A DNA stretch of 64,000 bases, taken from Lacinutrix sp. WUR7 (GTDB lineage Bacteria > Bacteroidota > Bacteroidia > Flavobacteriales > Flavobacteriaceae). Below, in pieces: positions 1 through 64,000 of this stretch. The notes beneath the pieces were generated by a model, which made no database searches, was not told the origin of the DNA, and saw only the letters and a program-made list of their open reading frames with translations. The stretch covers positions 2,986,001 through 3,050,000 of the forward strand of contig NZ_CP045067.1 of NCBI RefSeq assembly GCF_016864015.1. Direction: 5' to 3'. The translations under genes and the position numbers were made by a program. Every line of letters starts with the position of its first letter. Positions within the stretch are counted from its first letter, which is position 1.

Positions 1-357
1 ACTGTTTTAGGGGATAAAGCTTTTCAATATTCCGAATTTAGTTTAGGCTATTCTGATGAAGCTTTAGACTATATAGAAAAACGTGGTTATGATAGTGACC
101 AATTAATAGCACTTATTGAAGAATCTCTTTATGAGTTAAATTTAAAGGAAGGAGATAATCCCTTAGTGCCTTATGCTGCAATGTCTTCTGGCGGAAAAAT
201 GATTATTAATGCGATTCGCGTTCTAAACCACAAATGGTTAATTTGTAACTTTAATGATGGCGAATATTGGGGCGAATTATTTTTAAAATATACCATTGGC
301 GAAAACGGTGAAATTATTTTTGAAGTTGTAGATTCCCTTTTATATACAACTAATTAA
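1..357 (+). CDS. Uncharacterised protein, C-terminal part (start lies before the window)
   Basis: The frame is open from the first base to a TAA at 355-357, so this is the last 118 residues of a longer protein. The visible part looks soluble and acidic. It contains a conserved-looking stretch, KWLICNFNDGEYWGE, about 40 residues before the end, and no membrane segment or catalytic motif that I recognise. A GTG at 166 could start a 63-residue protein, but protein-like sequence continues in frame upstream of it, so a truncated gene is the better reading. Its last 8 bases overlap the 3' end of the convergent gene. Function unknown. Confidence 0.7.
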   Translation, partial: TVLGDKAFQYSEFSLGYSDEALDYIEKRGYDSDQLIALIEESLYELNLKEGDNPLVPYAAMSSGGKMIINAIRVLNHKWLICNFNDGEYWGELFLKYTIGENGEIIFEVVDSLLYTTN

Positions 358-2086
358 CTGTAAAAAAAGAATTTACTTTTACTAGATTACCGCTTTCTGT
401 ATAGCCTTGAATAGTTATTTCATAAGTTCCTAAATTATCTGAAGTGAAAAAATTATATGTGTTTTCTCCTTTGTTTAATGATGCATTTGGAAGCCATAAC
501 AATTGATTTCTATAATCTGGAATTCTTTCTAAAAGAGAAGTGTTTTGCTCATAATTAGGACTATAGTATAGTTTTTTATTTTCTAATTTTTCAATAGTTA
601 TTTGCTTTATATAATCTCCTTTAGGAGATATATCATTTAAAGAAAAATCATTATTTTTAGTCTTAAAAGAGATGATTCCATCGTAAACCTTAGAACCATA
701 CATATATTGCCCAATTACAACTGCAATCTTATCAATATCATTGGATCTGTAATTTACAATATCACTATTATTTGTAATTAAAAGCCCATCAACAAGAACT
801 AAAGGTTCTGTATTAAAAAAGGGAATTACAATTTCTGAATTTAGATAATCGTTTACAACAAATTTATAATCATCTCCATCAGGTTTTATAGATGCAGCAA
901 GTATAATTTCAACAAATGTTTCTTGAATTGTTTTAAACCTAGTATAATCTTCTAATTTGTATGTGTATGTAGTTGCAAGTGGATAGAAAAAGGGTTTGTT
1001 GTAATTTCTTGATATAATACTATCGGTTTTTATATTGTAATATGCGTTTTCTATTTGGTTATTAATACTTTGTCTTTTTACCCAATCTTTAATGTTTTCA
1101 TTTAAAAGTAGTTTTTTGAATTCTAAATGTTTTGGAAGAAATTCTTGCGTATTGATTTCTAAGATATAATCTTCTGCATTTGGTTCCTGTACCTGTACTA
1201 TTGCAATTGTATTACTGTATTTTTCGTTTAAAGTAAAAAAGAATAGTCCAGAATTATTAGTGCTTACATTTTTAAAAATAAAATTTTTTCCAGTTATGGA
1301 AAGTGATATGGATTTATTTTTTACAGAAGCATTATTGTTAGATGTTATTTTTCCAGTAAGAAGTTCTCCTCTTAGTTCTGGTAAATAGTATGTATTTGGT
1401 TTATAGGTAGTTGTGACTTCTTTGTTTTTAATGTTATTTATAATATTAACAGAGTCTATTTTTCTTACAGAAATAGAAGAGGATTTTAAATTTGAATATT
1501 TGTTTGTAACAGTAATTATTACTTTTTCTCTTGAAGTGTAGCTGGTTTTATTAGATTTGAAACCAAGGTATGTATCAGTTATAACATTCTTGTTTAGAGT
1601 TTTTGTTTTTATTATTTCTACTTTCTTTTCACTAATATTTGTTGCATTATTAGTTGTTTCTGTATTGTACGGATTTATAACAAATATGTCTTGCTCAGAA
1701 AAACTATTTTCAATATTATTTTTACTCCAATTTGTATAAGAAATAAGTTTATAATGTCCTGTCTTTACAGTTGAAGGAATAAAGAATTCACCGGAGCTTA
1801 TACTGTTTTTTACATGTAATTTATGATTAAAAACCACGTGGTTATCACTAGATAATAATACCACATAATTTAGCAGGCTGATATCACTTAAACTAGAGTT
1901 TTCTGGGATGATATGATAGGATTTATAATATAAAAACTCTCCCACTAATAGTGTGTTAGAATTGACTAGTAATTGAACAGATTCTTCTGGGATTTGTGTT
2001 TTTAATAAGTCAAATTCTTGCGTGTTTATTTGCGAAAACAAAGAATTCACACAAATAATTAATAATATTGTTATTTTTTTCTTCAT
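350..2086 (-). CDS. Secreted MG2/plug-domain-like protein of a TonB receptor operon
   Basis: A 578-residue protein with an N-terminal signal peptide (MKKK, hydrophobic core, cleavage near LFSQ). The N-terminal half is rich in beta strand and resembles macroglobulin-like (MG2) repeats. Around residues 240-300 there is a carboxypeptidase-regulatory-like beta sandwich. Near residues 425-480 comes a stretch like the TonB-receptor plug (VLVDGLLI, then DIDKIAVVIG, YGSKVYDGIISFKTK). The extreme C-terminus (GTYEITIQGYTESG) looks like another sandwich strand pair. No outer-membrane barrel follows the plug-like part. The frame could open at an ATG at 2101, but the ATG at 2086 sits directly before the signal peptide and leaves 2 bp after the stop of the upstream DUF4249 gene, so I chose it. 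Last gene of the operon running from 6831. Function inferred only from context: an accessory of the adjacent receptor. Confidence 0.75.
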   Translation of the reverse strand: MKKKITILLIICVNSLFSQINTQEFDLLKTQIPEESVQLLVNSNTLLVGEFLYYKSYHIIPENSSLSDISLLNYVVLLSSDNHVVFNHKLHVKNSISSGEFFIPSTVKTGHYKLISYTNWSKNNIENSFSEQDIFVINPYNTETTNNATNISEKKVEIIKTKTLNKNVITDTYLGFKSNKTSYTSREKVIITVTNKYSNLKSSSISVRKIDSVNIINNIKNKEVTTTYKPNTYYLPELRGELLTGKITSNNNASVKNKSISLSITGKNFIFKNVSTNNSGLFFFTLNEKYSNTIAIVQVQEPNAEDYILEINTQEFLPKHLEFKKLLLNENIKDWVKRQSINNQIENAYYNIKTDSIISRNYNKPFFYPLATTYTYKLEDYTRFKTIQETFVEIILAASIKPDGDDYKFVVNDYLNSEIVIPFFNTEPLVLVDGLLITNNSDIVNYRSNDIDKIAVVIGQYMYGSKVYDGIISFKTKNNDFSLNDISPKGDYIKQITIEKLENKKLYYSPNYEQNTSLLERIPDYRNQLLWLPNASLNKGENTYNFFTSDNLGTYEITIQGYTESGNLVKVNSFFTVN

Positions 2087-2088
2087 AA

Positions 2089-3351
2089 TTAATCTTCCCA
2101 AAAATCTGGTTGTATATTAGACCCAACTGATGTGCAATCTCCACATTCTGGATTTGTAAGTATCCAATAATCATTTATGTTATTAGGTAATTCAGAACTA
2201 GATAAATTATAAGTGATACTGTAGTTAAAATTTATATCTGCATTTAAGGTTAAAAGTCTATATATTTCTGCTCTTTGATTAGGTGTGCGGTCACTGAGAG
2301 TGTTATCTGAACCATCTAAGGCTATTTTTTCACATTTATATAAATAGTCGGGTCTAAGTATTGCAAAATCATTATGACTAAAATATATTCTTTTTGTTGC
2401 AATTGATTCTACCGAAAAGTAACCGATAACTTTTGAGTTAGGGTTAGTTGTAGATTCTATATTACCAGTAACATATCCAGGTTGGTTTTGTGATAAGACA
2501 CTTCCAATATTTCCTAATTCATTTACTACTTTATAAAAAGTATAGGCCTCGATTGATTGTGAATACTGTTTTACAAGAATACTATAGCGGTCTCTAAGAA
2601 CACCATTGTTTTTGTTAATAAAATGAACAGGAAGCTTTGAAACAGTATTAAAAATAAGATCATTAGTAGAGGCTTGTAAAATTCCAGTAGAATTGTTAAA
2701 GCCATAACAAACACGCTCTTCTTGAGTTCTATTAGGAAAAGAAAAACTAAAATCAACTAAAGTGTTACCACCAAAAGGAACTGCACTATAATTAAATATA
2801 TAGGCCTCTTCGTTTACATAGTTAGGTGCTATAATTTGATATGTTTCTTCATATTCATATCTAAAATATCTAGTGTCGCTATTTTGATTTTCACTATCTA
2901 AAAATATTTGAATACCTTCCTCACCATCATCATTAGTTAGAAGTTCTGAATAGAGATTAGTTATTTCAGATTCTGCTGTCAAAATACTTGGTTTAGATTT
3001 ATACTCATTTCCATCTTGGGTACTAATATATAGTGAGTATTCTAAGTTATTAATTGCTTGAAAAGGTATGTTTGAAATATATTGCCCTTCAGTATTTTGA
3101 GAAAATGAGTATATATTATTATTACTATCTTCTACCCAAACTGTGGCATTTTCTTCAGTTACTGGTTCGCTTTCTTCAAGAATGAATGTTCTAGATAATT
3201 TTACAACTTGATGTTTTAATTCGTTAGTAATAGTGCTTTCTACAACTAGAATATCTTCAAAAGTTAAGGTTTCTACTTCATAGGGTTCTCTACATGCAAA
3301 AACAATTAGAAGTATTGCTAACCCGAAAAGACTATATGTTTTTGTTTTCAT
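2089..3351 (-). CDS. DUF4249 family lipoprotein
   Basis: A 420-residue protein with a lipoprotein signal ending LLIVFAC, which puts the lipidated Cys at position 20, so it should sit in the outer membrane or on the cell surface. The sequence after it (FEDILVVESTITNE, then a beta-rich domain and a Cys-containing tail, NPECGDCTS) fits DUF4249, a Bacteroidota-specific family nearly always encoded next to an STN-domain TonB receptor. It lies 2 bp downstream of such a receptor and 2 bp upstream of the plug-like protein, so the three are almost certainly co-translated. Family members are thought to work with the receptor in the manner of a surface lipoprotein partner; the substrate is unknown. Family assignment is firm; the role is inferred. 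Confidence 0.88.
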   Translation of the reverse strand: MKTKTYSLFGLAILLIVFACREPYEVETLTFEDILVVESTITNELKHQVVKLSRTFILEESEPVTEENATVWVEDSNNNIYSFSQNTEGQYISNIPFQAINNLEYSLYISTQDGNEYKSKPSILTAESEITNLYSELLTNDDGEEGIQIFLDSENQNSDTRYFRYEYEETYQIIAPNYVNEEAYIFNYSAVPFGGNTLVDFSFSFPNRTQEERVCYGFNNSTGILQASTNDLIFNTVSKLPVHFINKNNGVLRDRYSILVKQYSQSIEAYTFYKVVNELGNIGSVLSQNQPGYVTGNIESTTNPNSKVIGYFSVESIATKRIYFSHNDFAILRPDYLYKCEKIALDGSDNTLSDRTPNQRAEIYRLLTLNADINFNYSITYNLSSSELPNNINDYWILTNPECGDCTSVGSNIQPDFWED

Positions 3352-3353
3352 AA

Positions 3354-6089
3354 TTAAAACTTAAAGTTATATGTTATTGTAGGAATTGGTACTGCAAAAA
3401 CAGACGTTTTATAGGCTTGAATTTTACCGTTTTCATTAACAAAAAACACAGAATATGGATTGTTTCTACCTAATACATTATACACAGAAATATTCCAGAA
3501 ACTGTGTGCTAATTTTTTAATTTTATGGTTTCCCTCTATATTTAACCCCAAATCTAATCTGTAATAATCAGGTATTCTAAATTTGTTTCTATCACTATAT
3601 ACTACTTGTTCCTCTCCAGCAAAAGTGTATTTGGCAATAGGAAAAGTTACTGGTCTTCCGGTTTGATAGGTAACGTTTGCTGAAAAACTAAAACGATGTG
3701 TTAATTTATAATTTGCTATAAGTGAAAAATCATGCGGTTTATCAAAGTTGGCAGAAAAGTATTTACCATTATTTACACGTTCTTGATCTATTGGACTATC
3801 CAATTTTATTAAAGATCTAGAATAACTATAAGATAACCATCCATTAAGTTTTCCTTTTTTCTTTTTTATTAAAAGTTCTACACCATAAGCTTTGCCTTCT
3901 CCTTGTAATAATTCTTGTTCAATATTTTCATTTAGACTTAAGTTTGCTCCAATTTTATAGTCTAATATGTCATTCATTTTTTTATAATAACCCTCTAAGC
4001 TTATCTCTAAGTCACTATCTATTATGTTTTTATATAATCCTATTGCAAATTGATTTGCACGTTGTGGACTTATGTTTAAATCGGAAAGTTTCCAAGTATC
4101 TGTTGGTGATTCTGTAGTATTATTGGATAATAGATGTATGTACTGTATAGTATTATTATAACTTCCTTTTATAGAAAGGCTAGGAGATAGGAAGTACCTT
4201 AAAGATATTCTAAATTCTGGTCCACCATAAGTTTCTATAAACTTATTTTTACCATAATCTCTAGTTTCTACAATAGTTGATTCATCTCTTGGACCACCAC
4301 TTGTATATACGTTTTGAGTAGATGCACCTAATGCTGCATAAAAGGAATAACGTATTCCTAAATCTACTAAAAGCTTGTCATTAACTTCAAACTTATCTGA
4401 AATATATAAAGCAGATTCTAATGCTCTTTCTTTGTCTATAGTTAATGCTATTACATCTGATTTTTCACCATTTGGGTTTATTTCTCCTGGATTTATATTA
4501 TAAAGTTTTGTGCTTAAACCATAATCAAACTTATGTTTTTTACTGTGTAAATATTTCATATTTAACTTAAACTGAGACTCATTGATTTTGTAACCATAAT
4601 CAAAGTTTAAGTTAGAATCTCCTTCAAAACCAATATCAAATTTATACTGACTATTTACTAGTATAACTTCACTTTTATGTTTGTCATTATATGTATGATT
4701 CCACTTTATAGATGCTGCAAGGTTACTGTATTTGAATAAGGAATCTGAAGTAATACTAAATTTGTCTTTACTATAGTATACAGAAGTTTGAATATCATTA
4801 TTCTTATTAATTTTATGTTTATACTTTACAATAAAATCATAAAAAGAAGCTTCGCTATTTTTTAAATCGTCTTCGTCTATGGCTTTTAAAATCCAATCAG
4901 AATAAGTAGAACGAAACCCAGTGACTAAAGAAGATTTTTCTTTTACTATTGGAACTTCTAATGCTAAGTTTGCAGTTACTGGGCCAATAGAACCTTCACC
5001 CGAAAATTTTTGAATATTTCCGTCTTTTGTTTTAATATCAAAAACAGAAGACAATCTACCTCCAAATTCTGCGGGGATACTTCCTTTGAAAATATTGACA
5101 CTGCCCGTTGTAAAAGGGTTTAAAGCAGTAAAGAAACCTAAAAAGTGCGATGGACTATATATTACAGCATCGTCTAATAAAATTAAATTTTGATCTGTAC
5201 GACCACCTCTAACATTAAACCCTGAGGATCCTTCGCCTGCAGATTTAATACCTGGTAATGTTGTTGCTATTTTTAAAACATCACGTTCGCCTAATACAAC
5301 AGGAATTGTTTTTAATCCAACAACATCAATTGTTGTAACCCCTACAACAGCTTCTTTAATATTTGCATCTTTTTTAGCATCAATAATTACTTCATCTAAA
5401 GTTTCTGCTACTTCTGGAATATTTAAGTTTAAACTACCATTGTTATAGACCATAATATCATTTAAAGTTCCTTCAAAACCAAATAACTTTGTTTCTATTG
5501 TATTAAATCCTGCGGGAATTTCTACAGTGTAAAATCCTTTACTATTAGTTGTTGTATTAATATTTTTATCTTTAATACTTATTACTAAATTCTGTATAGG
5601 CTCATTGTTGTTTTCATTTTTTGCAATTCCAGAAATTATATAAAAAGCTTTATTGTTCTTTGTTTGCTTTCCAATAATGACTATTTTTTTATTAGCGTCT
5701 TCATTTTTATTATAAAACTGGATGGTATTATTTGAATTTAATTTTACACTGTCTTGTTTGAAAATGTTATTAACTATGCTATTATTAATTACAGTATTAT
5801 TTGTAAGAATCACGCTGTTATTTTGAATAAAAAAATTGAGTGTTGTTTCTTTCAATAAATCAGTTAGAATGAAATTTACTGTGGCATCTTTATAATTTTT
5901 ATTTAAAGTTGCATTAGAAAACCAATCTTCTTGAAAATAGAACTTAAAGCTAGTTTTGGTTTCTATTTTTTTAATAGCTTCTCTGAGTGTATTGTTTTCT
6001 AATTGGATTGAAATTTTATTATTAGTTTGTCCAAATACTGTTTGTATAAACAAAAACAAAAAACATATTATGTAAATTTTTTTTAACAT
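3354..6089 (-). CDS. TonB-dependent receptor with N-terminal STN domain
   Basis: A 911-residue outer-membrane transporter. In order: signal peptide (residues 1-21, ending VFGQ), an STN (secretin/TonB short N-terminal) domain at about 25-95 with the typical LREAIKKIETKTSFKFYF start, a carboxypeptidase-regulatory-like domain at about 150-225, a plug at about 245-350 (NVRGGRTDQNLILLDDAVIY), and a 22-strand-type barrel to the C-terminus, which ends in a phenylalanine (ITYNFKF). The STN domain usually contacts an anti-sigma factor in FecA-like systems, but no FecR or ECF sigma gene is in this neighbourhood. In Bacteroidota this architecture is regularly paired with DUF4249. It sits 2 bp upstream of the DUF4249 gene and 22 bp downstream of a small secreted-protein gene. 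The substrate cannot be read from the sequence. Confidence 0.93.
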   Translation of the reverse strand: MLKKIYIICFLFLFIQTVFGQTNNKISIQLENNTLREAIKKIETKTSFKFYFQEDWFSNATLNKNYKDATVNFILTDLLKETTLNFFIQNNSVILTNNTVINNSIVNNIFKQDSVKLNSNNTIQFYNKNEDANKKIVIIGKQTKNNKAFYIISGIAKNENNNEPIQNLVISIKDKNINTTTNSKGFYTVEIPAGFNTIETKLFGFEGTLNDIMVYNNGSLNLNIPEVAETLDEVIIDAKKDANIKEAVVGVTTIDVVGLKTIPVVLGERDVLKIATTLPGIKSAGEGSSGFNVRGGRTDQNLILLDDAVIYSPSHFLGFFTALNPFTTGSVNIFKGSIPAEFGGRLSSVFDIKTKDGNIQKFSGEGSIGPVTANLALEVPIVKEKSSLVTGFRSTYSDWILKAIDEDDLKNSEASFYDFIVKYKHKINKNNDIQTSVYYSKDKFSITSDSLFKYSNLAASIKWNHTYNDKHKSEVILVNSQYKFDIGFEGDSNLNFDYGYKINESQFKLNMKYLHSKKHKFDYGLSTKLYNINPGEINPNGEKSDVIALTIDKERALESALYISDKFEVNDKLLVDLGIRYSFYAALGASTQNVYTSGGPRDESTIVETRDYGKNKFIETYGGPEFRISLRYFLSPSLSIKGSYNNTIQYIHLLSNNTTESPTDTWKLSDLNISPQRANQFAIGLYKNIIDSDLEISLEGYYKKMNDILDYKIGANLSLNENIEQELLQGEGKAYGVELLIKKKKGKLNGWLSYSYSRSLIKLDSPIDQERVNNGKYFSANFDKPHDFSLIANYKLTHRFSFSANVTYQTGRPVTFPIAKYTFAGEEQVVYSDRNKFRIPDYYRLDLGLNIEGNHKIKKLAHSFWNISVYNVLGRNNPYSVFFVNENGKIQAYKTSVFAVPIPTITYNFKF

Positions 6090-6111
6090 ATTCTAAATTT
6101 GGTATACATTC

Positions 6112-6831
6112 TTAAAGTTGATTGTCAATTTGATTAATTAATAATTTATAAAATTGGTTTGGATTTCTTTTTAAGAGAACCGTATTTTTTTTATAATATT
6201 CATTAATTAGCGTTTCCATTTCTGGAAAAATTTTGCGTAAACTTTTCCTGGATTTTATTTCATAAAAATCTGTATTATATTGTAGGAGATAAATAGCATA
6301 CTTATTAAATATAAAATAGGTTTTATTTCCTCTTATTTTTTCCTTTTTATCTTTTGAATGTTTACTATAGAGATTTATAAGGTTTCCTTTATAAACAGGT
6401 TCTAGAAATCCGTTAAAACCAATTTTCTTTAATTTATCATTATTATAAAAGTTGAAAAATTCATGATTAGCAATAGTAAAACGACTAATGTTTTCGGAAA
6501 TTAATTTAATATTCAGGAAGTTTTTTTCTGTATTAGGATTTAAGATTAATTGATCTTCAAGTAGATCATATTTTAGAGATAAATTAAAATAAGGTTGCCC
6601 TTCACTAACTACTAATCCATTATAATATTGAAAACTTTGAAAATAACGATGCTCCTCTTTATTAGATTTAAAATAGTCAATAAATAATTTTCCATTAAGT
6701 AAATTTAAACTCTCAATACCAATTATAGAATCATAAACTGTATAATGTTTTTCTTTAGAAAACTCATTTTGAGATAGTAGAGAACTACTATATAAAAATA
6801 AAAGAAAAGTGTAGGTAAATTTTATTATCAA
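6112..6831 (-). CDS. Uncharacterised secreted protein, first gene of receptor operon
   Basis: A 239-residue protein with a clear N-terminal signal (hydrophobic residues 5-17, cleavage near LLSQ). The mature part is lysine-, asparagine- and tyrosine-rich, predicted mostly beta with a C-terminal helical stretch (ETLINEYYKKNT). I see no lipobox, metal-binding motif or catalytic signature and do not recognise a family. It begins the minus-strand cluster of receptor, DUF4249 lipoprotein and plug-like protein, with 22 bp to the receptor start, so co-expression is likely. No TAnnTTTG element was found directly upstream (6832-6930). Confidence 0.72.
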   Translation of the reverse strand: MIIKFTYTFLLFLYSSSLLSQNEFSKEKHYTVYDSIIGIESLNLLNGKLFIDYFKSNKEEHRYFQSFQYYNGLVVSEGQPYFNLSLKYDLLEDQLILNPNTEKNFLNIKLISENISRFTIANHEFFNFYNNDKLKKIGFNGFLEPVYKGNLINLYSKHSKDKKEKIRGNKTYFIFNKYAIYLLQYNTDFYEIKSRKSLRKIFPEMETLINEYYKKNTVLLKRNPNQFYKLLINQIDNQL

Positions 6832-6930
6832 AATGTGATTTTAAGTGATTTCAAGGTACAAAAAAATGTAGGGAAACTATTATTTTTTATAAAGATGTTC
6901 CTTGTATATATTAAATGTTACCCAAAAGTT

Positions 6931-7587
6931 TTATAACAACTTGTTTAACCACTCTTTTAGCGCATAAAAATTTTGAGGAGCAACACCATGACCAACAGGA
7001 AATTCACTGTATTGGTGTTTGATGTTTAAAGATTTTAAAAACACTGGTGCTTTTCTAGCCCAATCTACAGGAATAACTTGATCTACACTACCATGAGAAC
7101 AGTAAAAATTAAGATTACTATAATCTTTAGTTTCTACATCTTCAGGTAAAATAGCCGGATTTATATAACCACTTAAAGCAATGATGTTTTTTACTTTTTT
7201 AGGATAGGTTAATGCTACACCATAACTTAAAATGGTTCCTTGACTAAATCCTAAAAGGGATACATTATCTTTATTTACGGGATAAGCGGCGGTTGCTTCA
7301 TCTATAAATTTGGCAATAAGATCTCTCGATTGTTTTGCTTCTTCGTCATCACTCCATTTTGCACCAGTAGCATCAAAATCAATAGTGTACCAAGCGTTTC
7401 CATAAGGTTGCATGGCTTGAGGCGCTCTAACAGAAATGATAAATAATTCTTCTGGTAATTCGGCAGCAAAAGAAAATAAGTCGTTTTCATCACTTCCATA
7501 TCCATGAAGTAGAATAAGTAAAGGAGCATTTTCTTTTAAAGAAGATTCGCGAACGATATGATGCAGGGAAAGGTTTTGTGTAGTCAT
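6931..7587 (-). CDS. Alpha/beta hydrolase, phospholipase/carboxylesterase (Abhydrolase_2) family
   Basis: A 218-residue cytoplasmic serine hydrolase of the usual length for the family. The oxyanion region LILLHGYGSDEND is at 24-36, the nucleophile elbow GFSQG holds Ser115, and the likely acid and base are Asp169 (GSVDQVIP) and His200 (VGHGV). Homologues are carboxylesterases or acyl-protein thioesterase-like enzymes acting on short acyl esters; the true substrate here is unknown. It is the last gene of a tightly packed minus-strand operon, starting 2 bp after the stop of the DUF4870-like gene. The neighbours (BatA-like protein, dihydroorotase homologue) do not point to a shared pathway. Confidence 0.9.
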   Translation of the reverse strand: MTTQNLSLHHIVRESSLKENAPLLILLHGYGSDENDLFSFAAELPEELFIISVRAPQAMQPYGNAWYTIDFDATGAKWSDDEEAKQSRDLIAKFIDEATAAYPVNKDNVSLLGFSQGTILSYGVALTYPKKVKNIIALSGYINPAILPEDVETKDYSNLNFYCSHGSVDQVIPVDWARKAPVFLKSLNIKHQYSEFPVGHGVAPQNFYALKEWLNKLL

Positions 7588-7589
7588 TA

Positions 7590-7934
7590 TTAATTAGAAT
7601 CAGATTTACCAATATTTGAGAATAATTTTTGAAAGAAAGCACCAACCAAAGGTACTTGTTGCATTTTACCAGAAATAGCAGAAGAAATACCGTAAATAAA
7701 TAATACAGCAAAAAACACCCAAAAACTAGAGGTGATTGGCCAGCTATCAAAAGAATTAATTACTCTTCCTAATAATAAAAACATAATCCATAAACCAAGT
7801 CCTTGTCTAATATGAAAAGAAGAGAAATCGTTTTTCTTATCGTTATTTAAAAAGTAAGCTATTATTGGTCCAAATATAGTAATGTACGCTACAATGGCTA
7901 ATTTTTTTCCTTCTTCTACAGTTTGTTCTGTCAT
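7590..7934 (-). CDS. DUF4870/Tic20-like small membrane protein
   Basis: A 114-residue integral membrane protein with three or four hydrophobic segments (about 12-28, 45-60, 68-86) and a conserved-looking FHIRQGLGLWI motif after the first one, as in the DUF4870 / Tic20-like 'import component' families. Length and motif agree with that group. No biochemical role is established for the bacterial members. Its ATG overlaps the stop of the dihydroorotase homologue by one base (TAATG), and the esterase gene follows after 2 bp, so it is co-translated with both. Confidence 0.78.
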   Translation of the reverse strand: MTEQTVEEGKKLAIVAYITIFGPIIAYFLNNDKKNDFSSFHIRQGLGLWIMFLLLGRVINSFDSWPITSSFWVFFAVLFIYGISSAISGKMQQVPLVGAFFQKLFSNIGKSDSN

Positions 7935-9187
7935 TATTTAAGAATCATTTTATTGTTTGCAATTATACCATAAACACTTCCTTTTAATGGCGTGTTTAAA
8001 AATATACTGTTTTTAGATTTTGAATGTATGTTGGATGTATCGAAAGTAAATTTACCATTGGGATTAAATAAACTTGCGTTTATTTTATTCCCTTCCGAAA
8101 TTGTTGTGCTTTCTTGTCCGAAGCGTTCTTTTCCTTTCGTTAAAATACTTACCGTTTTCTTTACAGAGAATAGTGTGTTTAATGCACTGAAAGCACTCTC
8201 TAAGCCAATAGTTCCGTAGTCGGCATAATCGAACTCAATATTTTTAAGTTCAATGTTTAACGGATTATGATCACTGGTAACCAAATCTATCGTACCGTCT
8301 TTTACACCTTCTATTAAAGCATCTACATCTTTCTGAATTCGTAAAGGAGGTTGCACTTTAAAGTTTGTATCAAAAGTAGTTAGTACATCGTCTGTAAAAA
8401 ATAAGTTATGAATAGCAACACTGCAACTTACGTCTAATTTTTTCTTTTTCGCTTCACGAATAAGTTCAACCGATTCTGCTGTAGAAATCGTTGGAATATG
8501 TAATTTTCCGTTGGTATATTCTAGTAAAAATAAATCTCTAGCAACTTGAAGTGCTTCGGCAAGATTCGGATTTCCTTTTAAGCCTAAAGTCGTACTTGTA
8601 ATATTTTCATTTACTACGCCATTTCTGCTAATCGAATTATCTTGCGGATAGGAGTATACCAAACCATTAAAATTGCTAGCATATTGCAATGCAATTTTAA
8701 GCATGTTGGCATTTTCGATTGGTTTTTTAAAATCTTGAAAAGCGCAGGCTCCAGCGTTTTTCATATCGTACATTTCTGCAAGATGCTCTCCTTTGCTGTC
8801 TTTGGTTAAAGCGCCAATTGGTAATAATGTTACTGCGTGATTTTTGGCTTTACTTTTTACAAAAGCAATGTTAGAACTAGAGTCTAAAACGGGTTCTGTA
8901 TTTGCGTTCATAGCAACCGTTGTAAAACCAGAAAGTGCTGCCGTTTGTAAACCATGAATTATGGTTTCTCTATCTTCAAAACCTGGTTCGCCATAACAAA
9001 CACTACTATCAAACCAACCTTGCGATATATGCAGGTTTTCCAGATTAATTTCTTTATAATTATTGGTGTTTTTAATGTTCTCAGCAATTTTGCTAATCAC
9101 ACTTTTTTCTATTAAAATATCTTGAACCGTATTATGAAACTCACTTTTAGAGTCTATAATTGTAGCAGATTTTATGAGTATGTTCAT
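7934..9187 (-). CDS. Dihydroorotase homologue with a degenerate metal site
   Basis: A 417-residue protein of the dihydroorotase/amidohydrolase superfamily, with normal length and recognisable family landmarks (EPGFEDRETI at 67-76, AALSGFTTVAMNANTEP at 83-99, TSDHNP near 300). The active-site signature normally reads DxHVHFREPG, but here it is D60-S-S-V-C-Y-G-E-P-G: both metal-binding histidines and the substrate-binding arginine are gone. A later strand, usually H-I-x-H-x-S-T, reads HIPTIST, so another ligand is missing. The protein is therefore probably not a working dihydroorotase, more like the inactive PyrC' subunits that pair with aspartate transcarbamoylase. As I recall, flavobacterial homologues are annotated dihydroorotase and share this change. 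It is coupled to its neighbours by an ATGA overlap upstream and a one-base overlap downstream. Confidence 0.85.
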   Translation of the reverse strand: MNILIKSATIIDSKSEFHNTVQDILIEKSVISKIAENIKNTNNYKEINLENLHISQGWFDSSVCYGEPGFEDRETIIHGLQTAALSGFTTVAMNANTEPVLDSSSNIAFVKSKAKNHAVTLLPIGALTKDSKGEHLAEMYDMKNAGACAFQDFKKPIENANMLKIALQYASNFNGLVYSYPQDNSISRNGVVNENITSTTLGLKGNPNLAEALQVARDLFLLEYTNGKLHIPTISTAESVELIREAKKKKLDVSCSVAIHNLFFTDDVLTTFDTNFKVQPPLRIQKDVDALIEGVKDGTIDLVTSDHNPLNIELKNIEFDYADYGTIGLESAFSALNTLFSVKKTVSILTKGKERFGQESTTISEGNKINASLFNPNGKFTFDTSNIHSKSKNSIFLNTPLKGSVYGIIANNKMILK

Positions 9188-11106
9188 TTCAAATATTTTA
9201 AGATGGCCATTTCAATAACTAAAAATAGCAGTGCAAAAATAACAAACCATTTCCATAGCTCGTTAATTTTAGAGTCGCTTTTTAAAGTATTAAATAATTG
9301 GGTTATTGATTCACTTGTTTGTATGTTTTCTAGGTTGCTTATATCTTGATACACCAAATTACTTTCGGTTCTATCTAAGTTATAGCTTACGTTTTCTATG
9401 CTTTCGGTTTTATTTTTTACCGTATAAATTCCTGCTTCGTTTGGTGTTTCGTTGGTAATTATAGAAACTTTATTATTAAAATAATGCTGTTGCGGAATCA
9501 TATTTACGTTTTCCTTGACCAAAGATAAAATAGCATCTTGTTGCAGGGTAATAGCAATATCATATTTGTTTTCTTTTCCGATGGTATAGTATAAATCAGG
9601 GATTTGTAAACTACGTTTTGCTATATTATAGAAAGTAGGAACGATTAAAGGCGAGTTTATAAAATTGGAATTTTTAGCGTTTAACGCGGAAGCAAATACA
9701 AATACATTTTTGTGGTTTGCTAAAAAGGATTTAGCATCTTCAAATTGTAATACTTTCGAAGCGTTTTTTGTTTGGAAGGTATAATAGCTATTTACTTTCG
9801 GATATTGAAAATTAGCCACGCGCTTATCAAAAACATTGGTATATAAAGGATGCGAATAATTAATAGTCGTTATTTTCTTTTCGGAAGCCTTTTTGGTATT
9901 AAAGGCTAATCCTGCTTGTAATAATAAATTGTTGTAGGAGGAAAGCGTAATCTCTTCATTAGGAATTACAATTAAGAATCCGCCATTATCTGTAAAAGCA
10001 GTAAGTGCAGTGGATAGCGCGTTTGGTATTTCTTTTAATTCGTTTAAAACAATAAGATTTTGTTTGTCAAATACACTATAATTTAACTGATTTTGTTTTG
10101 TGCTGGTATAGTTAAATTCGCTTTTTGTAAAAATTCGTTTTAAGAAAGCATCGTTGGCATTATCAATACTTAACACATTAATTTTTGAAGCTTTATTGAT
10201 GTTAAAAAATAGACTATTATCAAATTGAAGTTGTGTGTCTTCAATAGTGATTTCTCCATTTATATTTTCGTTTGCAGGAATAGTAAAACTAGTAATTGCT
10301 TCGCCTTGTAAAGCAACAGCTGTTTTTGCAATAAGTTTTCCATCGTTTAGTAAGGAAACCGGAAGGTTCTCAATAGCAATTCCTGTGTTTTTTAATCGTA
10401 CACTGATATCTAAATTCGTTGCAGTGGTTTTTGAAATGTAAACACTATCGACAGAAACATTATTGATGTTTACTGGTTTTAAAGCCACTGCGTGAATTTG
10501 TATTAGCGAATCTGTTTTAGGTTGGAAGCTTTTCTCTTTTTCTTGAAAATCGGAAATCAAAATTAAGTTCTTTATGCTATTGGTATACTTATTAAATAAG
10601 GTTTTACTTTTTAAAAGAATCGCGTCATAGCTTAATTGATTTGGCGCATATTCCAACTGCAATAAATCGTTTTTAATCGCTTTTAAAGTCGTGTTTTTAA
10701 ACGTTTGGTTGTTGGTTATAATAGATATGTTTTCGTCTTCGGGAACTTCAGTAATAATATCTTGTATTGCTCTTTTAAGTAGTTGACCTTGCGTACCTTT
10801 TGCTTGTAAGCTAAAGCTGTTATCTAAATAAATAACGGTCTCGGTTTTGGTAGTTAAGCGATTGGTTTTAGAAGTATACGGTTGTGCAAAAGCAATAATT
10901 GCGGCAGCCAATAAAAGCAACCTTGTAAGTAAGGTTAACCATTTTTTTATAATCGCACTCTTACGGGTTTGTAAATTGACTTGTTTTAAAAAAGCAACGT
11001 TGGTGAATTTTTCTATTTGAAACTTACGAAGCTGAAATAAATGAACAATAATAGGAATAAGCAGTGCAAATAATGCGTAAAGAATTTCTGGGTGTTTAAA
11101 CTGCAT
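9184..11106 (-). CDS. BatA-domain membrane protein with degenerate von Willebrand A region
   Basis: A 640-residue protein whose start (FKHPEILYALFALLIPIIVHL, spanning the first membrane helix, then KFTNVAFL) matches the aerotolerance BatA N-terminal domain. A second helix is at about 60-76. A von Willebrand A-like region follows, with a DNSFS motif near residue 95 that resembles the MIDAS metal site DxSxS. The middle is a long periplasmic part, and a final helix (FVIFALLFLVIEMAIL) anchors the C-terminus. Proteins of this kind in Bacteroidota are often annotated only as BatA domain proteins. It heads the operon: its stop overlaps the dihydroorotase start (ATGA), and a TAnnTTTG promoter lies 17 bp upstream of the ATG. 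The role is unknown. Confidence 0.85.
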   Translation of the reverse strand: MQFKHPEILYALFALLIPIIVHLFQLRKFQIEKFTNVAFLKQVNLQTRKSAIIKKWLTLLTRLLLLAAAIIAFAQPYTSKTNRLTTKTETVIYLDNSFSLQAKGTQGQLLKRAIQDIITEVPEDENISIITNNQTFKNTTLKAIKNDLLQLEYAPNQLSYDAILLKSKTLFNKYTNSIKNLILISDFQEKEKSFQPKTDSLIQIHAVALKPVNINNVSVDSVYISKTTATNLDISVRLKNTGIAIENLPVSLLNDGKLIAKTAVALQGEAITSFTIPANENINGEITIEDTQLQFDNSLFFNINKASKINVLSIDNANDAFLKRIFTKSEFNYTSTKQNQLNYSVFDKQNLIVLNELKEIPNALSTALTAFTDNGGFLIVIPNEEITLSSYNNLLLQAGLAFNTKKASEKKITTINYSHPLYTNVFDKRVANFQYPKVNSYYTFQTKNASKVLQFEDAKSFLANHKNVFVFASALNAKNSNFINSPLIVPTFYNIAKRSLQIPDLYYTIGKENKYDIAITLQQDAILSLVKENVNMIPQQHYFNNKVSIITNETPNEAGIYTVKNKTESIENVSYNLDRTESNLVYQDISNLENIQTSESITQLFNTLKSDSKINELWKWFVIFALLFLVIEMAILKYLK

Positions 11107-11122
11107 ATTATTTTAGATTGGT

Positions 11123-11130
11123 CAAAGATA
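11123..11130 (-). promoter_or_regulatory. Promoter -7 element for the BatA-like operon
   Basis: On the minus strand this reads TATCTTTG, a perfect fit to the Bacteroidota -7 consensus TAnnTTTG, 17 bp before the ATG at 11106. A TTG lies 23 bp further upstream and could be the -33 element, though that spacing is a little long. Confidence 0.5.
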
Positions 11131-11167
11131 AAAAATGATTAGTAATTTGAAAGCAATTGTTTTTGTT

Positions 11168-12175
11168 TTAACAAAAGAAAAAATAATCGGTCATTGGTTT
11201 CATTTTATGTGTATCAAAATAGGTTGTTATTTCCTGCTGTGCTTCGGTGTTAGCAACGGTTACAATACATTGCGGATTTTTAATTTGTTTTAAATAATCA
11301 AAATTATGTAATTCTTGATTATATATATGTTTACCAATTTTCTTCTTATTGTCGCAAATCCAATAAAAAGGAATTTCTTTTTCAATTAAAGCTTTGGCAA
11401 TATTCTTTCCTTTCGTTCCTGCTCCCCAAATAGTTATTGGTCTTTCAGGATCATAATTTAACGCTAAAAAATAATGCAATTTGATATCTAGAAAATAATT
11501 TTGTGCATAATGTTCATGCGTTCTAGAAGTTCTGGTGCTATAATCTCGCCATTGATGTAATACTTGATTGCAAGGAATACATTTAAAATTATGCTTGTAA
11601 AATCGAAAGGTTAAATCATAATCTTCGGGATAACGGTTGGGATTAAAAGCATCTGCTGTAATAAAATCATCCCGATGCAACATCCAACAAGGAGAGGGGA
11701 TTACGCATTCCTTATAAATTTCAGAATAATTACTTCCTGTAATAGTTAAATCATTCAGCCACCTTTCATATCGTGCATAACCATTGCTAATGCCTTCGTC
11801 ACTAAAATACTGTACCAAACCAACCGCAACATGCTGTTTGCCATTTTCTAGCAAACTAGTAAGTAGGATTTGCAATTTATCGGGATGCATAATATCATCA
11901 CTATCCATTCTAGTGATATAAGATCCTGTACTATTTTTAAAAGCAAGTTGTAATGCATCTATAATTCCTACGCCATCATTTTTTAACAGTTTTATTCTAG
12001 GTTCTGCTTTCGCAAAATTAGAAACTAAGGTATAACTAGCATCTGTAGATCCATCGTCTACAATAATAAGTTCCCAATTGGTATAGCTTTGTTGTGTAAT
12101 AGAGTGTATACAATCCGACAAAAAAACTTCGGTGTTTTTAAAAGGAGTAATAATACTAATAAGTGGGTTTTGCAT
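11168..12175 (-). CDS. Family 2 glycosyltransferase
   Basis: A 335-residue glycosyltransferase of the GT-A fold. The N-terminus has the nucleotide-sugar core (LISIITPFKNTEVFL, then IIVDDGSTD), and the metal-binding DxD region appears as RMDSDD. The C-terminal part (WGAGTKGKNIAKAL) looks like a small Rossmann-type segment, seen in some family 2 enzymes of this group. It transfers a sugar from an activated donor; donor and acceptor are unknown. An ATG 24 bp upstream (12199) extends the frame by 8 residues, but the shorter form starts directly before the conserved beta strand and I prefer it. It stands apart from the polysaccharide locus at 50-64 kb. Confidence 0.88.
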   Translation of the reverse strand: MQNPLISIITPFKNTEVFLSDCIHSITQQSYTNWELIIVDDGSTDASYTLVSNFAKAEPRIKLLKNDGVGIIDALQLAFKNSTGSYITRMDSDDIMHPDKLQILLTSLLENGKQHVAVGLVQYFSDEGISNGYARYERWLNDLTITGSNYSEIYKECVIPSPCWMLHRDDFITADAFNPNRYPEDYDLTFRFYKHNFKCIPCNQVLHQWRDYSTRTSRTHEHYAQNYFLDIKLHYFLALNYDPERPITIWGAGTKGKNIAKALIEKEIPFYWICDNKKKIGKHIYNQELHNFDYLKQIKNPQCIVTVANTEAQQEITTYFDTHKMKPMTDYFFFC

Positions 12176-12237
12176 GAAGCGAATATAGCAAATCTTCATT
12201 TTAACAAAAAGTTAAGGGATTAAATTGTAACACATTG

Positions 12238-12245
12238 TATTTTTG
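12238..12245 (+). promoter_or_regulatory. Promoter -7 element for the M61 peptidase gene
   Basis: TATTTTTG fits TAnnTTTG and lies 63 bp before the ATG at 12309, in the gap between divergent genes. No convincing -33 TTG was found at the usual distance. Confidence 0.4.
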
Positions 12246-12308
12246 AGCGTCAATTAATCAAACTAAAACCAATTTCTCCTAAAAGAGAGAATATTAAACT
12301 ATTAATTT

Positions 12309-14201
12309 ATGAAAAAAGTATTAGCCATTATTGGATTAAGTACGTTGTTAGTTGCTTGTGGAACTACTACCAAAACAGGGTCCAACGATTTAGCAACAAG
12401 TACAGCAATTGAAACTGCTTTAGATTTAACTAAGGTTGTTAATGATAAAGTTCCTGTGACTATTAATCCAGGACGTTTTACAGCAGAAACGGTAACGTAT
12501 AGATTACCAAGAGTAGTACAAGGGACGTATTCTGTTAGTGATTTTGGAAAGTATGTAGACGATTTTAAAGCTTTTGATTACAAAGGAAATGAAATCGCTA
12601 CTACTAAATTAGATGATAATTCTTGGACTATTGCAAATGCAACAAACTTAGACAAGATTACGTATTATGTTAATGATACTTTTGACACCGAAAGCTCTGG
12701 AGGAATTGGAGGAGAAAATCCTTTTTCACCAGCAGGTACAAATATTGAACCTACAAACTATGTTTTAAACTTACACGGTTTTGTTGGTTATTTTGATTCT
12801 TTAAAAAACGCACAATACAAATTAGATGTAACTGCGCCAACAAGTTTTAAACGTTCTTCTGCTATTCAAGAAGTAGGATCAGAAACAAGTAAAGATGGAA
12901 ATACTACAACTACAAGTTATTTTGCACCTCGTTATTTTGATATTACAGATAACCCAATGTTTTATGGTGATTTAGATGTTGAAGAATTTCAAGTAGGAGA
13001 TATTAAAGTAGTATTAAGCGTATATTCTCCAAACAAAGTACATACAGCGGCATCACTAAAAGAAACGATGTTTAAAATGATGCAAGCTCAAAAAGCATAT
13101 CTAGGAGATGTGAATGCAACACCTCGTTATGATATCTTTCTTTATTTAAGTGAAGGTAAAGAAGATTCTCCTAAAGGATTTGGTGCTTTAGAGCATCATA
13201 CTTCTACAGTTGTTGTAATGCCAGAAAGTTCTCCTGCAGATGGTTTAGCAAAAAGTATGACAGATGTTGTTGCTCATGAGTTTTTTCATATTGTAACTCC
13301 TTTAAGTGTACACAGTGATGATGTACATTATTTTGATTATGACCAACCAACATTCTCAAAACATTTATGGATGTATGAAGGTGTAACAGAATATTTTGCA
13401 CAACACTTTCAAGTATATGAAGGTTTAATGTCAGAAGATGAGTTTTATGCAACGATGTTAAGCAAAATTAAAACTGCTGCTAACATGAATGATACGATGA
13501 GTTTTACTGAAATGAGTGAAAACGTATTAGAGGAACCTTATGCACCACAATATTATAATGTGTATATGAAAGGAGCTTTAATTGGGATGTGTATTGATAT
13601 TTTAATGCGTGAAGAAAGTAACGGAAACAGAAGTATGCTTTCTTTAATGAAAGAACTTTCTGCTAAATATGGAAAAAATAAGCCTTTTAATGATGATACT
13701 ATTATAGAAGAAATTACAGCAATGACATATCCATCTGTTGGGGAATTTTTAACCACACATGTGGAAGGAACTACACCAATAGATTATAACGCGTTTTTTG
13801 CTAAAGTTGGTTTAGAGTTACAAGAAAGCAAGGTGAAAACAAATTACATTCAAAACGATGGTGAATTTATATTTGCGCCAAATAGAGAAACGCAAACTAT
13901 TGCTTTTTCTCCAGCAGTTGCTAATAATAGTTTCTGGAATGACAATGGTGTAAAAGCTGGTGATATTGTAAAATCTGTTGATGGCGTAGAACTTAATATG
14001 CAAACAGCGCAACAAATTATTGGTGGTATGTATGCATGGCAACCAGGAAAAGAAATTAACGTTGTACTAGAAAGAGATGGTAAAGAAATTGTTATTAAAA
14101 CAACACTTACGCAGTCTTTTACAACAGGAAAAAAATTACAACCAAAAGCAGATGCTACAGCAGCACAAAATGCTTTACGTAATGCTTGGTTAAAAGGATA
14201 G
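12309..14201 (+). CDS. M61 family (glycyl aminopeptidase-like) metallopeptidase, lipoprotein
   Basis: A 630-residue lipoprotein with signal peptide MKKVLAIIGLSTLLVAC; the Cys at 17 is the likely lipidation site. The zinc site is HEFFH at 323-327 with the downstream glutamate in EGVTEY (about 357), which is the M61 pattern. A PDZ domain follows near 535-600 (GVKAGDIVKSVDGVEL), as in family members that use PDZ to bind substrate. It should cleave peptides in the periplasm or at the surface, probably with some preference for N-terminal Gly or Ala. It is transcribed alone, with a TAnnTTTG element upstream and a strong terminator 20 bp after the stop. Confidence 0.93.
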   Translation: MKKVLAIIGLSTLLVACGTTTKTGSNDLATSTAIETALDLTKVVNDKVPVTINPGRFTAETVTYRLPRVVQGTYSVSDFGKYVDDFKAFDYKGNEIATTKLDDNSWTIANATNLDKITYYVNDTFDTESSGGIGGENPFSPAGTNIEPTNYVLNLHGFVGYFDSLKNAQYKLDVTAPTSFKRSSAIQEVGSETSKDGNTTTTSYFAPRYFDITDNPMFYGDLDVEEFQVGDIKVVLSVYSPNKVHTAASLKETMFKMMQAQKAYLGDVNATPRYDIFLYLSEGKEDSPKGFGALEHHTSTVVVMPESSPADGLAKSMTDVVAHEFFHIVTPLSVHSDDVHYFDYDQPTFSKHLWMYEGVTEYFAQHFQVYEGLMSEDEFYATMLSKIKTAANMNDTMSFTEMSENVLEEPYAPQYYNVYMKGALIGMCIDILMREESNGNRSMLSLMKELSAKYGKNKPFNDDTIIEEITAMTYPSVGEFLTTHVEGTTPIDYNAFFAKVGLELQESKVKTNYIQNDGEFIFAPNRETQTIAFSPAVANNSFWNDNGVKAGDIVKSVDGVELNMQTAQQIIGGMYAWQPGKEINVVLERDGKEIVIKTTLTQSFTTGKKLQPKADATAAQNALRNAWLKG

Positions 14202-14221
14202 AGAATTTAGAATTTCAATAA

Positions 14222-14258
14222 AAAAATGCCTGATGTATAAAATACATCAGGCATTTTT
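14222..14258 (+). terminator. Rho-independent terminator after the M61 peptidase gene
   Basis: A perfect 17-bp inverted repeat (core ATGCCTGATGTAT) with a 3-base loop, ending in a run of T. It also starts with a run of A, so it could act in both directions, though no minus-strand gene ends here. Confidence 0.9.
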
Positions 14259-14331
14259 ATTTTACCAAAGCACTGAAAATGAATAGAAAAAAGGCTATAT
14301 TTATTTTGCTATTAATCAATTATCTAACATC

Positions 14332-14664
14332 ATGAAAAATATTTTTTTGTTATTAATTCTCATATTTTTTGCAACAGGAAGTCTTTGTGCTCAAGATAAA
14401 AACGAAATTGAAGATGCTAATTTTTGTGTTGCGGTAGACGGAAAAGTTTTTAAACACCAGAATGGAGAAGTCGTTTTGCTAGAGAAAATAATAAAGTTAA
14501 ATAACGGAACTATAGTGTATCCTAATGGAGGTTATAGACTAAAAAATGAAGATAAATTCTATTTAAAGGAAGGTGAATGTATTGGCTTTAGCGGTAAAAT
14601 TTATGAAAGCCAAGACAAGTTAAATGTCGTTTTATATAGAAAACTCCAAAGACGTAGAGAGTAG
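14332..14664 (+). CDS. Small secreted protein, DUF6799-like
   Basis: A 110-residue protein with a signal peptide (hydrophobic 4-18, cleavage near LCAQ). The mature part alternates short strands with glycines and polar turns (AVDGKVFKHQNGEVV, LNNGTIVYPNGGYRL, LKEGECIGFSGKIY), which recalls the DUF6799 repeats of Bacteroidota. Those proteins have no known activity. It is flanked upstream by the terminator of the M61 gene and converges with the TIGR02757 gene, whose stop is 1 bp away. Family assignment is from memory of the repeat pattern and is tentative. Confidence 0.65.
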   Translation: MKNIFLLLILIFFATGSLCAQDKNEIEDANFCVAVDGKVFKHQNGEVVLLEKIIKLNNGTIVYPNGGYRLKNEDKFYLKEGECIGFSGKIYESQDKLNVVLYRKLQRRRE

Positions 14665-14665
14665 T

Positions 14666-15439
14666 TTAAAACCCCTCAAAAACTCCAAGTCCGAATAAAG
14701 CAAAATCGTATTTCACTGGATCCTTAGCGTCTAGTTTACGCAAGGCGGTATCTAGTTCTAACAATGCTTTTCCGTCGTTTTGTTTGCGCGTAAGAATTCC
14801 TAATTTTCGCGCTACGTTTCCAGAATGTACATCTAACGGACAAGATAACAGACTAGGAGAGAGGCTTTGCCAAATGCCAAAATCGACTCCAGCATTATCG
14901 TTTCTTACCATCCAACGTAAATACATATTAATACGTTTAGCTGCCGAATTTTTAAGCGGATCACTTACATGTTTTTGAGTTCTTTGTAAATGCTCAATTT
15001 CAAAAAAGGTATGCTTAAAGTTGTGAATAGCCTTCTGTAACGAATCGTTTTCTACATGATTAGCAAATACGGCTTCTAAACCTTCATGCTCTACATAAAT
15101 ATGCTGTAAAGCCTTTATAAATGTTATGAAATCTAAGCCGTTAAACGTTCTATGTACAAAAGTTTCTAAGGCTTCTAAGTCGCTTTCTTGATGGTTTAGA
15201 ATAAAATCGTATGGCGCGTGATCTAGCATTTGCATCATGCGTTTGGCATTGTTAATAATGCTTTTTCTATTTCCCCAAGCTATCGTTGCCGTTAGAAATC
15301 CTGAAATTTCTATGTCTTCCTTTTTAGAAAAGGTATGCGGAATTTGAATAGGATCGCTATCAATAAATTTTACATTATTGTATGCTACGACTTTCGCATC
15401 TAGAAATTCTTTGAGGTCTTTTTGGTTTAGTTTTTTCAC
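14666..15439 (-). CDS. TIGR02757 (DUF2400) family protein
   Basis: A 257-residue soluble protein whose length and landmarks match TIGR02757: IEISGFLTATIAWGNRKSI near 44-62, RTFNGLDFITF near 107, LRWMVRND near 174, and LSCPLDVHSGNVARKLGI near 198. Sequence and predicted helices place it near the HhH-GPD DNA-glycosylase fold, but the catalytic Lys/Asp pattern of a glycosylase is not obvious and no activity is established for the family. The downstream end converges with the small secreted protein gene; upstream, 14 bp away, is a lipoprotein gene on the same strand, possibly in the same transcript. Confidence 0.88.
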   Translation of the reverse strand: MKKLNQKDLKEFLDAKVVAYNNVKFIDSDPIQIPHTFSKKEDIEISGFLTATIAWGNRKSIINNAKRMMQMLDHAPYDFILNHQESDLEALETFVHRTFNGLDFITFIKALQHIYVEHEGLEAVFANHVENDSLQKAIHNFKHTFFEIEHLQRTQKHVSDPLKNSAAKRINMYLRWMVRNDNAGVDFGIWQSLSPSLLSCPLDVHSGNVARKLGILTRKQNDGKALLELDTALRKLDAKDPVKYDFALFGLGVFEGF

Positions 15440-15453
15440 AAGAACAAAGATAC

Positions 15454-16023
15454 TTATTCTATTGTAATAGTTTCTGTTGTGGCTTCTAGCATTCTTCCGT
15501 TTTCTTCAATAATAATGGTAACGGTAAATGTAAGGGAAGTTCCTGCCAGAATTGGTTCGTTTAAAACCATTTCATTTCTACCATAATAATATTCACTCTC
15601 TCTATTTAAAACTTCAATAACGTTTTCTAAAACTTCATTATCTAGTGTTTCCGGATTTCTATACGACAGTTTGCTGTTTAGAGAATTTCCAGTAGGAATA
15701 CCCAATATATCTGTGTTTGCAGTAATTAGGATTTCGGAAACATGCTCTTTTAATGTATAATCTTCATCGCAAGTAGTTGCATAAGCGGCAGGAGAGAACT
15801 TTTTTAATTCTTTAAAATTGGAAGCAATTATGTTGTCAAATACGGGATCTAGGTTTAAGACTAAATCTGAAGAAGTTACTGCTGTTGCGTCTCCATCGAC
15901 TTGATCTTTGGCAATAAAATATAAGGAATCAAAATAGGTGTTATAATCTTCAGAACAACAAGAAAATAGTACCGCTTGAAAAAGGGCGAAAAAGGCAAAA
16001 GATTGAATGGTTTTCTTGATCAT
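15454..16023 (-). CDS. Uncharacterised lipoprotein
   Basis: A 189-residue protein with a lipoprotein-type signal peptide ending AVLFSCC, so Cys 22 or 23 is the probable lipid site. The mature part is acidic and largely beta, with one more cysteine (ATTCDEDY); I do not recognise a family. It lies 14 bp upstream of the TIGR02757 gene on the same strand, and a TAnnTTTG element sits about 100 bp before its start, so the two probably share a transcript. The function cannot be guessed from sequence. Confidence 0.75.
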   Translation of the reverse strand: MIKKTIQSFAFFALFQAVLFSCCSEDYNTYFDSLYFIAKDQVDGDATAVTSSDLVLNLDPVFDNIIASNFKELKKFSPAAYATTCDEDYTLKEHVSEILITANTDILGIPTGNSLNSKLSYRNPETLDNEVLENVIEVLNRESEYYYGRNEMVLNEPILAGTSLTFTVTIIIEENGRMLEATTETITIE

Positions 16024-16120
16024 AAGTAGTTTATTAATAGATGCAGGTTTTTCAATTTGGTTGCGTGAATATTCTGTAATTTTTTGATAAAGATATATAA
16101 AGTGTTCTTGATTTGTTATT

Positions 16121-16128
16121 CAAAAATA
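16121..16128 (-). promoter_or_regulatory. Candidate promoter for the 15.4-16.0 kb genes
   Basis: Minus-strand TATTTTTG fits TAnnTTTG, 97 bp upstream of the lipoprotein start. A minus-strand TTG lies 23 bp further upstream, the same spacing as before the BatA-like operon. Confidence 0.4.
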
Positions 16129-16171
16129 CTAACTTGGCATCACTGTGAATGCAAAATAATCAACCGATTTT

Positions 16172-16179
16172 TATCTTTG
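16172..16179 (+). promoter_or_regulatory. Candidate promoter for the TPR membrane protein
   Basis: TATCTTTG fits TAnnTTTG and lies 52 bp before the ATG at 16232. It is divergent from the minus-strand element at 16121. Confidence 0.5.
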
Positions 16180-16231
16180 ATTTGCCATACAGTATTAAAA
16201 CAAAATGTTGCGATTTAATTAACCATTATCT

Positions 16232-18418
16232 ATGAAAATTTTCGAAAAAATTGCAATATCTATTGTTTTAGTATGCTTTTTAGGTACTTTATTCTTGAAC
16301 TCTAAGATTTCTAGCCTCTTTTTCTTCTTAAGTGTGACTTTATTAAGTTTTAGTTATCTAATATTTGGTTTCACTCTTTTTAAAATAAAAGATGGAAACT
16401 CTTATTTTAGAGTGCTCTCTGGAGCTATACTTGGAATTACATTGGGAACATTACTTTTTGTTTTAGATATGCCAAAAGGAGTACTATTGAAAACCATTGT
16501 AGCTATTAATATTCTTTTTTCTATAGCTTTAATTTTAAATTGGTTGATAAAGAAACAAGGCTTTTCTAAAGAAAAAAGGATGATATTTTTTAGGTCCGTT
16601 CTTATAGCATTAATAACTAGTTTTTTTGCTTACGCATCGGTTCATAATTCACAAAATAGATTTTTCTTAAAAAAGATAAGTGGTAAAAATACAAGCTTAA
16701 CCTATAATTTGTTAATGTTTGATGAAATAGAAAATTATGATGCTTTTATGGATAATGAAAATTATCTAGAGGCCATTAATTCTGCCAAGAAATCTGTGGA
16801 GTATGGCAAAAAATGGAGAAAGTATGATACTATTTATTATGAGGATTTCTCAGGTACTTATGAATTTCTTTCAAAAGCATATATCCAAAGAGGAAACAAA
16901 TTATATACTAATAGGGATTATCTATCCGCATTAAAAAATTATAAATCTGCAGATAGCGTTTTAAAACATAAAGAGCATATACCTAAATATCCAAAGGCAA
17001 CGCAATCACACATATATTGGAATAGATGGAATCTTGGAAAAACTTATGACAGACTCAATGATTTTGAAAACTATGATAAGGAAATTGATTTTTTATTAAC
17101 TAATTACCATAAGGTTAAAGATACTATTGATTTAGACTATTTCCGTATCGTGGAAAACGTAGCTAGTAATTATGCCAAGCGTAACGTCTTAGATGAATCT
17201 ATTCGTTTGAGTAAGTTTTCCTTAAGTATATTAAAAAAGGATAGTTTAAATAATTTACCGAATTATAGAGATACCTATTTAAATTTAGCTAAAAATTATT
17301 TAGTAACGGATAGCTTAAAGAATGCTAAAATTTACTTAGATAAATATTCTGAAATTGCCGATGTAAATGATTGTAAAATACTGTATTACAATTCCTTGTA
17401 TTTTAAGAAAGTAAATATCAAACAAGCTTTGGAGTATGCTAAAAAAACGTGCGAATGTATAGATAGTGAAAACAAACCTAATCCAAATAATCAATTTAGA
17501 GCATATTTAAATCTTTCTCAAATAGCACTGGAAAACTCAAATTATGTGAGTTTTAAAAAGAATTTAAAGCGAATAAAATCATTAGTTCCTCAGACATATA
17601 ATCAAGAGTCAAATATCTCTAAAATTAATAATACCTTAGGATACTATTACAGACTGAAGGGCGATTTTACTAAATCTAAATATTATTATCAACAATCCTT
17701 GAACTATTATAGAGATGCAAATGAATATGATAATTATAAAAAGATAATAATTGAGTTAAAGATTGCTTTACTAAATGATGAATTAGGAATTAAAAATAAC
17801 CTACAATTAATTAACAAGAAGGTTTTAGATTTATTGTCTACTTACGAGTCCACTACGCCAAGTTTGACAATGATGCATAATGATTTAGCTAGTATCAATA
17901 CTGGTTCTAATATAAAATTGTCAGATTCTCTATATCACATAACACTTGCTATTCATAAAAAATATAACCTTAAAAATCTCCCTAAAATAGGAGTTGCATA
18001 TAATGGTTTAGGAATAAATAATCTTTATTTAAAAAAATACCCAAAAGCAGATTCTTTATTATTGAAAGGAAAAAACCAATTGGAAGCCTTTTACGGAAGC
18101 AATCAAAATATGAATCAGACCATTAATTATCTGAATTTAGCAAAATCAAAGCTATATCAAAAAGACTTTTTAAATAGTGATAAATATTTGGAAAAAGCCT
18201 CAATCACAGCTAATAATTGTTTTCCAAACGAAAAAACGATTTACGAATCCTATATATTAAAATTACAAGGAGATCTGGTTTTAAAAACATCTAAAGACCG
18301 GGTTGCTGCATGGAATAATTATAATAAAGCGTTACAAATTGCGGAAAAATATTTATCAAAAGAGCATCTATTTATAATAGAACTTAAAAAGCTAATTAAG
18401 AGGAATACTTCCAAATAA
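16232..18418 (+). CDS. Membrane-anchored tetratricopeptide-repeat protein
   Basis: A 728-residue protein. Residues 1-150 hold about five membrane helices, with a short signal-like first helix. The remainder is a helical array with TPR-type units, for example YLEAINSAKKSVEYGKKW, YLSALKNYKSADSVLKH, and KSKYYYQQSLNYYRDANEY in the middle, and AWNNYNKALQIAEKYL at the end. TPR arrays of this layout often precede a histidine kinase or a LuxR-type HTH in Bacteroidota, but the protein ends in the array, with no output domain. A scaffold or sensory role is possible but unproven. It is a single gene with its own promoter-like element, facing a minus-strand gene at its 3' end. Confidence 0.82.
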   Translation: MKIFEKIAISIVLVCFLGTLFLNSKISSLFFFLSVTLLSFSYLIFGFTLFKIKDGNSYFRVLSGAILGITLGTLLFVLDMPKGVLLKTIVAINILFSIALILNWLIKKQGFSKEKRMIFFRSVLIALITSFFAYASVHNSQNRFFLKKISGKNTSLTYNLLMFDEIENYDAFMDNENYLEAINSAKKSVEYGKKWRKYDTIYYEDFSGTYEFLSKAYIQRGNKLYTNRDYLSALKNYKSADSVLKHKEHIPKYPKATQSHIYWNRWNLGKTYDRLNDFENYDKEIDFLLTNYHKVKDTIDLDYFRIVENVASNYAKRNVLDESIRLSKFSLSILKKDSLNNLPNYRDTYLNLAKNYLVTDSLKNAKIYLDKYSEIADVNDCKILYYNSLYFKKVNIKQALEYAKKTCECIDSENKPNPNNQFRAYLNLSQIALENSNYVSFKKNLKRIKSLVPQTYNQESNISKINNTLGYYYRLKGDFTKSKYYYQQSLNYYRDANEYDNYKKIIIELKIALLNDELGIKNNLQLINKKVLDLLSTYESTTPSLTMMHNDLASINTGSNIKLSDSLYHITLAIHKKYNLKNLPKIGVAYNGLGINNLYLKKYPKADSLLLKGKNQLEAFYGSNQNMNQTINYLNLAKSKLYQKDFLNSDKYLEKASITANNCFPNEKTIYESYILKLQGDLVLKTSKDRVAAWNNYNKALQIAEKYLSKEHLFIIELKKLIKRNTSK

Positions 18419-18475
18419 ATTATTTGCGACGCTTAAATATTCTATAGATTCTTAAATAGTTAAGTGCAATATTTT

Positions 18476-20173
18476 TTACTCTAGTTCCTTAGAATAAAAA
18501 CCATCCTTTAAATTTTCACTACGCTGTTGCGGAATTACCTTAAAGTACGTTTTAAAAAAATCAATTTGTTCTTGGTTTAAAGCAGGTAGCGGAATATTTC
18601 CTGTTCCCCAAAAGAAGTCCACATTATTCGGCGTGTGAATACTTGTGTTTTGTAACGAAAGCGTTTCATATTTTTCCGAATATTTAGAATTTTTATACGG
18701 AGTTATAAGGTATTCCGAAGAAAAAGTACTAGAAACGGCAAGCTGTTTATTGTTGCTAATTTGCTGATTATTTATCTTAAAAAATAAAGGTATTGCTGCA
18801 AGTATAACCGACATAATTAGAACAACCTGAATGCTTTTTCTATGCATCAATAGCTTGGAAGCTATAAGTAAACTAAAACACAATATAAACGGAAAGAAGA
18901 AGCGATATTGTGGCGACGTTAGTAATAGAAATACCATCGTGATTACGGCAACCGTATAAATAATATAAAACGCTTTTTTGTTTTTAGATTTTGCAATAAT
19001 AAATGGAACCACAGCCAAAAGGACTATCATTAATTTATTAAAAATTCCATGTAAACTAGGTGCTAGTAGCCAGCTTTTTAGTTTTGTTAAATAGGACGCG
19101 TTTTCAAATGCTTCGGCAGTTAAATGGTATGCATACGGTTTGGTGTAATTCGCAAAATAGGTTTCTATACTTGTGGGTAAACTCCAAGACGTTTTTAAAC
19201 TTTCTATTCCTTGTAAAGGAAACAATAAATTACCAGTAACTATTATATTTTTAATGGCAAATAGGAGCAAGGTTAGACTTCCAAATAAAACAATAATAGA
19301 GCTTGTGCTTCTTGTAAAAATGAAATAACGTTTATACAATACTAGAGCAAAAAGGCAAAATGGTAATGCGGTTAGTTTTATAAAAACCATAAAAAACGAA
19401 AGCATTACTACTGCAAGAAAAGCGTGTTTTGTATAGCTAGAATAGCATAGTATGAATTGATGTAAAAGTATAAAACTTAAGACATAAATCGCAATATCTG
19501 GTGATGGCGCAGATATAAATTGGAAGAAAAACACATTGGCTATTGGGAATAAACCAAAGATGAGATTTCCTTTTGAAGTGTCTTTTTTAGAGATATAATC
19601 ATGCAGTCTAAAAATAGCGTATACATTACCAAGGATTAATGCTAAAGCACTTAAATCATTAAATCTGTTGTAAATAAAGCTAAAATTAAAGGCACTTTGT
19701 AAAATGTGCCAACCAGAGGTTTGTCCTAAAAAAACATGCAAGTTTACCAAGCCATTTACAAAACCATATGCATTAAGCCATTTAATGGTTTGTATGTAAT
19801 ACGATTCGTTATCGATAACAAATGGAGGAGAAGCACTTTGTGCTAAAATAAGGATGCTTATAAGCCCTAAAACGATTTTAAAAAACGTAGATAGCCCAAG
19901 TAATTCTGTTTTTAGTTGCTGCCAAAAAGCAACTATTTCTTTGCTATTTAGAAATGCTAAAAGGATTGTAATGCTAATTAAAACAATATGAAAGTATCCA
20001 TTAATAGCAAACGGAATAGCCCAAATACTAGCAAGTAATGTAACTCCGAAAAAGCCAAAAAAGATAGTTATGATGCTATCTTGTTTTTGTGATTGTAAGA
20101 CACGGTTTATGCTAACGCCAATAATGCTGCTTATTGTAAGAATGTAAAGCCAGGAAAGGAGGATTAGTAGCAT
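18476..20173 (-). CDS. Multispanning membrane protein, LIC_10190-like
   Basis: A 565-residue protein with about a dozen membrane helices and a soluble C-terminal tail of about 90 residues. The motif ASPPFVIDNESYYIQTIKWL after the early helices and the SAPSPDIAIY loop recall polytopic glycosyltransferase-like proteins (GT-C fold), where an acidic residue in an early loop is important; the closest named family that I recall is LIC_10190. The donor would be a polyprenyl-linked sugar if it is an enzyme, but no substrate can be named. It is a single-gene unit between the TPR gene (convergent) and a repeat-bearing spacer. Confidence 0.7.
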   Translation of the reverse strand: MLLILLSWLYILTISSIIGVSINRVLQSQKQDSIITIFFGFFGVTLLASIWAIPFAINGYFHIVLISITILLAFLNSKEIVAFWQQLKTELLGLSTFFKIVLGLISILILAQSASPPFVIDNESYYIQTIKWLNAYGFVNGLVNLHVFLGQTSGWHILQSAFNFSFIYNRFNDLSALALILGNVYAIFRLHDYISKKDTSKGNLIFGLFPIANVFFFQFISAPSPDIAIYVLSFILLHQFILCYSSYTKHAFLAVVMLSFFMVFIKLTALPFCLFALVLYKRYFIFTRSTSSIIVLFGSLTLLLFAIKNIIVTGNLLFPLQGIESLKTSWSLPTSIETYFANYTKPYAYHLTAEAFENASYLTKLKSWLLAPSLHGIFNKLMIVLLAVVPFIIAKSKNKKAFYIIYTVAVITMVFLLLTSPQYRFFFPFILCFSLLIASKLLMHRKSIQVVLIMSVILAAIPLFFKINNQQISNNKQLAVSSTFSSEYLITPYKNSKYSEKYETLSLQNTSIHTPNNVDFFWGTGNIPLPALNQEQIDFFKTYFKVIPQQRSENLKDGFYSKELE

Positions 20174-20230
20174 ACTATTTATATAAATTCAAATTCCAAA
20201 AAAAACTAAATTCCAAAAAGAAAAAGAAAC

Positions 20231-20337
20231 TTCGACAAGCTCCGTATGACATTACGATTTATTTCGACTGCTCTCCATATGATAATTTGATATAATTCCA
20301 AAAAAAGAGATATTTCAACAAGCTCCGTATGACATTA
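20231..20337. repeat. Three copies of a 24-bp intergenic repeat
   Basis: Three units start at 20231, 20263 and 20314. The first and third are identical at 23 of 24 positions (TTCGACAAGCTCCGTATGAC, then ATTA); the middle one is a diverged copy (TTCGACTGCTCTCCATATGA). The first and third are each preceded by AATTCCAAAAA. On the minus strand they read TGTCATACGGAGCTTGTCGA, which resembles the GTCAT elements at 42.84-43.01 kb. No gene overlaps them. Confidence 0.75.
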
Positions 20338-20360
20338 AGTTTCATTTATAACACGGAACA

Positions 20361-21029
20361 CTAATCATTACCAACTATTTTCCCATCTACCATAGTGAGT
20401 TTTCTATCTGCCATATCTGCTAATTCTTCGTTATGCGTAACAATGACAAAGGTTTGTCCGAACTCATCCCGTAATTTAAAAAAGAGATTGTGTAGGTTTT
20501 CGGCAGAAGCACTATCTAGGTTTCCAGAAGGTTCATCTGCAAAAATTAAATCTGGATTATTAACTAAAGCTCTAGCAACAGCAACACGTTGTTGTTCGCC
20601 ACCAGAAAGTTCGTTTGGTTTGTGTTTGTATCGATGGGATAAACCCAAAAAATCTAAAAGTTCTTTCGCGCGTTTTTCTGCTTCCGCAGGTTTTGTTCCT
20701 TTAATAAATGCAGGAATACAAACGTTTTCTACAGCTGTAAATTCTGGTAATAGTTGATGAAACTGAAAGATGAAACCTATATTTTCATTTCTAAATTTAG
20801 CTAATGCTTTATCACTTAACGAAAGTATTTCTGTTCCTTTAATTTGAAAGCTAGATTCTTCTTTTTTGGAAGCTTTATCTAAAGTTCCAAGAATTTGTAA
20901 AAGTGTTGTTTTTCCTGCTCCAGAAGCACCAACAATAGATACAATTTCTCCTTTTTTTATATGAAGATTTACACCTTTCAATACGTGTAAATCTTCGTAA
21001 TATTTATGAATATTTTTAGCTTGAATCAT
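20361..21029 (-). CDS. LolD-type ABC transporter ATP-binding protein
   Basis: A 222-residue ATPase of typical LolD/MacB-family length. Walker A is GASGAGKTT at 34-42, the signature LSGGEQQR at 141-148, and Walker B LIFADE at 162-167, with the D-loop GNLD after it. In this family the protein drives either lipoprotein release to the outer membrane (LolCDE) or export by MacB-like permeases. No permease gene is adjacent, so which partner it serves is not shown; in Bacteroidota the lol genes are often scattered. It lies 51 bp downstream of the DUF5916 gene on the same strand. Confidence 0.92.
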
Positions 21030-21080
21030 TATCTTTTTATCAAGCTATGAAAGTACTACTTTATGCTTAATCCAGCAAGT

Positions 21081-23516
21081 TTAAATGTTTTTAGGTTTCG
21101 ATTTAAAGATGTTTTTCACATTATTATAATCTATATAATAAACCATTCTAAGAGAAAAAACATGGTTTATATCTTCTTTAAACAAATCGTTTAAACTTGT
21201 AAAATAATCGTCTTTAGATGCGTTTGTATCGTTATACAATCTATTTCTGTATAATGCAGTTAGCTGACTTCCAGGAGCAAATTGCCAAGAGTAGGATAGG
21301 TCTAAATTCCAAGCATCAAAATTTACATCAGGATTATCTATATCTACTTTGGTATAACCGTCGTCTTGGTTTAAACGTCCGTTTTCTTGTAGTGCATATA
21401 AATCATTTTCATAAGTTACCGTACTCCAGTAATTTCTAAAGGTTAGATTTAGCGCATGAAAAGAGTTAAAGTTATAGCTTGCAGAAATACTATTAATTAT
21501 TGTTTCTTGATCACGTTGCCCATAAATAATGTCGTCATTATCTAGCGTTTGTACATAACCGCGTTCTTTTTTCTCCATATCATAATCAAAAGAATATTGC
21601 ATGATAAATTTATCACCAAGTTTTAATCTTGGAGATACCCCATAGAAGTAACTGGTGTAATCTCTTCCGCTTTCAAAAAGAGTTTCATAGCCAAAGTTAG
21701 CATCTAAGGCAAACGTTTTATTGTAGTTTGAAGAAATCCAACCATTCATATTCAACCAATCCTCAGAAATAAAGTAACGGTTTTCAGCTCTTGGTCCAAA
21801 GTAATCGTATTGTTTTCCTGGTTGTATCGCTATAAAACCACCAAAATCCATCAGACTCTTTTTTAAGTTTCCGCTAAAGTTTACATTAAAGTTTTTACCG
21901 GTATATGTATGAGGTTTAAAAAGGTAGCTTATATTGGCATTTACATATAAATAAAAATTGTTTAAGATTTTAGTAGGTTCAAAAATTCTATAACTTCCGT
22001 TAGCATAAAAATTACTAAAGTTATTTCTAAATAATATTCCCATATCATTAATATCGTATTCTTTGTCTACAGCTTCATGCTCAACGGAAAAACGATATTT
22101 CCCACTATTTTTACCAAAACCTATTCTACTACTATAACCAACTTGATTGTCTTCATCTGGTAGATTGATATCACTTCTTTTCGCTTGCGCAATAAAACCA
22201 TAGGTGTTTTTTTTGTTTACAAGATCTAAAAGTAAACCCGTTACATTGGCATCTCTTGCATGCCCATTTCTAGTGACATTGGTATTGATTAAACTTACCG
22301 AAGAATTTTTGTTAAACTGCTGGTCTACCACAAGAATATTGTAATTAGCCATAGGCTCTACCACTTCTTCACGAGTACTATTGGTAACATTATCTTTTAT
22401 ATGTGCTTTTGTTTTTTCGGTAATGGCATTAAAAACACCAATACCTAATCCGTTTTTGGTTCTACCAGAAACTTTAATCGCATTAAGCATGTTTACTTTT
22501 TCAGGATAGTCTACAAATTCTTCATCATCACTTAAAGCAACTTCTCCAACAGGAGCACTTCCAATTCTTCTAGAGTAAAATAAGTTTCCTTTAGAAAATA
22601 AATCAACACCTTCGGTAAAGAATTGTCTTTGTTCTGAAAACTGTTGTTCAAAAGGACCTAAATTTAATTGTACATTATCAAAACCTGACTGACTAAAATC
22701 GGGAATTAAGGTTGCGTCCAATGTAAAGTTTTCACTAATTCCGTATTTCACGTCCATACCAACACCATAGTCTGGGTTTTCACTGGAATTATAGGTAGCA
22801 GAAGCAAACGGATAAAAGCTTAATCGAGTAGGAGGTTCAATGTTTTCAATTCCTTTAATTTCACCATTATATAAACCTATGTATCCCTTGGTAACATCTA
22901 TAGGATTCCATGCGTATTGTGAGTTGTCTGTTCTAAATCTTCTATGAAATTGTAAACCCCAAGTTTGCACTTCTTGATTAGAAAAACGCAAAGCAGCATA
23001 AGGTATTTTTACTTCTACAATCCAGCCGTCATCTACAATTCTAGAAGCACTTTCCCAAACAGCATTCCACCCAAAATCTTCTCCAATAGTAGGATTTGCA
23101 ATAGCATCTGCTTGATGTCCGGTAGGGAAAACAAAAAACTCAACATCATTTTGTGCATCGTTATTCGGGTTTAAAACAATCCCGAAGAAATCTGAAATCC
23201 CAAAATTATCACGTTGCGAAAACTGTTTAATAATAGCTTCAGGAGTATCGTGTAAGTATGCAGCAAAAAAGATAGCATTATCATTATAAGTAACTTTTAC
23301 TTCTGTTTTTTGATGTTCCTTTTCGGTTGCACCAACATCTGGTCTAAATTGAATAAAGTCTCCAGCGATTTCTGCATTTTGCCATGCAGCATCGTCTAAA
23401 ACAGCGTCAATTTTTGGAGCTTGGTCTGTTCTTTTAATGTTTAATGATTTTTTTTCTTGAGCTTGCAAAGTAATAGCAGTAACCATTGCAAGAAAGAAAA
23501 TGATGAAATGTCTCAT
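21081..23516 (-). CDS. DUF5916 protein with N-terminal CBM9-like domain
   Basis: An 811-residue protein with a signal peptide (cleavage near TLQAQ). Residues about 30-210 are a family 9 carbohydrate-binding-like sandwich (IDAVLDDAAWQNAEIA, YAALRFSNQEVQTWGLQFHRRF in pieces). The rest is DUF5916, an outer-membrane-barrel-like domain with many aromatic strands, for example YASATYN-like and SYSWQFAPGSQLTALYRNR stretches. Proteins of this architecture are common and single-copy-like in Flavobacteriia but lack a defined substrate; they are thought to reside in the outer membrane. It has its own candidate promoter at 23588 and faces folE divergently. Confidence 0.88.
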   Translation of the reverse strand: MRHFIIFFLAMVTAITLQAQEKKSLNIKRTDQAPKIDAVLDDAAWQNAEIAGDFIQFRPDVGATEKEHQKTEVKVTYNDNAIFFAAYLHDTPEAIIKQFSQRDNFGISDFFGIVLNPNNDAQNDVEFFVFPTGHQADAIANPTIGEDFGWNAVWESASRIVDDGWIVEVKIPYAALRFSNQEVQTWGLQFHRRFRTDNSQYAWNPIDVTKGYIGLYNGEIKGIENIEPPTRLSFYPFASATYNSSENPDYGVGMDVKYGISENFTLDATLIPDFSQSGFDNVQLNLGPFEQQFSEQRQFFTEGVDLFSKGNLFYSRRIGSAPVGEVALSDDEEFVDYPEKVNMLNAIKVSGRTKNGLGIGVFNAITEKTKAHIKDNVTNSTREEVVEPMANYNILVVDQQFNKNSSVSLINTNVTRNGHARDANVTGLLLDLVNKKNTYGFIAQAKRSDINLPDEDNQVGYSSRIGFGKNSGKYRFSVEHEAVDKEYDINDMGILFRNNFSNFYANGSYRIFEPTKILNNFYLYVNANISYLFKPHTYTGKNFNVNFSGNLKKSLMDFGGFIAIQPGKQYDYFGPRAENRYFISEDWLNMNGWISSNYNKTFALDANFGYETLFESGRDYTSYFYGVSPRLKLGDKFIMQYSFDYDMEKKERGYVQTLDNDDIIYGQRDQETIINSISASYNFNSFHALNLTFRNYWSTVTYENDLYALQENGRLNQDDGYTKVDIDNPDVNFDAWNLDLSYSWQFAPGSQLTALYRNRLYNDTNASKDDYFTSLNDLFKEDINHVFSLRMVYYIDYNNVKNIFKSKPKNI

Positions 23517-23587
23517 TTGGTTTCGTGTTTAGTTTTTGATGGATAGATTAAAGACAACAAAAAAAATGAAATGTTACAGAAATCTGT

Positions 23588-23595
23588 CAAATCTA
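23588..23595 (-). promoter_or_regulatory. Candidate promoter for the DUF5916 gene
   Basis: Minus-strand TAGATTTG fits TAnnTTTG and is 71 bp upstream of the start at 23516. No -33 TTG stands out. Confidence 0.4.
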
Positions 23596-23615
23596 AAATT
23601 CAAATACTTTTTTTT

Positions 23616-23629
23616 TTTCATTAATGAAA
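23616..23629. promoter_or_regulatory. 14-bp palindrome between DUF5916 and folE
   Basis: TTTCATTAATGAAA is a perfect palindrome in the divergent intergenic region. It lies just upstream of the minus-strand promoter element and about 100 bp before folE, so it could be an operator. It follows a run of T and is AT-rich, so chance is not excluded. Confidence 0.3.
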
Positions 23630-23725
23630 GTAAAAATAGGAAGAATTTATTAATGTATAGTAACTAGGTTTAATAGGTTTCGACTTATTTTTTTTGCTTA
23701 TTTTTATAGAATTAATTTATATACG

Positions 23726-24322
23726 ATGCCATACAAACAATTTGAAGAGTATAATATTGACGTAACCGAAGGTATAAAAAAACAATTTAAAAATATTATT
23801 GAAGACTTAGGGGAAGATATCCAACGGGATGGATTACTTAAAACTCCAGAACGTGCAGCAAAAGCGATGCAGTTTTTGACGCAAGGTTATGATCAAAATC
23901 CGGAAGAAATTCTTAAAAGCGCTATGTTTAAAGAAGATTACAAGGATATGGTAATTGTAAAAGATATTGAATTGTATTCTTTATGCGAACATCATTTACT
24001 TCCTTTCTTCGGAAAAGCACATATTGCATACATACCAAACGGACAAATTGTTGGTTTAAGTAAACTACCAAGAATTGTAGATGTTTTTGCTAGACGATTG
24101 CAAGTACAAGAACGTTTAACACACCAGATATTAGATTGTATTAATGATACTTTAAAACCACAAGGAGTTGCCGTTGTTATTGAAGCTTCTCACATGTGTA
24201 TGATGATGCGTGGCGTACAAAAACAGAATTCGGTTACAACAACTTCTGGATTTAGAGGACAATTTGAAAAAATTGAAACAAGAAACGAATTTTTAAAATT
24301 AATTAGCACGAAGCTTTCTTAA
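23726..24322 (+). CDS. folE: GTP cyclohydrolase I
   Basis: A 198-residue enzyme that converts GTP to 7,8-dihydroneopterin triphosphate, the first step of tetrahydrofolate (and queuosine precursor) synthesis. Zinc ligands are visible as Cys87 and His90 in [10 protein letters not shown] and Cys158 in SHMCMMMRG. Other family motifs present are [20 protein letters not shown] (in part around 110-130) and [12 protein letters not shown] near the end. Length and motifs are standard for the homodecameric bacterial type I enzyme. It is a single gene, divergent from DUF5916, and followed by a small membrane protein gene that may be cotranscribed. Confidence 0.97.
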
Positions 24323-24343
24323 CGCTAGGCTAATTGTAACATA

Positions 24344-24362
24344 TAGTATAAATTTTATACTA
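24344..24362. promoter_or_regulatory. Inverted repeat between folE and the next gene
   Basis: TAGTATAAA-T-TTTATACTA is a perfect 9-bp inverted repeat around one base, 21 bp after the folE stop and 48 bp before the following ATG. It is AT-only apart from two positions, so it is a poor terminator; an operator for the downstream gene is possible. Confidence 0.3.
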
Positions 24363-24410
24363 ATAAAGTGTCCGTTAATCTTGGCACTTTTTTTGTTTAA
24401 TATAAGCACT

Positions 24411-24698
24411 ATGAATTTACAAATTAAAAACAAATACAAATTATTAGCCATAAGCATCTTGTTAGATGTCATTGGTTTAATTCCATTTATTGATCTTGTT
24501 TGGGCACCACTTTCGGGTTATATTATGACAAGATTATATAAAGGTGAGATTGGAAAAATAGCTGGGGTTATTACCTTTATTGAAGAAGCTATTCCTGGAT
24601 TAGACTTTATTCCAACATTTACCATCATGTGGTTTTATACGCAAGTGATTAAAAAAAAGAAACCAGAAGATACTATTATAGAAGTAGATGCGGAATAA
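24411..24698 (+). CDS. Small integral membrane protein of unknown function
   Basis: A 95-residue protein with two or three hydrophobic segments (about 10-30, 45-55, 60-80) and a charged, lysine- and glutamate-rich tail. The sequence LLAISILLDVIGLIPFIDLVWAP and the amphipathic TFIEEAIPGLDFIPTF stretch look conserved in flavobacterial relatives that I remember, all unnamed. A TTG 30 bp upstream (24381) would add 10 residues; the ATG at 24411 precedes a positively charged start typical of such proteins and I chose it. It lies 88 bp downstream of folE on the same strand. Confidence 0.7.
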   Translation: MNLQIKNKYKLLAISILLDVIGLIPFIDLVWAPLSGYIMTRLYKGEIGKIAGVITFIEEAIPGLDFIPTFTIMWFYTQVIKKKKPEDTIIEVDAE

Positions 24699-24720
24699 GT
24701 ATTGAGTAGATATAATGAAT

Positions 24721-24755
24721 AAAAAAAATCTCCTCCCTTTTTAAAGGAGGAGATT
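24721..24755 (-). terminator. Rho-independent terminator at the end of the His-rich receptor operon
   Basis: A perfect 10-bp stem (AATCTCCTCC / GGAGGAGATT) with a 9-base loop, followed on the minus strand by a run of eight T. It lies 135 bp downstream of the receptor stop. It may also stop transcription arriving from the plus-strand gene, though the plus-side T run is weak. Confidence 0.7.
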
Positions 24756-24804
24756 GCATTTTAAATTTATGAGGTTTTAAAATGGCTTCGCATTTTATGT
24801 CAAA

Positions 24805-24850
24805 CTCTCCGATTCCTAAAAGAATCACCACTCTTTAACTAAAGAGAGGA
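24805..24850. repeat. Two short stem-loops next to the 24.7 kb terminator
   Basis: GATTC/GAATC (24811-24826) and CTCTTT/AAAGAG (24831-24846) form two adjacent small hairpins in the spacer, inside text reading ACTCTCCGATTCCTAAAAGA onward. With the hairpin at 24727 they make a compact three-hairpin block like the dispersed intergenic repeats of flavobacterial genomes. Whether other copies exist cannot be tested within this window. Confidence 0.4.
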
Positions 24851-24889
24851 ACAAGTACCAATGATAATAATCTTTCGACTTGTTTAAAA

Positions 24890-27133
24890 TTACAAAGTAT
24901 AACTCACCGAAAAGCTAAGATTTCTTCCAATATCATAAATACCATCTGGTTTTAATCTAGACAGATGGTTTATATATTTTTTATTGGTTAAATTAGTTCC
25001 TGTAATTTGAAACTGTAAAGCATTTTTAAACACATTAATTTCTCCACCAAATCCAGCACTTAATAAGCTGTATCCTCCAGTTTCTGTTTCAAAAACACTA
25101 GTGTTGTTTTGTTTTAAAGCAGTACTTAAAGTAATAAATGCATTCCCTTTTTCTAGGTGTTTTAGATTGTACTCGACACGTAATGTATTGTTTATTTTGT
25201 TTGCAGGAATTAATGGTAAATATGCACCACCATTTTGTTTTCCCGTAACGGTTTCAAAACTACTTTCTATATGTAACCAATCTAAAGGATGCGGATGAAT
25301 ATGAAAACCAAATTCTCCACCATAAAGTGCAGCATCCTCTTGAAGGTATAAATAAACAGGATCTTCATTAATACTTTCTCCGTTAGGAGATAAGTAGATA
25401 TAGTCATTTACTACATTATAAAAACCATTAGCAAAAACTTCTAAATGATCTGTTTTATATTCTAAAGCTAAATCGGTTTGAAAGTTTTGTTCATTATTCA
25501 AATTTTCGTTTCCAATTTCAAAACGGTTGGTTCCTTCATGAGAACCATAAGAAGTAAGCTCTGCAAGGTTTGGAGCTCTAAATCCGGAAGCTACATTTAA
25601 TCTAGCTACTATGTTTTTAGCAAGATTGGTTTTAAAACCTAAAGCACCATTAAAGCTATTAAAATTTTTGTTTAAAGCGTTTTCAACATTAACATTTCTA
25701 GTATCAAATCTAGCTCCTAATTGTACATCTATTTTTTCAAAATGAATATGCGAAGTAGCCAAAATACCAAAATCGTTAGTTGTTGCATTAGGGATTAATT
25801 CTTCTTCGCCATAATTCGTATTGGTTTGGTTCATACCTTGAACACCAACTATAGTTTCAAACTTGCCAATTTTTGGCATATGATATTTTACGTCATAATT
25901 AAAAGTTTTAAGTTTCATGTGTAATGCAGGATGTAAAACTTCTTCATGAGCATCTTCATCCTCATGATCGTCGTGGTCTTCCTCATGATCTTCTTCAAGT
26001 TCTTCGTGATGGTGTTCTTCTTCAAATTCTTTTCTGTCGTTGTACGTAAATCCGAGGTTTACATCTAAACTAGAATCTTTAAAAAACACTACAGTTTTAG
26101 AACTAAAAATATGATTTGTAATGTCTTGATAAGGTAATAACGGATAGTTTTTTAAACTTTGAATCCCTATTTCTTCCGGAATACCGAGCTTAGAAGCATT
26201 CAGATTATAACGCAATTCGGTTTTAAAGTTTACACCTTGATACCCTAAGCCTGCTTTTAAATCTTTTTCGTTAAAACGTGTATTGGTAACTCTATAGTCT
26301 TCGGTTTTATAATCGGCATGTTCTGCAAAACTTCCTCGAATTAAAAACTTAAACTTTTCACCAGAACTTTTATAGCCAAGATTAGTACTTAATCCTTCGG
26401 TATTAGTAAAATATTGCAAATTCACATTGGTTTCACTTTCATTTTCTTGAGCAAAACGTTCGGGATTTAAATATAAAACACCACCAAGTGCATCACTACC
26501 ATAGAGTAGGGAAGCAGGACCTTTTATAACTTCTACACTTTCTATTCCTGCATCATTAACACCAAGACCATGTTCGCTACCAAATTGCTGATTTTCTAGT
26601 CGGATACCTTGTGTATACACTAAAACACGATTAGAACTTAATCCGCGAATTACAGGTTTTGAAATACCAATTCCCGTGGAAATACCTTCCACACCAGGGA
26701 TATTGGTAATACCTTGCGCTAGATTAATGGCTCCTTTATTTTTTAAATCGGAAATTTTACGTTGTTCGACTTTCATTACGTTTTCACTTTGTAATTTGTG
26801 AAAAGGAGTAGAGACAATAACTTCTTCCATTTCAATTGCGGAAGATTGCAAACGAATCTCTAAATTTTCTGAAGAAGGAATAGTAATGGTTTGCGAAAAA
26901 GTTTCAAAACCAACATACGAAACTAATATTTTATAGTTTCCAGTAGGTAAGTTGTTTAATGTGAAATTACCATCATGATTTGTTGTTGTACCTTTTTCTA
27001 ATTGCGGAAAGTAAATGTTTGCAAAAGCAATAGATTGATTGGTTTCGCTATCTAAAACAGTTCCGTTAATACTGTTTTGTGCGTATATGTTGGTTGCCAA
27101 AAAAAGCAACAATAGTTTTATAATTTGTTTCAT
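24890..27133 (-). CDS. TonB-dependent receptor with a His/Asp/Glu-rich loop (probable metal receptor)
   Basis: A 747-residue outer-membrane receptor. In order: signal peptide (ending NIYAQ), a carboxypeptidase-regulatory-like domain at about 20-105 (NGTVLDSETNQSIAFANIYF), a plug at about 115-225 (KPVIRGLSSNRVLVYTQGIRL), and a barrel. At residues about 366-403 an extracellular loop is packed with His, Glu and Asp (EEEHHHEELEEDHEEDHDDH), as in zinc receptors of the ZnuD type; a zinc or other divalent-metal substrate is likely but not proven. The two upstream genes encode a small His/Cys membrane protein and a DUF6787 protein, fitting a metal-uptake unit. It has its own candidate promoter at 27249 and a terminator at 24721. 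Confidence 0.9.
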   Translation of the reverse strand: MKQIIKLLLLFLATNIYAQNSINGTVLDSETNQSIAFANIYFPQLEKGTTTNHDGNFTLNNLPTGNYKILVSYVGFETFSQTITIPSSENLEIRLQSSAIEMEEVIVSTPFHKLQSENVMKVEQRKISDLKNKGAINLAQGITNIPGVEGISTGIGISKPVIRGLSSNRVLVYTQGIRLENQQFGSEHGLGVNDAGIESVEVIKGPASLLYGSDALGGVLYLNPERFAQENESETNVNLQYFTNTEGLSTNLGYKSSGEKFKFLIRGSFAEHADYKTEDYRVTNTRFNEKDLKAGLGYQGVNFKTELRYNLNASKLGIPEEIGIQSLKNYPLLPYQDITNHIFSSKTVVFFKDSSLDVNLGFTYNDRKEFEEEHHHEELEEDHEEDHDDHEDEDAHEEVLHPALHMKLKTFNYDVKYHMPKIGKFETIVGVQGMNQTNTNYGEEELIPNATTNDFGILATSHIHFEKIDVQLGARFDTRNVNVENALNKNFNSFNGALGFKTNLAKNIVARLNVASGFRAPNLAELTSYGSHEGTNRFEIGNENLNNEQNFQTDLALEYKTDHLEVFANGFYNVVNDYIYLSPNGESINEDPVYLYLQEDAALYGGEFGFHIHPHPLDWLHIESSFETVTGKQNGGAYLPLIPANKINNTLRVEYNLKHLEKGNAFITLSTALKQNNTSVFETETGGYSLLSAGFGGEINVFKNALQFQITGTNLTNKKYINHLSRLKPDGIYDIGRNLSFSVSYTL

Positions 27134-27248
27134 TGTATAATTAATTTAATGGGTATGGTACTGAAGTGTTTTCAGCTCTAATACCAAATGCGTTTTAAAA
27201 TAACAGATAGTAAATTGGAATTGTATTTTCTTTAGATGCCATAAAAAA

Positions 27249-27256
27249 CAAAAGTA
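27249..27256 (-). promoter_or_regulatory. Candidate promoter for the His-rich receptor
   Basis: Minus-strand TACTTTTG fits TAnnTTTG and lies 115 bp before the receptor start. The long leader between them has no recognisable riboswitch. Confidence 0.35.
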
Positions 27257-27348
27257 TAACCTAAGTTACAGTTTTATTTTCATAAAAACAGAAAGGAAAT
27301 AGAAACGAATTTAATCGACTATTTTGAAGTGTACTTGGTGTAACGTCA

Positions 27349-27684
27349 TTAAACTAATTGTGGAGGACCACGTAACGCAAAGGATAGGCGTTGATATTCG
27401 GAAATAAATTGATATTGTGAAGTATGTAATTTGTGGTTATTTTCTATAGGAACGAAACGAACAGCTACGGTTTTAAAAACAAATGGTTTATTGATTTTAA
27501 ATTTATAAAACTCACAGTCTACATCTAAGGTGTGTAAGTGTGTTTGACTTAAATTATCTGTACAAAAATCGTGTGTATGATTTTCAAAAACATGACCAAG
27601 CTTCACTATACTAGGTATAAGTATAGTAACTATAAGGAGTATAGTTACAAATTTAAAGACGCTATGTTCTTGAATGGATTTCAT
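27349..27684 (-). CDS. Small membrane-anchored His/Cys protein next to the metal receptor
   Basis: A 111-residue protein with one N-terminal membrane segment (about 12-28), then a short exported part containing HVFENHTHDFCTDN, THLHTLDVDC and further histidines. The spacing of His and Cys suggests metal binding. A C-terminal ending of LRGPPQLV-type recurs in small proteins that I recall upstream of metal TonB receptors in Bacteroidota; the family has no firm name. It starts 3 bp after the stop of the DUF6787 gene and precedes the receptor by about 215 bp. A metal-binding or metal-sensing helper is inferred from motif and context. Confidence 0.7.
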   Translation of the reverse strand: MKSIQEHSVFKFVTILLIVTILIPSIVKLGHVFENHTHDFCTDNLSQTHLHTLDVDCEFYKFKINKPFVFKTVAVRFVPIENNHKLHTSQYQFISEYQRLSFALRGPPQLV

Positions 27685-27687
27685 GTT

Positions 27688-28182
27688 TTATAAAAATCGA
27701 CCTAAGCCGAATCGTCTAATCATCTTTTTTTCAAATTCCCAAAAGAATTTATGTTGACCAAATAGCCAACCAAATGCTACGAGTAGTATTTGATAGAAAA
27801 TTAGGCCAATGATAATAAAAAGGATCCAATAAACAATTATGTTTAAGTTTTCTTTAGTAATTCCAATCCATTTCATGAGTGGTCTTCCCACAAATAATGA
27901 CGAAGAGCCTGTTAATGCAAAGACAATGAATATAGCAATCATTTCCCAGCGATAGGTTACTTTCCATCGTTTTTCTACTTTGGTAAAAAGAAATAGGAAA
28001 AAGCGTACTAGTGCATAAGAAATAATAATAGTTAATACTATTTGAATACTAAAATGAAGTTCGTTAGCAAACCTATTAGAAAGCCTATAAGCAGAATAAA
28101 ACGTTACTAATAAACCAAGAATAGGAAATAGTAATTGCCAATTTTTTTGAATTTCCCAACGTAGTTTAAATTTTTCCATCAA
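27688..28182 (-). CDS. DUF6787-like integral membrane protein
   Basis: A 164-residue protein with four hydrophobic segments (about 18-35, 45-65, 84-103, 118-140). The second half, with WEMIAIFIVFALTGSSSLFVGRP and then YQILLVAFGWLFGQ and RFGLGRF at the end, matches my memory of DUF6787, a flavobacterial family of unknown function. It heads the metal-receptor cluster: a TAnnTTTG element at 28197 is just upstream, and the His/Cys protein gene follows 3 bp after the stop. The link to metal transport comes from context only. Confidence 0.78.
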   Translation of the reverse strand: MMEKFKLRWEIQKNWQLLFPILGLLVTFYSAYRLSNRFANELHFSIQIVLTIIISYALVRFFLFLFTKVEKRWKVTYRWEMIAIFIVFALTGSSSLFVGRPLMKWIGITKENLNIIVYWILFIIIGLIFYQILLVAFGWLFGQHKFFWEFEKKMIRRFGLGRFL

Positions 28183-28196
28183 ATTTTATTTCGATG

Positions 28197-28204
28197 CAAA
28201 AATA
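28197..28204 (-). promoter_or_regulatory. Candidate promoter for the DUF6787 operon
   Basis: Minus-strand TATTTTTG fits TAnnTTTG, 14 bp before the start at 28182, in the short gap after the DUF6146 gene. A transcript from here would have a very short leader. Confidence 0.45.
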
Positions 28205-28215
28205 CAGAACAGTGT

Positions 28216-28647
28216 TTAATTTCTAGGAATAAAACCAGTTAATTGTTGTTTATATTTTAATTGAAAGTATATAAAATAGTTATATAGTTTATAATTAACG
28301 TCATAACCGTAATCTGTACCATAGTCATAATTTATTTGCATATCGTAAAGATTAGGATCAAACTGACTAGGATTGAGTACCCGAGTGTTCCATGCACTTA
28401 CAAATAGTCTGTTTTTGTTTTCTAAATAACTTTGGGTATAAAATCCTTCAGGTTTTGCTCTAGTTACAAACCAAGTACTAAAGCCTGGTTCAATAATTAT
28501 TATTTGGTATTCTAGTTCTTCATTTACAATACTTATGGTGTCATTGGGTATACTAGGTTTTGTTTCTTCAACCATCGTATTCTTTTTAGTTGAATTACAA
28601 GCTACTAATAATACACATACAAGTATTGCGTAAAGAAAGGATTTCAT
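28216..28647 (-). CDS. DUF6146 family lipoprotein
   Basis: A 143-residue protein with a lipoprotein signal ending VCVLLVAC (Cys17). The mature sequence carries YQIIIIEPGFSTWF, KPEGFYTQSYLENKNRLFV and NYDYGTDYGYDVNYKLYNYF, which fit DUF6146, a Bacteroidota family of unknown function. The tyrosine-rich stretch is a family hallmark rather than a local oddity. It lies 33 bp upstream of the DUF6787 gene on the same strand. Confidence 0.85.
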   Translation of the reverse strand: MKSFLYAILVCVLLVACNSTKKNTMVEETKPSIPNDTISIVNEELEYQIIIIEPGFSTWFVTRAKPEGFYTQSYLENKNRLFVSAWNTRVLNPSQFDPNLYDMQINYDYGTDYGYDVNYKLYNYFIYFQLKYKQQLTGFIPRN

Positions 28648-28675
28648 TTTAAAATGTGTTAGCTATTAAAAATAC

Positions 28676-28704
28676 AAAAAATGCCAAACAAAGGTTTGGC
28701 ATTT
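28676..28704 (-). terminator. Rho-independent terminator after the DUF937 gene
   Basis: An 11-bp perfect stem (AAATGCCAAAC / GTTTGGCATTT) with a 4-base loop; on the minus strand it runs into a stretch of T. It lies 25 bp after the DUF937 stop. Confidence 0.88.
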
Positions 28705-28728
28705 AAGTTAAAATATGTGGAAGTTACA

Positions 28729-29382
28729 TTATTTACCTCCAAAAAGTCCACCAAGTAAACCACCAAGTCCACCAGATCCTTTTGTTGCTTGACCTAGTAC
28801 CATTCCAGCTACATCATCAATAATACTACCATCACCATCACTATCTAACATTTTCTCAAGAAAAGTTTGTTCTTGTGTTACACCACCAGCACTACTAGCA
28901 CCACCAAGTAATCCTCCTAAAAGGTCACCAATACCATTGGAAGAACTAACGTTTTGTTGCGAAGCTTGTTTACCAATAACTCCCATTAAAATTGGAGCAG
29001 CTACTTTTAAAATATTAGCAACAGAACCCATGTCTAAACCAGATTTCTCTCCTAATACTTTTTCAACGTTTTGTCTTTTATCACCTAAAACGTGTCCTAA
29101 AATTTTATCACCATCATTGGTTACTTCGTCATTAACTCCACCACCAAATAAACCTCCAAGGTTATCTAAAATACTTCCATTATGTTTACCATTTATAGCT
29201 CCCATTATGCCTTCAGCACCTTCTGGTGTTGCGGCATTACGTTCCATTGCTTTCATTAATACTGGTAAAGCCATAGTTAATAAACCAGCTGTTTTATTGC
29301 TATCATTACCAGTAGATCCAGCTACACCGTTTATAATTGTCTTACCTAAATCACTACCTAATAAATCTAAAATTCCTGCCAT
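28729..29382 (-). CDS. DUF937 domain protein
   Basis: A 217-residue, glycine- and alanine-rich protein of the DUF937 family, which starts MAGILDLLGSDLGKTII and has the repeated LLTMALPVLMKAMERNA and LKVAAPILMGVIGKQA helices. Near residue 185 there is a DSDGDGS stretch resembling a calcium-binding loop. No signal peptide is present. Gly-rich LGGLLGGLFGGK ends the protein. The family has no established role; bacterial members are often said to be periplasmic or cell-surface, but that is not shown here. It is a single gene between terminators at 28676 and 29447. Confidence 0.88.
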   Translation of the reverse strand: MAGILDLLGSDLGKTIINGVAGSTGNDSNKTAGLLTMALPVLMKAMERNAATPEGAEGIMGAINGKHNGSILDNLGGLFGGGVNDEVTNDGDKILGHVLGDKRQNVEKVLGEKSGLDMGSVANILKVAAPILMGVIGKQASQQNVSSSNGIGDLLGGLLGGASSAGGVTQEQTFLEKMLDSDGDGSIIDDVAGMVLGQATKGSGGLGGLLGGLFGGK

Positions 29383-29446
29383 TTGTTTGTTATATGTTTA
29401 ATAATTAATATGTTATCGCATTTGCATAATGCCTACCACAATTTAC

Positions 29447-29485
29447 AAAAAAAAAGCCTTAACGTTTTTGTTAAGACTTTTTTTT
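29447..29485 (-). terminator. Rho-independent terminator after serA
   Basis: CTTAAC/GTTAAG stem with one mismatch, flanked by a run of nine A and eight T, so it is usable in both directions. It lies 31 bp after the serA stop. Confidence 0.8.
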
Positions 29486-29515
29486 AATAAAACATGTTAA
29501 ATCATCGACAAACGG

Positions 29516-30478
29516 TTAGTTTTTATCGTTAATAAGTATGTTTTTAATTTGTTCTGCTAGTTCAGTACCAATTCTGTCTTGTGCTTCGTTAGTTGCAGCT
29601 CCAATATGAGGGGTAAGAGAAACTCTTCCGTTCATTAAAACTTTAACTGCTGGAGTAGGTTCATTTTCAAAAGTATCCAAACCTGCAAAAGCAACTTTTC
29701 CAGATTCTAAAGCATCTACTAAAGCAACTTCATCAATAACACCACCTCTTGCAGCATTAACAATACCAACACCATCTTTCATTAAGTCAAATTGTGCTTT
29801 ACCTATAACATAGTCTTTTTGTGCAGGAACGTGTAACGAAATAAAATCTGCTTGTTTTAAAACATCTTCTAGAGGTTGTGTTGCGATATCGAATTTAACA
29901 GATTGTCCATCAAAAAAGTCAAGAGTAATTTCTGCATTTTCAATAAACATGTCTGCAGCTATCACTTTCATACCTACACCCAACGCTATTTTTGCTACTT
30001 CACGACCAATACGTCCGAAACCAATAATACCAATTGTTTTTCCACGTAACTCAATTCCTTTTGCGTAGTTTTTCTTTAATGCTTTAAATTTAGAATCTCC
30101 ATCTAAAGGCATATTTCTATTCGAGTCATGTAAAAAACGAACACCTCCATATAAATGCGCAAAAACTAATTCTGCTACAGATTGTGAAGATGCAGCAGGC
30201 GTATTAATTACGTTTAGACCTTTACTACGTGCATATTCTACATCAATATTATCCATACCAACACCACCACGACCAATAATTTTTAGGCTAGGGCAAGCAT
30301 CAATTAAATCTTGACGTACCGTTGTTGCACTTCTAACTAATAGTGTGCTTATTTCATTTGTGTTTATGTAGTTTATTAGTTGTTCTTGTGCTACTGTTGT
30401 AGTTGAAACTTCAAAACCTGCTTCTTCTAAAGCTTTAACTCCGCTTTGAGAAATTCCGTCATTTGCTAATACTTTCAT
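29516..30478 (-). CDS. serA: D-3-phosphoglycerate dehydrogenase
   Basis: A 320-residue NAD-dependent enzyme that oxidises 3-phosphoglycerate to 3-phosphohydroxypyruvate, the first step of serine synthesis. The Rossmann fingerprint GFGRIG is at 153-158, the catalytic Arg is R244 (NAARGG), the Glu is near 273 (FENEP), and the His is H291 (TPHIGAAT). It ends after the catalytic domain and so lacks the ACT or ASB domain used for serine feedback in longer forms. Its start is 78 bp downstream of serC on the same strand, consistent with a serine operon. Related D-2-hydroxyacid dehydrogenases share the fold, but the serC neighbour makes SerA by far the best reading. Confidence 0.93.
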   Translation of the reverse strand: MKVLANDGISQSGVKALEEAGFEVSTTTVAQEQLINYINTNEISTLLVRSATTVRQDLIDACPSLKIIGRGGVGMDNIDVEYARSKGLNVINTPAASSQSVAELVFAHLYGGVRFLHDSNRNMPLDGDSKFKALKKNYAKGIELRGKTIGIIGFGRIGREVAKIALGVGMKVIAADMFIENAEITLDFFDGQSVKFDIATQPLEDVLKQADFISLHVPAQKDYVIGKAQFDLMKDGVGIVNAARGGVIDEVALVDALESGKVAFAGLDTFENEPTPAVKVLMNGRVSLTPHIGAATNEAQDRIGTELAEQIKNILINDKN

Positions 30479-30556
30479 TTTTTATGTATTATGTTTAAAG
30501 TAGAAAGTTAAATGTTGTTTGAACGATTTATACTTCCGCTTTAAATTAAAATTAAT

Positions 30557-31621
30557 TTATGCTTTTGTTTCTAATTCACTCATTACTTCTACAAGTGCTT
30601 TTACACTATCTAAAGGTAATGCATTGTACATGGAAGCTCTATAACCACCAACACTTCTATGCCCATTTAAACCACTAATTCCTGCTTCTTTAAGCATGGT
30701 TTCAAAAGTTTCTTTTAGATCTTCATTAGCAAGGGTAAAGGTTGCATTCATGTTAGAACGGTCTTCTTTATTTGCATATCCTTTAAATAATGGGTTTAAA
30801 TCTATTTCAGAATACATGACACGAGCTTTCATTTCGTTAACTTCTTCAATAGCTTTAATTCCACCAAGATTTTTTAACCATTCTAAGGTTAACATAGATG
30901 TATATACTGCAAAAACAGGAGGTGTATTAAACATACTGCTTTTACTAATATGTACTTTATAATCCATCATAGACGGAATTTTACGAGATACCTTTCCTAA
31001 AACATCTTCTTTCACTATTACTAGTGTAGTTCCTGCTGGTCCCATATTTTTTTGAGCTCCTGCATATATTAAATCGAATTTAGTAAAGTCTAAAGTTCTT
31101 GAAAATATATCACTACTCATATCACAAACCACAGGAATAGGAGAGTTTGGGAAAGCTTTCATTTGTGTACCAAAAATGGTGTTATTGGAAGTACAATGGA
31201 AGTAATCGTGATCACTAGGAATATCATATCCTTTAGGAATATAATTATAACCAGCGTCTTTAGAAGAAGCTACTTCTAAAATATCATCATATATTTTGGC
31301 TTCTTTTACTGCCTTATCACTCCAAGTTCCAGTATTTAAATAAGCTGCTCTTTTTTCTAAAAGATTTAGTGCAACCATTAAAAATTGTGAGCTCGCTCCA
31401 CCTTGTAAAAATAAAGCTTTGTAGCCTTTGCCTTCTAAACCAAGAAGTTCTAAAGCCAACGATCTTGCTTTTTCCATAACATCTACAAAAGATTTACTTC
31501 TGTGTGATATTTCTAATAAGGATAAGCCATCATTGTTGAAATCCATTACAGCTTCTGAAGCTTTTAATAATACTTCTTGTGGAAGAATACTTGGTCCTGC
31601 ACTAAAATTATGTTTTTTCAT
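30557..31621 (-). CDS. serC: Phosphoserine aminotransferase
   Basis: A 354-residue PLP enzyme (class V) that converts 3-phosphohydroxypyruvate and glutamate to phosphoserine; it also acts in vitamin B6 synthesis in some bacteria. The start HNFSAGPSILPQEVL is the family signature, FLQGGASSQF is at 71-80, and the PLP lysine is K191 in YAGAQKNMGPAG. HRSVGGYRASMYNA near the end supplies phosphate-binding residues. Length is normal. It precedes serA and follows a LuxC-like reductase on the same strand. Confidence 0.97.
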   Translation of the reverse strand: MKKHNFSAGPSILPQEVLLKASEAVMDFNNDGLSLLEISHRSKSFVDVMEKARSLALELLGLEGKGYKALFLQGGASSQFLMVALNLLEKRAAYLNTGTWSDKAVKEAKIYDDILEVASSKDAGYNYIPKGYDIPSDHDYFHCTSNNTIFGTQMKAFPNSPIPVVCDMSSDIFSRTLDFTKFDLIYAGAQKNMGPAGTTLVIVKEDVLGKVSRKIPSMMDYKVHISKSSMFNTPPVFAVYTSMLTLEWLKNLGGIKAIEEVNEMKARVMYSEIDLNPLFKGYANKEDRSNMNATFTLANEDLKETFETMLKEAGISGLNGHRSVGGYRASMYNALPLDSVKALVEVMSELETKA

Positions 31622-31639
31622 CGAAAAATTTATTTTGCA

Positions 31640-31656
31640 TTTCCGAAAACCGGAAA
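31640..31656. promoter_or_regulatory. Small hairpin upstream of serC
   Basis: TTTCCG/CGGAAA with a 5-base loop, 19 bp before the serC ATG. Its stem resembles the one just before the ychF start (36355). It could be a leader structure or a weak terminator of the upstream reductase gene; no T run follows on the minus strand that would favour the latter. Confidence 0.35.
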
Positions 31657-31730
31657 TCTTTATTTTTAAAACAGTTACAAAGGTGCTAATTTTTGAATGG
31701 AATTATGTTATTAAAATGATAATTTATCCA

Positions 31731-32789
31731 CTAAATTTTTAACAAAAATGCAATTGTGTCTTCCCCATCTGCATAATCGGAAAGTTCTGGTTGTTGGGTT
31801 TTACCAAATACTATTTCGTTTTCGTTAAAGCCATTAGATACAATACATTGAATGTTGTTTAGGTTAGTGTCTATATACGTTTTAAGTGCTTCCGTACTAT
31901 CGTAATATTCATAAAAAACGGTTGCAATTGGCGAAGCGAAACTAGTGTCTTCTTTGATCATTAAAAAGCCATTTTCTAACATATCAAATTCGCTCATTAA
32001 ATATACCGCTTTATTATAGTCGTAGTTATTTGCGTATTTGCTTTCGTTTATGATCGCATTCCAAGGGTACATTGCCTTAAAAAAGGGCTGAAAATCGTAA
32101 TCTTTTGGTACAAATAGCTTCGATACGTTTCTGCATCCTAAACCGTAGTATCTAAAAATATCTTCCGATAAAGCCATTAGCTCTTCTTCGGTTTCGTTTC
32201 CTGTTAAAATGGCAACAGAGTTTCTATTCTTTCTTATAATAGAAGGTTTATTCTTAAAATAGTATTCAAAATAGCGTGCAGTATTATCACTTCCTGTTGC
32301 AATAACCGCATCAAAATTTTCTAGTTTTTGATCGGTTAACGTTATTTTTCCCTTAAAAGCAGGTTCCACATGTTCTAAATATTTTGCTATAAAAGGAAGT
32401 AGGTGTTTGTCGTTACTAGATTGTTTTACTAGCACTTCATGTCCGGAAATTAAAACAGATAGAAAATCATGAAAACCAACTAACGGAATGTTTCCCGCCA
32501 TAATAATAGCAACTTTTTGTGTATTTACTTTGTTGAAGTCATACGTTTCTAACCAAGTTGATAAATTTTTAGTTGTTAAAGCATTAGACCAACTATTAAA
32601 AGTAAAGACTAGGTTTTTTTTAGTAAACCATCCGTTATGTTCTTGTGCTAGTTTTATTTGGTGTTTAAATCCTTCAAAAAATAGTTCATTGTGTTCTACA
32701 TTATCTTTTTTCTGAAAGTTTTCAGAAGTAAATTGGCTTAAAAAGTCTCCTAATTTTGCAAAAGCGTTAATTCTTTGGTCTAAATTCAT
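31731..32789 (-). CDS. LuxC-like acyl-CoA reductase
   Basis: A 352-residue protein of the LuxC acyl-CoA reductase family, related to aldehyde dehydrogenases. The motif IFRYYGLGCRNVSKLFVP carries the probable catalytic Cys near residue 216; IIRKNRNSVAILTGNET and the KVAIIMAGNIPLVGFHDF strand are other family landmarks. LuxC enzymes reduce acyl groups to aldehydes with NADPH, but here there are no luciferase or LuxD/E genes, and the in vivo substrate is unknown. The promoter element at 32830 lies 41 bp upstream; serC follows after 109 bp, and a ferredoxin gene is divergent. Confidence 0.88.
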   Translation of the reverse strand: MNLDQRINAFAKLGDFLSQFTSENFQKKDNVEHNELFFEGFKHQIKLAQEHNGWFTKKNLVFTFNSWSNALTTKNLSTWLETYDFNKVNTQKVAIIMAGNIPLVGFHDFLSVLISGHEVLVKQSSNDKHLLPFIAKYLEHVEPAFKGKITLTDQKLENFDAVIATGSDNTARYFEYYFKNKPSIIRKNRNSVAILTGNETEEELMALSEDIFRYYGLGCRNVSKLFVPKDYDFQPFFKAMYPWNAIINESKYANNYDYNKAVYLMSEFDMLENGFLMIKEDTSFASPIATVFYEYYDSTEALKTYIDTNLNNIQCIVSNGFNENEIVFGKTQQPELSDYADGEDTIAFLLKI

Positions 32790-32829
32790 CTTGTATTTGG
32801 TTATGAATACTTTTGGCGTTATTTTTGCG

Positions 32830-32837
32830 CAAAGTTA
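32830..32837 (-). promoter_or_regulatory. Candidate promoter for the LuxC-like gene
   Basis: Minus-strand TAACTTTG fits TAnnTTTG, 40 bp before the ATG at 32789. No clear -33 TTG. Confidence 0.45.
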
Positions 32838-32968
32838 GAAAAATGAAATGAACGAAATTTTTTTAAACCTATTTTTTTAAAAGGATTAAATTAAATTTCA
32901 AATAATTCTTAATTTTATAGAATTTTCATCGTTTTTAAAAACTATTAAATTAAATTGAAAATTACGCT

Positions 32969-33322
32969 ATGGCAATTATAATAACAGACGAATGTATCAA
33001 TTGTGGTGCTTGTGAACCAGAATGTCCAAATACAGCAATTTATGAAGGTGCAGACGATTGGAGATACAAAGATGGAACGAGTTTAGATGGTAAATTAGTT
33101 TTACCTAACGGAAAATCTGTAGATGCAGACGAAGCACAAGAACCTATAAGTGATGAGATTTACTACATTGTACCAGATAAATGTACCGAATGTGTAGGTT
33201 TTCATGAAGAGCCACAATGTGCTGCAGTATGTCCTGTAGATTGTTGTGTACCGGATGATGATCACGTAGAAACCAAAGAAGTACTTTTAGGAAAGCAAAA
33301 ATTTATGCATCCAGAAGATTAA
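32969..33322 (+). CDS. 2[4Fe-4S] ferredoxin (Alvin-type)
   Basis: A 117-residue electron carrier. The first cluster motif is C9-x2-C12-x2-C15-x3-C19-P. The second is C72-x2-C75-x8-C84-x3-C88-P with a further Cys pair at 92-93; the long loop between C75 and C84 is the mark of Allochromatium-type ferredoxins. An insertion of about 40 residues, acidic, lies between the clusters. Its partner enzymes are not encoded next to it, but the divergent LuxC-like reductase has the same location in related genomes as I recall. It is a single gene ended by the terminator at 33343. Confidence 0.94.
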
Positions 33323-33342
33323 ATATTACATATAATTTTAAT

Positions 33343-33374
33343 AAAAAAAACCGTGCAATTGCTCGGTTTTTTTT
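33343..33374. terminator. Bidirectional terminator between ferredoxin and TonB receptor genes
   Basis: AAAAAAAACCG / CGGTTTTTTTT, an 11-bp stem enclosing a small inner GCAATTGC palindrome. The T run on each strand serves both converging genes. Confidence 0.9.
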
Positions 33375-33392
33375 GTTTTGTATTTTAATACT

Positions 33393-36155
33393 TTAGAAAT
33401 TAAACCCTAATCTTGTAAAAATATATCTACCATCAGAACCCATTTGAACAGAATCTGCTAATCCTCCTTGGTCTGTCCAGCCATCAAATTGAGAAGTTGG
33501 ATATTCATTAAATAAGTTATTTGCTCCTAAAGTTAAACTCAGGCTTTCTGTAAACTTATATCCTAAACTTAAGTCTACTATATTTCTTGCTTCATAGGTA
33601 TCTGTTGCAACTAGTTTTAAAGCATCCGCTTCTGCAAAAGTTACAGGAGGAGAATCTACCCATTGAAAATCTTGAAGTTGTACTTCACTAAAACGAGTAA
33701 TAGATACTAAGGCATTGAATTTAGATTTAGTATAACCAAGATTTAAGCCAAATTTATAATCTGGAGCAGCAGCTTGCAAATATGCTTGAGAAAAAGGACC
33801 GAAAAATCTTAATTCTGCTTCTTCATCTGTCATGCTACTTCCTTCAAATTCTGGAGTATTAATGTTTTTAATTTTTAACTTATTAATGTTTCCTATAACC
33901 CCTATATTTACTTTACTATCCTTTCCAAAAGACATTTCATAACCTAAAACAATATCTAATCCTGTTGTTTGTGTGTCTACACCATTTGCAAAAAACTGTG
34001 CAGCATCTACATTAAGAGGGCCTAAAATGGCTTGATCTGTAAAATTATCTGTTAATATAATCCTGTCGTCTACATTAATTAAATAACCATCTATAGTTGC
34101 AGAGAATCCGCTTTTCTTAAAGGTAAAACCTAAGCTTCCGTTAAATGCTTTTTCTTCTTTTAATGCTTCAATACCAAATGCTTTAGTTACTGTACTGTTG
34201 TTTGCAGATAATAAAGAAGGAACAGATTCACCAGCTACAATATTATTAAAAATAAGGTTGTAATATAATTGCGCTAAAGAAGGCGCTCTAAAACCGGTAG
34301 ATACAGAACCTCTTATTGCTAATGCATCGTCTAGTAATTTATATCTACTTGCTATTTTAAAGTTGAAAGTGTTTCCAAAGTCACTATAGTTTTCAAAACG
34401 TAAAGCACCTCCAATTAAAAAATCATCGCTAATATTGATTTCAGAATCAAAATAAATACCATAATTGGTTCTACTTCTATCTATTTCATTAGCTGGGCTA
34501 TACCCCGGAAAACCTTGAGAACCTCCTGGTCCGGCAGGTAATAAATCTTCATTTGGATTCGTTATCGGTTCATCATCTCCATCTAAAACTGGATCTCCAT
34601 TTTCATCTCTAACAATATCATCATAAGGATTATTGACAGCACCTGAACCATCATAAACAGAATAAGAAGCTAATTCTCCTGCAAAAATACCGAAGTTTTC
34701 GGTTCTATATTCTATACCAAATGCAATGCTTAATCCAGAAGCTACATCTTCAAAATACTTATTAAAATCTATTCCAGTTGTATTTTGAGAAAGATAATGT
34801 CCACCAGCATCAAAATCTGTAGGAGAACCATCTTGCATAGAAGCATTATTACTATCTTTTACATAATAATGGAAGTTGTTTTTACCATAGGTATTATTAA
34901 AGTCTAAATGCCATCCGTTACTCATTTCATGTCTTACACCAGCGGAAACAGAAACATCCGTAATATTAGATGTTATTCTAGGTGTAAATCCGTTTGGATA
35001 TAAACTTAAGACAGTTCTATCATCTCCTTCACCATCACGAGAAAAAGCATAAGCATTGGTATCTCTAAAGTTACGACCACCAAAAGCATAAATTTCAGTT
35101 TTATCCCCTACAGGAATTGCCGCATTTACCATAAAATTAAATCCGTCTACACCAGCACTACCATATCCTTTTCTCCAAGAAAAACCAGGACGAAGTGTGT
35201 TGTCTTTCGATAATAATTCTGTGGTAAAGTTTACAAAACCTCCATTATCACCTAAGGATACCCCATAGTTTAAATCGATTTTAACAGTTTCGCCATCATA
35301 CTTTCTGTCTTTTCCATCTAATCTGTTTTCTCCTTCTACATTGTATAAGGTTTCTCCAGATTTTTCTTCCCAACCATCTCCAACGGCTGTGCTATAAGCA
35401 CCATAAGTAATACCTCCAGAAACACCATCTGTATTATCTTTAAGTACAATATTAATTACACCAGCAATGGCATCGGATCCGTATTGCGCAGAAGCACCAT
35501 CTCTTAAAACTTCTATTCTTTTAATTGCAGAAGCAGGAATAGCATTTAAATCGGTACCAGAATTTCCACGACCTCTTGTTCCAAAGACATTTACCAAAGA
35601 AGATTGGTGTCTTCGTTTTCCATTAATTAAAACCAGTGTTTGATCTGGGCCTAAACCTCTTAAAGAGGCAGGAACCACATGATCGGCACCATCAGATCCC
35701 GATTGTTTACTGGCATTAAAGGAAGGTGCCGCATATTGAAGTATTTCATTAACTTCGACTTTTCCTGTTGTAGATGCAATTCCAGCAACATCAAGAACGT
35801 CTACAGGAACAGCGGTGTCTAAAGCGGTTCTTTTAGGGCTACGAGATCCTACAATAATCACTTCATCTAGACCTACGCCTTCAGACATGGTAACATGAAT
35901 AGAAGATTGTCCGTTTACCTCTAATTCTTGAGAGTCATAGCCAACATAGCTAAAAATAAGTGTCGCATTTTCACTTACTTCAATACTGTAATTTCCATCA
36001 AAATCGGTGGTAACACCATTAGAAGTATTTTTTTCAATAATATTAACATTGGGTAAAGGCAAGCCTTCTGCATCTGTAATATTACCTGTTACGGTTTGTC
36101 CTATAGCAAAACTGATGCTAAAAAGGGATAGCATAAATAAAAATAAGTGTTTCAT
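33393..36155 (-). CDS. TonB-dependent receptor with carboxypeptidase-regulatory-like domain
   Basis: A 920-residue outer-membrane transporter. In order: signal peptide (ending SFAIGQ), a carboxypeptidase-regulatory-like domain at about 21-95 (GNITDAEGLPLPNVNI), a plug at about 105-230 (AAPSFNASKQSGSDGADHVV and VLINGKRRHQSSLVNV regions), and a barrel ending in the typical aromatic FTRLGFNF. No STN domain is present and no SusD-like partner follows, so it is a stand-alone receptor rather than a SusCD pair. The plug is rich in charged residues; the substrate is unknown. The upstream gap (36156-36379) holds the promoter of divergent ychF. Confidence 0.92.
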   Translation of the reverse strand: MKHLFLFMLSLFSISFAIGQTVTGNITDAEGLPLPNVNIIEKNTSNGVTTDFDGNYSIEVSENATLIFSYVGYDSQELEVNGQSSIHVTMSEGVGLDEVIIVGSRSPKRTALDTAVPVDVLDVAGIASTTGKVEVNEILQYAAPSFNASKQSGSDGADHVVPASLRGLGPDQTLVLINGKRRHQSSLVNVFGTRGRGNSGTDLNAIPASAIKRIEVLRDGASAQYGSDAIAGVINIVLKDNTDGVSGGITYGAYSTAVGDGWEEKSGETLYNVEGENRLDGKDRKYDGETVKIDLNYGVSLGDNGGFVNFTTELLSKDNTLRPGFSWRKGYGSAGVDGFNFMVNAAIPVGDKTEIYAFGGRNFRDTNAYAFSRDGEGDDRTVLSLYPNGFTPRITSNITDVSVSAGVRHEMSNGWHLDFNNTYGKNNFHYYVKDSNNASMQDGSPTDFDAGGHYLSQNTTGIDFNKYFEDVASGLSIAFGIEYRTENFGIFAGELASYSVYDGSGAVNNPYDDIVRDENGDPVLDGDDEPITNPNEDLLPAGPGGSQGFPGYSPANEIDRSRTNYGIYFDSEINISDDFLIGGALRFENYSDFGNTFNFKIASRYKLLDDALAIRGSVSTGFRAPSLAQLYYNLIFNNIVAGESVPSLLSANNSTVTKAFGIEALKEEKAFNGSLGFTFKKSGFSATIDGYLINVDDRIILTDNFTDQAILGPLNVDAAQFFANGVDTQTTGLDIVLGYEMSFGKDSKVNIGVIGNINKLKIKNINTPEFEGSSMTDEEAELRFFGPFSQAYLQAAAPDYKFGLNLGYTKSKFNALVSITRFSEVQLQDFQWVDSPPVTFAEADALKLVATDTYEARNIVDLSLGYKFTESLSLTLGANNLFNEYPTSQFDGWTDQGGLADSVQMGSDGRYIFTRLGFNF

Positions 36156-36275
36156 TTGTTCTATTTTTTTTGATTAGTTATTTTAAAGATATGGAAATTA
36201 AACATTTAAGTGATGTTTTGTTTTTAAGTTATTAACTTATTTATTAAAAATTAATCAATACTGAGAAGTATAATT

Positions 36276-36283
36276 TATATTTG
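36276..36283 (+). promoter_or_regulatory. Promoter -7 element for ychF
   Basis: TATATTTG fits TAnnTTTG and is 96 bp before the ATG at 36380, giving a leader of about 90 nt that contains the two hairpins below. Confidence 0.5.
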
Positions 36284-36303
36284 CAATCGCTAATAAAAAT
36301 TAG

Positions 36304-36372
36304 TTTCTGGAAAGGTGCATTCCTTTAGCAGGAAAAAGAAGTTTAATTTAAAGATTTCCGCATTCGCGGAAA
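36304..36372 (+). promoter_or_regulatory. Two-hairpin leader of ychF
   Basis: The first hairpin (36304-36335) has an AAAGG/CCTTT stem within an outer TTTC.../...GAAA arm. The second (36355-36372) is a perfect TTTCCGC / GCGGAAA stem with a 4-base loop, ending 7 bp before the start codon and so covering the ribosome-binding region. This looks like a structured leader that could limit translation; no known riboswitch class is recognised. Confidence 0.5.
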
Positions 36373-36379
36373 AACAAAT

Positions 36380-37474
36380 ATGAAAGCAGGAATTGTAGGA
36401 TTACCAAACGTAGGAAAGTCAACTTTATTTAATTGTTTATCTAATGCTAAAGCACAAAGTGCAAACTTTCCGTTTTGTACTATTGAACCTAATATTGGGA
36501 TTGTAAATGTACCAGATCCTAGGTTAGAAAAATTAGAAGAACTAGTAAATCCAGTTCGTGTACAACCAGCAACTGTAGAGATTGTAGATATTGCAGGTTT
36601 AGTAAAAGGAGCAAGTAAAGGAGAAGGTTTAGGAAATCAATTCCTTGCAAATATTAGAGAAACCGACGCTATTTTACATGTGTTACGTTGTTTTGATAAT
36701 GATAATATTATTCATGTGGATGGTAATATAAATCCGATTAGAGATAAGGAAACTATCGATATGGAACTGCAGTTAAAAGATTTAGAAACTGTAGATAAAA
36801 AATTAGATAAAGTAAAAAGAGCTGCAAAAACAGGAAATAAAGAAGCGCAAAAAGAAGAAGCTGTTTTATTAAAAATAAAAGAAAACTTAGAGGCTGGTGT
36901 TTCGGTAAGAGCTTTAGAATTTAGCGATGAAGATTACTTAGAATTTGTAAAGCCTAGTCAGTTTATTACAGACAAACCAGTAATGTATGTTTGTAATGTA
37001 GATGAAGGGTCTGCTGTTTCTGGTAATGCTTATGTAGAACTAGTTAGAGAAGCTGTAAAAGATGAAAATGCGGAAGTTTTAGTATTGGCAGTTGGTACAG
37101 AAGCAGATATTAATGAATTGGATGATTATGAAGAAAGACAAATGTTTCTTCAAGATATAGGATTAGAGGAAGCTGGAGCTGCAAAATTAATTCGTTCTGC
37201 TTATAAATTATTAAAACAACAAACGTATTTTACTGCAGGAGTGAAGGAAGTAAGAGCTTGGACAGTTAATGTTGGAGCAACCGGACCTCAAGCTGCTGGA
37301 GTTATTCATACCGATTTTGAAAAAGGTTTTATTAGAGCAGAAGTTATTGCTTACGAAGATTTTGTTACTTATGGTAGTGAAGCGAAAGTAAAAGAAGCTG
37401 GTAAAATGCGTGTAGAAGGAAAAAATTACGTGGTTAAAGATGGCGATGTTATGCATTTCTTATTTAATGTGTAA
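36380..37474 (+). CDS. ychF: Redox-regulated ATPase/GTPase YchF
   Basis: A 364-residue Obg-family P-loop protein of standard length. G1 is GLPNVGKS (7-14); G3 is [14 protein letters not shown] near 69-82; the C-terminal TGS domain begins near residue 278 ([19 protein letters not shown]). YchF homologues bind ATP better than GTP and associate with ribosomes and stress-response control; the human relative is OLA1. It is a single gene with a structured leader and a strong terminator. Confidence 0.97.
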
Positions 37475-37503
37475 AAAAGAATAGATAAAATAGAGTAAAG
37501 AAT

Positions 37504-37536
37504 AAAAGCGAGATGAATTTTCATCTCGCTTTTTTA
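37504..37536 (+). terminator. Rho-independent terminator after ychF
   Basis: A 13-bp perfect stem (AAAAGCGAGATGA / TCATCTCGCTTTT) with a 4-base loop and a T run, 29 bp after the stop. Confidence 0.92.
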
Positions 37537-37696
37537 TTTCATAATATTTGAATAATTCCTGAAATCGCATCGTATTAAAAACCGATGACCTCTTCCTTTT
37601 TATTTTCTAATAACTTGTTAATTACTTTGTGCCTTCTGTATTTCATTTTTTCCTGCGAAATACTATCTTAGCAACTTATCCTATTTTTATTCAACT

Positions 37697-39559
37697 ATGT
37701 CTCAAGAAACCAAATATACCGAAGATAATATACGCTCACTAGACTGGAAAGAGCATATTCGTATGCGTCCAGGAATGTATATTGGAAAACTTGGTGATGG
37801 TTCTTCGGCAGATGATGGTATTTATATTCTTTTAAAAGAGGTACTAGATAATTCCATCGATGAATATGTAATGGGGGCCGGTAAAACCATTGAGATTTCT
37901 ATTCATGGTACTAAGGTTATTGTTCGAGATTATGGTCGTGGTATTCCTTTAGGAAAAGTAGTAGATGTAGTTTCTAAGATGAATACAGGAGGGAAGTACG
38001 ACTCTAAAGCCTTTAAAAAATCGGTAGGTTTAAACGGAGTTGGAACCAAGGCTGTAAATGCATTGTCTTCCTTTTTTAGAGTAGAATCTACAAGGGATAA
38101 TAAAAGCGCTTCCGCGGAATTTGCACAAGGTAACCTTATCAATCAAGATTTATTAGAAGATACCTCAAGACGAAAAGGAACCAAAGTATCTTTCGTTCCA
38201 GACGAAATTATATTTAAAAAATACAAATATAGAAGTGAGTATGTAGAAAAAATGCTGAAATACTACGTGTACTTAAACCCTGGTTTAACTATTGTATTTA
38301 ATGGCGAAAAATTCTACAGTGAAAATGGTTTAAAAGATTTACTTTCTGAAAACATCAACGAAACCGATAGATCCTATCCAATTATTCATTTACGTGGTGA
38401 CGATATAGAAGTAGCCCTTACACATAGTAAAACACAATATAGCGAACAATATCACTCTTTTGTTAACGGACAAAATACCACGCAAGGAGGAACGCATCTT
38501 GCTGCTTTTAGAGAAGCATTAGTGCGAACCATAAGAGAGTATTTTGGTAAAAATTACGAAGCTTCCGATATACGTAAATCGGTAGTCTGCGCCATTGCTA
38601 TTAAAGTAATGGAACCCGTTTTTGAGAGTCAGACCAAAACCAAACTTGGTTCTACAGATATGGGAGGAGAGCTTCCAACGGTACGAACGTATATTAACGA
38701 CTTCCTGAAAAAATACCTAGATAACTTTCTACATAAAAATACAGATGTAGCAGAAAGTATTCAGCGTAAAATATTACAAGCAGAACGCGAACGTAAAGAG
38801 CTTTCTGGTATTCGTAAACTCGCAAAAGATAGAGCTAAAAAAGCGAGTTTGCACAACAAAAAATTAAGAGATTGTAGAGTACATTTTGGCGATATTAAAA
38901 ACGGAAGAAACCTAGAAAGCACCTTGTTTATTACCGAGGGAGATTCTGCATCTGGTAGTATTACAAAATCACGAGATGTAAATACGCAAGCAGTATTTAG
39001 TTTAAAAGGGAAACCGTTAAACTGTTACGGACTAAGTAAAAAAATCGTGTATGAAAACGAGGAATTTAACTTACTACAAGCCGCTTTAAATATTGAAGAG
39101 TCTATTGAAGATTTACGTTATAATAATATTGTAATTGCAACAGATGCCGATGTCGATGGTATGCATATTCGTTTGTTATTAATTACTTTCTTTTTGCAAT
39201 TCTTCCCAGAAATAATAAAAGAAGGCCATCTTTATATTTTACAAACACCATTGTTTAGAGTCCGAAATAAAAAGGAAACTGCGTATTGCTATTCGGAACA
39301 AGAAAGAAGGGATGCGGTAGAAAAACTAAAACCGAAACCTGAAATTACTCGATTTAAAGGACTTGGTGAAATTTCACCAGATGAGTTTGTTCATTTTATT
39401 GGTGAAGACATTCGTTTAGATCCTGTGATGCTAGATAAGGATATGTCTATCGAAGATTTACTTAGTTTTTACATGGGGAAAAATACTCCAACAAGACAAG
39501 AGTTTATTATCGAAAATCTTAAAGTAGAATTAGATATTATAGAAGAAGATAAGGCATAA
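37697..39559 (+). CDS. parE: DNA topoisomerase IV, B subunit (ATPase)
   Basis: A 620-residue type IIA topoisomerase B subunit. The GHKL ATPase domain contains [17 protein letters not shown] and [14 protein letters not shown] (about 45-120). The TOPRIM metal site reads [11 protein letters not shown] and then [11 protein letters not shown]. Length fits the ParE/GyrB-like protein that Bacteroidota carry as the partner of the A subunit encoded 500 bp downstream; chromosomal GyrB of the phylum is longer and is normally found elsewhere. It decatenates and relaxes DNA after replication. A 161-residue membrane protein gene lies between it and parC in the same direction, with small gaps. Confidence 0.95.
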
Positions 39560-39586
39560 TTTCTACATTAAAACAGAAAATCATAA

Positions 39587-40072
39587 ATGAGAACAAACAA
39601 TCATAAAACAAAAAATTTCATAGTTTCTATATATTTTATACTTGTAATATTTGCTATTATCTCTGCTATAATGTTTAGAATGTTTAATGAAATTAGTAGT
39701 AATCCTTTAGTCGTTTTCTTAATTATTGTATTAAGTTTTAGCTTACTATTTTTTGCAGTACATTCTATCTCCAAATTTTTTGAGTATGATAGTGATGGCA
39801 TGAAGGTAGTGGTTACTAATAAAGGTTTATTATTGTCTGATAGGTTTAATTATAGAGAGCATACTGTAGAGTTTAATAAAGCCGATTTAAAAGGTTTTAA
39901 GTTTAATAACTATGTAGTGTACAATACTTTGGTGTTGCTAGTAAAGGATAAAAGTGGTACTTCTAAAAAAGAACGATTTAATGTTACTTTGGTTTCTAAA
40001 AAGAAACGAAAATACATCAAACAATCTTTAACTAAAATGATTAAAAACAATAAAAAATTAGCTAGTTCATGA
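39587..40072 (+). CDS. Small membrane protein between parE and parC
   Basis: A 161-residue protein with two adjacent membrane helices (about 12-32 and 42-62), followed by a soluble part that is basic at the C-terminus (SKKKRKYIKQSLTKMIKNNKK). The soluble half has alternating strands and looks somewhat PH-like (VTNKGLLLSDRFNYREHTVEF), but no family can be named. Its start is 27 bp after parE, and its stop overlaps the parC start by 4 bases, so it is very likely translated with the topoisomerase. Whether it affects topoisomerase IV is unknown. Confidence 0.75.
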   Translation: MRTNNHKTKNFIVSIYFILVIFAIISAIMFRMFNEISSNPLVVFLIIVLSFSLLFFAVHSISKFFEYDSDGMKVVVTNKGLLLSDRFNYREHTVEFNKADLKGFKFNNYVVYNTLVLLVKDKSGTSKKERFNVTLVSKKKRKYIKQSLTKMIKNNKKLASS

Positions 40073-42834
40073 TAGAAGAAAATGACGATTTGATTAATGA
40101 ACAAAACGAAAGTCAAGAACCGCAAGAAACCATTACCAGAGTTACTGGAATGTACAAAGAGTGGTTTTTAGATTATGCATCGTATGTTATTTTAGAGCGT
40201 GCGGTTCCTGCAATTGAAGATGGTTTTAAACCTGTACAACGCAGAATCATGCACTCCATGAAAGATCTAGACGATGGACGTTACAATAAAGTAGCAAATA
40301 TTGTTGGGCATACCATGCAATACCATCCGCATGGAGATGCAAGTATTGCAGATGCTATGGTGCAAATCGGACAAAAAGATTTGCTAATAGATACGCAAGG
40401 AAACTGGGGAAATATATTAACCGGAGATAGAGCGGCAGCTTCTCGTTATATTGAAGCGCGTATTTCTAAATTTGGATTGGATGTTGTTTTTAATCCGAAA
40501 ATCACCGAATGGCAAGCTTCTTATGATGGTAGACGAAAAGAGCCAGTAAATCTTCCGGTAATGTTTCCGTTGCTTTTGGCGCAAGGAGGAGAAGGAATTG
40601 CAGTTGGTTTATCGACCAAAATATTACCACACAATTTTATCGAGTTAATTGATGCTTCTGTAAAACATTTACAAGGAAAACGATTTACCATTCTTCCAGA
40701 TTTTCCTACTGCAGGAATTGCAGATGTTACTAGTTATAATGATGGTTTAAGAGGAGGGAAAGTTCGCGTACGAGCAAAAATTTCTCAATATGATAAAAAC
40801 ACATTAGTAATTACAGAAATTCCTTTTGCAACCAATACCTCGTCTTTAATTGATTCTATATTAAAAGCGAATGAAAAAGGAAAAATAAAAATTAAGAAAA
40901 TTGAAGATAATACCGCTGCCAATGTAGAAATTTTGGTGCATTTGCCTTCCGGTATTTCACCAGATAAAACCATTGATGCGCTATACGCATTCACCAATTG
41001 TGAATCTTCTATTTCACCTTTAGGTTGTGTTATTGAAGATAACAAGCCTTATTTTGTTGGTGTTTCAGAAATGCTTCGTCGTAGTACAGATAATACGGTA
41101 CAGCTTTTAAAGCAAGAATTAGAAATTAAACTTGGCGAGTTTCAAGAACAATGGCATTTTGCTTCGTTAGAACGTATTTTTATCGAAAAACGAATCTATC
41201 GCGATATTGAAGAAGAAGAAACTTGGGATGGTGTAATTCAAGCCATTGACAAAGGACTTCAGCCACATATAAAACATTTAAAACGTGCTATTACTGTAGA
41301 AGATATTACGCGTTTAACAGAAATTCGAATCAAGCGTATTTCTAAATTTGATATCGATAAAGCACAACAAAAAATTGATGCACTTGAAGAACAAATTGCA
41401 GAAGTAAGACATCATCTTGCAAATCTTATTGACTATGCTATTGCATATTTTACAAGATTAAAAAAGGAATATGGTGAAGGACGTGAGCGTAAAACAGAAA
41501 TCAGAATTTTTGATGACGTTGATGCTACAAAAGTAATTATTCGTAACACAAAACTGTATGTCAATAGAGAAGAAGGTTTTGTTGGTACTTCGTTAAAAAG
41601 AGACGAGTATGTTGGCGATTGCAGTGATATTGATGATATTATTGTTTTTACCAAATCGGGTAAAATGATGGTTACCAAAGTAGATAGCAAAACTTTTATT
41701 GGTAAAGATATTATTCACGTTGCCATCTTTAAAAAGAAAGATAAACGTACTATTTATAATATGATTTATCGCGATGGTAAAGGCGGACCTTCTTATGTAA
41801 AACGATTTGCCGTTACTAGCACAACTCGTGATAGAGAGTATGATTTAACCAACGGAAATTCTAATTCCGTAGCCTTATATTTTTCTGCAAATCCAAATGG
41901 AGAAGCAGAAGTGGTTTCCATAATATTACGTCAAGTTGGAGGAGTTAAAAAGCTGAAATGGGATTTAGATTTTTCAGATGTATTAATAAAAGGAAGAGCT
42001 TCTAAAGGAAACGTCGTTACCAAACATGCAGTTAAGAAAATTGAGCTCAAAGAAAAAGGGGTTTCTACTTTAAAACCTCGTAAAATTTGGTTCGATGATA
42101 CCGTGCAACGATTAAACGTGGATGGAAGAGGAGAATTGATTGGGGAATTTAGAGGAGAAGATAGGTTGTTAATCATCACACAATCTGGAGTGGTAAAAAC
42201 CATACTTCCAGAAATCACAGCGCATTTTGATGAAGACATGATTGTGTTGGAAAAATGGATTCCTAAAAAACCAATTTCGGCAATTTATTTTGATGGCGAA
42301 AAAGAACGCTATTATGTGAAACGTTTTTTAATTGAAACCGAAGGCAAGGAAGAAAGCTTTATTTCAGAACACCCAAAATCGCAATTGGAAATTGTTTCTA
42401 CAGATTGGAAACCAATGGCAGATATTGAGTTTAAAAAAGAAAGAGGAAAAGATAGAAAAGATAATGTAGAAATAAATTTAGAAGAATTTATTGCAGTAAA
42501 AGGAATTTCTGCTTTAGGAAATCAACTTACCAAAGACAAAGTAAACCAAATAAGTTTATTAGATCCTTTGCCTTATGAAGCTCCTGAAGAAGTTCCAGCC
42601 GAAGAAATTGAAGTTGTAGAAGAAGAAAATGTTGCCGAAGAACCGGTTGCTGAAAAAGTTAAAGAGGAAAAGCCTAAAGACGAAAAAATAGAAAAAAAAG
42701 CAGCGGAAAGTCCAAAACCAGAAAATCCTAAAAAAGAAGATTCCAAAAAAGAAGATTCTAAAAAGGAAGATGAAAAACCTAAAGACGATAAAGAGCTTCC
42801 GGAAGGAGGAGACGGACAAATAACGTTGTTTTAA
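40069..42834 (+). CDS. parC: DNA topoisomerase IV, A subunit
   Basis: A 921-residue A subunit of type IIA topoisomerase. The catalytic tyrosine is Y127 (AAASRYIEAR). The quinolone-contact region YHPHGDASIADAMV spans 85-98, with Ala91 at the position of E. coli ParC Ser80 and Asp95 at that of Glu84. Coiled-coil and tower regions run from about 300, then a beta-pinwheel-like C-terminal domain. The last 80 residues are an acidic and lysine-rich tail (APEEVPAEEIEV, then KKEDS repeats) ending GGDGQITLF. It cleaves and passes duplex DNA together with ParE. It overlaps the preceding membrane protein by 4 bp and is followed by an intergenic repeat region, not a simple terminator. Confidence 0.95.
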   Translation: MIEENDDLINEQNESQEPQETITRVTGMYKEWFLDYASYVILERAVPAIEDGFKPVQRRIMHSMKDLDDGRYNKVANIVGHTMQYHPHGDASIADAMVQIGQKDLLIDTQGNWGNILTGDRAAASRYIEARISKFGLDVVFNPKITEWQASYDGRRKEPVNLPVMFPLLLAQGGEGIAVGLSTKILPHNFIELIDASVKHLQGKRFTILPDFPTAGIADVTSYNDGLRGGKVRVRAKISQYDKNTLVITEIPFATNTSSLIDSILKANEKGKIKIKKIEDNTAANVEILVHLPSGISPDKTIDALYAFTNCESSISPLGCVIEDNKPYFVGVSEMLRRSTDNTVQLLKQELEIKLGEFQEQWHFASLERIFIEKRIYRDIEEEETWDGVIQAIDKGLQPHIKHLKRAITVEDITRLTEIRIKRISKFDIDKAQQKIDALEEQIAEVRHHLANLIDYAIAYFTRLKKEYGEGRERKTEIRIFDDVDATKVIIRNTKLYVNREEGFVGTSLKRDEYVGDCSDIDDIIVFTKSGKMMVTKVDSKTFIGKDIIHVAIFKKKDKRTIYNMIYRDGKGGPSYVKRFAVTSTTRDREYDLTNGNSNSVALYFSANPNGEAEVVSIILRQVGGVKKLKWDLDFSDVLIKGRASKGNVVTKHAVKKIELKEKGVSTLKPRKIWFDDTVQRLNVDGRGELIGEFRGEDRLLIITQSGVVKTILPEITAHFDEDMIVLEKWIPKKPISAIYFDGEKERYYVKRFLIETEGKEESFISEHPKSQLEIVSTDWKPMADIEFKKERGKDRKDNVEINLEEFIAVKGISALGNQLTKDKVNQISLLDPLPYEAPEEVPAEEIEVVEEENVAEEPVAEKVKEEKPKDEKIEKKAAESPKPENPKKEDSKKEDSKKEDEKPKDDKELPEGGDGQITLF
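42730..42774 (+). repeat. Three 15-bp direct repeats inside the parC tail
   Basis: Three in-frame units AAAAAAGAAGATTCC / AAAAAAGAAGATTCT / AAAAAGGAAGATGAA encode KKEDS-KKEDS-KKEDE. Copy number may vary between strains by slippage without breaking the frame. Confidence 0.85.
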
Positions 42835-42840
42835 TATTAT

Positions 42841-42866
42841 GTCATTCTGAACTTGTTTTCAGAATC
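42841..42866. repeat. GTCAT-type intergenic hairpin, copy A
   Basis: GTCATTCTGAACTTGTTTTC, then AGAATC, with an ATTCTGA/TCAGAAT stem. It starts 7 bases after the parC stop and belongs with the elements at 42943 and 20231. Confidence 0.6.
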
Positions 42867-42942
42867 TATATAATTATAATGCATCTGCTATTGTTGGTAG
42901 AAAACACCAACATTGATAAAAAAATATTTGACCTTTTAAATC

Positions 42943-43013
42943 AAAATGTCATTTCGAGTGTCATCGAGAAATCTATTATTAAAATTCCTTGATTGGTTCC
43001 GGAATGACATTTT
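42943..43013. repeat. GTCAT-type intergenic palindrome, copy B
   Basis: An outer 11-bp perfect stem AAAATGTCATT / AATGACATTTT encloses about 49 bases with an inner imperfect hairpin (ATTTCGAG...TCGAGAAAT). This nested palindrome, with the ATTTCGAG...CGAGAAATCT core, resembles REP-like intergenic elements scattered in many Bacteroidota genomes. It may also end transcription of parC or terC, as it lies between their 3' ends. Confidence 0.65.
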
Positions 43014-43068
43014 TAGTATGTACTTATTTCAAGTTTGTCAGGAAATCTAGACTTGCTTTAAGAATGTT

Positions 43069-43854
43069 TTATTTCTTCCTAGTAATTCTAAAATTAATAA
43101 ACTCTACCATTAATGAGAATGCAATGGCAAAGTAAAGATATCCTTTAGGTATTGCTCCAACCGTTTTTCCGAATAAATTAGTGTGCGAAAGGTGAGCTGC
43201 TTCTGTAATTAGCATAAAACCAATTAGTATTAAAAAGGATAATCCTAAAATCTGTATACTTGGATGTGCATCTATAAACTTGCGAATTGGGTTTGCAAAA
43301 CCAATCATAATTGCAATAGATATTACAACAGCAATAATCATTAAAACTAGGTTGTAATAATGATTTTCATGTAATCCATTTGTCATACCAACAGCAGTTA
43401 ATATAGAATCTATTGAAAAAATAAAATCTATAATTATTATTTGCGTAATGGCTTGCCATAAAGAGGTTATCTTTTTTCCTTTTATTTCGTCTTCATCATG
43501 ACTTGGTGTTTCTACTTTTTCTCTAATCTCTGATGTGCTTTTATAAATTAAAAATAATCCTCCAACAAACAGTATAATGCTTTGCCAGCTTATTGCTATT
43601 TGTAACCAGGAACTTTCAAAATGAAAAAAGGGCTTACTTAAACCAACTAAAAAAGAAACGAAGAACAACAATATAATACGTTGTACCATGGCTAGTAGTA
43701 AACCAATGTTTGTTGCTTTGCTACGCTGCTCTTCTGGTAATTTATTTGCAGCAATAGATATAAATACAATATTATCTATACCCAAAATAATTTCTAAAAA
43801 CGTTAAGGTTAATAGTGCGAATAACGCATCACTAGTAAGTAAAAAATCTAACAT
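43069..43854 (-). CDS. TerC family integral membrane protein
   Basis: A 261-residue protein with about seven membrane helices. The opening LTLTFLEIILGIDNIVFISI carries the conserved acidic residues of the TerC/Alx family; a second conserved acidic stretch is DFIFSIDSILTAVGM near 140. Members have been linked to tellurite resistance and, more recently, to manganese export (Alx). No other ter genes are nearby, so manganese or other metal homeostasis is more likely than tellurite resistance. It lies 50 bp downstream of a lipoprotein gene on the same strand. Confidence 0.92.
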   Translation of the reverse strand: MLDFLLTSDALFALLTLTFLEIILGIDNIVFISIAANKLPEEQRSKATNIGLLLAMVQRIILLFFVSFLVGLSKPFFHFESSWLQIAISWQSIILFVGGLFLIYKSTSEIREKVETPSHDEDEIKGKKITSLWQAITQIIIIDFIFSIDSILTAVGMTNGLHENHYYNLVLMIIAVVISIAIMIGFANPIRKFIDAHPSIQILGLSFLILIGFMLITEAAHLSHTNLFGKTVGAIPKGYLYFAIAFSLMVEFINFRITRKK

Positions 43855-43873
43855 ATTTATTTGTTATTTATTT

Positions 43874-43896
43874 CTCAATGTGTCGAGCACATTGGG
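43874..43896. other. Short hairpin between the lipoprotein and terC genes
   Basis: CAATGTG-TCGAG-CACATTG is a 7-bp perfect stem with a 5-base loop, extended by 2 weaker pairs. On the minus strand no T run follows, so it is at best a pause or partial terminator. Confidence 0.45.
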
Positions 43897-43904
43897 ATAG
43901 AAAA

Positions 43905-44273
43905 CTATTTCTTAAAAGCTTTCCCTTTTTGTTTCAACTTTTCGCCAACATAAGAATACTCAAAAGTATATGAGCTATCTGTTGTTGTAAGGATTTTTAA
44001 ATGCACATCTTTACGTTCTGCCATGTTTTTAGGATTAATGGTCTTAAAGATCATCTCGCAGTCGTTAATCCATCGTACTTGTGCAGAATCTGTTTTACCT
44101 TGGTACACTTCTATTTGTAAATCTTTAGTTCTTGTAAAATCAGATTTATAAACCACAGAGTCAATTATAACTTCGCTATAAAAACTACCTGTTTTGTAAT
44201 CTGTACAATTTCTTTCTACTTGGTAACAACTAGAAAAACTTAAAAGTACTAAGGCAATCAAAAAATATCTCAT
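43905..44273 (-). CDS. Small lipoprotein of unknown function
   Basis: A 122-residue protein with a lipoprotein signal ending LLSFSSC (Cys16 from the chosen start). The mature part is beta-rich with further Cys (ERNCTDYK, NDCEMIF) and the stretch MAERKDVHLKILTTTDSSYTFEY. From memory, flavobacterial homologues are sometimes labelled 'DNA topoisomerase IV', apparently because they lie close to parC; nothing in the sequence supports that. An ATG at 44291 would add 6 residues, but the promoter element at 44289 overlaps it, so the ATG at 44273 is preferred. It is followed by terC on the same strand. Confidence 0.78.
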   Translation of the reverse strand: MRYFLIALVLLSFSSCYQVERNCTDYKTGSFYSEVIIDSVVYKSDFTRTKDLQIEVYQGKTDSAQVRWINDCEMIFKTINPKNMAERKDVHLKILTTTDSSYTFEYSYVGEKLKQKGKAFKK

Positions 44274-44288
44274 TAAAAATCTTTTGTA

Positions 44289-44296
44289 CAAAATTA
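44289..44296 (-). promoter_or_regulatory. Promoter -7 element for the small lipoprotein
   Basis: Minus-strand TAATTTTG fits TAnnTTTG, 15 bp upstream of the preferred start at 44273. It argues against the alternative start at 44291. Confidence 0.5.
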
Positions 44297-44372
44297 ATAA
44301 TCTTTTCTGTTATAATACACCTTTTTATGAAAAGTCGTAAGAATCGTTTATTTGAAAATTTTAGGCACTAGT

Positions 44373-44801
44373 TTATGAATTGTTAAAATTTTGAAAACTA
44401 CCATCGGTATAAAAAATTACAATGCGTTCTATTTTTTTTTCGGAAGAAGTGTTTAAGGAAAAATTAGAAGAAGATGGATTCGGAATTCCTACATTTTCAT
44501 TTTTAGGAGGGAGTATTTTTTTTTCCACTTTTTCCACTTTCGGAGTTTCTGGAATTTTTTCTTCGGTTTTATTTTCATTTGGAAAAACTCCTTTTCCATT
44601 CATCAACCAATATAATTCTACTTCTGGAAAATGGGAGAGTACCTTCATTACAAAATCTAAACTAGGCTTATTTCTGCCGGAAAGAATATGCGAAATAGTA
44701 GAGCGTTGCACACCAACTTTCTCTGCAAAAGAGGAAGCACTTTCTCCGTAAAAATCGATGACTTTCTGTAGTCTTTTTGTAAATCCTTCGATGTTTATCA
44801 T
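44373..44801 (-). CDS. XRE family transcriptional regulator
   Basis: A 142-residue regulator. Residues about 4-60 form a Cro/CI-type helix-turn-helix (FAEKVGVQRSTISHILSGRN as recognition region). The rest is proline-, lysine- and glutamate-rich and probably unstructured up to the final strand KIERIVIFYTDGSF. A TTG at 44810 would add three residues, but the ATG at 44801 is a better start. It is divergent from an M14 carboxypeptidase gene, and both promoters sit in matching operator-like sequence, so it probably controls itself and that gene. The inducer is unknown. Confidence 0.9.
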   Translation of the reverse strand: MINIEGFTKRLQKVIDFYGESASSFAEKVGVQRSTISHILSGRNKPSLDFVMKVLSHFPEVELYWLMNGKGVFPNENKTEEKIPETPKVEKVEKKILPPKNENVGIPNPSSSNFSLNTSSEKKIERIVIFYTDGSFQNFNNS

Positions 44802-44809
44802 TGTAAACA
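44795..44809 (-). promoter_or_regulatory. Operator-like site 1 (partial), at the regulator start codon
   Basis: Minus-strand TGTTTACAATGATAA matches TGTTTACnnTTGTAA at 11 of 13 fixed positions, and covers the ATG. It also forms a GTTTA...TAAAC inverted repeat. Confidence 0.4.
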
Positions 44810-44829
44810 AGTTGTTTTGTTTTTATAAC

Positions 44830-44845
44830 GTTACAAATGTAAACA
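44830..44845 (-). promoter_or_regulatory. Operator-like site 2, over the regulator promoter
   Basis: Minus-strand TGTTTACATTTGTAAC matches the motif exactly and contains TACATTTG, a TAnnTTTG -7 element (44834-44841), 33 bp from the ATG. Confidence 0.6.
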
Positions 44846-45015
44846 TTATTTTGATAGTACTATTGTATTTACTTGTTATATTTGATTATAGTTGATTTTT
44901 TACTTCATATAATATGTGTTAATTAACTGAAAATAAGATATTTGATTGTTAAATTTAAATTATGTTAAATTTTTCTAAGCGGTTTTATGTTTCGTCTTGT
45001 AAACGCTGTTGTTTT

Positions 45016-45030
45016 TGTTTAACAATGTAA
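45016..45030 (+). promoter_or_regulatory. Operator-like site 3 (partial)
   Basis: TGTTTAACAATGTAA matches the motif at 11 of 13 fixed positions. A loose TTGTAAAC half-site lies just upstream at 44998. Confidence 0.35.
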
Positions 45031-45050
45031 CCAAAAGAGCGGTGTAATCT

Positions 45051-45066
45051 TGTTTACAATTGTAAA
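45051..45066 (+). promoter_or_regulatory. Operator-like site 4, palindromic
   Basis: TGTTTACAATTGTAAA matches the motif exactly; its inner 14 bases (45053-45066) are a perfect palindrome. It lies over the -33 region of the peptidase promoter. Confidence 0.6.
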
Positions 45067-45073
45067 TTATCAA

Positions 45074-45090
45074 TTGTTTACCTTTGTAAT
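45074..45090 (+). promoter_or_regulatory. Operator-like site 5, over the peptidase promoter
   Basis: TTGTTTACCTTTGTAAT matches the motif exactly and contains TACCTTTG, a TAnnTTTG -7 element (45079-45086), 19 bp before the ATG. Confidence 0.6.
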
Positions 45091-45105
45091 CAATACAAGT
45101 TACAT

Positions 45106-46263
45106 ATGGAATTAGAAACCTTAAAATCATTATATAAAGAACACAAAGAAGCACAGCTTTTTGGACGATATATTCACTCGGAAAGCATAGCTCCTCTACT
45201 GGAGAAATTAGCTGAAAAATGCGAAGTTTTAGTGGTAGGAAAATCTGTTCTTCAAGAAAATATTCATACTATTACCATTGGATCTGGATCGAAAAAAATA
45301 TTAATGTGGTCGCAAATGCACGGAAATGAAAGTACCACAACGAAGGCGATTTTCGATTTAATAAACCTTTTATTAAGTGGTGAAGAAGTTTCAGAAGCTA
45401 TTTTAAAGACTTGCACGATACAAATTATACCTATTTTAAGTCCCGATGGCGCAAAAGCATATACACGTGTTAATGCGAATCAGGTGGATTTAAATAGAGA
45501 TGCTCAAGATCTTACGCAGCCAGAAAGTATTATTCTTAAAACCTGTTTTGAGAGTTTTAAACCTCATTTTTGCTATAATCTACATGGGCAACGGACTATT
45601 TTTAGTGCAGGAAACACAGATAACGTTGCTACAGTTTCGTTTTTAGCTCCAGCACAAGACGAAATCTGTACTATTACTCCTAATAGAAAGAGAGCAATGG
45701 AAGTTATTGCGGTTATGAATGCTAATTTACAGCAACAAATACCAAATCAAGTTGGTGTTTATGATGATGCTTTTAATATTAATTGCGTTGGTGATACCTT
45801 TCAGACCCAAAATATTCCAACAATTCTTTTTGAAGCTGGTCATTATAAGGATGACTACGCAAGAGAAAATGTGAGAGCGTATATTTTTCAGTCTTTGTTA
45901 GTTTCGTTAAACTATATAACTAACAATGTGGTTTCTGGTGATGCTTATCTTCCTTATTTAGATATTCCAGAAAACCAAAAGTGCTTTTATGATCTTATTA
46001 TTAGAAATGCTAGAGTAGTTCAAGGAGGTGATTTATTGGATATAGCCATTCAGTATCAAGAACGATTAATTACAGATACTATTGAATTTATACCTAAAAT
46101 AGAAAAATTTACAGGCCGAAATCAGTTTTTTGCGCATAGAGAAATAGAAGCGAATGGAAGTGTGGTAGAAACGGTGGAAAAAGAGGCAATAATTATAGGT
46201 TACGAAAACGATTTAGTAAAGTTAAAAAATGAAGAAATTTCATTAAAAATAACAAAATCTTGA
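45106..46263 (+). CDS. M14 family zinc carboxypeptidase-like protein
   Basis: A 385-residue cytoplasmic-type protein (no signal peptide) of the M14 peptidase family. The zinc ligands are H72 and E75 (MHGNES) and H160 (NLHGQ); the arginine pocket reads DLNRD at 128-132, and the catalytic Glu is E243 (LFEAGHY). It would remove C-terminal residues from peptides or act on a related amide such as a peptidoglycan fragment. It is divergent from the XRE regulator, with operator-like sites over its promoter, and is followed by an Lrp/AsnC gene with its own promoter-like element. Confidence 0.93.
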   Translation: MELETLKSLYKEHKEAQLFGRYIHSESIAPLLEKLAEKCEVLVVGKSVLQENIHTITIGSGSKKILMWSQMHGNESTTTKAIFDLINLLLSGEEVSEAILKTCTIQIIPILSPDGAKAYTRVNANQVDLNRDAQDLTQPESIILKTCFESFKPHFCYNLHGQRTIFSAGNTDNVATVSFLAPAQDEICTITPNRKRAMEVIAVMNANLQQQIPNQVGVYDDAFNINCVGDTFQTQNIPTILFEAGHYKDDYARENVRAYIFQSLLVSLNYITNNVVSGDAYLPYLDIPENQKCFYDLIIRNARVVQGGDLLDIAIQYQERLITDTIEFIPKIEKFTGRNQFFAHREIEANGSVVETVEKEAIIIGYENDLVKLKNEEISLKITKS

Positions 46264-46295
46264 AATTTAGTATATATAAATCAATAAAAATGTAT

Positions 46296-46303
46296 TATTT
46301 TTG
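46296..46303 (+). promoter_or_regulatory. Candidate promoter for the Lrp/AsnC gene
   Basis: TATTTTTG fits TAnnTTTG, 24 bp before the ATG at 46328. No -33 TTG at a normal distance. Confidence 0.45.
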
Positions 46304-46327
46304 AAGAAAATTTAATAATACAATAAA

Positions 46328-46807
46328 ATGGCTAAGTTTAAATTAGACGAAATAGATCATCAGATTTTAGATATGTTGATTCAAAATACGAGAGTTCCTT
46401 TTACAGATATAGCAAAAAAATTATTAATTTCTGCTGGAACTGTGCATGTAAGAGTTAAAAAAATGGAAGATGCAGGAATAATAAAAGGTTCTTCATTAAC
46501 TTTAGACTATAAAAAACTTGGTTACTCCTTTATTGCTTATGTTGGCGTGTTTTTACAAAATACATCACAAACAAAATTTGTATTAGAGCGTATCAACGAA
46601 ATACCAAATGTAACTGTCGCACATATTACTACAGGGAAATTTAATATTTTCTGTAAAATTAGAGCAAAAAACACAGAGCATGCAAAAGATATTATCTTTC
46701 AATTAGATGATATTGAAGGTATTTACAGAACAGAATCGATGATTTCTTTAGAGGAAAGTATAAACGATAAAAAACGATTAATGCATTCTATTTTTAGTGA
46801 ATTATAG
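46328..46807 (+). CDS. Lrp/AsnC family transcriptional regulator
   Basis: A 159-residue regulator: N-terminal winged helix-turn-helix (about 5-50, LDEIDHQILDMLIQNTRVPF and then ISAGTVHVRVKKMEDAGII) and a C-terminal RAM ligand-binding domain (about 65-150). The family senses amino acids as octamers or dimers. Which amino acid is sensed is not evident. It follows the M14 gene by 64 bp, has a promoter-like element of its own and a strong terminator. Confidence 0.95.
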   Translation: MAKFKLDEIDHQILDMLIQNTRVPFTDIAKKLLISAGTVHVRVKKMEDAGIIKGSSLTLDYKKLGYSFIAYVGVFLQNTSQTKFVLERINEIPNVTVAHITTGKFNIFCKIRAKNTEHAKDIIFQLDDIEGIYRTESMISLEESINDKKRLMHSIFSEL

Positions 46808-46827
46808 AAGTCATATAGATACTTATT

Positions 46828-46853
46828 AAGCCCTTTTTTAAAGGGCTTTTTTT
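46828..46853 (+). terminator. Rho-independent terminator after the Lrp/AsnC gene
   Basis: AAGCCCTTT / AAAGGGCTT stem (9 bp) with a 3-base loop and a T run, 21 bp after the stop. Confidence 0.9.
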
Positions 46854-46866
46854 ATACCTTAAAATT

Positions 46867-47382
46867 ATGAAAGTAAAAGATTTAAATCCTTCAGAATACA
46901 ATTCTTATTATGGCACTTATATTGGTAAGGCTGGTGATTTAAGCTTGTTAGATGGCTTAAATGAAAGTTTTAATACAACACTGGGTTTCTTTAATAATTT
47001 ACCAGAAGACAAGATGGAGTTCGCTTATGCAGAAGGTAAGTGGAGTATTAAAGAGGTGGTGCAGCATATAATAGATACAGAACGTGTGTTTGCATATCGT
47101 GCTTTGCGTTTTTCTAGAAATGACAAAACCGAATTACCAGGTTATGATCAGGATGCATATACACCATCTAGTGAAGCAAACAGAAGAACGAAGGCGTCGC
47201 TTATAGAAGAATATACGCATGTTAGAAAATCGACAATAAGTTTGTTTGAGAGTCTTACTAACGATATGCTTTTACAAAGCGGTAAAGCAAGTGGAGGAAA
47301 TATGTCTGTTAGAGCAATTGGCTTTATTAATATAGGTCATGAAAAGCATCATTGCCAAGTAATTAAAGAGAGGTATCTGTAA
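46867..47382 (+). CDS. DinB/YfiT-like putative metal-dependent protein
   Basis: A 171-residue four-helix-bundle protein of the DinB superfamily. Three likely metal histidines are H67 (VVQHIIDTE), H158 and H162 (GHEKHH), arranged as in the YfiT/bacillithiol S-transferase-like members. The family includes thiol transferases; no cofactor can be read for this one. Conserved FAYRALRFSRNDKTELPGYD in pieces near 75-94 supports the call. It starts 14 bp after the terminator and converges with the next gene, whose stop is at 47383. Confidence 0.87.
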   Translation: MKVKDLNPSEYNSYYGTYIGKAGDLSLLDGLNESFNTTLGFFNNLPEDKMEFAYAEGKWSIKEVVQHIIDTERVFAYRALRFSRNDKTELPGYDQDAYTPSSEANRRTKASLIEEYTHVRKSTISLFESLTNDMLLQSGKASGGNMSVRAIGFINIGHEKHHCQVIKERYL

Positions 47383-47655
47383 TTATTCTTCTTCATCAAT
47401 GATGATGTGTCCAGAATCATTTAAAAGCACGTCATCATTAATATCAAAATTGGTCATCGTATAATGTAGCTTGCTATTTACCTTAACAAGGTAAATAGCG
47501 TCTTCAGTTTTTACCTCAACAGCTTCAATAGTTTCATTTTTATGGTTATCAAAAACGATAATATCGTTATCTCCATAACCATCAGGAAATTTTTGTGTTA
47601 ACAAATCCAGAAGTTCTGGAGTTAACTTTTTGTAGTTTACAATTATTCTTCGCAT
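47383..47655 (-). CDS. Small conserved protein of unknown function
   Basis: A 90-residue acidic protein with a mixed alpha/beta sequence (KKLTPELLDLLTQKFPDGYG, then VFDNHKNETIEAVEVKTEDA). I recall near-identical small proteins in other Flavobacteriaceae next to aroB, always unnamed. No signal peptide or membrane helix. Its stop abuts the DinB-like gene, and aroB lies 80 bp downstream of its ATG on the same strand side. Function unknown. Confidence 0.8.
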   Translation of the reverse strand: MRRIIVNYKKLTPELLDLLTQKFPDGYGDNDIIVFDNHKNETIEAVEVKTEDAIYLVKVNSKLHYTMTNFDINDDVLLNDSGHIIIDEEE

Positions 47656-47735
47656 AACTAGAGTATTTAAGTTAATAAATCTATAGTGTTTTCTTATTCA
47701 AGCGAATTAAAGTTACAAAATTTTAAACCAAAAAG

Positions 47736-48803
47736 TTACGAAGCGTAAAAATTAAATGCTTCTAGTATTAATTCGTTTGAAACTTTACAGTTGATTTTTG
47801 GTTTTCCAATAGCTTCAAGAAGAACAAAGTTGATATTACCGTGTTCGTTCTTTTTATCATATATAAGTAGTTCAATGATAGGAGTGTAGTCTTTTTCGTT
47901 AAAAATCACTTTACCAAAAACGCTTGTGATTGTTGCTTTTATTTCTTCGTTTATAGTCGTATCAAGACCAACCAGTTTGGTGGAAATAAAGCTTGCTAAA
48001 ATCATACCGACAGCAATTGCTTCCCCATGAAGTAGTGGTTCTTTGTCTGCATTGCTCAAGAAATAAGATTCTATAGCGTGACCTAGCGTATGTCCGTAGT
48101 TTAAAGTTTTTCTAACGTTTTCTTCGTGAGGATCTTGCTCTACAATATCTTTTTTAATGACTATAGATTCGTAAATGAGCACGTCTAAATCTTTAGTTGT
48201 TTGTTTAGAAAGATCTAGAAATTTGCTCCAATATGTTTGGTTTGAAATTAATCCGTGTTTTAGCATTTCGGCTAAGCCAGAACGCATTTGGTTTTCTGGT
48301 AATGTTGCTAAAAAAGCGGTGTCTATTAGCACCATTTCTGCAGTATTTATAACTCCGATTTGATTTTTTAGATGTCCTAAATCTATTCCGGTCTTACCGC
48401 CAATGGAGGCGTCCACCATGGCAAGCAAAGATGTAGGGATATTTATAAAAGAAATACCGCGTTTAAATGTAGAAGCCACAAAACCACCTAAGTCTGTAAT
48501 TACACCACCACCAACATTGATCATTAAACTTTTTCTGTCCGCTCCATATTCGGATAAAGCTTCCCAGAGACCTAAACATATATCTAGGTTCTTGTTTTCT
48601 TCTCCAGATTCTATCTCTAAAACATCATACGTTATTTCAGCGTCTATATTTGCTAATACAAAAGGGAGGCAATCTGCATTTGTATTTTCGTCCACTAAAA
48701 AGAAAATTTTAGAATAATTTGAAGCTTTTAAGTGTTCATTTAAAGAAGTATAAGCGCTTTCATTAAAATAGATACTGTAATCTTGGGTGGTAATAGGTGT
48801 CAT
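47736..48803 (-). CDS. aroB: 3-dehydroquinate synthase
   Basis: A 355-residue NAD- and metal-dependent enzyme that closes DAHP to 3-dehydroquinate, step 2 of the shikimate pathway. Family motifs are GGGVITDLGGFVASTFKRGI near 102-121, SLLAMVDASIGGKTGID near 128-144, GLAEMLKHG near 177-185, and LNYGHTLGHAIE near 233-244, with LHGEAIAVGM near 259-268. Length is normal. It lies 80 bp upstream of the small conserved protein on the same strand and is divergent from proline dehydrogenase. Confidence 0.97.
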   Translation of the reverse strand: MTPITTQDYSIYFNESAYTSLNEHLKASNYSKIFFLVDENTNADCLPFVLANIDAEITYDVLEIESGEENKNLDICLGLWEALSEYGADRKSLMINVGGGVITDLGGFVASTFKRGISFINIPTSLLAMVDASIGGKTGIDLGHLKNQIGVINTAEMVLIDTAFLATLPENQMRSGLAEMLKHGLISNQTYWSKFLDLSKQTTKDLDVLIYESIVIKKDIVEQDPHEENVRKTLNYGHTLGHAIESYFLSNADKEPLLHGEAIAVGMILASFISTKLVGLDTTINEEIKATITSVFGKVIFNEKDYTPIIELLIYDKKNEHGNINFVLLEAIGKPKINCKVSNELILEAFNFYAS

Positions 48804-48866
48804 TAACTATAGAATTATTTTAGGGTAAAAATAAGGAGAAATTAATCAAATTTGGTAGACTTCAAT

Positions 48867-48874
48867 TATATTTG
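48867..48874 (+). promoter_or_regulatory. Promoter -7 element for proline dehydrogenase
   Basis: TATATTTG fits TAnnTTTG, 25 bp before the ATG at 48900. It falls inside the longer possible reading frame, which supports the shorter start. Confidence 0.5.
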
Positions 48875-48899
48875 TTCTATAAAATTTAATAATCGCATC

Positions 48900-50072
48900 A
48901 TGCATACAGGTAAAATATTTGAAAACACAGAAATTGCTTTCGCGTTAAAAACAGATACGCAATTAGAACGTGCTTATTTTTTGTTTAAAATGATTTCTAA
49001 TGAGCCTTTGGTTCGTATTGGTACTGCAGCTACAAACTTTGCATTAAAAGCGCATCTGCCAATTGAAGGTTTGATACGTTCTACTGTTTTTGATCACTTT
49101 TGTGGTGGTGTAAACGAAGAAGATTGTTTGTCTGTTATAGAGAACATGTATACCAAAGGGGTGAGTTCTGTTTTGGATTATTCGGTGGAAGGAAAAGAAA
49201 GTGAAGCAGAATTTGATGCAGCAATGCAGAAAATATTGAAAATTGTAAATTTTGCTGATGAAAAAGAAAGCATGCCAATTGTGGTTTTTAAACCAACTGG
49301 TTTTGGAAGATTTCATTTATACCAGAAATTAGGAGAAGGAGCAACGCTTACTTCAGAAGAGCAAGAGGAATGGAATCGAGTAGTCGCAAGATTTGATACC
49401 GTGTGTAAAGCAGCAAAAGAAAAAGATGTTGTTGTTTTAATTGATGGTGAAGAAAGCTGGATGCAAGACGCAGCAGATGATTTGGTTACCCAAATGATGC
49501 AATTGTACAATACCGAAAAGCCTATTGTTTATAATACTTTACAGATGTATAGACATGATAGAATGGCTTTTTTGAAAAAAGAAACTGATTTAGCTAAAGC
49601 TAACAATTACTTCCTTGGTTATAAATTGGTTCGTGGCGCTTACATGGAAAAAGAAAATGAGCGAGCAGAAAAGAAAAAATATACTACGCCAATCTGTGCT
49701 AGTAAACAAGCGACAGACGAAAACTTTAATACAGCTGTTGCGTATACCTTAGATCATTTAGATATTATGTCTGTTTTTGTAGGAACACACAATGAAGATA
49801 GTAGTTATTTGGTTATGGATTTAATGAAAGCCAAAAACATAGTGAATAATGATTCTAGAGTTTGGTTCGGGCAACTTTATGGTATGAGTGATCATATTAG
49901 TTATAATCTTGCGCATTATGGCTATAATGTAGCAAAATATATTCCTTTCGGGCCGGTTAAAGATGTGATGCCTTACCTTATTCGTAGAGCAGAAGAAAAC
50001 ACCTCTGTTGCAGGGCAAACAGGTCGTGAACTTACTTTATTGAAGAAGGAAAAACAACGAAGAAAGGGTTAG
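48900..50072 (+). CDS. Monofunctional proline dehydrogenase
   Basis: A 390-residue FAD-dependent enzyme that oxidises proline to pyrroline-5-carboxylate. Present are the barrel strands with VLIDGEESWMQDAADD, YNTLQMYRHDRMAFL, LGYKLVRGAYMEKE and FGQLYGMSDHISYNLAHYGY, and the C-terminal YLIRRAEENTSVAGQT. No aldehyde dehydrogenase domain is fused, unlike PutA of proteobacteria. A start at 48852 would add 16 residues, but the ATG at 48900 gives MHTGKIFENTEIAF and fits the promoter. It is a single gene ended by the terminator at 50105, divergent from aroB. Confidence 0.95.
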   Translation: MHTGKIFENTEIAFALKTDTQLERAYFLFKMISNEPLVRIGTAATNFALKAHLPIEGLIRSTVFDHFCGGVNEEDCLSVIENMYTKGVSSVLDYSVEGKESEAEFDAAMQKILKIVNFADEKESMPIVVFKPTGFGRFHLYQKLGEGATLTSEEQEEWNRVVARFDTVCKAAKEKDVVVLIDGEESWMQDAADDLVTQMMQLYNTEKPIVYNTLQMYRHDRMAFLKKETDLAKANNYFLGYKLVRGAYMEKENERAEKKKYTTPICASKQATDENFNTAVAYTLDHLDIMSVFVGTHNEDSSYLVMDLMKAKNIVNNDSRVWFGQLYGMSDHISYNLAHYGYNVAKYIPFGPVKDVMPYLIRRAEENTSVAGQTGRELTLLKKEKQRRKG

Positions 50073-50104
50073 GTCGTTGGATTACTGATTCTAATTATAA
50101 ATTT

Positions 50105-50138
50105 AAAAACCCCGAAAACTTTAATTTTCGGGGTTTTT
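50105..50138. terminator. Bidirectional terminator between proline dehydrogenase and wzc
   Basis: A 14-bp perfect stem (AAAAACCCCGAAAA / TTTTCGGGGTTTTT) with a 6-base loop and T runs on both strands. Confidence 0.93.
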
Positions 50139-50154
50139 TATGACATATTAGGTG

Positions 50155-52521
50155 TTAGCTAGATCTTTTCCACCATTTTTTCTTTGAAGGATCTTTGCCA
50201 TAGCCATAGGTGTAACTTCCACCTTTTTTGTGGTCCACAGCGTTTAATAAAATAGCCATATTTGGTAGGCGTTTCTCTGTGTACATGGTTTGTGCTATAT
50301 GTAATTGACGTTTATCGATGTAGTTAGCTCGCACTACATACACAAACATATCTGCATACTTACTAATTAGTAGTGTATCTGTAACTAAACCAACAGCAGC
50401 AGTATCTACAATAATGTAGTCATACTTGTTTTTAACAGATTCAAATAATTCTCCAACACGATCACTCATTAATAACTCGGAAGGGTTAGGAGGTATAACG
50501 CCCGACGGAATTACATCTAAAAAAGGATTGTCTTCTAATTTTGTTGTTACCTCACTAGCGGTAAGCTGTTTGTTGCCAATAAAATTAGTGATTCCTATGT
50601 CGTTTTTAATTTTTAAGTAATTAGTAGCTTTTGGTACACGAATATCTGTTTCAATTAAAAGCACTTTCTTTTCAGAAAATGAGAGGGAAGAAGCTAAGTT
50701 TATTGAGGTATGCGACTTTCCTTCTTGACTTGTTGTAGAGGTTACAAAAATAATCTTAGCTCTATCTGTAATGTCTTGAAGCATGAAATCTATATTGGTT
50801 CTTACCATTCTAAAGGCTTCTGCTTTTGAAGAGTAGTCTACTTTATCGATTAACTTTTTACGGTTGTTCGATTTCGGTATATCTCCTAAATATGGTACGT
50901 CAATATTCTTTTTAATGTCTTTAATTGTGTGTACTTTAGAATCTAGTAATTGGAATAAATAGATTAATCCAATAGGTAAACTTGCTCCTAAAATAAGTGC
51001 GGATAGATATATAATTGGTTTTATAGGTGAAATTGGTTTTCCGCCAGCATATCCTTTGTCTACTATTTTAGCGTTAGGAGAGGAGATGCCATGAGAAATA
51101 GCTGCTTCTTCACGTTTTTGAAGTAGATATAGGTAAAGGGATTCTTTTATGTTTTGCTGTCTTTGTGTGTCTCTAAACTGTCGTTCTTTTGTAGGTGTCG
51201 TATAAATTTTACCGCTTATCTTACTTGCTTTTTCACTTAGTGCATTTAATGTAATTTCATTAGAAGATTTAATGTTATTCAAGTTTTGGTTTAGATTCCC
51301 TTTTAGCTCATCAATCTGATTAGTTAGATTTACAACGGTTGGGTTTTTCTCACTAGAGTGTTTTAATAATCGGTTTCTTTCTATAACGAGATCATTGTGT
51401 CTTCTTGTGATTTCGCTAATGGAGTTTTCCGCAATACCAATATTTGCCGGTAATAAATCGGAAGATTCACTATTTTCATCCACGAAATCTTTCATGTAAT
51501 CAATTAGCTGAATTTGATTCGTTGTGTTTACTATCTGGGATTCATTATCTCTTTCTGTTTGTAAAAAGATATTAGACTGGGTTGCTAAATCTGTTAATCT
51601 GTTTCTTTTTTGAATGGTTTCTGCTGTTAAATCTACTTGACCTAATTCTCTGGAAACAATTTCAAGTCTACTGTTAATGAAGTCGGAAGTAATTTCTACT
51701 ACTTGCTGTTTATCTTTAACAACATCATTGTTATAAACCTCTATTAGTCTACTTAAAAACAAAGATGCTTTTTCTCTATTGTTATTTGTGATAGATAATT
51801 TGATGATGCTAGAGTATTCTTTTGTTTCAATACGTAAAGCGCCTTTAAAAATTCCGGTTACTTTACTGATTGGAGAAATTTGGATAGTAATATTAGATCC
51901 AATTTTAGCTGCATATTGTCCAAGGTTTGGAGTTATAATAATATCACCAAAGCCTGTTTTTATAGGTTGGCCAAAACTGTGTAGTGTACCTTGGTCTTCA
52001 ATATTTTGGTCTTTAGATTTCCATATTTTTTCACCTTCTGTTATTCCTTTAAGTAGGAATTGTGTTTTTGAATGTATTTTCACATTCATTATAGTGTCTG
52101 CTAGAAAGAGAATAGAATCTGGTGCGCTAAAATTTAAGTTTAAAGGAGGGTTAGCGTAAACTTCGTGATTTTGAATTCTACCTTCTACATAATATTGAAT
52201 ATTGAATTTTAAATCTTTAACTACCTGTTCTATTAATTCTCTGGATCCAATAATTTCGGCTTCATCTAAAACATTATTAAGATCTTTTTTGAATAAACCG
52301 TAATTTTGCAAAGAAGAAATCTCGGGTAGTTTTGTACTTTGTCTTTCGTCTTTTATTTGTATTGTTGCGCTTGCTTTGTACTGGTAGGTAGCATATCTCA
52401 AGTATAAATGAGCTAATGCGAATGCGGCAATTACGCAAAAGATTACTAGTTTCCATTTACTTAAATATGGATCTACTAAATCTCTAAAATGCTCTTTTTG
52501 ATTTGCAGCGTTATTATTCAT
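50155..52521 (-). CDS. Wzc-type tyrosine autokinase / polysaccharide chain-length protein
   Basis: A 788-residue fusion. The N-terminal part holds a Wzz-like chain-length domain with membrane helices at about 23-40 and 502-522 and a long coiled coil between. The C-terminal BY-kinase domain has Walker A STTSQEGKSH near 597-606, Walker A' LLIETDIR, and Walker B YIIVDTAAVGLVTD. The cytoplasmic tail has a short tyrosine cluster (SYTYGYG). It governs polymer length and export with the Wza homologue encoded 11 bp upstream. The first acidic residue of A' is Glu where Asp is usual, a conservative change. Last gene of the minus-strand block that starts at 56375. Confidence 0.93.
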   Translation of the reverse strand: MNNNAANQKEHFRDLVDPYLSKWKLVIFCVIAAFALAHLYLRYATYQYKASATIQIKDERQSTKLPEISSLQNYGLFKKDLNNVLDEAEIIGSRELIEQVVKDLKFNIQYYVEGRIQNHEVYANPPLNLNFSAPDSILFLADTIMNVKIHSKTQFLLKGITEGEKIWKSKDQNIEDQGTLHSFGQPIKTGFGDIIITPNLGQYAAKIGSNITIQISPISKVTGIFKGALRIETKEYSSIIKLSITNNNREKASLFLSRLIEVYNNDVVKDKQQVVEITSDFINSRLEIVSRELGQVDLTAETIQKRNRLTDLATQSNIFLQTERDNESQIVNTTNQIQLIDYMKDFVDENSESSDLLPANIGIAENSISEITRRHNDLVIERNRLLKHSSEKNPTVVNLTNQIDELKGNLNQNLNNIKSSNEITLNALSEKASKISGKIYTTPTKERQFRDTQRQQNIKESLYLYLLQKREEAAISHGISSPNAKIVDKGYAGGKPISPIKPIIYLSALILGASLPIGLIYLFQLLDSKVHTIKDIKKNIDVPYLGDIPKSNNRKKLIDKVDYSSKAEAFRMVRTNIDFMLQDITDRAKIIFVTSTTSQEGKSHTSINLASSLSFSEKKVLLIETDIRVPKATNYLKIKNDIGITNFIGNKQLTASEVTTKLEDNPFLDVIPSGVIPPNPSELLMSDRVGELFESVKNKYDYIIVDTAAVGLVTDTLLISKYADMFVYVVRANYIDKRQLHIAQTMYTEKRLPNMAILLNAVDHKKGGSYTYGYGKDPSKKKWWKRSS

Positions 52522-52532
52522 TTGTAGGTTTT

Positions 52533-53321
52533 TTAATTTACAATAATTGCAGTTAATGAAACTATTACTGCAAGTGCAGAAATTACAACTGCAGTGTTTT
52601 GATTGTATGATGAAGAGCGTACTTTAGCTTTGTTTGGTGATATGTATACAACATCATCTTGAGCCAAGTAATAGCTTTGATTGTTTAATACAGAAATAGA
52701 TGTTAAATCGAATTTAGAATACTGCTTTGTACCATTATTGTCTCTAATTAGTAAAACATTATCTCTTCTTCCGTGAATAGTTAAATCTCCGGCGTAACCT
52801 AAAGCTTCAGATAATGATATTTTTTCGTCTTCTAGAACAAATGTTCCTGGATTGCGAACTTCTCCTAAAACTGTGATTGTAAAGTTTATTAGTCTAATAT
52901 TTACAATTGGGTTTTTTAAGTATTCTTTTAATCTAGTTTTTAGTAATTCGGTTGCTTCTGTTCTTCCTAAGCCTCCTATTTTTATTTGTCCTAGCACAGG
53001 GAATTCAATATTACCATACTTATCTACCAAATAAGTCTGCATTTTGGTGCTTCCTTGTGTTACAATTGCAGATTGACCTTCAGATATTGTAGGAAGGTTA
53101 AATGGTCTTGCTGCTTCTGGGTCTAGTGACGACACAATTATTGATATCTTGTCGTTCGTTTTATAAACTACATCAGTATTAAAATCGATAGGCTCATAGT
53201 TTTCAAGTGTTTCGTCTTGAAAGTAAGTTATTTCTTGTGTTGATGTGCAAGATGCAAATAGAAAAATTGCTAATAGCGCAGCAACAATACTAGTTTTTGG
53301 TTGGTTAAAAATTGGTTTCAT
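52533..53321 (-). CDS. Wza-like outer-membrane polysaccharide export lipoprotein
   Basis: A 262-residue lipoprotein with signal ending LFASC (Cys25). It contains the polysaccharide export (PES) domain (VYKTNDKISIIVSSLDPEAA, then YLVDKYGNIEFPVLGQIKIG) and an SLBB-type ligand-binding segment (FTITVLGEVRNPGTF), and ends in a membrane-anchor-like helix (NTAVVISALAVIVSLTAIIV). It forms the outer-membrane export channel with the Wzc homologue. Smaller than E. coli Wza, but normal for Bacteroidota. It lies 20 bp downstream of the dehydratase gene. Confidence 0.93.
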   Translation of the reverse strand: MKPIFNQPKTSIVAALLAIFLFASCTSTQEITYFQDETLENYEPIDFNTDVVYKTNDKISIIVSSLDPEAARPFNLPTISEGQSAIVTQGSTKMQTYLVDKYGNIEFPVLGQIKIGGLGRTEATELLKTRLKEYLKNPIVNIRLINFTITVLGEVRNPGTFVLEDEKISLSEALGYAGDLTIHGRRDNVLLIRDNNGTKQYSKFDLTSISVLNNQSYYLAQDDVVYISPNKAKVRSSSYNQNTAVVISALAVIVSLTAIIVN

Positions 53322-53341
53322 GATTAATAGCGTTTTTAAAT

Positions 53342-55240
53342 TTATTTTATGTTTAAAACATCGTATTTGGTATTGTTAGGGTTGTATTCTGGTACTATGT
53401 CCTTTATTAAAGATACTATTTCTATATTGGAAGAAGTAGAGTCTAGCATTAGTAATTTTTTAATTTTTTCTAATTGACTTGCATTAACGTTTCTACATTG
53501 GGCAATCATTATTTTTTCGTTATAAGTTGGTTTTGTGTTTTCACCATCTATTAACAATTCTTCAAAGATTTTCTCACCAGGTCGAAGTCCAATTATCTTA
53601 ATATCAATATCCTCTGGGTAATTTAATCCAGAAAGCGCTATCATATTCTTGGCTAAGTCTATTATTTTAACTGGTTTTCCCATGTCGAAAACAAATATTT
53701 CTTCACCTAGCCCCATTGCAGCTGCTTCTAGTACTAATTGACTAGCCTCTGGTATAGTCATAAAATAACGAATAATATCTTTGTGTGTTACAGTTAAAGG
53801 CCCTCCAGTTTCTATTTGTTTTTTGAATAATGGAATTACAGAGCCGTTAGATCCTAAAACATTACCAAATCTTGTGATAATAAATTTCGTTTTTCCCTTT
53901 ACTATGTTTTTTTGACAGAAGATGCATATTTCGGCAATTCGCTTTGTTGCTCCCATTACATTGGTTGGGTTTACGGCTTTATCTGTAGATATTAATATGA
54001 ATTTTTCTGCGCCATGTTTCATGGCAAGTTCTGCTGTATTATATGTGCCAAAAACATTTACACTGACAGCTTCGAATGGATTGTTCTCCATTAAAGGTAC
54101 GTGTTTGTATGCTGCGGCATGGAATATAATTTCAGGTTTATATGTGTTGAAAATTTGATCTAATCGCTGTTTGTTTCTTACGTCTGCAATAATCGTCTCA
54201 ACCTTTGTTATGTTGTTTCTTTTGAGTTCTTGCTGTAAATCGTATAAAGCAGATTCAGAATTATCTATAATTACTAGTTTTTTAAATTGGAAATTGCTTA
54301 ATTTTCTAACCAACTCGCTACCAATAGACCCTGCAGCTCCGGTTACTAAGAGCACTTTATTGTTGTATTCGTCTATTAATAACGGATTATCAATTCTGAT
54401 TGGCTCTCTTCCTAAGAGGTCTTCAATTTTGATATCTTTAATTTGACCAATACTTAAGTCGCCATCAATCCAATGTTGTACATCTGGAACAATTTTTACT
54501 TTTAAATTTAAAGCAAAGAACGAACCTGAGATTTCTAAAAGTCTGCTAGAATCTATGTTTTGAATGGATATAATTACTTCGTCTATGTTGTTTTTTTCTA
54601 CAAATGCTCTGTCTATTTTTTTTGGATTATAAACATTAAGCATGTTTATTTTTTTTCCAATTTTACCTTCTTTATCGTCTAAAAATCCAAAAACATTAAT
54701 ATTACTTTTAGCATCATTTGTAATAGCATCATAAGTTACCATTCCGGAGTTTCCTGCGCCGTAAATAAGTACCGTTTTTAAACTTTCTAAATCATGGAAC
54801 AAGCTTTTATACATGTGTTTAATAAAAAACTTCGCACCTATTAAAAAGAAGATATTTAGTAGTAAATGGATGTATATAATAGATCCAGGAATATCAAAAA
54901 CACTATCAAAATTATATTTTCTACTTATGTAGGTGGTGACAATTAGTATGGTTGCTAAGATGTTTAAGCCAATTACCACATTTACAACATCTTTTACTCC
55001 TGTAAAACGTACAACACCTTTATGTGAGCTAACTATTAAAAAACTAATTACGGTTGCTGCAAATACAAATGGAAGTTGTTTTAAGAAAGTGTAAAAATTA
55101 AAATCTATTTCAAAATTGAATCTAATTATATACGCTATAAAGAAGGTGAGGAGCACAATACAAGAATCAAACAGTAACACAAGCCATTTGGATGCGTATC
55201 TATCTGTTAGTTTTCTTAATATGTCGTTATAATTAATCAA
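53342..55240 (-). CDS. PglF/WbpM/CapD-type nucleotide-sugar 4,6-dehydratase
   Basis: A 632-residue membrane protein. Residues 1-130 hold four membrane helices, followed by a first nucleotide-binding domain (LIYGAGNSGMVTYDA) and the catalytic short-chain-dehydrogenase-type domain with GAAGSIGSELV near 300. The region STDKAVNPTNVMGATKR carries the Ser-Met-Lys set of this large-SDR group, in which Met replaces the usual Tyr. It makes a UDP-4-keto-6-deoxy-GlcNAc-type sugar from UDP-GlcNAc. Its start overlaps the DegT gene by 8 bp. Homologues start bacillosamine-like and other amino-deoxy sugars. Confidence 0.93.
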   Translation of the reverse strand: MINYNDILRKLTDRYASKWLVLLFDSCIVLLTFFIAYIIRFNFEIDFNFYTFLKQLPFVFAATVISFLIVSSHKGVVRFTGVKDVVNVVIGLNILATILIVTTYISRKYNFDSVFDIPGSIIYIHLLLNIFFLIGAKFFIKHMYKSLFHDLESLKTVLIYGAGNSGMVTYDAITNDAKSNINVFGFLDDKEGKIGKKINMLNVYNPKKIDRAFVEKNNIDEVIISIQNIDSSRLLEISGSFFALNLKVKIVPDVQHWIDGDLSIGQIKDIKIEDLLGREPIRIDNPLLIDEYNNKVLLVTGAAGSIGSELVRKLSNFQFKKLVIIDNSESALYDLQQELKRNNITKVETIIADVRNKQRLDQIFNTYKPEIIFHAAAYKHVPLMENNPFEAVSVNVFGTYNTAELAMKHGAEKFILISTDKAVNPTNVMGATKRIAEICIFCQKNIVKGKTKFIITRFGNVLGSNGSVIPLFKKQIETGGPLTVTHKDIIRYFMTIPEASQLVLEAAAMGLGEEIFVFDMGKPVKIIDLAKNMIALSGLNYPEDIDIKIIGLRPGEKIFEELLIDGENTKPTYNEKIMIAQCRNVNASQLEKIKKLLMLDSTSSNIEIVSLIKDIVPEYNPNNTKYDVLNIK

Positions 55241-56375
55241 AGTGTGATATAATTAATTTTGTTATTCGGTTTAAATCTACTTCTGTAAGACAAGATCCAC
55301 TTGGTAAGCACAAACCTTTTTCGTATAAATTATTAGAAACTCCGTTTAAATACGCAGGAGCATCTTTGTATAAAGGTTGTAAGTGCATTGGTTTCCATGA
55401 AGGTCTTGCTTCAATGTTGTTTTTATTTAATAATTCTAGTAAGCTATCTCTTGTTTGTTTTGTGTCTAGTAAAATACAGGTTAACCATCTGTTGGAAGTG
55501 TATCCTTCTGGTTCTTTTAAAAATGTAATGGCATCAATGTGCTGTAATTGTTTGTGGTAATAGCTATGGTTTCTTTGTCTTAAAGCGACATAGTTGTCCA
55601 GAACTTTTATTTGTCCTCGGCCAATTCCTGCAATAATATTTGACATTCTGTAATTGTAGCCAATGTTTTTATGTTCGTACTCTATGCCGTCTTCTTTTGC
55701 TTGTGTAGCTAAAAAAATTGCTTTTTTCTTTAAAGCTTCGGTTTTACTAATTAGAGCGCCACCACCAGAGGTTGTTATTATTTTATTTCCGTTAAACGAA
55801 AGAATGGAAAAATCACCAAATGTGCCACATTTCTGACCATTAACCTGACTGCCAAATGATTCCGCGCTATCTTCTACAACAGGAATGTTGTATTGATTAG
55901 ATATTGCTTGAATTTGTTTTACATTATATGGCATTCCGTATAAATTAATAGCTATAATAGCTTTTGGTTTTTTTCCTTTTTTAATTCTATCTTTTATTGT
56001 TTTTTCTAATAACACAGGACAAATGTTCCATGTTTGTTCTTCGCTATCTACTAAAATAGGTGTTGCTCCTAAATAAACCACTGGGTTTACAGATGCTACA
56101 AACGTTTTTGTTTGGCATATAACCTCGTCACCTTGTTTAACTCCTAAAAGGGTTAATGCAAGATGAATTGCTGCGGTGCCAGAGCTTAAAACCGTTGCGT
56201 AGCTTTCTTGACTTAGATATGTTTCAATATCTTTCTCAAAGCCGTTTACGTTTGGTCCTAAGGGAGCAATCCAATTTAATTTAAATGCTTCTGTAATGAA
56301 TTCCTGTTCGTGTCCACTCATGTGCGGTGGAGATAACCAGATTTTAGAATTCAGTTTAGATTCATTAATAGCCAT
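55233..56375 (-). CDS. DegT/DnrJ/EryC1/StrS family aminotransferase (PglE-like)
   Basis: A 380-residue PLP-dependent sugar aminotransferase. The PLP lysine sits in FNGNKIITTSGGG, and AIHLALTLLGVKQGDEVICQ with VEDSAESFGSQVNGQ are family motifs. In context it would add an amino group to the 4-keto sugar made by the dehydratase it overlaps. An ATG at 56429 would add 18 residues; the ATG at 56375 is closer to the conserved start KIWLSPPHM and I prefer it, but the long form is possible. First gene of the export-side unit; the next 530 bp upstream are non-coding. Confidence 0.92.
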   Translation of the reverse strand: MAINESKLNSKIWLSPPHMSGHEQEFITEAFKLNWIAPLGPNVNGFEKDIETYLSQESYATVLSSGTAAIHLALTLLGVKQGDEVICQTKTFVASVNPVVYLGATPILVDSEEQTWNICPVLLEKTIKDRIKKGKKPKAIIAINLYGMPYNVKQIQAISNQYNIPVVEDSAESFGSQVNGQKCGTFGDFSILSFNGNKIITTSGGGALISKTEALKKKAIFLATQAKEDGIEYEHKNIGYNYRMSNIIAGIGRGQIKVLDNYVALRQRNHSYYHKQLQHIDAITFLKEPEGYTSNRWLTCILLDTKQTRDSLLELLNKNNIEARPSWKPMHLQPLYKDAPAYLNGVSNNLYEKGLCLPSGSCLTEVDLNRITKLIISHFD

Positions 56376-56429
56376 ATAAATATTGTTGTTTTTAGAGTAT
56401 AAATCAAAAAAATACGACAAAGAACCCAT

Positions 56430-56906
56430 TTAAACGTTCTTTGATTTAATTAATAAAGGTATTAAGTTTTATCTAAATTTAAACACGCTTTAAGGTTAAA
56501 TTATTTATATAACAATTGTAAAAATTTTCAATTACTTTTTGCTAGATCAAAGTGTTAGGGGAAGGTGTGTATAACTGTTTGTTATAGATGTAGTTAAATA
56601 TACGAAAATATAAGAATATAGCTACTTGTTTTTGTTTTTTATGAGGTGACTAGTTTCGATATGTTTTTTAAAGGAGTTGTTTCGTGGAAGCTATTAATTG
56701 TTTTGTAAAGAATGTCCAGTTTTTTTTAAACACTTTTACTTCAATTTGGTACATGTGTTTTTATTTTTAGATGAATAATTTTTGTGTTGAATAATTTCAA
56801 TTCCTGAAGAATTATTGTTAAATGTGTTATTTGAATTAAAAAACTAAATAAAGCATAGTAAGTGGTTGTATTTAAATTGTTTACGTGTTTTTCGATTTAA
56901 TTATAC
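56430..56906. other. Long intergenic region without a recognisable gene
   Basis: About 480 bp of AT-rich sequence between the DegT gene and the deacetylase. No open frame of convincing length, hairpin terminator, tRNA or clean TAnnTTTG promoter was found on either strand. It must hold the promoter of the downstream export unit and may hold a long leader of it. Confidence 0.6.
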
Positions 56907-57878
56907 TTAAAAGTATTGTACTAAGTTTGTCATGGTTTTACTATTGAAATTATACGTTTTATTTAACGTTTTATAATGGTTAAATAGCTCTTCTAATGCT
57001 TTGAAATTTTCCTCTGTATTTTGTCCGAAATTATGAGGATGCCACCAAAAATGATAAACTTGTTTTTGCTTTGCGGCATATGTCATTCCTTTTTTTATTC
57101 TGTTTATTTTTAAGTTTTCTAAAAAACGTAGTTTACTGCTGTAAGGTCTTAGAAATCTACTAGATGCAATGTTCACCAATCCATGATGCATTTGTAGATC
57201 ATGCGTATTATGTCCAGATATATTGAGATACGCGTCCAGTAATCTGTATATTCTATGTTTTGTGTTTCCTAATTGTTTGGTGTCGTTGGTGTTGTACATC
57301 CAGTGGTTTTCAATGCCTCGATAACTTAAGATGCCGTGTTTTGCACAAATTTTAATATAGACTTCGTTTATTTGGTTTCTAGGAAAAACAATACTTTTTA
57401 TATTTATGTCTTGTTGTTTCGCAATGTTTATAGTGGCTAGCAAGTCTGCTTCAAATTGTTCTGCTGTTTGTCCTACTTCGTTGCAGTAGTAATGACAAAA
57501 AGTATGGCTTCCTATTTCGTGATTGTCATTTTGCTTAATTTGTTCTACTAATGACGTTGCGTAATGATAAGGATCTTCGGTTTCGTTGTTCCCAATAGCA
57601 TCAAATAATCTATACGGACTAAAATTGGCATCGCTATAATTCGGTTTCTTTTTTGGGCTATACTGAAGTAATTCTTCTTTATTTTTTGCTAATAGAAACC
57701 CAACAGTAGCAAAGGTTAGTTTGATATTGTAGGTGTCACTTAGTTGTAGTAATCTTGGAACAATTTCGGAAACCTTTTCTAATTGTGATTTGTAACTTTC
57801 CAGCGTACGAACATCAAAAACACCCCAAAATAATTCGAAGTCTAAAGAAATCACTAAATGTCCTTGATCTAGTTTCAT
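56907..57878 (-). CDS. NodB-like polysaccharide deacetylase family protein
   Basis: A 323-residue protein of the NodB-homology type. The metal-site start reads SLDFELFWG, so the first acidic position is D13 and the usual second Asp is E15. H125 and H129 (GSHTFCHYYC) complete the metal site. Other strands include LTFATVGFLLA and SIVFPRNQINEVY. It would deacetylate an N-acetyl sugar, perhaps in the glycan built by this locus. No signal peptide is seen. It overlaps the upstream phosphoglycosyl transferase gene by 4 bp. Confidence 0.88.
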   Translation of the reverse strand: MKLDQGHLVISLDFELFWGVFDVRTLESYKSQLEKVSEIVPRLLQLSDTYNIKLTFATVGFLLAKNKEELLQYSPKKKPNYSDANFSPYRLFDAIGNNETEDPYHYATSLVEQIKQNDNHEIGSHTFCHYYCNEVGQTAEQFEADLLATINIAKQQDINIKSIVFPRNQINEVYIKICAKHGILSYRGIENHWMYNTNDTKQLGNTKHRIYRLLDAYLNISGHNTHDLQMHHGLVNIASSRFLRPYSSKLRFLENLKINRIKKGMTYAAKQKQVYHFWWHPHNFGQNTEENFKALEELFNHYKTLNKTYNFNSKTMTNLVQYF

Positions 57879-58465
57879 TTTAATATGGTTTGAAATGTCT
57901 TCAGAATAATTTTTACATCCGTAAATACCGAAGGATTAGCAATATACTTCTTGTTTAGCGCGATTTTTTTCGGCATAATATCTTCAATATAAAGCTTTTC
58001 GGGATTATCTGTATCCTTTAAAAGTTCTGCTTCGTCTCTAAATGCAATAGAGGCATAGTCTGTAATACCTGGTTTTACTTGAAGTATTTGTAAATCATCT
58101 TTAGAATAATAATCTACATATTTACGAACTTCTGGTCTCGGGCCAACAAAACTCATGGAGCCTTGTAAAACGTTTATGAGTTGTGGCATTTCGTCTAGCT
58201 TATATTTTCGCAAGAAATAGCCAACTTTTGTTACTCTAGAATCGTTGTCACCTAGGGTTAATAGTCCTTTTTTGTCGGATCCTACAAACATGGTTCTAAA
58301 TTTAAAAATCTTGAAATCTTGACTATTTTTACCAACTCTTGTTTGTCTGTAAAAAATGGAACCTTTAGATTCTATTTGGATTAAAACCGCAATTACCACT
58401 AATATTGGTAGGAGTATTGCTAATCCTAATAGAGAAAAAAATAGATCGAATACTCTTTTTATCAT
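57875..58465 (-). CDS. PglC-like phosphoglycosyl transferase
   Basis: A 196-residue monotopic phosphoglycosyl transferase. One N-terminal re-entrant membrane helix (about 10-30), then KFRTMF (55-60), the Asp-Glu pair D91-E92 in LDEMPQ, and the FVGPRPE motif (107-112). Length matches the minimal PglC form, not the long WbaP type. It transfers a phospho-sugar, probably an amino-deoxy sugar, onto undecaprenyl phosphate to start the glycan. It overlaps its neighbours by 4 bp on each side. Confidence 0.94.
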   Translation of the reverse strand: MIKRVFDLFFSLLGLAILLPILVVIAVLIQIESKGSIFYRQTRVGKNSQDFKIFKFRTMFVGSDKKGLLTLGDNDSRVTKVGYFLRKYKLDEMPQLINVLQGSMSFVGPRPEVRKYVDYYSKDDLQILQVKPGITDYASIAFRDEAELLKDTDNPEKLYIEDIMPKKIALNKKYIANPSVFTDVKIILKTFQTILK

Positions 58466-59667
58466 AGTGTGGTTTCTACAGCATTTGCAATTGTGGCTAT
58501 AATATAATGTAATTCTTCTTCTGTTAACTGCGGATAAATAGGTAAAGATATTTCTGCTTTGTAATTATTAAAGGCTTTTGGGTAATCTTCTATTTTATAA
58601 CCGTAAGATTTGAATAAAGTCAATAACGGCAATGGCTGAAAGTGTACATTGACAGCAACACCGTTTGCAGAAATTTTATCTATAATAGCATCGCGTTGTG
58701 CTTCGGAAGCATCTTTAATTCGCAAGGCATACAAATGACAAGAAGATATTTTTTCATCGTTTTGAAAAGGCGGTAATACTGCCCATTCTTTGGTTGCAAA
58801 ATACTCTTGGTAAAATGTAAAGATTTCTTTTCGTTTTCCTAAAATAGTTTCAAAATATTCGGGTAACTGCGCTACGCCAACAGCAGCAAGTAAATCTGGA
58901 AGATTCATTTTTAATCCAGGATAAATAATATCATATCTCCAACCACCAGCTTTAGATTTTGTAAACGCATCTTTTGTTTGTCCGTTTAAGGAGAAACAGC
59001 GTAAGTAGTTATATTCTTCTTGGTTAACAAAAGGTTTAGGTAGGTTTAAGCAAATGGCACCACCTTCTGCAGTGGTAACATTTTTTACTGCATGAAATGA
59101 AAACACGGTTATATCTGTGGTTTCACCAACAAATTTTCCTTTGTATTGCGCGCCAATTGCATGAGCAGCATCTGCTATTACTACAATTCTTCCTAATTTT
59201 TCTTGATTTTCGTGTGTTGGGTGAAATAAATCGCTGCTATTTTTTGCTAATTGATTTATTGCGTCATAATCGCAAGGCCAACCAGCTATATCTACTGGAA
59301 TGATAGCTTTAGTGTCTTCGGTTATTGCATCTTTAATTGCTTTTATAGAAATATTAAAATCGTCTTCAATATCTACCATTATTGGAGTTGCGCCAACATG
59401 AATAACTGCTAAAGCTGTTGCAGCATAGGTGTAAGCAGGAATAATGACTTCATCACCTTCACCAATACCAAACCATTTTAAAGCCAGCATTAACCCAGAA
59501 GTAGCAGAGTTTACACCAAGAGCATTAGGTGCTTTTGTATATTGGCAAACAAGTTCTTCTAATCGTTTTACTTTTGGTCCTGTGGTAATCCATCCAGATT
59601 CTAAAGCATCTGTAACTTCTTTGATTACATTATCACTAATGTAAGGAGGGGAAAATGGGATTTTCAT
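58462..59667 (-). CDS. DegT/DnrJ/EryC1/StrS family aminotransferase, second copy
   Basis: A 401-residue PLP sugar aminotransferase. The PLP lysine is in FSFHAVKNVTTAEGG; the start FSPPYISDNVIKEVTDALES and the ADAAHAIGAQYKG motif belong to the family. It differs clearly in sequence from the copy at 55233, so the two probably act on different 4-keto (or 3-keto) sugars. It overlaps the PglC-like gene by 4 bp and lies 5 bp after the glycosyltransferase gene. Confidence 0.92.
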   Translation of the reverse strand: MKIPFSPPYISDNVIKEVTDALESGWITTGPKVKRLEELVCQYTKAPNALGVNSATSGLMLALKWFGIGEGDEVIIPAYTYAATALAVIHVGATPIMVDIEDDFNISIKAIKDAITEDTKAIIPVDIAGWPCDYDAINQLAKNSSDLFHPTHENQEKLGRIVVIADAAHAIGAQYKGKFVGETTDITVFSFHAVKNVTTAEGGAICLNLPKPFVNQEEYNYLRCFSLNGQTKDAFTKSKAGGWRYDIIYPGLKMNLPDLLAAVGVAQLPEYFETILGKRKEIFTFYQEYFATKEWAVLPPFQNDEKISSCHLYALRIKDASEAQRDAIIDKISANGVAVNVHFQPLPLLTLFKSYGYKIEDYPKAFNNYKAEISLPIYPQLTEEELHYIIATIANAVETTL

Positions 59668-59672
59668 TTTCG

Positions 59673-60767
59673 TTATGTTTTATGATTAATAGCTTGGTTA
59701 AAGATATCAATATATTGCTTAGAAACATTTTCTAAACTAAACTTTTCAACGTGTTTTAATGCATTTTCGGCTAATTCATTGGCTAAATCCTTGTCTGTGG
59801 CTAATCTAATCATTGCATTTGCAAGTGCTTCCGAGTTTTTTACTTCCACTAATAAAGCTTCTTTTTCGTGTCTTGCAAACTCTCTAACTCCTGTAACGTT
59901 TGTAGCAATCATAGGTAGTCCAACTGCTGCTGCTTCTAATAATACTCTTGCAAAACCTTCTCTAAAGGTTGGTAGTACAAAGGCATCCGAAGTTAATAAA
60001 AGATCAAAAACATCATTTCTACTTCCTAGTATATCTACAATATCTTTGTATTGGTCTAATATATCTTGGTTTAGTCGTTTGCTATTTTCTTCTAAAGGAC
60101 CAACAAGTAGTATTTTAAAAGTATGTCCTTTGTCTTTACAAATTCTAGCCGCTTCTAAAAGATTAATAATTCCTTTTTCGTAAACCAATCGCGCAACACA
60201 AATAAAGGTAAAAGGCGTGTTATTTCGCTTTGCGGTTTTATGAATATTTTTTAATTCTATTCCGCTACTAAAAATAAGTCCGAAGTTCGTATCGGTTATT
60301 AATCCGTGAGATTTATATAAATCTTTATCGTCGTAATTTTGAAAAATAGTTTTAAAAACACGATGTTTTACACTTCTATGAAGCATGTAATAAACCTTCC
60401 TTAAAAAGAAGCTAGACAAACTATTAGACATGAAGATTGTACCTAATCCTGTTACTGTTCTTGTTATTGGTGTTTTTGTGTTTTTTAATGCAATTGGTAA
60501 TAAAAATGCGGGTTTGGTATCAAAGGTATGAATGACATCAAATTCATTTTCTGCAAAAAAAGTCTTGTACCATTTTAATGTTTTTCTGTCTGCAATAGGA
60601 GAGAGGTGCCGTACTAAATTATAAGGTACATAACGAATGTAATCAGGAAAATTATGAGTGCTTGTTCCTATTATGGTTACATCAAAACCTGCTTCTTTAA
60701 GATAGCTAGATAAGGAAATGCGTTTATGCACATCTTCACCACCAACAAGACAGATTTTTTTATTCAT
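59673..60767 (-). CDS. Family 4 glycosyltransferase
   Basis: A 364-residue GT-B enzyme of the GT4 type. The donor domain carries the retaining-enzyme motif FREGFARVLLEAAAVGLPMI (E-x7-E), and TFICVARLVYEKGI is a family marker. The N-terminus has the CLVGGEDVHKRISLSSYLKE opening of cytoplasmic capsule and O-antigen transferases. It adds a sugar to the lipid-linked chain. It is the first gene of the minus-strand set that ends with the deacetylase; the divergent TupA-like gene starts 63 bp away. Confidence 0.92.
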   Translation of the reverse strand: MNKKICLVGGEDVHKRISLSSYLKEAGFDVTIIGTSTHNFPDYIRYVPYNLVRHLSPIADRKTLKWYKTFFAENEFDVIHTFDTKPAFLLPIALKNTKTPITRTVTGLGTIFMSNSLSSFFLRKVYYMLHRSVKHRVFKTIFQNYDDKDLYKSHGLITDTNFGLIFSSGIELKNIHKTAKRNNTPFTFICVARLVYEKGIINLLEAARICKDKGHTFKILLVGPLEENSKRLNQDILDQYKDIVDILGSRNDVFDLLLTSDAFVLPTFREGFARVLLEAAAVGLPMIATNVTGVREFARHEKEALLVEVKNSEALANAMIRLATDKDLANELAENALKHVEKFSLENVSKQYIDIFNQAINHKT

Positions 60768-60830
60768 ATATTAAATTTACAACTAAAATAAGATAAGTTT
60801 TTTGTTTACTGAAATTTGTTTTACATTAGA

Positions 60831-61781
60831 ATGGATAAAACACTATTTATGTTAAAGATTGCTAAGTATTTATATCATAATACTTGGATTGGAAAAAATG
60901 TAATCGATTCTGTGTTGCAACTGCATCATTATATGAGATCACATTTTTTGGATGATGCTACTTTTTTAAGGCAAGATTTTAAAAAACGCTTTGGTAGACC
61001 ATTAGATTTAAACAATCCTAAAACTTTAAATGAAAAAATTAATTGGTTAAAGCTACATGATAGAACAGCCTTACATACTACGTGTGCAGATAAGTTTGCC
61101 GTTAGAAAATATGTAGAAGAAGTGGTTGGAGCTTCATATTTAATTCCATTAGTGTTTCAAAGTTATAATACAGAAGATGTTGTAGCTTCTAGTTTTCCAG
61201 ATTACCCTTTTATTATTAAAGCAAATCACGATAGTTCTGGAGGAATTATTGTTAAAGATAAAGCTACTGTAGATTGGGGACAAACCCAAAAATACTTTAA
61301 GAAATTACTTAGTAAAAACTATTATTATTCGGGTAAAGAATGGCAATACAAAAACATAAAACCTTGTGTTATTGCTGAAAAATTACTTGTAAATGAAGCT
61401 GGCGAAATTCCTTTTGATTATAAATTACATTGTTTTCATGGCAAGGTGGAAGTGATTCAGGTAGATATTGATAGATATACCAATCACAAGCGGAATTTGT
61501 ATGATGTAGATTGGAATATTTTGCCTTTTACTTGGTCTTTATGGGACGATGGAAAACCGCTTTGGGATAATGGAAGAACGCTTGAAAAGCCACATAAATT
61601 AGATGAAATGATTGCAGTTGCTGAAAAATTATCGGAAGCATTTTCTTATGCAAGAATAGATGTCTATGATTTTGAAAACAAAGTATATTTTGGTGAAATC
61701 ACTTTTCATCATGGAAGCGGTTTAGAAACCATTTACCCAGAAACTTGGGATTATAAATTGGGTAAGTTAGTACATTTATAA
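60831..61781 (+). CDS. TupA-like ATP-grasp family protein
   Basis: A 316-residue protein with the ATP-grasp layout of the TupA-like family (family members are often called glycosyltransferase or amidoligase-like). Features are KRFGRPLDLNNPKTLNEKIN near the start, a phosphate-loop-like strand FIIKANHDSSGGIIV, PCVIAEKLLVNEAGEIPFDYKL, and the acidic metal-binding end ARIDVYDFE...FGEITFHHGSG. It may ligate an amino acid or similar group to the glycan. An in-frame TTG at 60816 could extend it by 5 residues; the ATG is the better start. It is the only plus-strand gene of the locus, and it converges with asnB, overlapping it by 6 bp. Confidence 0.85.
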   Translation: MDKTLFMLKIAKYLYHNTWIGKNVIDSVLQLHHYMRSHFLDDATFLRQDFKKRFGRPLDLNNPKTLNEKINWLKLHDRTALHTTCADKFAVRKYVEEVVGASYLIPLVFQSYNTEDVVASSFPDYPFIIKANHDSSGGIIVKDKATVDWGQTQKYFKKLLSKNYYYSGKEWQYKNIKPCVIAEKLLVNEAGEIPFDYKLHCFHGKVEVIQVDIDRYTNHKRNLYDVDWNILPFTWSLWDDGKPLWDNGRTLEKPHKLDEMIAVAEKLSEAFSYARIDVYDFENKVYFGEITFHHGSGLETIYPETWDYKLGKLVHL

Positions 61782-63662
61782 ATAGACGTTTACATACCAT
61801 TTTTGAAACGTATAATACGTCCAAACCTTATAACTATTATCTTCTTTTCCTGTAAGATGGTTGTTTACCAATGGTTTGATATAGTCTATGTTAAAGAGAT
61901 TCTGGTCTTCTAAAAAATTGGTTTCGATATAGCTTTCTAATTCTTTTTTTAATCCAGAACGTAACCAATCACCAACGGGAACCACAAATCCTTTTTTAGA
62001 TTTCTCTAAGAAACCTTCCGGAAATTCCTCTTTAAAAGCTTCTTTTAAAATATGTTTTTTACTAAAACCTTTTAGTAAATAGTCTTCTGGTAAGCTATTG
62101 GCAAATTCCCAAAGCGTCTTGTTTAAAAAAGGCGCTCTGCATTCTAAAGAATTTAGCATACTTGTTCTATCTACTTTTACCAACATATCTCCTTCTAAAC
62201 TTATATGTCTGTCTATCTCGCGATATTCATGTACCGTTTTTGGTTGTTTTATATTGGTTTTTTCTTTGTAGTAACTAAATAGATTAGGTTGAATGTTTTC
62301 GGTTTTTAAAAGCTTTTCGGTATCGTTAGAAAAACCTAATGAAATGATATTCCAATAGTGCTCATCGTTATAGTTTATTGCGTTTACAGCTTTTTTTAGC
62401 TTAAACCGTTTTCCTCTATTATCGTCTTTTGTTGTAAATAATTTGTTTAGAATACTTTTTGAAGCATTATGCAGAAATTCTGGAACTACACTTGTATATT
62501 TCCTATTTAGTTTTCCAATATAGTATTTGTTGTAACCACCAAAAACTTCGTCGCCACCATCTCCTGTTAACGCCACCTTTACAAAATCTCTAGTTTTGTT
62601 AGCTACCAAATAAGTTGGTAAGGCAGAGGAATCGGCAAAAGGTTCATCGAAATTTATAAGAATTTCATGAATGTTCTTTTCAATGTCTTTTTCTGAAATA
62701 ATAAACTCATGGTGATTACTATTAATCATTTTAGCAACCAGTTTCGATTTGTCGGTTTCATCAAAGGAAGCTTTATCAAATCCGATAGAAAAGGTATCGA
62801 TTTTTTGGTTGTTCATTTGTGACAACCCTAAACTAACAATCGAAGAATCTACACCTCCAGAAAGAAATGTGCCAAGCGGAACATCACTAATAGAACGACT
62901 CTCAATACTTTGAAGCATTCTGGTTTTTAATTCCTTTTTTGCTTCCGCGAAAGCGATATCCTGCTTTTCGTTTTTTACAGTACTTATTGGATGTATTTCA
63001 AAACTATCTGCTTCTAGATCATAATCGATATAATGATTGGCTTCTAATTTAAAAATGTGCTCATAAATGGTAAAAGGAGCAGGAGTATAGGTGAGTCTAA
63101 AATATAAGTTTAGCCCTTCTTTAGAAATTTTAGGTTTTGTATCTAGATTATTAATAATCGATTTCAACTCCGAAGCCCAAAAGAAGTTTTCTTCGTCTTG
63201 GTAATAATACAAGGGTTTTTCACCAAAAAAGTCGCGAGTAATAAATACTTTATTTCGGTTTTTATCATAAATACTAAAGGCAAACATACCGTCAAGTTCG
63301 GCAAAACTACTTTCTCCTTTAGCTTCGTAGAGTTTTAAAATAACTTCTGTATCGCTTTTGGTTTTAAAGGTAACCCCTTGACTTTCTAATTGCTGTTTTA
63401 ATTTTAGGTAGTTGTAAATTTCGCCATTAAATACAATTACAATACTTTGGTCGTCATTATATATTGGTTGCTTCCCTGTGCTTAAGTCAATAATAGATAG
63501 CCTTCGCATTGCCATAGCAACCGTTGTTGTACCTTGGTTTTCAATACAGAAACCATCATCATCTGGACCACGATGATAGATGAGCTGATTCATTTTGTTC
63601 AATGTATTGCTTACATCGTCAAGGCTTCTATTTTTACTGATTAAGCCATTTATTCCGCACAT
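61776..63662 (-). CDS. asnB: Asparagine synthase (glutamine-hydrolysing), glycan-locus type
   Basis: A 628-residue class II amidotransferase. The N-terminal glutaminase starts MCGINGL with Cys2 as nucleophile (RGPDDDG and VFNGEIYNY follow), and the synthetase domain has the ATP motif FLSGGVDSSIV near 265 and TGDGGDEVFGGYNKYY. Length fits AsnB. In polysaccharide loci such enzymes often amidate sugar carboxylates or make asparagine-type precursors rather than serve bulk asparagine synthesis; the TupA-like neighbour supports that. It overlaps the upstream glycosyltransferase by 13 bp and the convergent gene by 6 bp. Confidence 0.92.
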   Translation of the reverse strand: MCGINGLISKNRSLDDVSNTLNKMNQLIYHRGPDDDGFCIENQGTTTVAMAMRRLSIIDLSTGKQPIYNDDQSIVIVFNGEIYNYLKLKQQLESQGVTFKTKSDTEVILKLYEAKGESSFAELDGMFAFSIYDKNRNKVFITRDFFGEKPLYYYQDEENFFWASELKSIINNLDTKPKISKEGLNLYFRLTYTPAPFTIYEHIFKLEANHYIDYDLEADSFEIHPISTVKNEKQDIAFAEAKKELKTRMLQSIESRSISDVPLGTFLSGGVDSSIVSLGLSQMNNQKIDTFSIGFDKASFDETDKSKLVAKMINSNHHEFIISEKDIEKNIHEILINFDEPFADSSALPTYLVANKTRDFVKVALTGDGGDEVFGGYNKYYIGKLNRKYTSVVPEFLHNASKSILNKLFTTKDDNRGKRFKLKKAVNAINYNDEHYWNIISLGFSNDTEKLLKTENIQPNLFSYYKEKTNIKQPKTVHEYREIDRHISLEGDMLVKVDRTSMLNSLECRAPFLNKTLWEFANSLPEDYLLKGFSKKHILKEAFKEEFPEGFLEKSKKGFVVPVGDWLRSGLKKELESYIETNFLEDQNLFNIDYIKPLVNNHLTGKEDNSYKVWTYYTFQKWYVNVYL

Positions 63663-64000
63663 AAATACATATCTATTAAATTTTTTGTTTGCTTTCCTAT
63701 TTCAGAAATATCGTATTGTTTTGCTTTTTCAAAACTCAAAGCGCTATACTTTTTACGCGCTTCTTCATTGTTTTGATAATAGGTAATTGCTTTGGCTAAT
63801 CCTTTGTTGTCATCTACATTTACTAATAGTCCGTATTTTGCTTTAGAAAAGCTTCCTTCTTCTATTTGTATTTCTTGGTTGTCATTTAGAAGTTCTAAAG
63901 GACCAGATAAGCAATTGGTTGCAATTACAGGAACTCCAAGTGACATGGCTTCCAAAATAACGTTTGGAAATCCTTCAGAAAGAGAAGTTAATACCAAACA
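63650..64000 (-). CDS. Family 4 glycosyltransferase, C-terminal part (continues past the window)
   Basis: The last 116 residues of a GT-B glycosyltransferase; the frame is still open at the window edge. The donor-site motif SEGFPNVILEAMSLGVPVIA (E-x7-E) and the following strand-helix pattern identify GT4. The start lies beyond 64000. It overlaps the asnB start by 13 bp, so both belong to the same transcript of the glycan locus. Confidence 0.88.
   Translation of the reverse strand, partial: CLVLTSLSEGFPNVILEAMSLGVPVIATNCLSGPLELLNDNQEIQIEEGSFSKAKYGLLVNVDDNKGLAKAITYYQNNEEARKKYSALSFEKAKQYDISEIGKQTKNLIDMYLCAE

Follow-up and report, generated by a model that had tools for sequence, protein, structure and literature searches.

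A conserved palindrome array between divergent XRE regulator and M14 peptidase genes of Flavobacteriales, with helically phased spacing that suggests a looping repressor

The intergenic region between a gene for an XRE-type regulator and a divergent gene for an M14 zinc carboxypeptidase, within the 64-kb stretch of DNA analysed here (hereafter the window), carries an array of palindromic sites that is probably the operator of the XRE protein, which would repress both its own gene and the M14 gene with the two clusters of sites joined by a DNA loop. The original prediction, a self-regulating repressor that also controls its neighbour, finds support in the order-wide conservation of this arrangement, in the joint loss of regulator and sites and in their covariation in one lineage; the −7 boxes of the two genes and the start codon of the regulator gene are also covered by predicted sites. 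The helical phasing of the distance between the clusters, which would imply the loop, is new beyond that prediction.

The original prediction placed five copies of TGTTTACnnTTGTAA in this region, three exact and two partial. The exact copies were all found, at positions differing by at most a few bases (44831–44845 on the minus strand, 45051–45065 and 45075–45089 on the plus strand), and there are no others in the window; the partial copies, placed at 44795 and 45016, correspond to 44792–44809 (one mismatch) and 45016–45030 (two mismatches). The length of 304 bp given for the gap is correct from the ATG of xre at 44801, not the upstream TTG at 44810, to the ATG of the M14 gene at 45106. All copies represent one palindrome, TTTACAnnTGTAAA, with a dyad core TTACAnnTGTAA that is often lengthened to TGTTTACAnnTGTAAACA, and they are better described as dyads than by the motif first given. 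The sequence at 44988–45002 is a look-alike with two mismatches and lies outside the array. A PWM built from 293 sites located the array in nearly all loci, with O1 at −7, O2 at about +28 and O3 at about +63 from the XRE start, and with O4, O5 and O6 of the right half at about 217, 252 and 276. O3, a third left site about 35 bp past O2, is present in some relatives and absent from the window. The features of the locus are listed in Table 1.

Table 1. Features of the XRE-M14 locus in coordinates of the window (operators, promoter elements and loop are predicted)
Feature	Position	Strand	Remarks
XRE-type regulator, 142 aa	44373–44801	−	HTH_3 (Pfam); ATG at 44801 (MINIEGF..., conserved); TTG at 44810 gives a longer reading
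O1, predicted operator	44792–44809		TGTTTATCATTGTAAACA; XRE ATG inside the palindrome; PWM 12.3
O2, predicted operator	44828–44845		Holds the −7 box of the XRE promoter, TACATTTG, on the minus strand
AT-rich spacer of the predicted loop	44846–45015		O2–O5 distance 223 bp here
O4, weak predicted operator	45016–45033		35 bp before O5, a spacing also seen in relatives; PWM 12.1
O5, strongest predicted operator	45051–45068		TGTTTACAATTGTAAATT; over the M14 −33 region; PWM 21.9
O6, predicted operator	45075–45092		Holds the M14 −7 box, TACCTTTG; 24 bp after O5; PWM 20.6
M14 zinc carboxypeptidase, 385 aa	45106–46263	+	Peptidase_M14 (Pfam, 3.5e-11, above cut-off)
Lrp/AsnC-family regulator	46328–46807	+	Directly 3′ of M14, also where XRE is lost

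Sites with up to three mismatches numbered 97 in the window, against 76 ± 9 in shuffled sequences (little excess), and a single 12-mer was not enriched genome-wide (7 matches, against 9 for the reversed control). This lack of enrichment, and the presence of −7 boxes within two of the sites, would fit a chance likeness in AT-rich intergenic DNA, arising partly from the resemblance of TTACATTTGTAA to the −7 box of Bacteroidota. However, in genome-wide counts resting on pattern searches (the strict pattern KTTTACAWWTGTAAAM being too strict to be of use), two cores 24–35 bp apart occurred once in the 4-Mb genome of the window, at the XRE-M14 locus, and O5 was the only site of this genome within one mismatch of GTTTACAnnTGTAAAC. 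In 120 genomes, almost all of the paired sites among the matches listed were at the XRE locus, and the reversed control gave 9. Together with the conservation, co-loss and phasing described below, this unique pairing means that the comparative data, as we read them, already refute an origin by chance, to which we attach practically no weight. A wider regulon was rejected, since nearly all paired sites are here and the motif taken singly does not exceed the background; judged by its predicted sites, the XRE protein is a local regulator.

The sites of the array coincide with the putative promoters of both genes. TAnnTTTG has been reported as the sigma-A −7 consensus of F. psychrophilum (PMC9723704), and this element is present in the direction of the gene at O2 in 76 of 78 loci and at O6 in 71 of 78. 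At O5 it has no direction (16 forward, 23 reverse), and O5 holds no −7 box. The directional conservation at O2 and O6 backs the proposal that one exact copy per gene contains the −7 box, and the palindromic copy that had been assigned to the −33 region of the peptidase gene is O5, the strongest site. We infer that dimers of the XRE protein bind the TTTACAnnTGTAAA palindromes and that, at O2, at O6 and at O5 over the −33 region, they would bar the sigma-A polymerase from both the XRE promoter and the M14 promoter, so that the protein would repress its own gene and the peptidase gene. That it might instead activate or dually regulate the M14 gene via O4 and O5, while O1 and O2 shut xre, seems doubtful to us. 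In its favour, no other site is as strong or as well conserved as O5, which lies at the −33 region, and O6 is weak in some loci (scores about 9–12). In many loci, however, O6 occupies the −7 box, a position suited to blocking, and TAnnTTTG is retained at O6 also in loci with a weak palindrome, which suggests that the promoter can work without the site.

As a start-codon operator, O1 was missed by the original prediction; its being a real member of the array is supported by the sequence around the ATG of xre, which it spans. The sequence TTACAATG[G/A]TAA was found there in 63 of 68 loci (as TTACAATGGTAA or TTACAATGATAA), codons 2–3 of xre are GTAAAC or ATAAAC in 78 of 88, and an isoleucine at codon 2 is encoded by ATA in 41 of 44 cases, ATT being the common isoleucine codon in the window. 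The preference for ATA and the fixed codons 2–3 therefore point to a constraint on the DNA and not on the protein alone. Dimers at O1 would block the start of the XRE gene.

Of 250 Flavobacteriaceae genomes sampled, 241 have an XRE orthologue according to a profile search, and the divergent XRE-M14 order was observed in about 100 loci across Flavobacteriales, nearly all of them with the palindromes. In the loci analysed for gene order (30 from relatives, and 80 from named records that range from Flavivirga to Flavobacterium), the M14 gene is divergent to XRE and followed by the Lrp/AsnC gene in nearly all cases where the contig reaches. Loss of the motif in relatives that keep the gene pair had been put forward as grounds for refutation; the comparison was run and did not refute the prediction, the array accompanying the two genes throughout Flavobacteriales. 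Outside this order, members of the M14 family are rare: matches were obtained in 8 of 119 class-level genomes, four of which belong to Flavobacteriales themselves. In L148, L150, L153, L154 and L077, the left cluster is moved 11 bp from the XRE start (+4, +39), which is one helical turn.

The XRE gene is absent from 9 of the 250 Flavobacteriaceae genomes and from Kriegella, Maribacter algarum and Aurantibacter (whole-genome check for these three). Among the XRE-less loci with an M14 gene and readable upstream DNA, 10 of 11 were without sites (L104, L106, L126, L129–L133, L136 and L146), the best PWM score being ≤0.8, against 12–25 elsewhere; these genomes still carry M14 and Lrp. In the remaining XRE-less locus, L128, one site is left, at the position of O5 (score 14.2), as expected if XRE was lost recently. 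The scan covered 400 bp upstream of M14, and the counts allow for L070 and L147, which are loci cut by contig ends, and for L027 and L028, which have long gaps and in which the site is nearer to XRE than the scanned 400 bp. L127 and L131 belong to one genus, the former with XRE and sites, the latter without either. The tree indicated about eight changes for each trait (XRE, sites), and of about six phylogenetically independent pairs, about four agreed and none opposed (sign test p 0.125). These data are consistent with the co-loss of XRE and its putative sites in few independent events. In L135 (positions 2443–3105), the XRE protein is 32% identical and its recognition helix starts with TRAN rather than the usual QRSS/QRST, and the usual operator is missing, a perfect altered palindrome, TGTATACAAATGTATACA, being found in its place. 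This locus may represent a natural specificity switch, in which regulator and operator changed together.

The same loci bear on the possibility that the binder of the sites is the product of the neighbouring Lrp/AsnC gene rather than XRE. The Lrp gene does follow M14 in nearly all loci, but the sites are gone in genomes with M14 and Lrp but without XRE, on which ground Lrp was rejected as the binder of the array, and in L135 the changed sites accompany a changed XRE; we regard this assignment as extremely improbable. The palindromes assigned here to XRE thus lie over both promoters, are kept with the gene pair and depend on XRE, as would be the case for the operators of an autoregulated divergent repressor.

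The distance between O2 and O5 takes only values of about 203, 213, 223, 233, 245 and 255 bp, with a step of 10.5 bp. In the first set (72 loci), in which three weak-O5 loci were reassigned to the canonical O5 position, R was 0.88 at 10.5 bp and the best period was 10.15; the distances outside the Aquimarina clade were 202–203, 212–215, 222–225 and 232–234 bp. A second, unseen set was taken from 80 further genomes, mostly of other genera, and comprised 74 after the removal of duplicates and of two without a full array. All 74 were at 202–204, 211–215, 222–224, 234–235, 245 or 255 bp and none was intermediate; R was 0.87 at 10.5 bp, the best period was 10.5 and the class means had a step of 10.49 bp. 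A jittered null (5,000 sets) yielded R values of at most 0.38, but it counts genomes as independent, which they are not, and the tree is therefore a fairer test of phasing. For the canonical loci of the first-set tree, there were 11 changes of 9–12 bp, none of 3–8 bp and 20 shifts of 1–2 bp. The restriction to whole-turn distances indicates that helical phase has been selected, and selection of phase over about 210 bp is the classic signature of looping. The helical phase expected of a looping repressor is seen here by an evolutionary test, and distance alone cannot tell which protein forms the bridge. The Aquimarina clade lies outside the distance rule, with 227, 234, 252 and 282 bp and extra sites, and this exception, the single site kept in L128 and the small number of independent losses count against our best reading. 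In the Aquimarina loci L079, L083, L086, L087, L089 and L097, the intergenic region is 358–385 bp long and has up to seven sites. A bent spacer was considered and dropped, since a 10.5-bp periodicity of A-tracts was sought in the spacer and none was found, giving no sign of built-in bending.

Spacings inside the clusters are 24 or 34–36 bp in both sets, and each of the spacings (24, 35 and O2–O5) exceeds a whole number of 10.5-bp turns by about 3 bp. It could be argued that XRE represses both genes with the clusters acting separately, and that the quantised distance reflects some other phase-sensitive contact, for example between two polymerases or through a nucleoid protein. Each cluster indeed covers a promoter by itself, and no oligomerisation domain was recognised in XRE. 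However, the phase between clusters is kept over six turn classes in two samples, and the residue of about 3 bp (mod 10.5) equals that of the 24- and 35-bp spacings, which points to a single protein contact within and between clusters; we therefore consider independent clusters unlikely. In the loop model that we favour, protein contacts would bridge neighbouring dimers (24 or 35 bp apart) as well as both clusters, the separation of which (203–255 bp) is always about n turns plus 3 bp. This bridging would fold the intergenic DNA into a loop and lock both promoters together, with the C-terminal hairpin of XRE as the candidate bridging surface.

The XRE protein belongs to the HTH_3 regulators (32.9 bits against a cut-off of 23; 6.9e-08, Pfam). 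Its AlphaFold2 model consists of a confident HTH (residues 4–68), a disordered linker and a C-terminal beta-hairpin (residues 126–140; pLDDT 83–89 in the hairpin block), and the hairpin sequence IERIVIFYxDGSF is conserved. The HTH has a Cro/C1 fold, with matches to the 434 repressor, SinR and C proteins (E about 1e-3 to 1e-2), and a fold search with the whole protein returned matches to the HTH part alone and none to the hairpin. Beyond the HTH, domain searches and the model revealed no Pfam domain and no recognisable ligand/sensor or oligomerisation domain. A C-terminus that, according to the model, holds only a hairpin and no known tetramerisation domain speaks against the loop reading. The lambda CI-like self-cleaving class was rejected, as the hairpin alone follows the HTH and linker, and so was an antitoxin of the HigA or HipB type (18.5 bits, against 47.7 for HigA), the partner being a peptidase that is kept without XRE in some genomes.

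RcoLS20, the tetrameric repressor of the conjugation switch of the Bacillus subtilis plasmid pLS20, forms a phase-dependent loop, and a 5-bp insertion destroys regulation (PMC4207663; PLoS Genet 2014). Like the system proposed here, it combines an N-terminal HTH repressor with two operator clusters of multiple sites at its own and the opposite divergent promoter. It differs in its 75-bp spacer with a static bend (200–255 bp and no bend seen for XRE-M14), in its operator and in being located on a plasmid, XRE-M14 being a chromosomal pair. Lambda CI acts at OR and OL through pairwise cooperativity and looping, features also proposed here for XRE, but its loop is 2.3 kb long and it has a large C-terminal dimerisation/self-cleavage domain. 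XRE resembles it in the Cro/C1-type HTH and in operators about 24 bp apart, one of them over the repressor's own promoter, but has a beta-hairpin alone after the linker and does not belong to the CI family. The AraC loop between araO2 and araI1 is about 210 bp, depends on helical phase and involves a regulator promoter divergent to the target; AraC, however, has the AraC-family fold with a sugar-binding domain, and XRE is without such a sensor. SinR and the C proteins (3qq6, 1y7y), which are the closest solved HTH folds, are small and have multiple operators, but SinR has many targets and a SinI-binding domain and C proteins belong to restriction systems, whereas XRE is associated with a single locus with M14. 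In the open-access literature, we found no report of a looping repressor in Bacteroidota or of the XRE-M14 pair.

The assignment of the peptidase to the M14 family agrees with its intact active site, in which the columns of the HxxE...H zinc ligands (H72, E75 and H160), the NR carboxylate clamp (N130-R131) and the catalytic Glu (E243) are invariant, and with its model (pLDDT 88.5), which matches solved M14 carboxypeptidases (E 2.9e-11). Given this active site and the absence of a signal peptide evident by eye, the enzyme is likely to be a cytosolic peptidase acting on short peptides; its sequence points to no substrate. It was not assigned to MpaA (NCBIfam PRK10602), since the match covers 31 residues and scores 18.2 bits, the cut-off being 157. 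The M14 catalytic residues and fold are common to this enzyme and to MpaA and other bacterial M14 peptidases, but the match to MpaA is weak, and the protein is longer (385 aa, against about 240) and has an additional beta domain at its C-terminus. Several genomes (L140–L145) encode, at another place, a second M14 paralogue in a frame of about 495 aa, which has no operator sites. The Lrp/AsnC protein has 78–93% identity in most family loci. M14 and Lrp look like the core pair, with XRE as its control. The module may have the suggested role in sensing peptides or the cell wall, although the XRE protein has no recognisable sensor domain and the peptidase sequence points to no substrate. It is conceivable, although we would not expect it, that an HTH-linker-hairpin protein with no known sensor or oligomerisation domain closes a phase-locked loop at one chromosomal locus throughout Flavobacteriales and that the peptidase, or a peptide which it produces, contributes to the release signal, the peptidase acting, for example, on the conserved C-terminal hairpin of XRE. 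If so, the quantised spacers would constitute an evolutionary record of the loop, with a helical repeat of about 10.5 bp in living Flavobacteriaceae.

Few model systems with looping repressors are known, and here comparative genomics by itself shows selection of helical phase over a distance of about 200 bp in some 146 genomes, a clean natural data set for loop mechanics. The regulator and its putative operator are common to an order whose members are major bacteria of marine and fresh waters; the result would give a role to a gene whose annotation in hundreds of species is no more than 'helix-turn-helix protein', and would supply a tightly defined promoter module to a phylum poorly served with tools. 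On the other side of the regulator gene, 3′ of XRE, positions 43905–44291 encode a short protein that has no Pfam match and seems to carry a lipoprotein signal (SFSSCYQ), and an apparent homologue of this gene directly faces M14 in the XRE-less loci L128 and L131, as if XRE had been cleanly excised.
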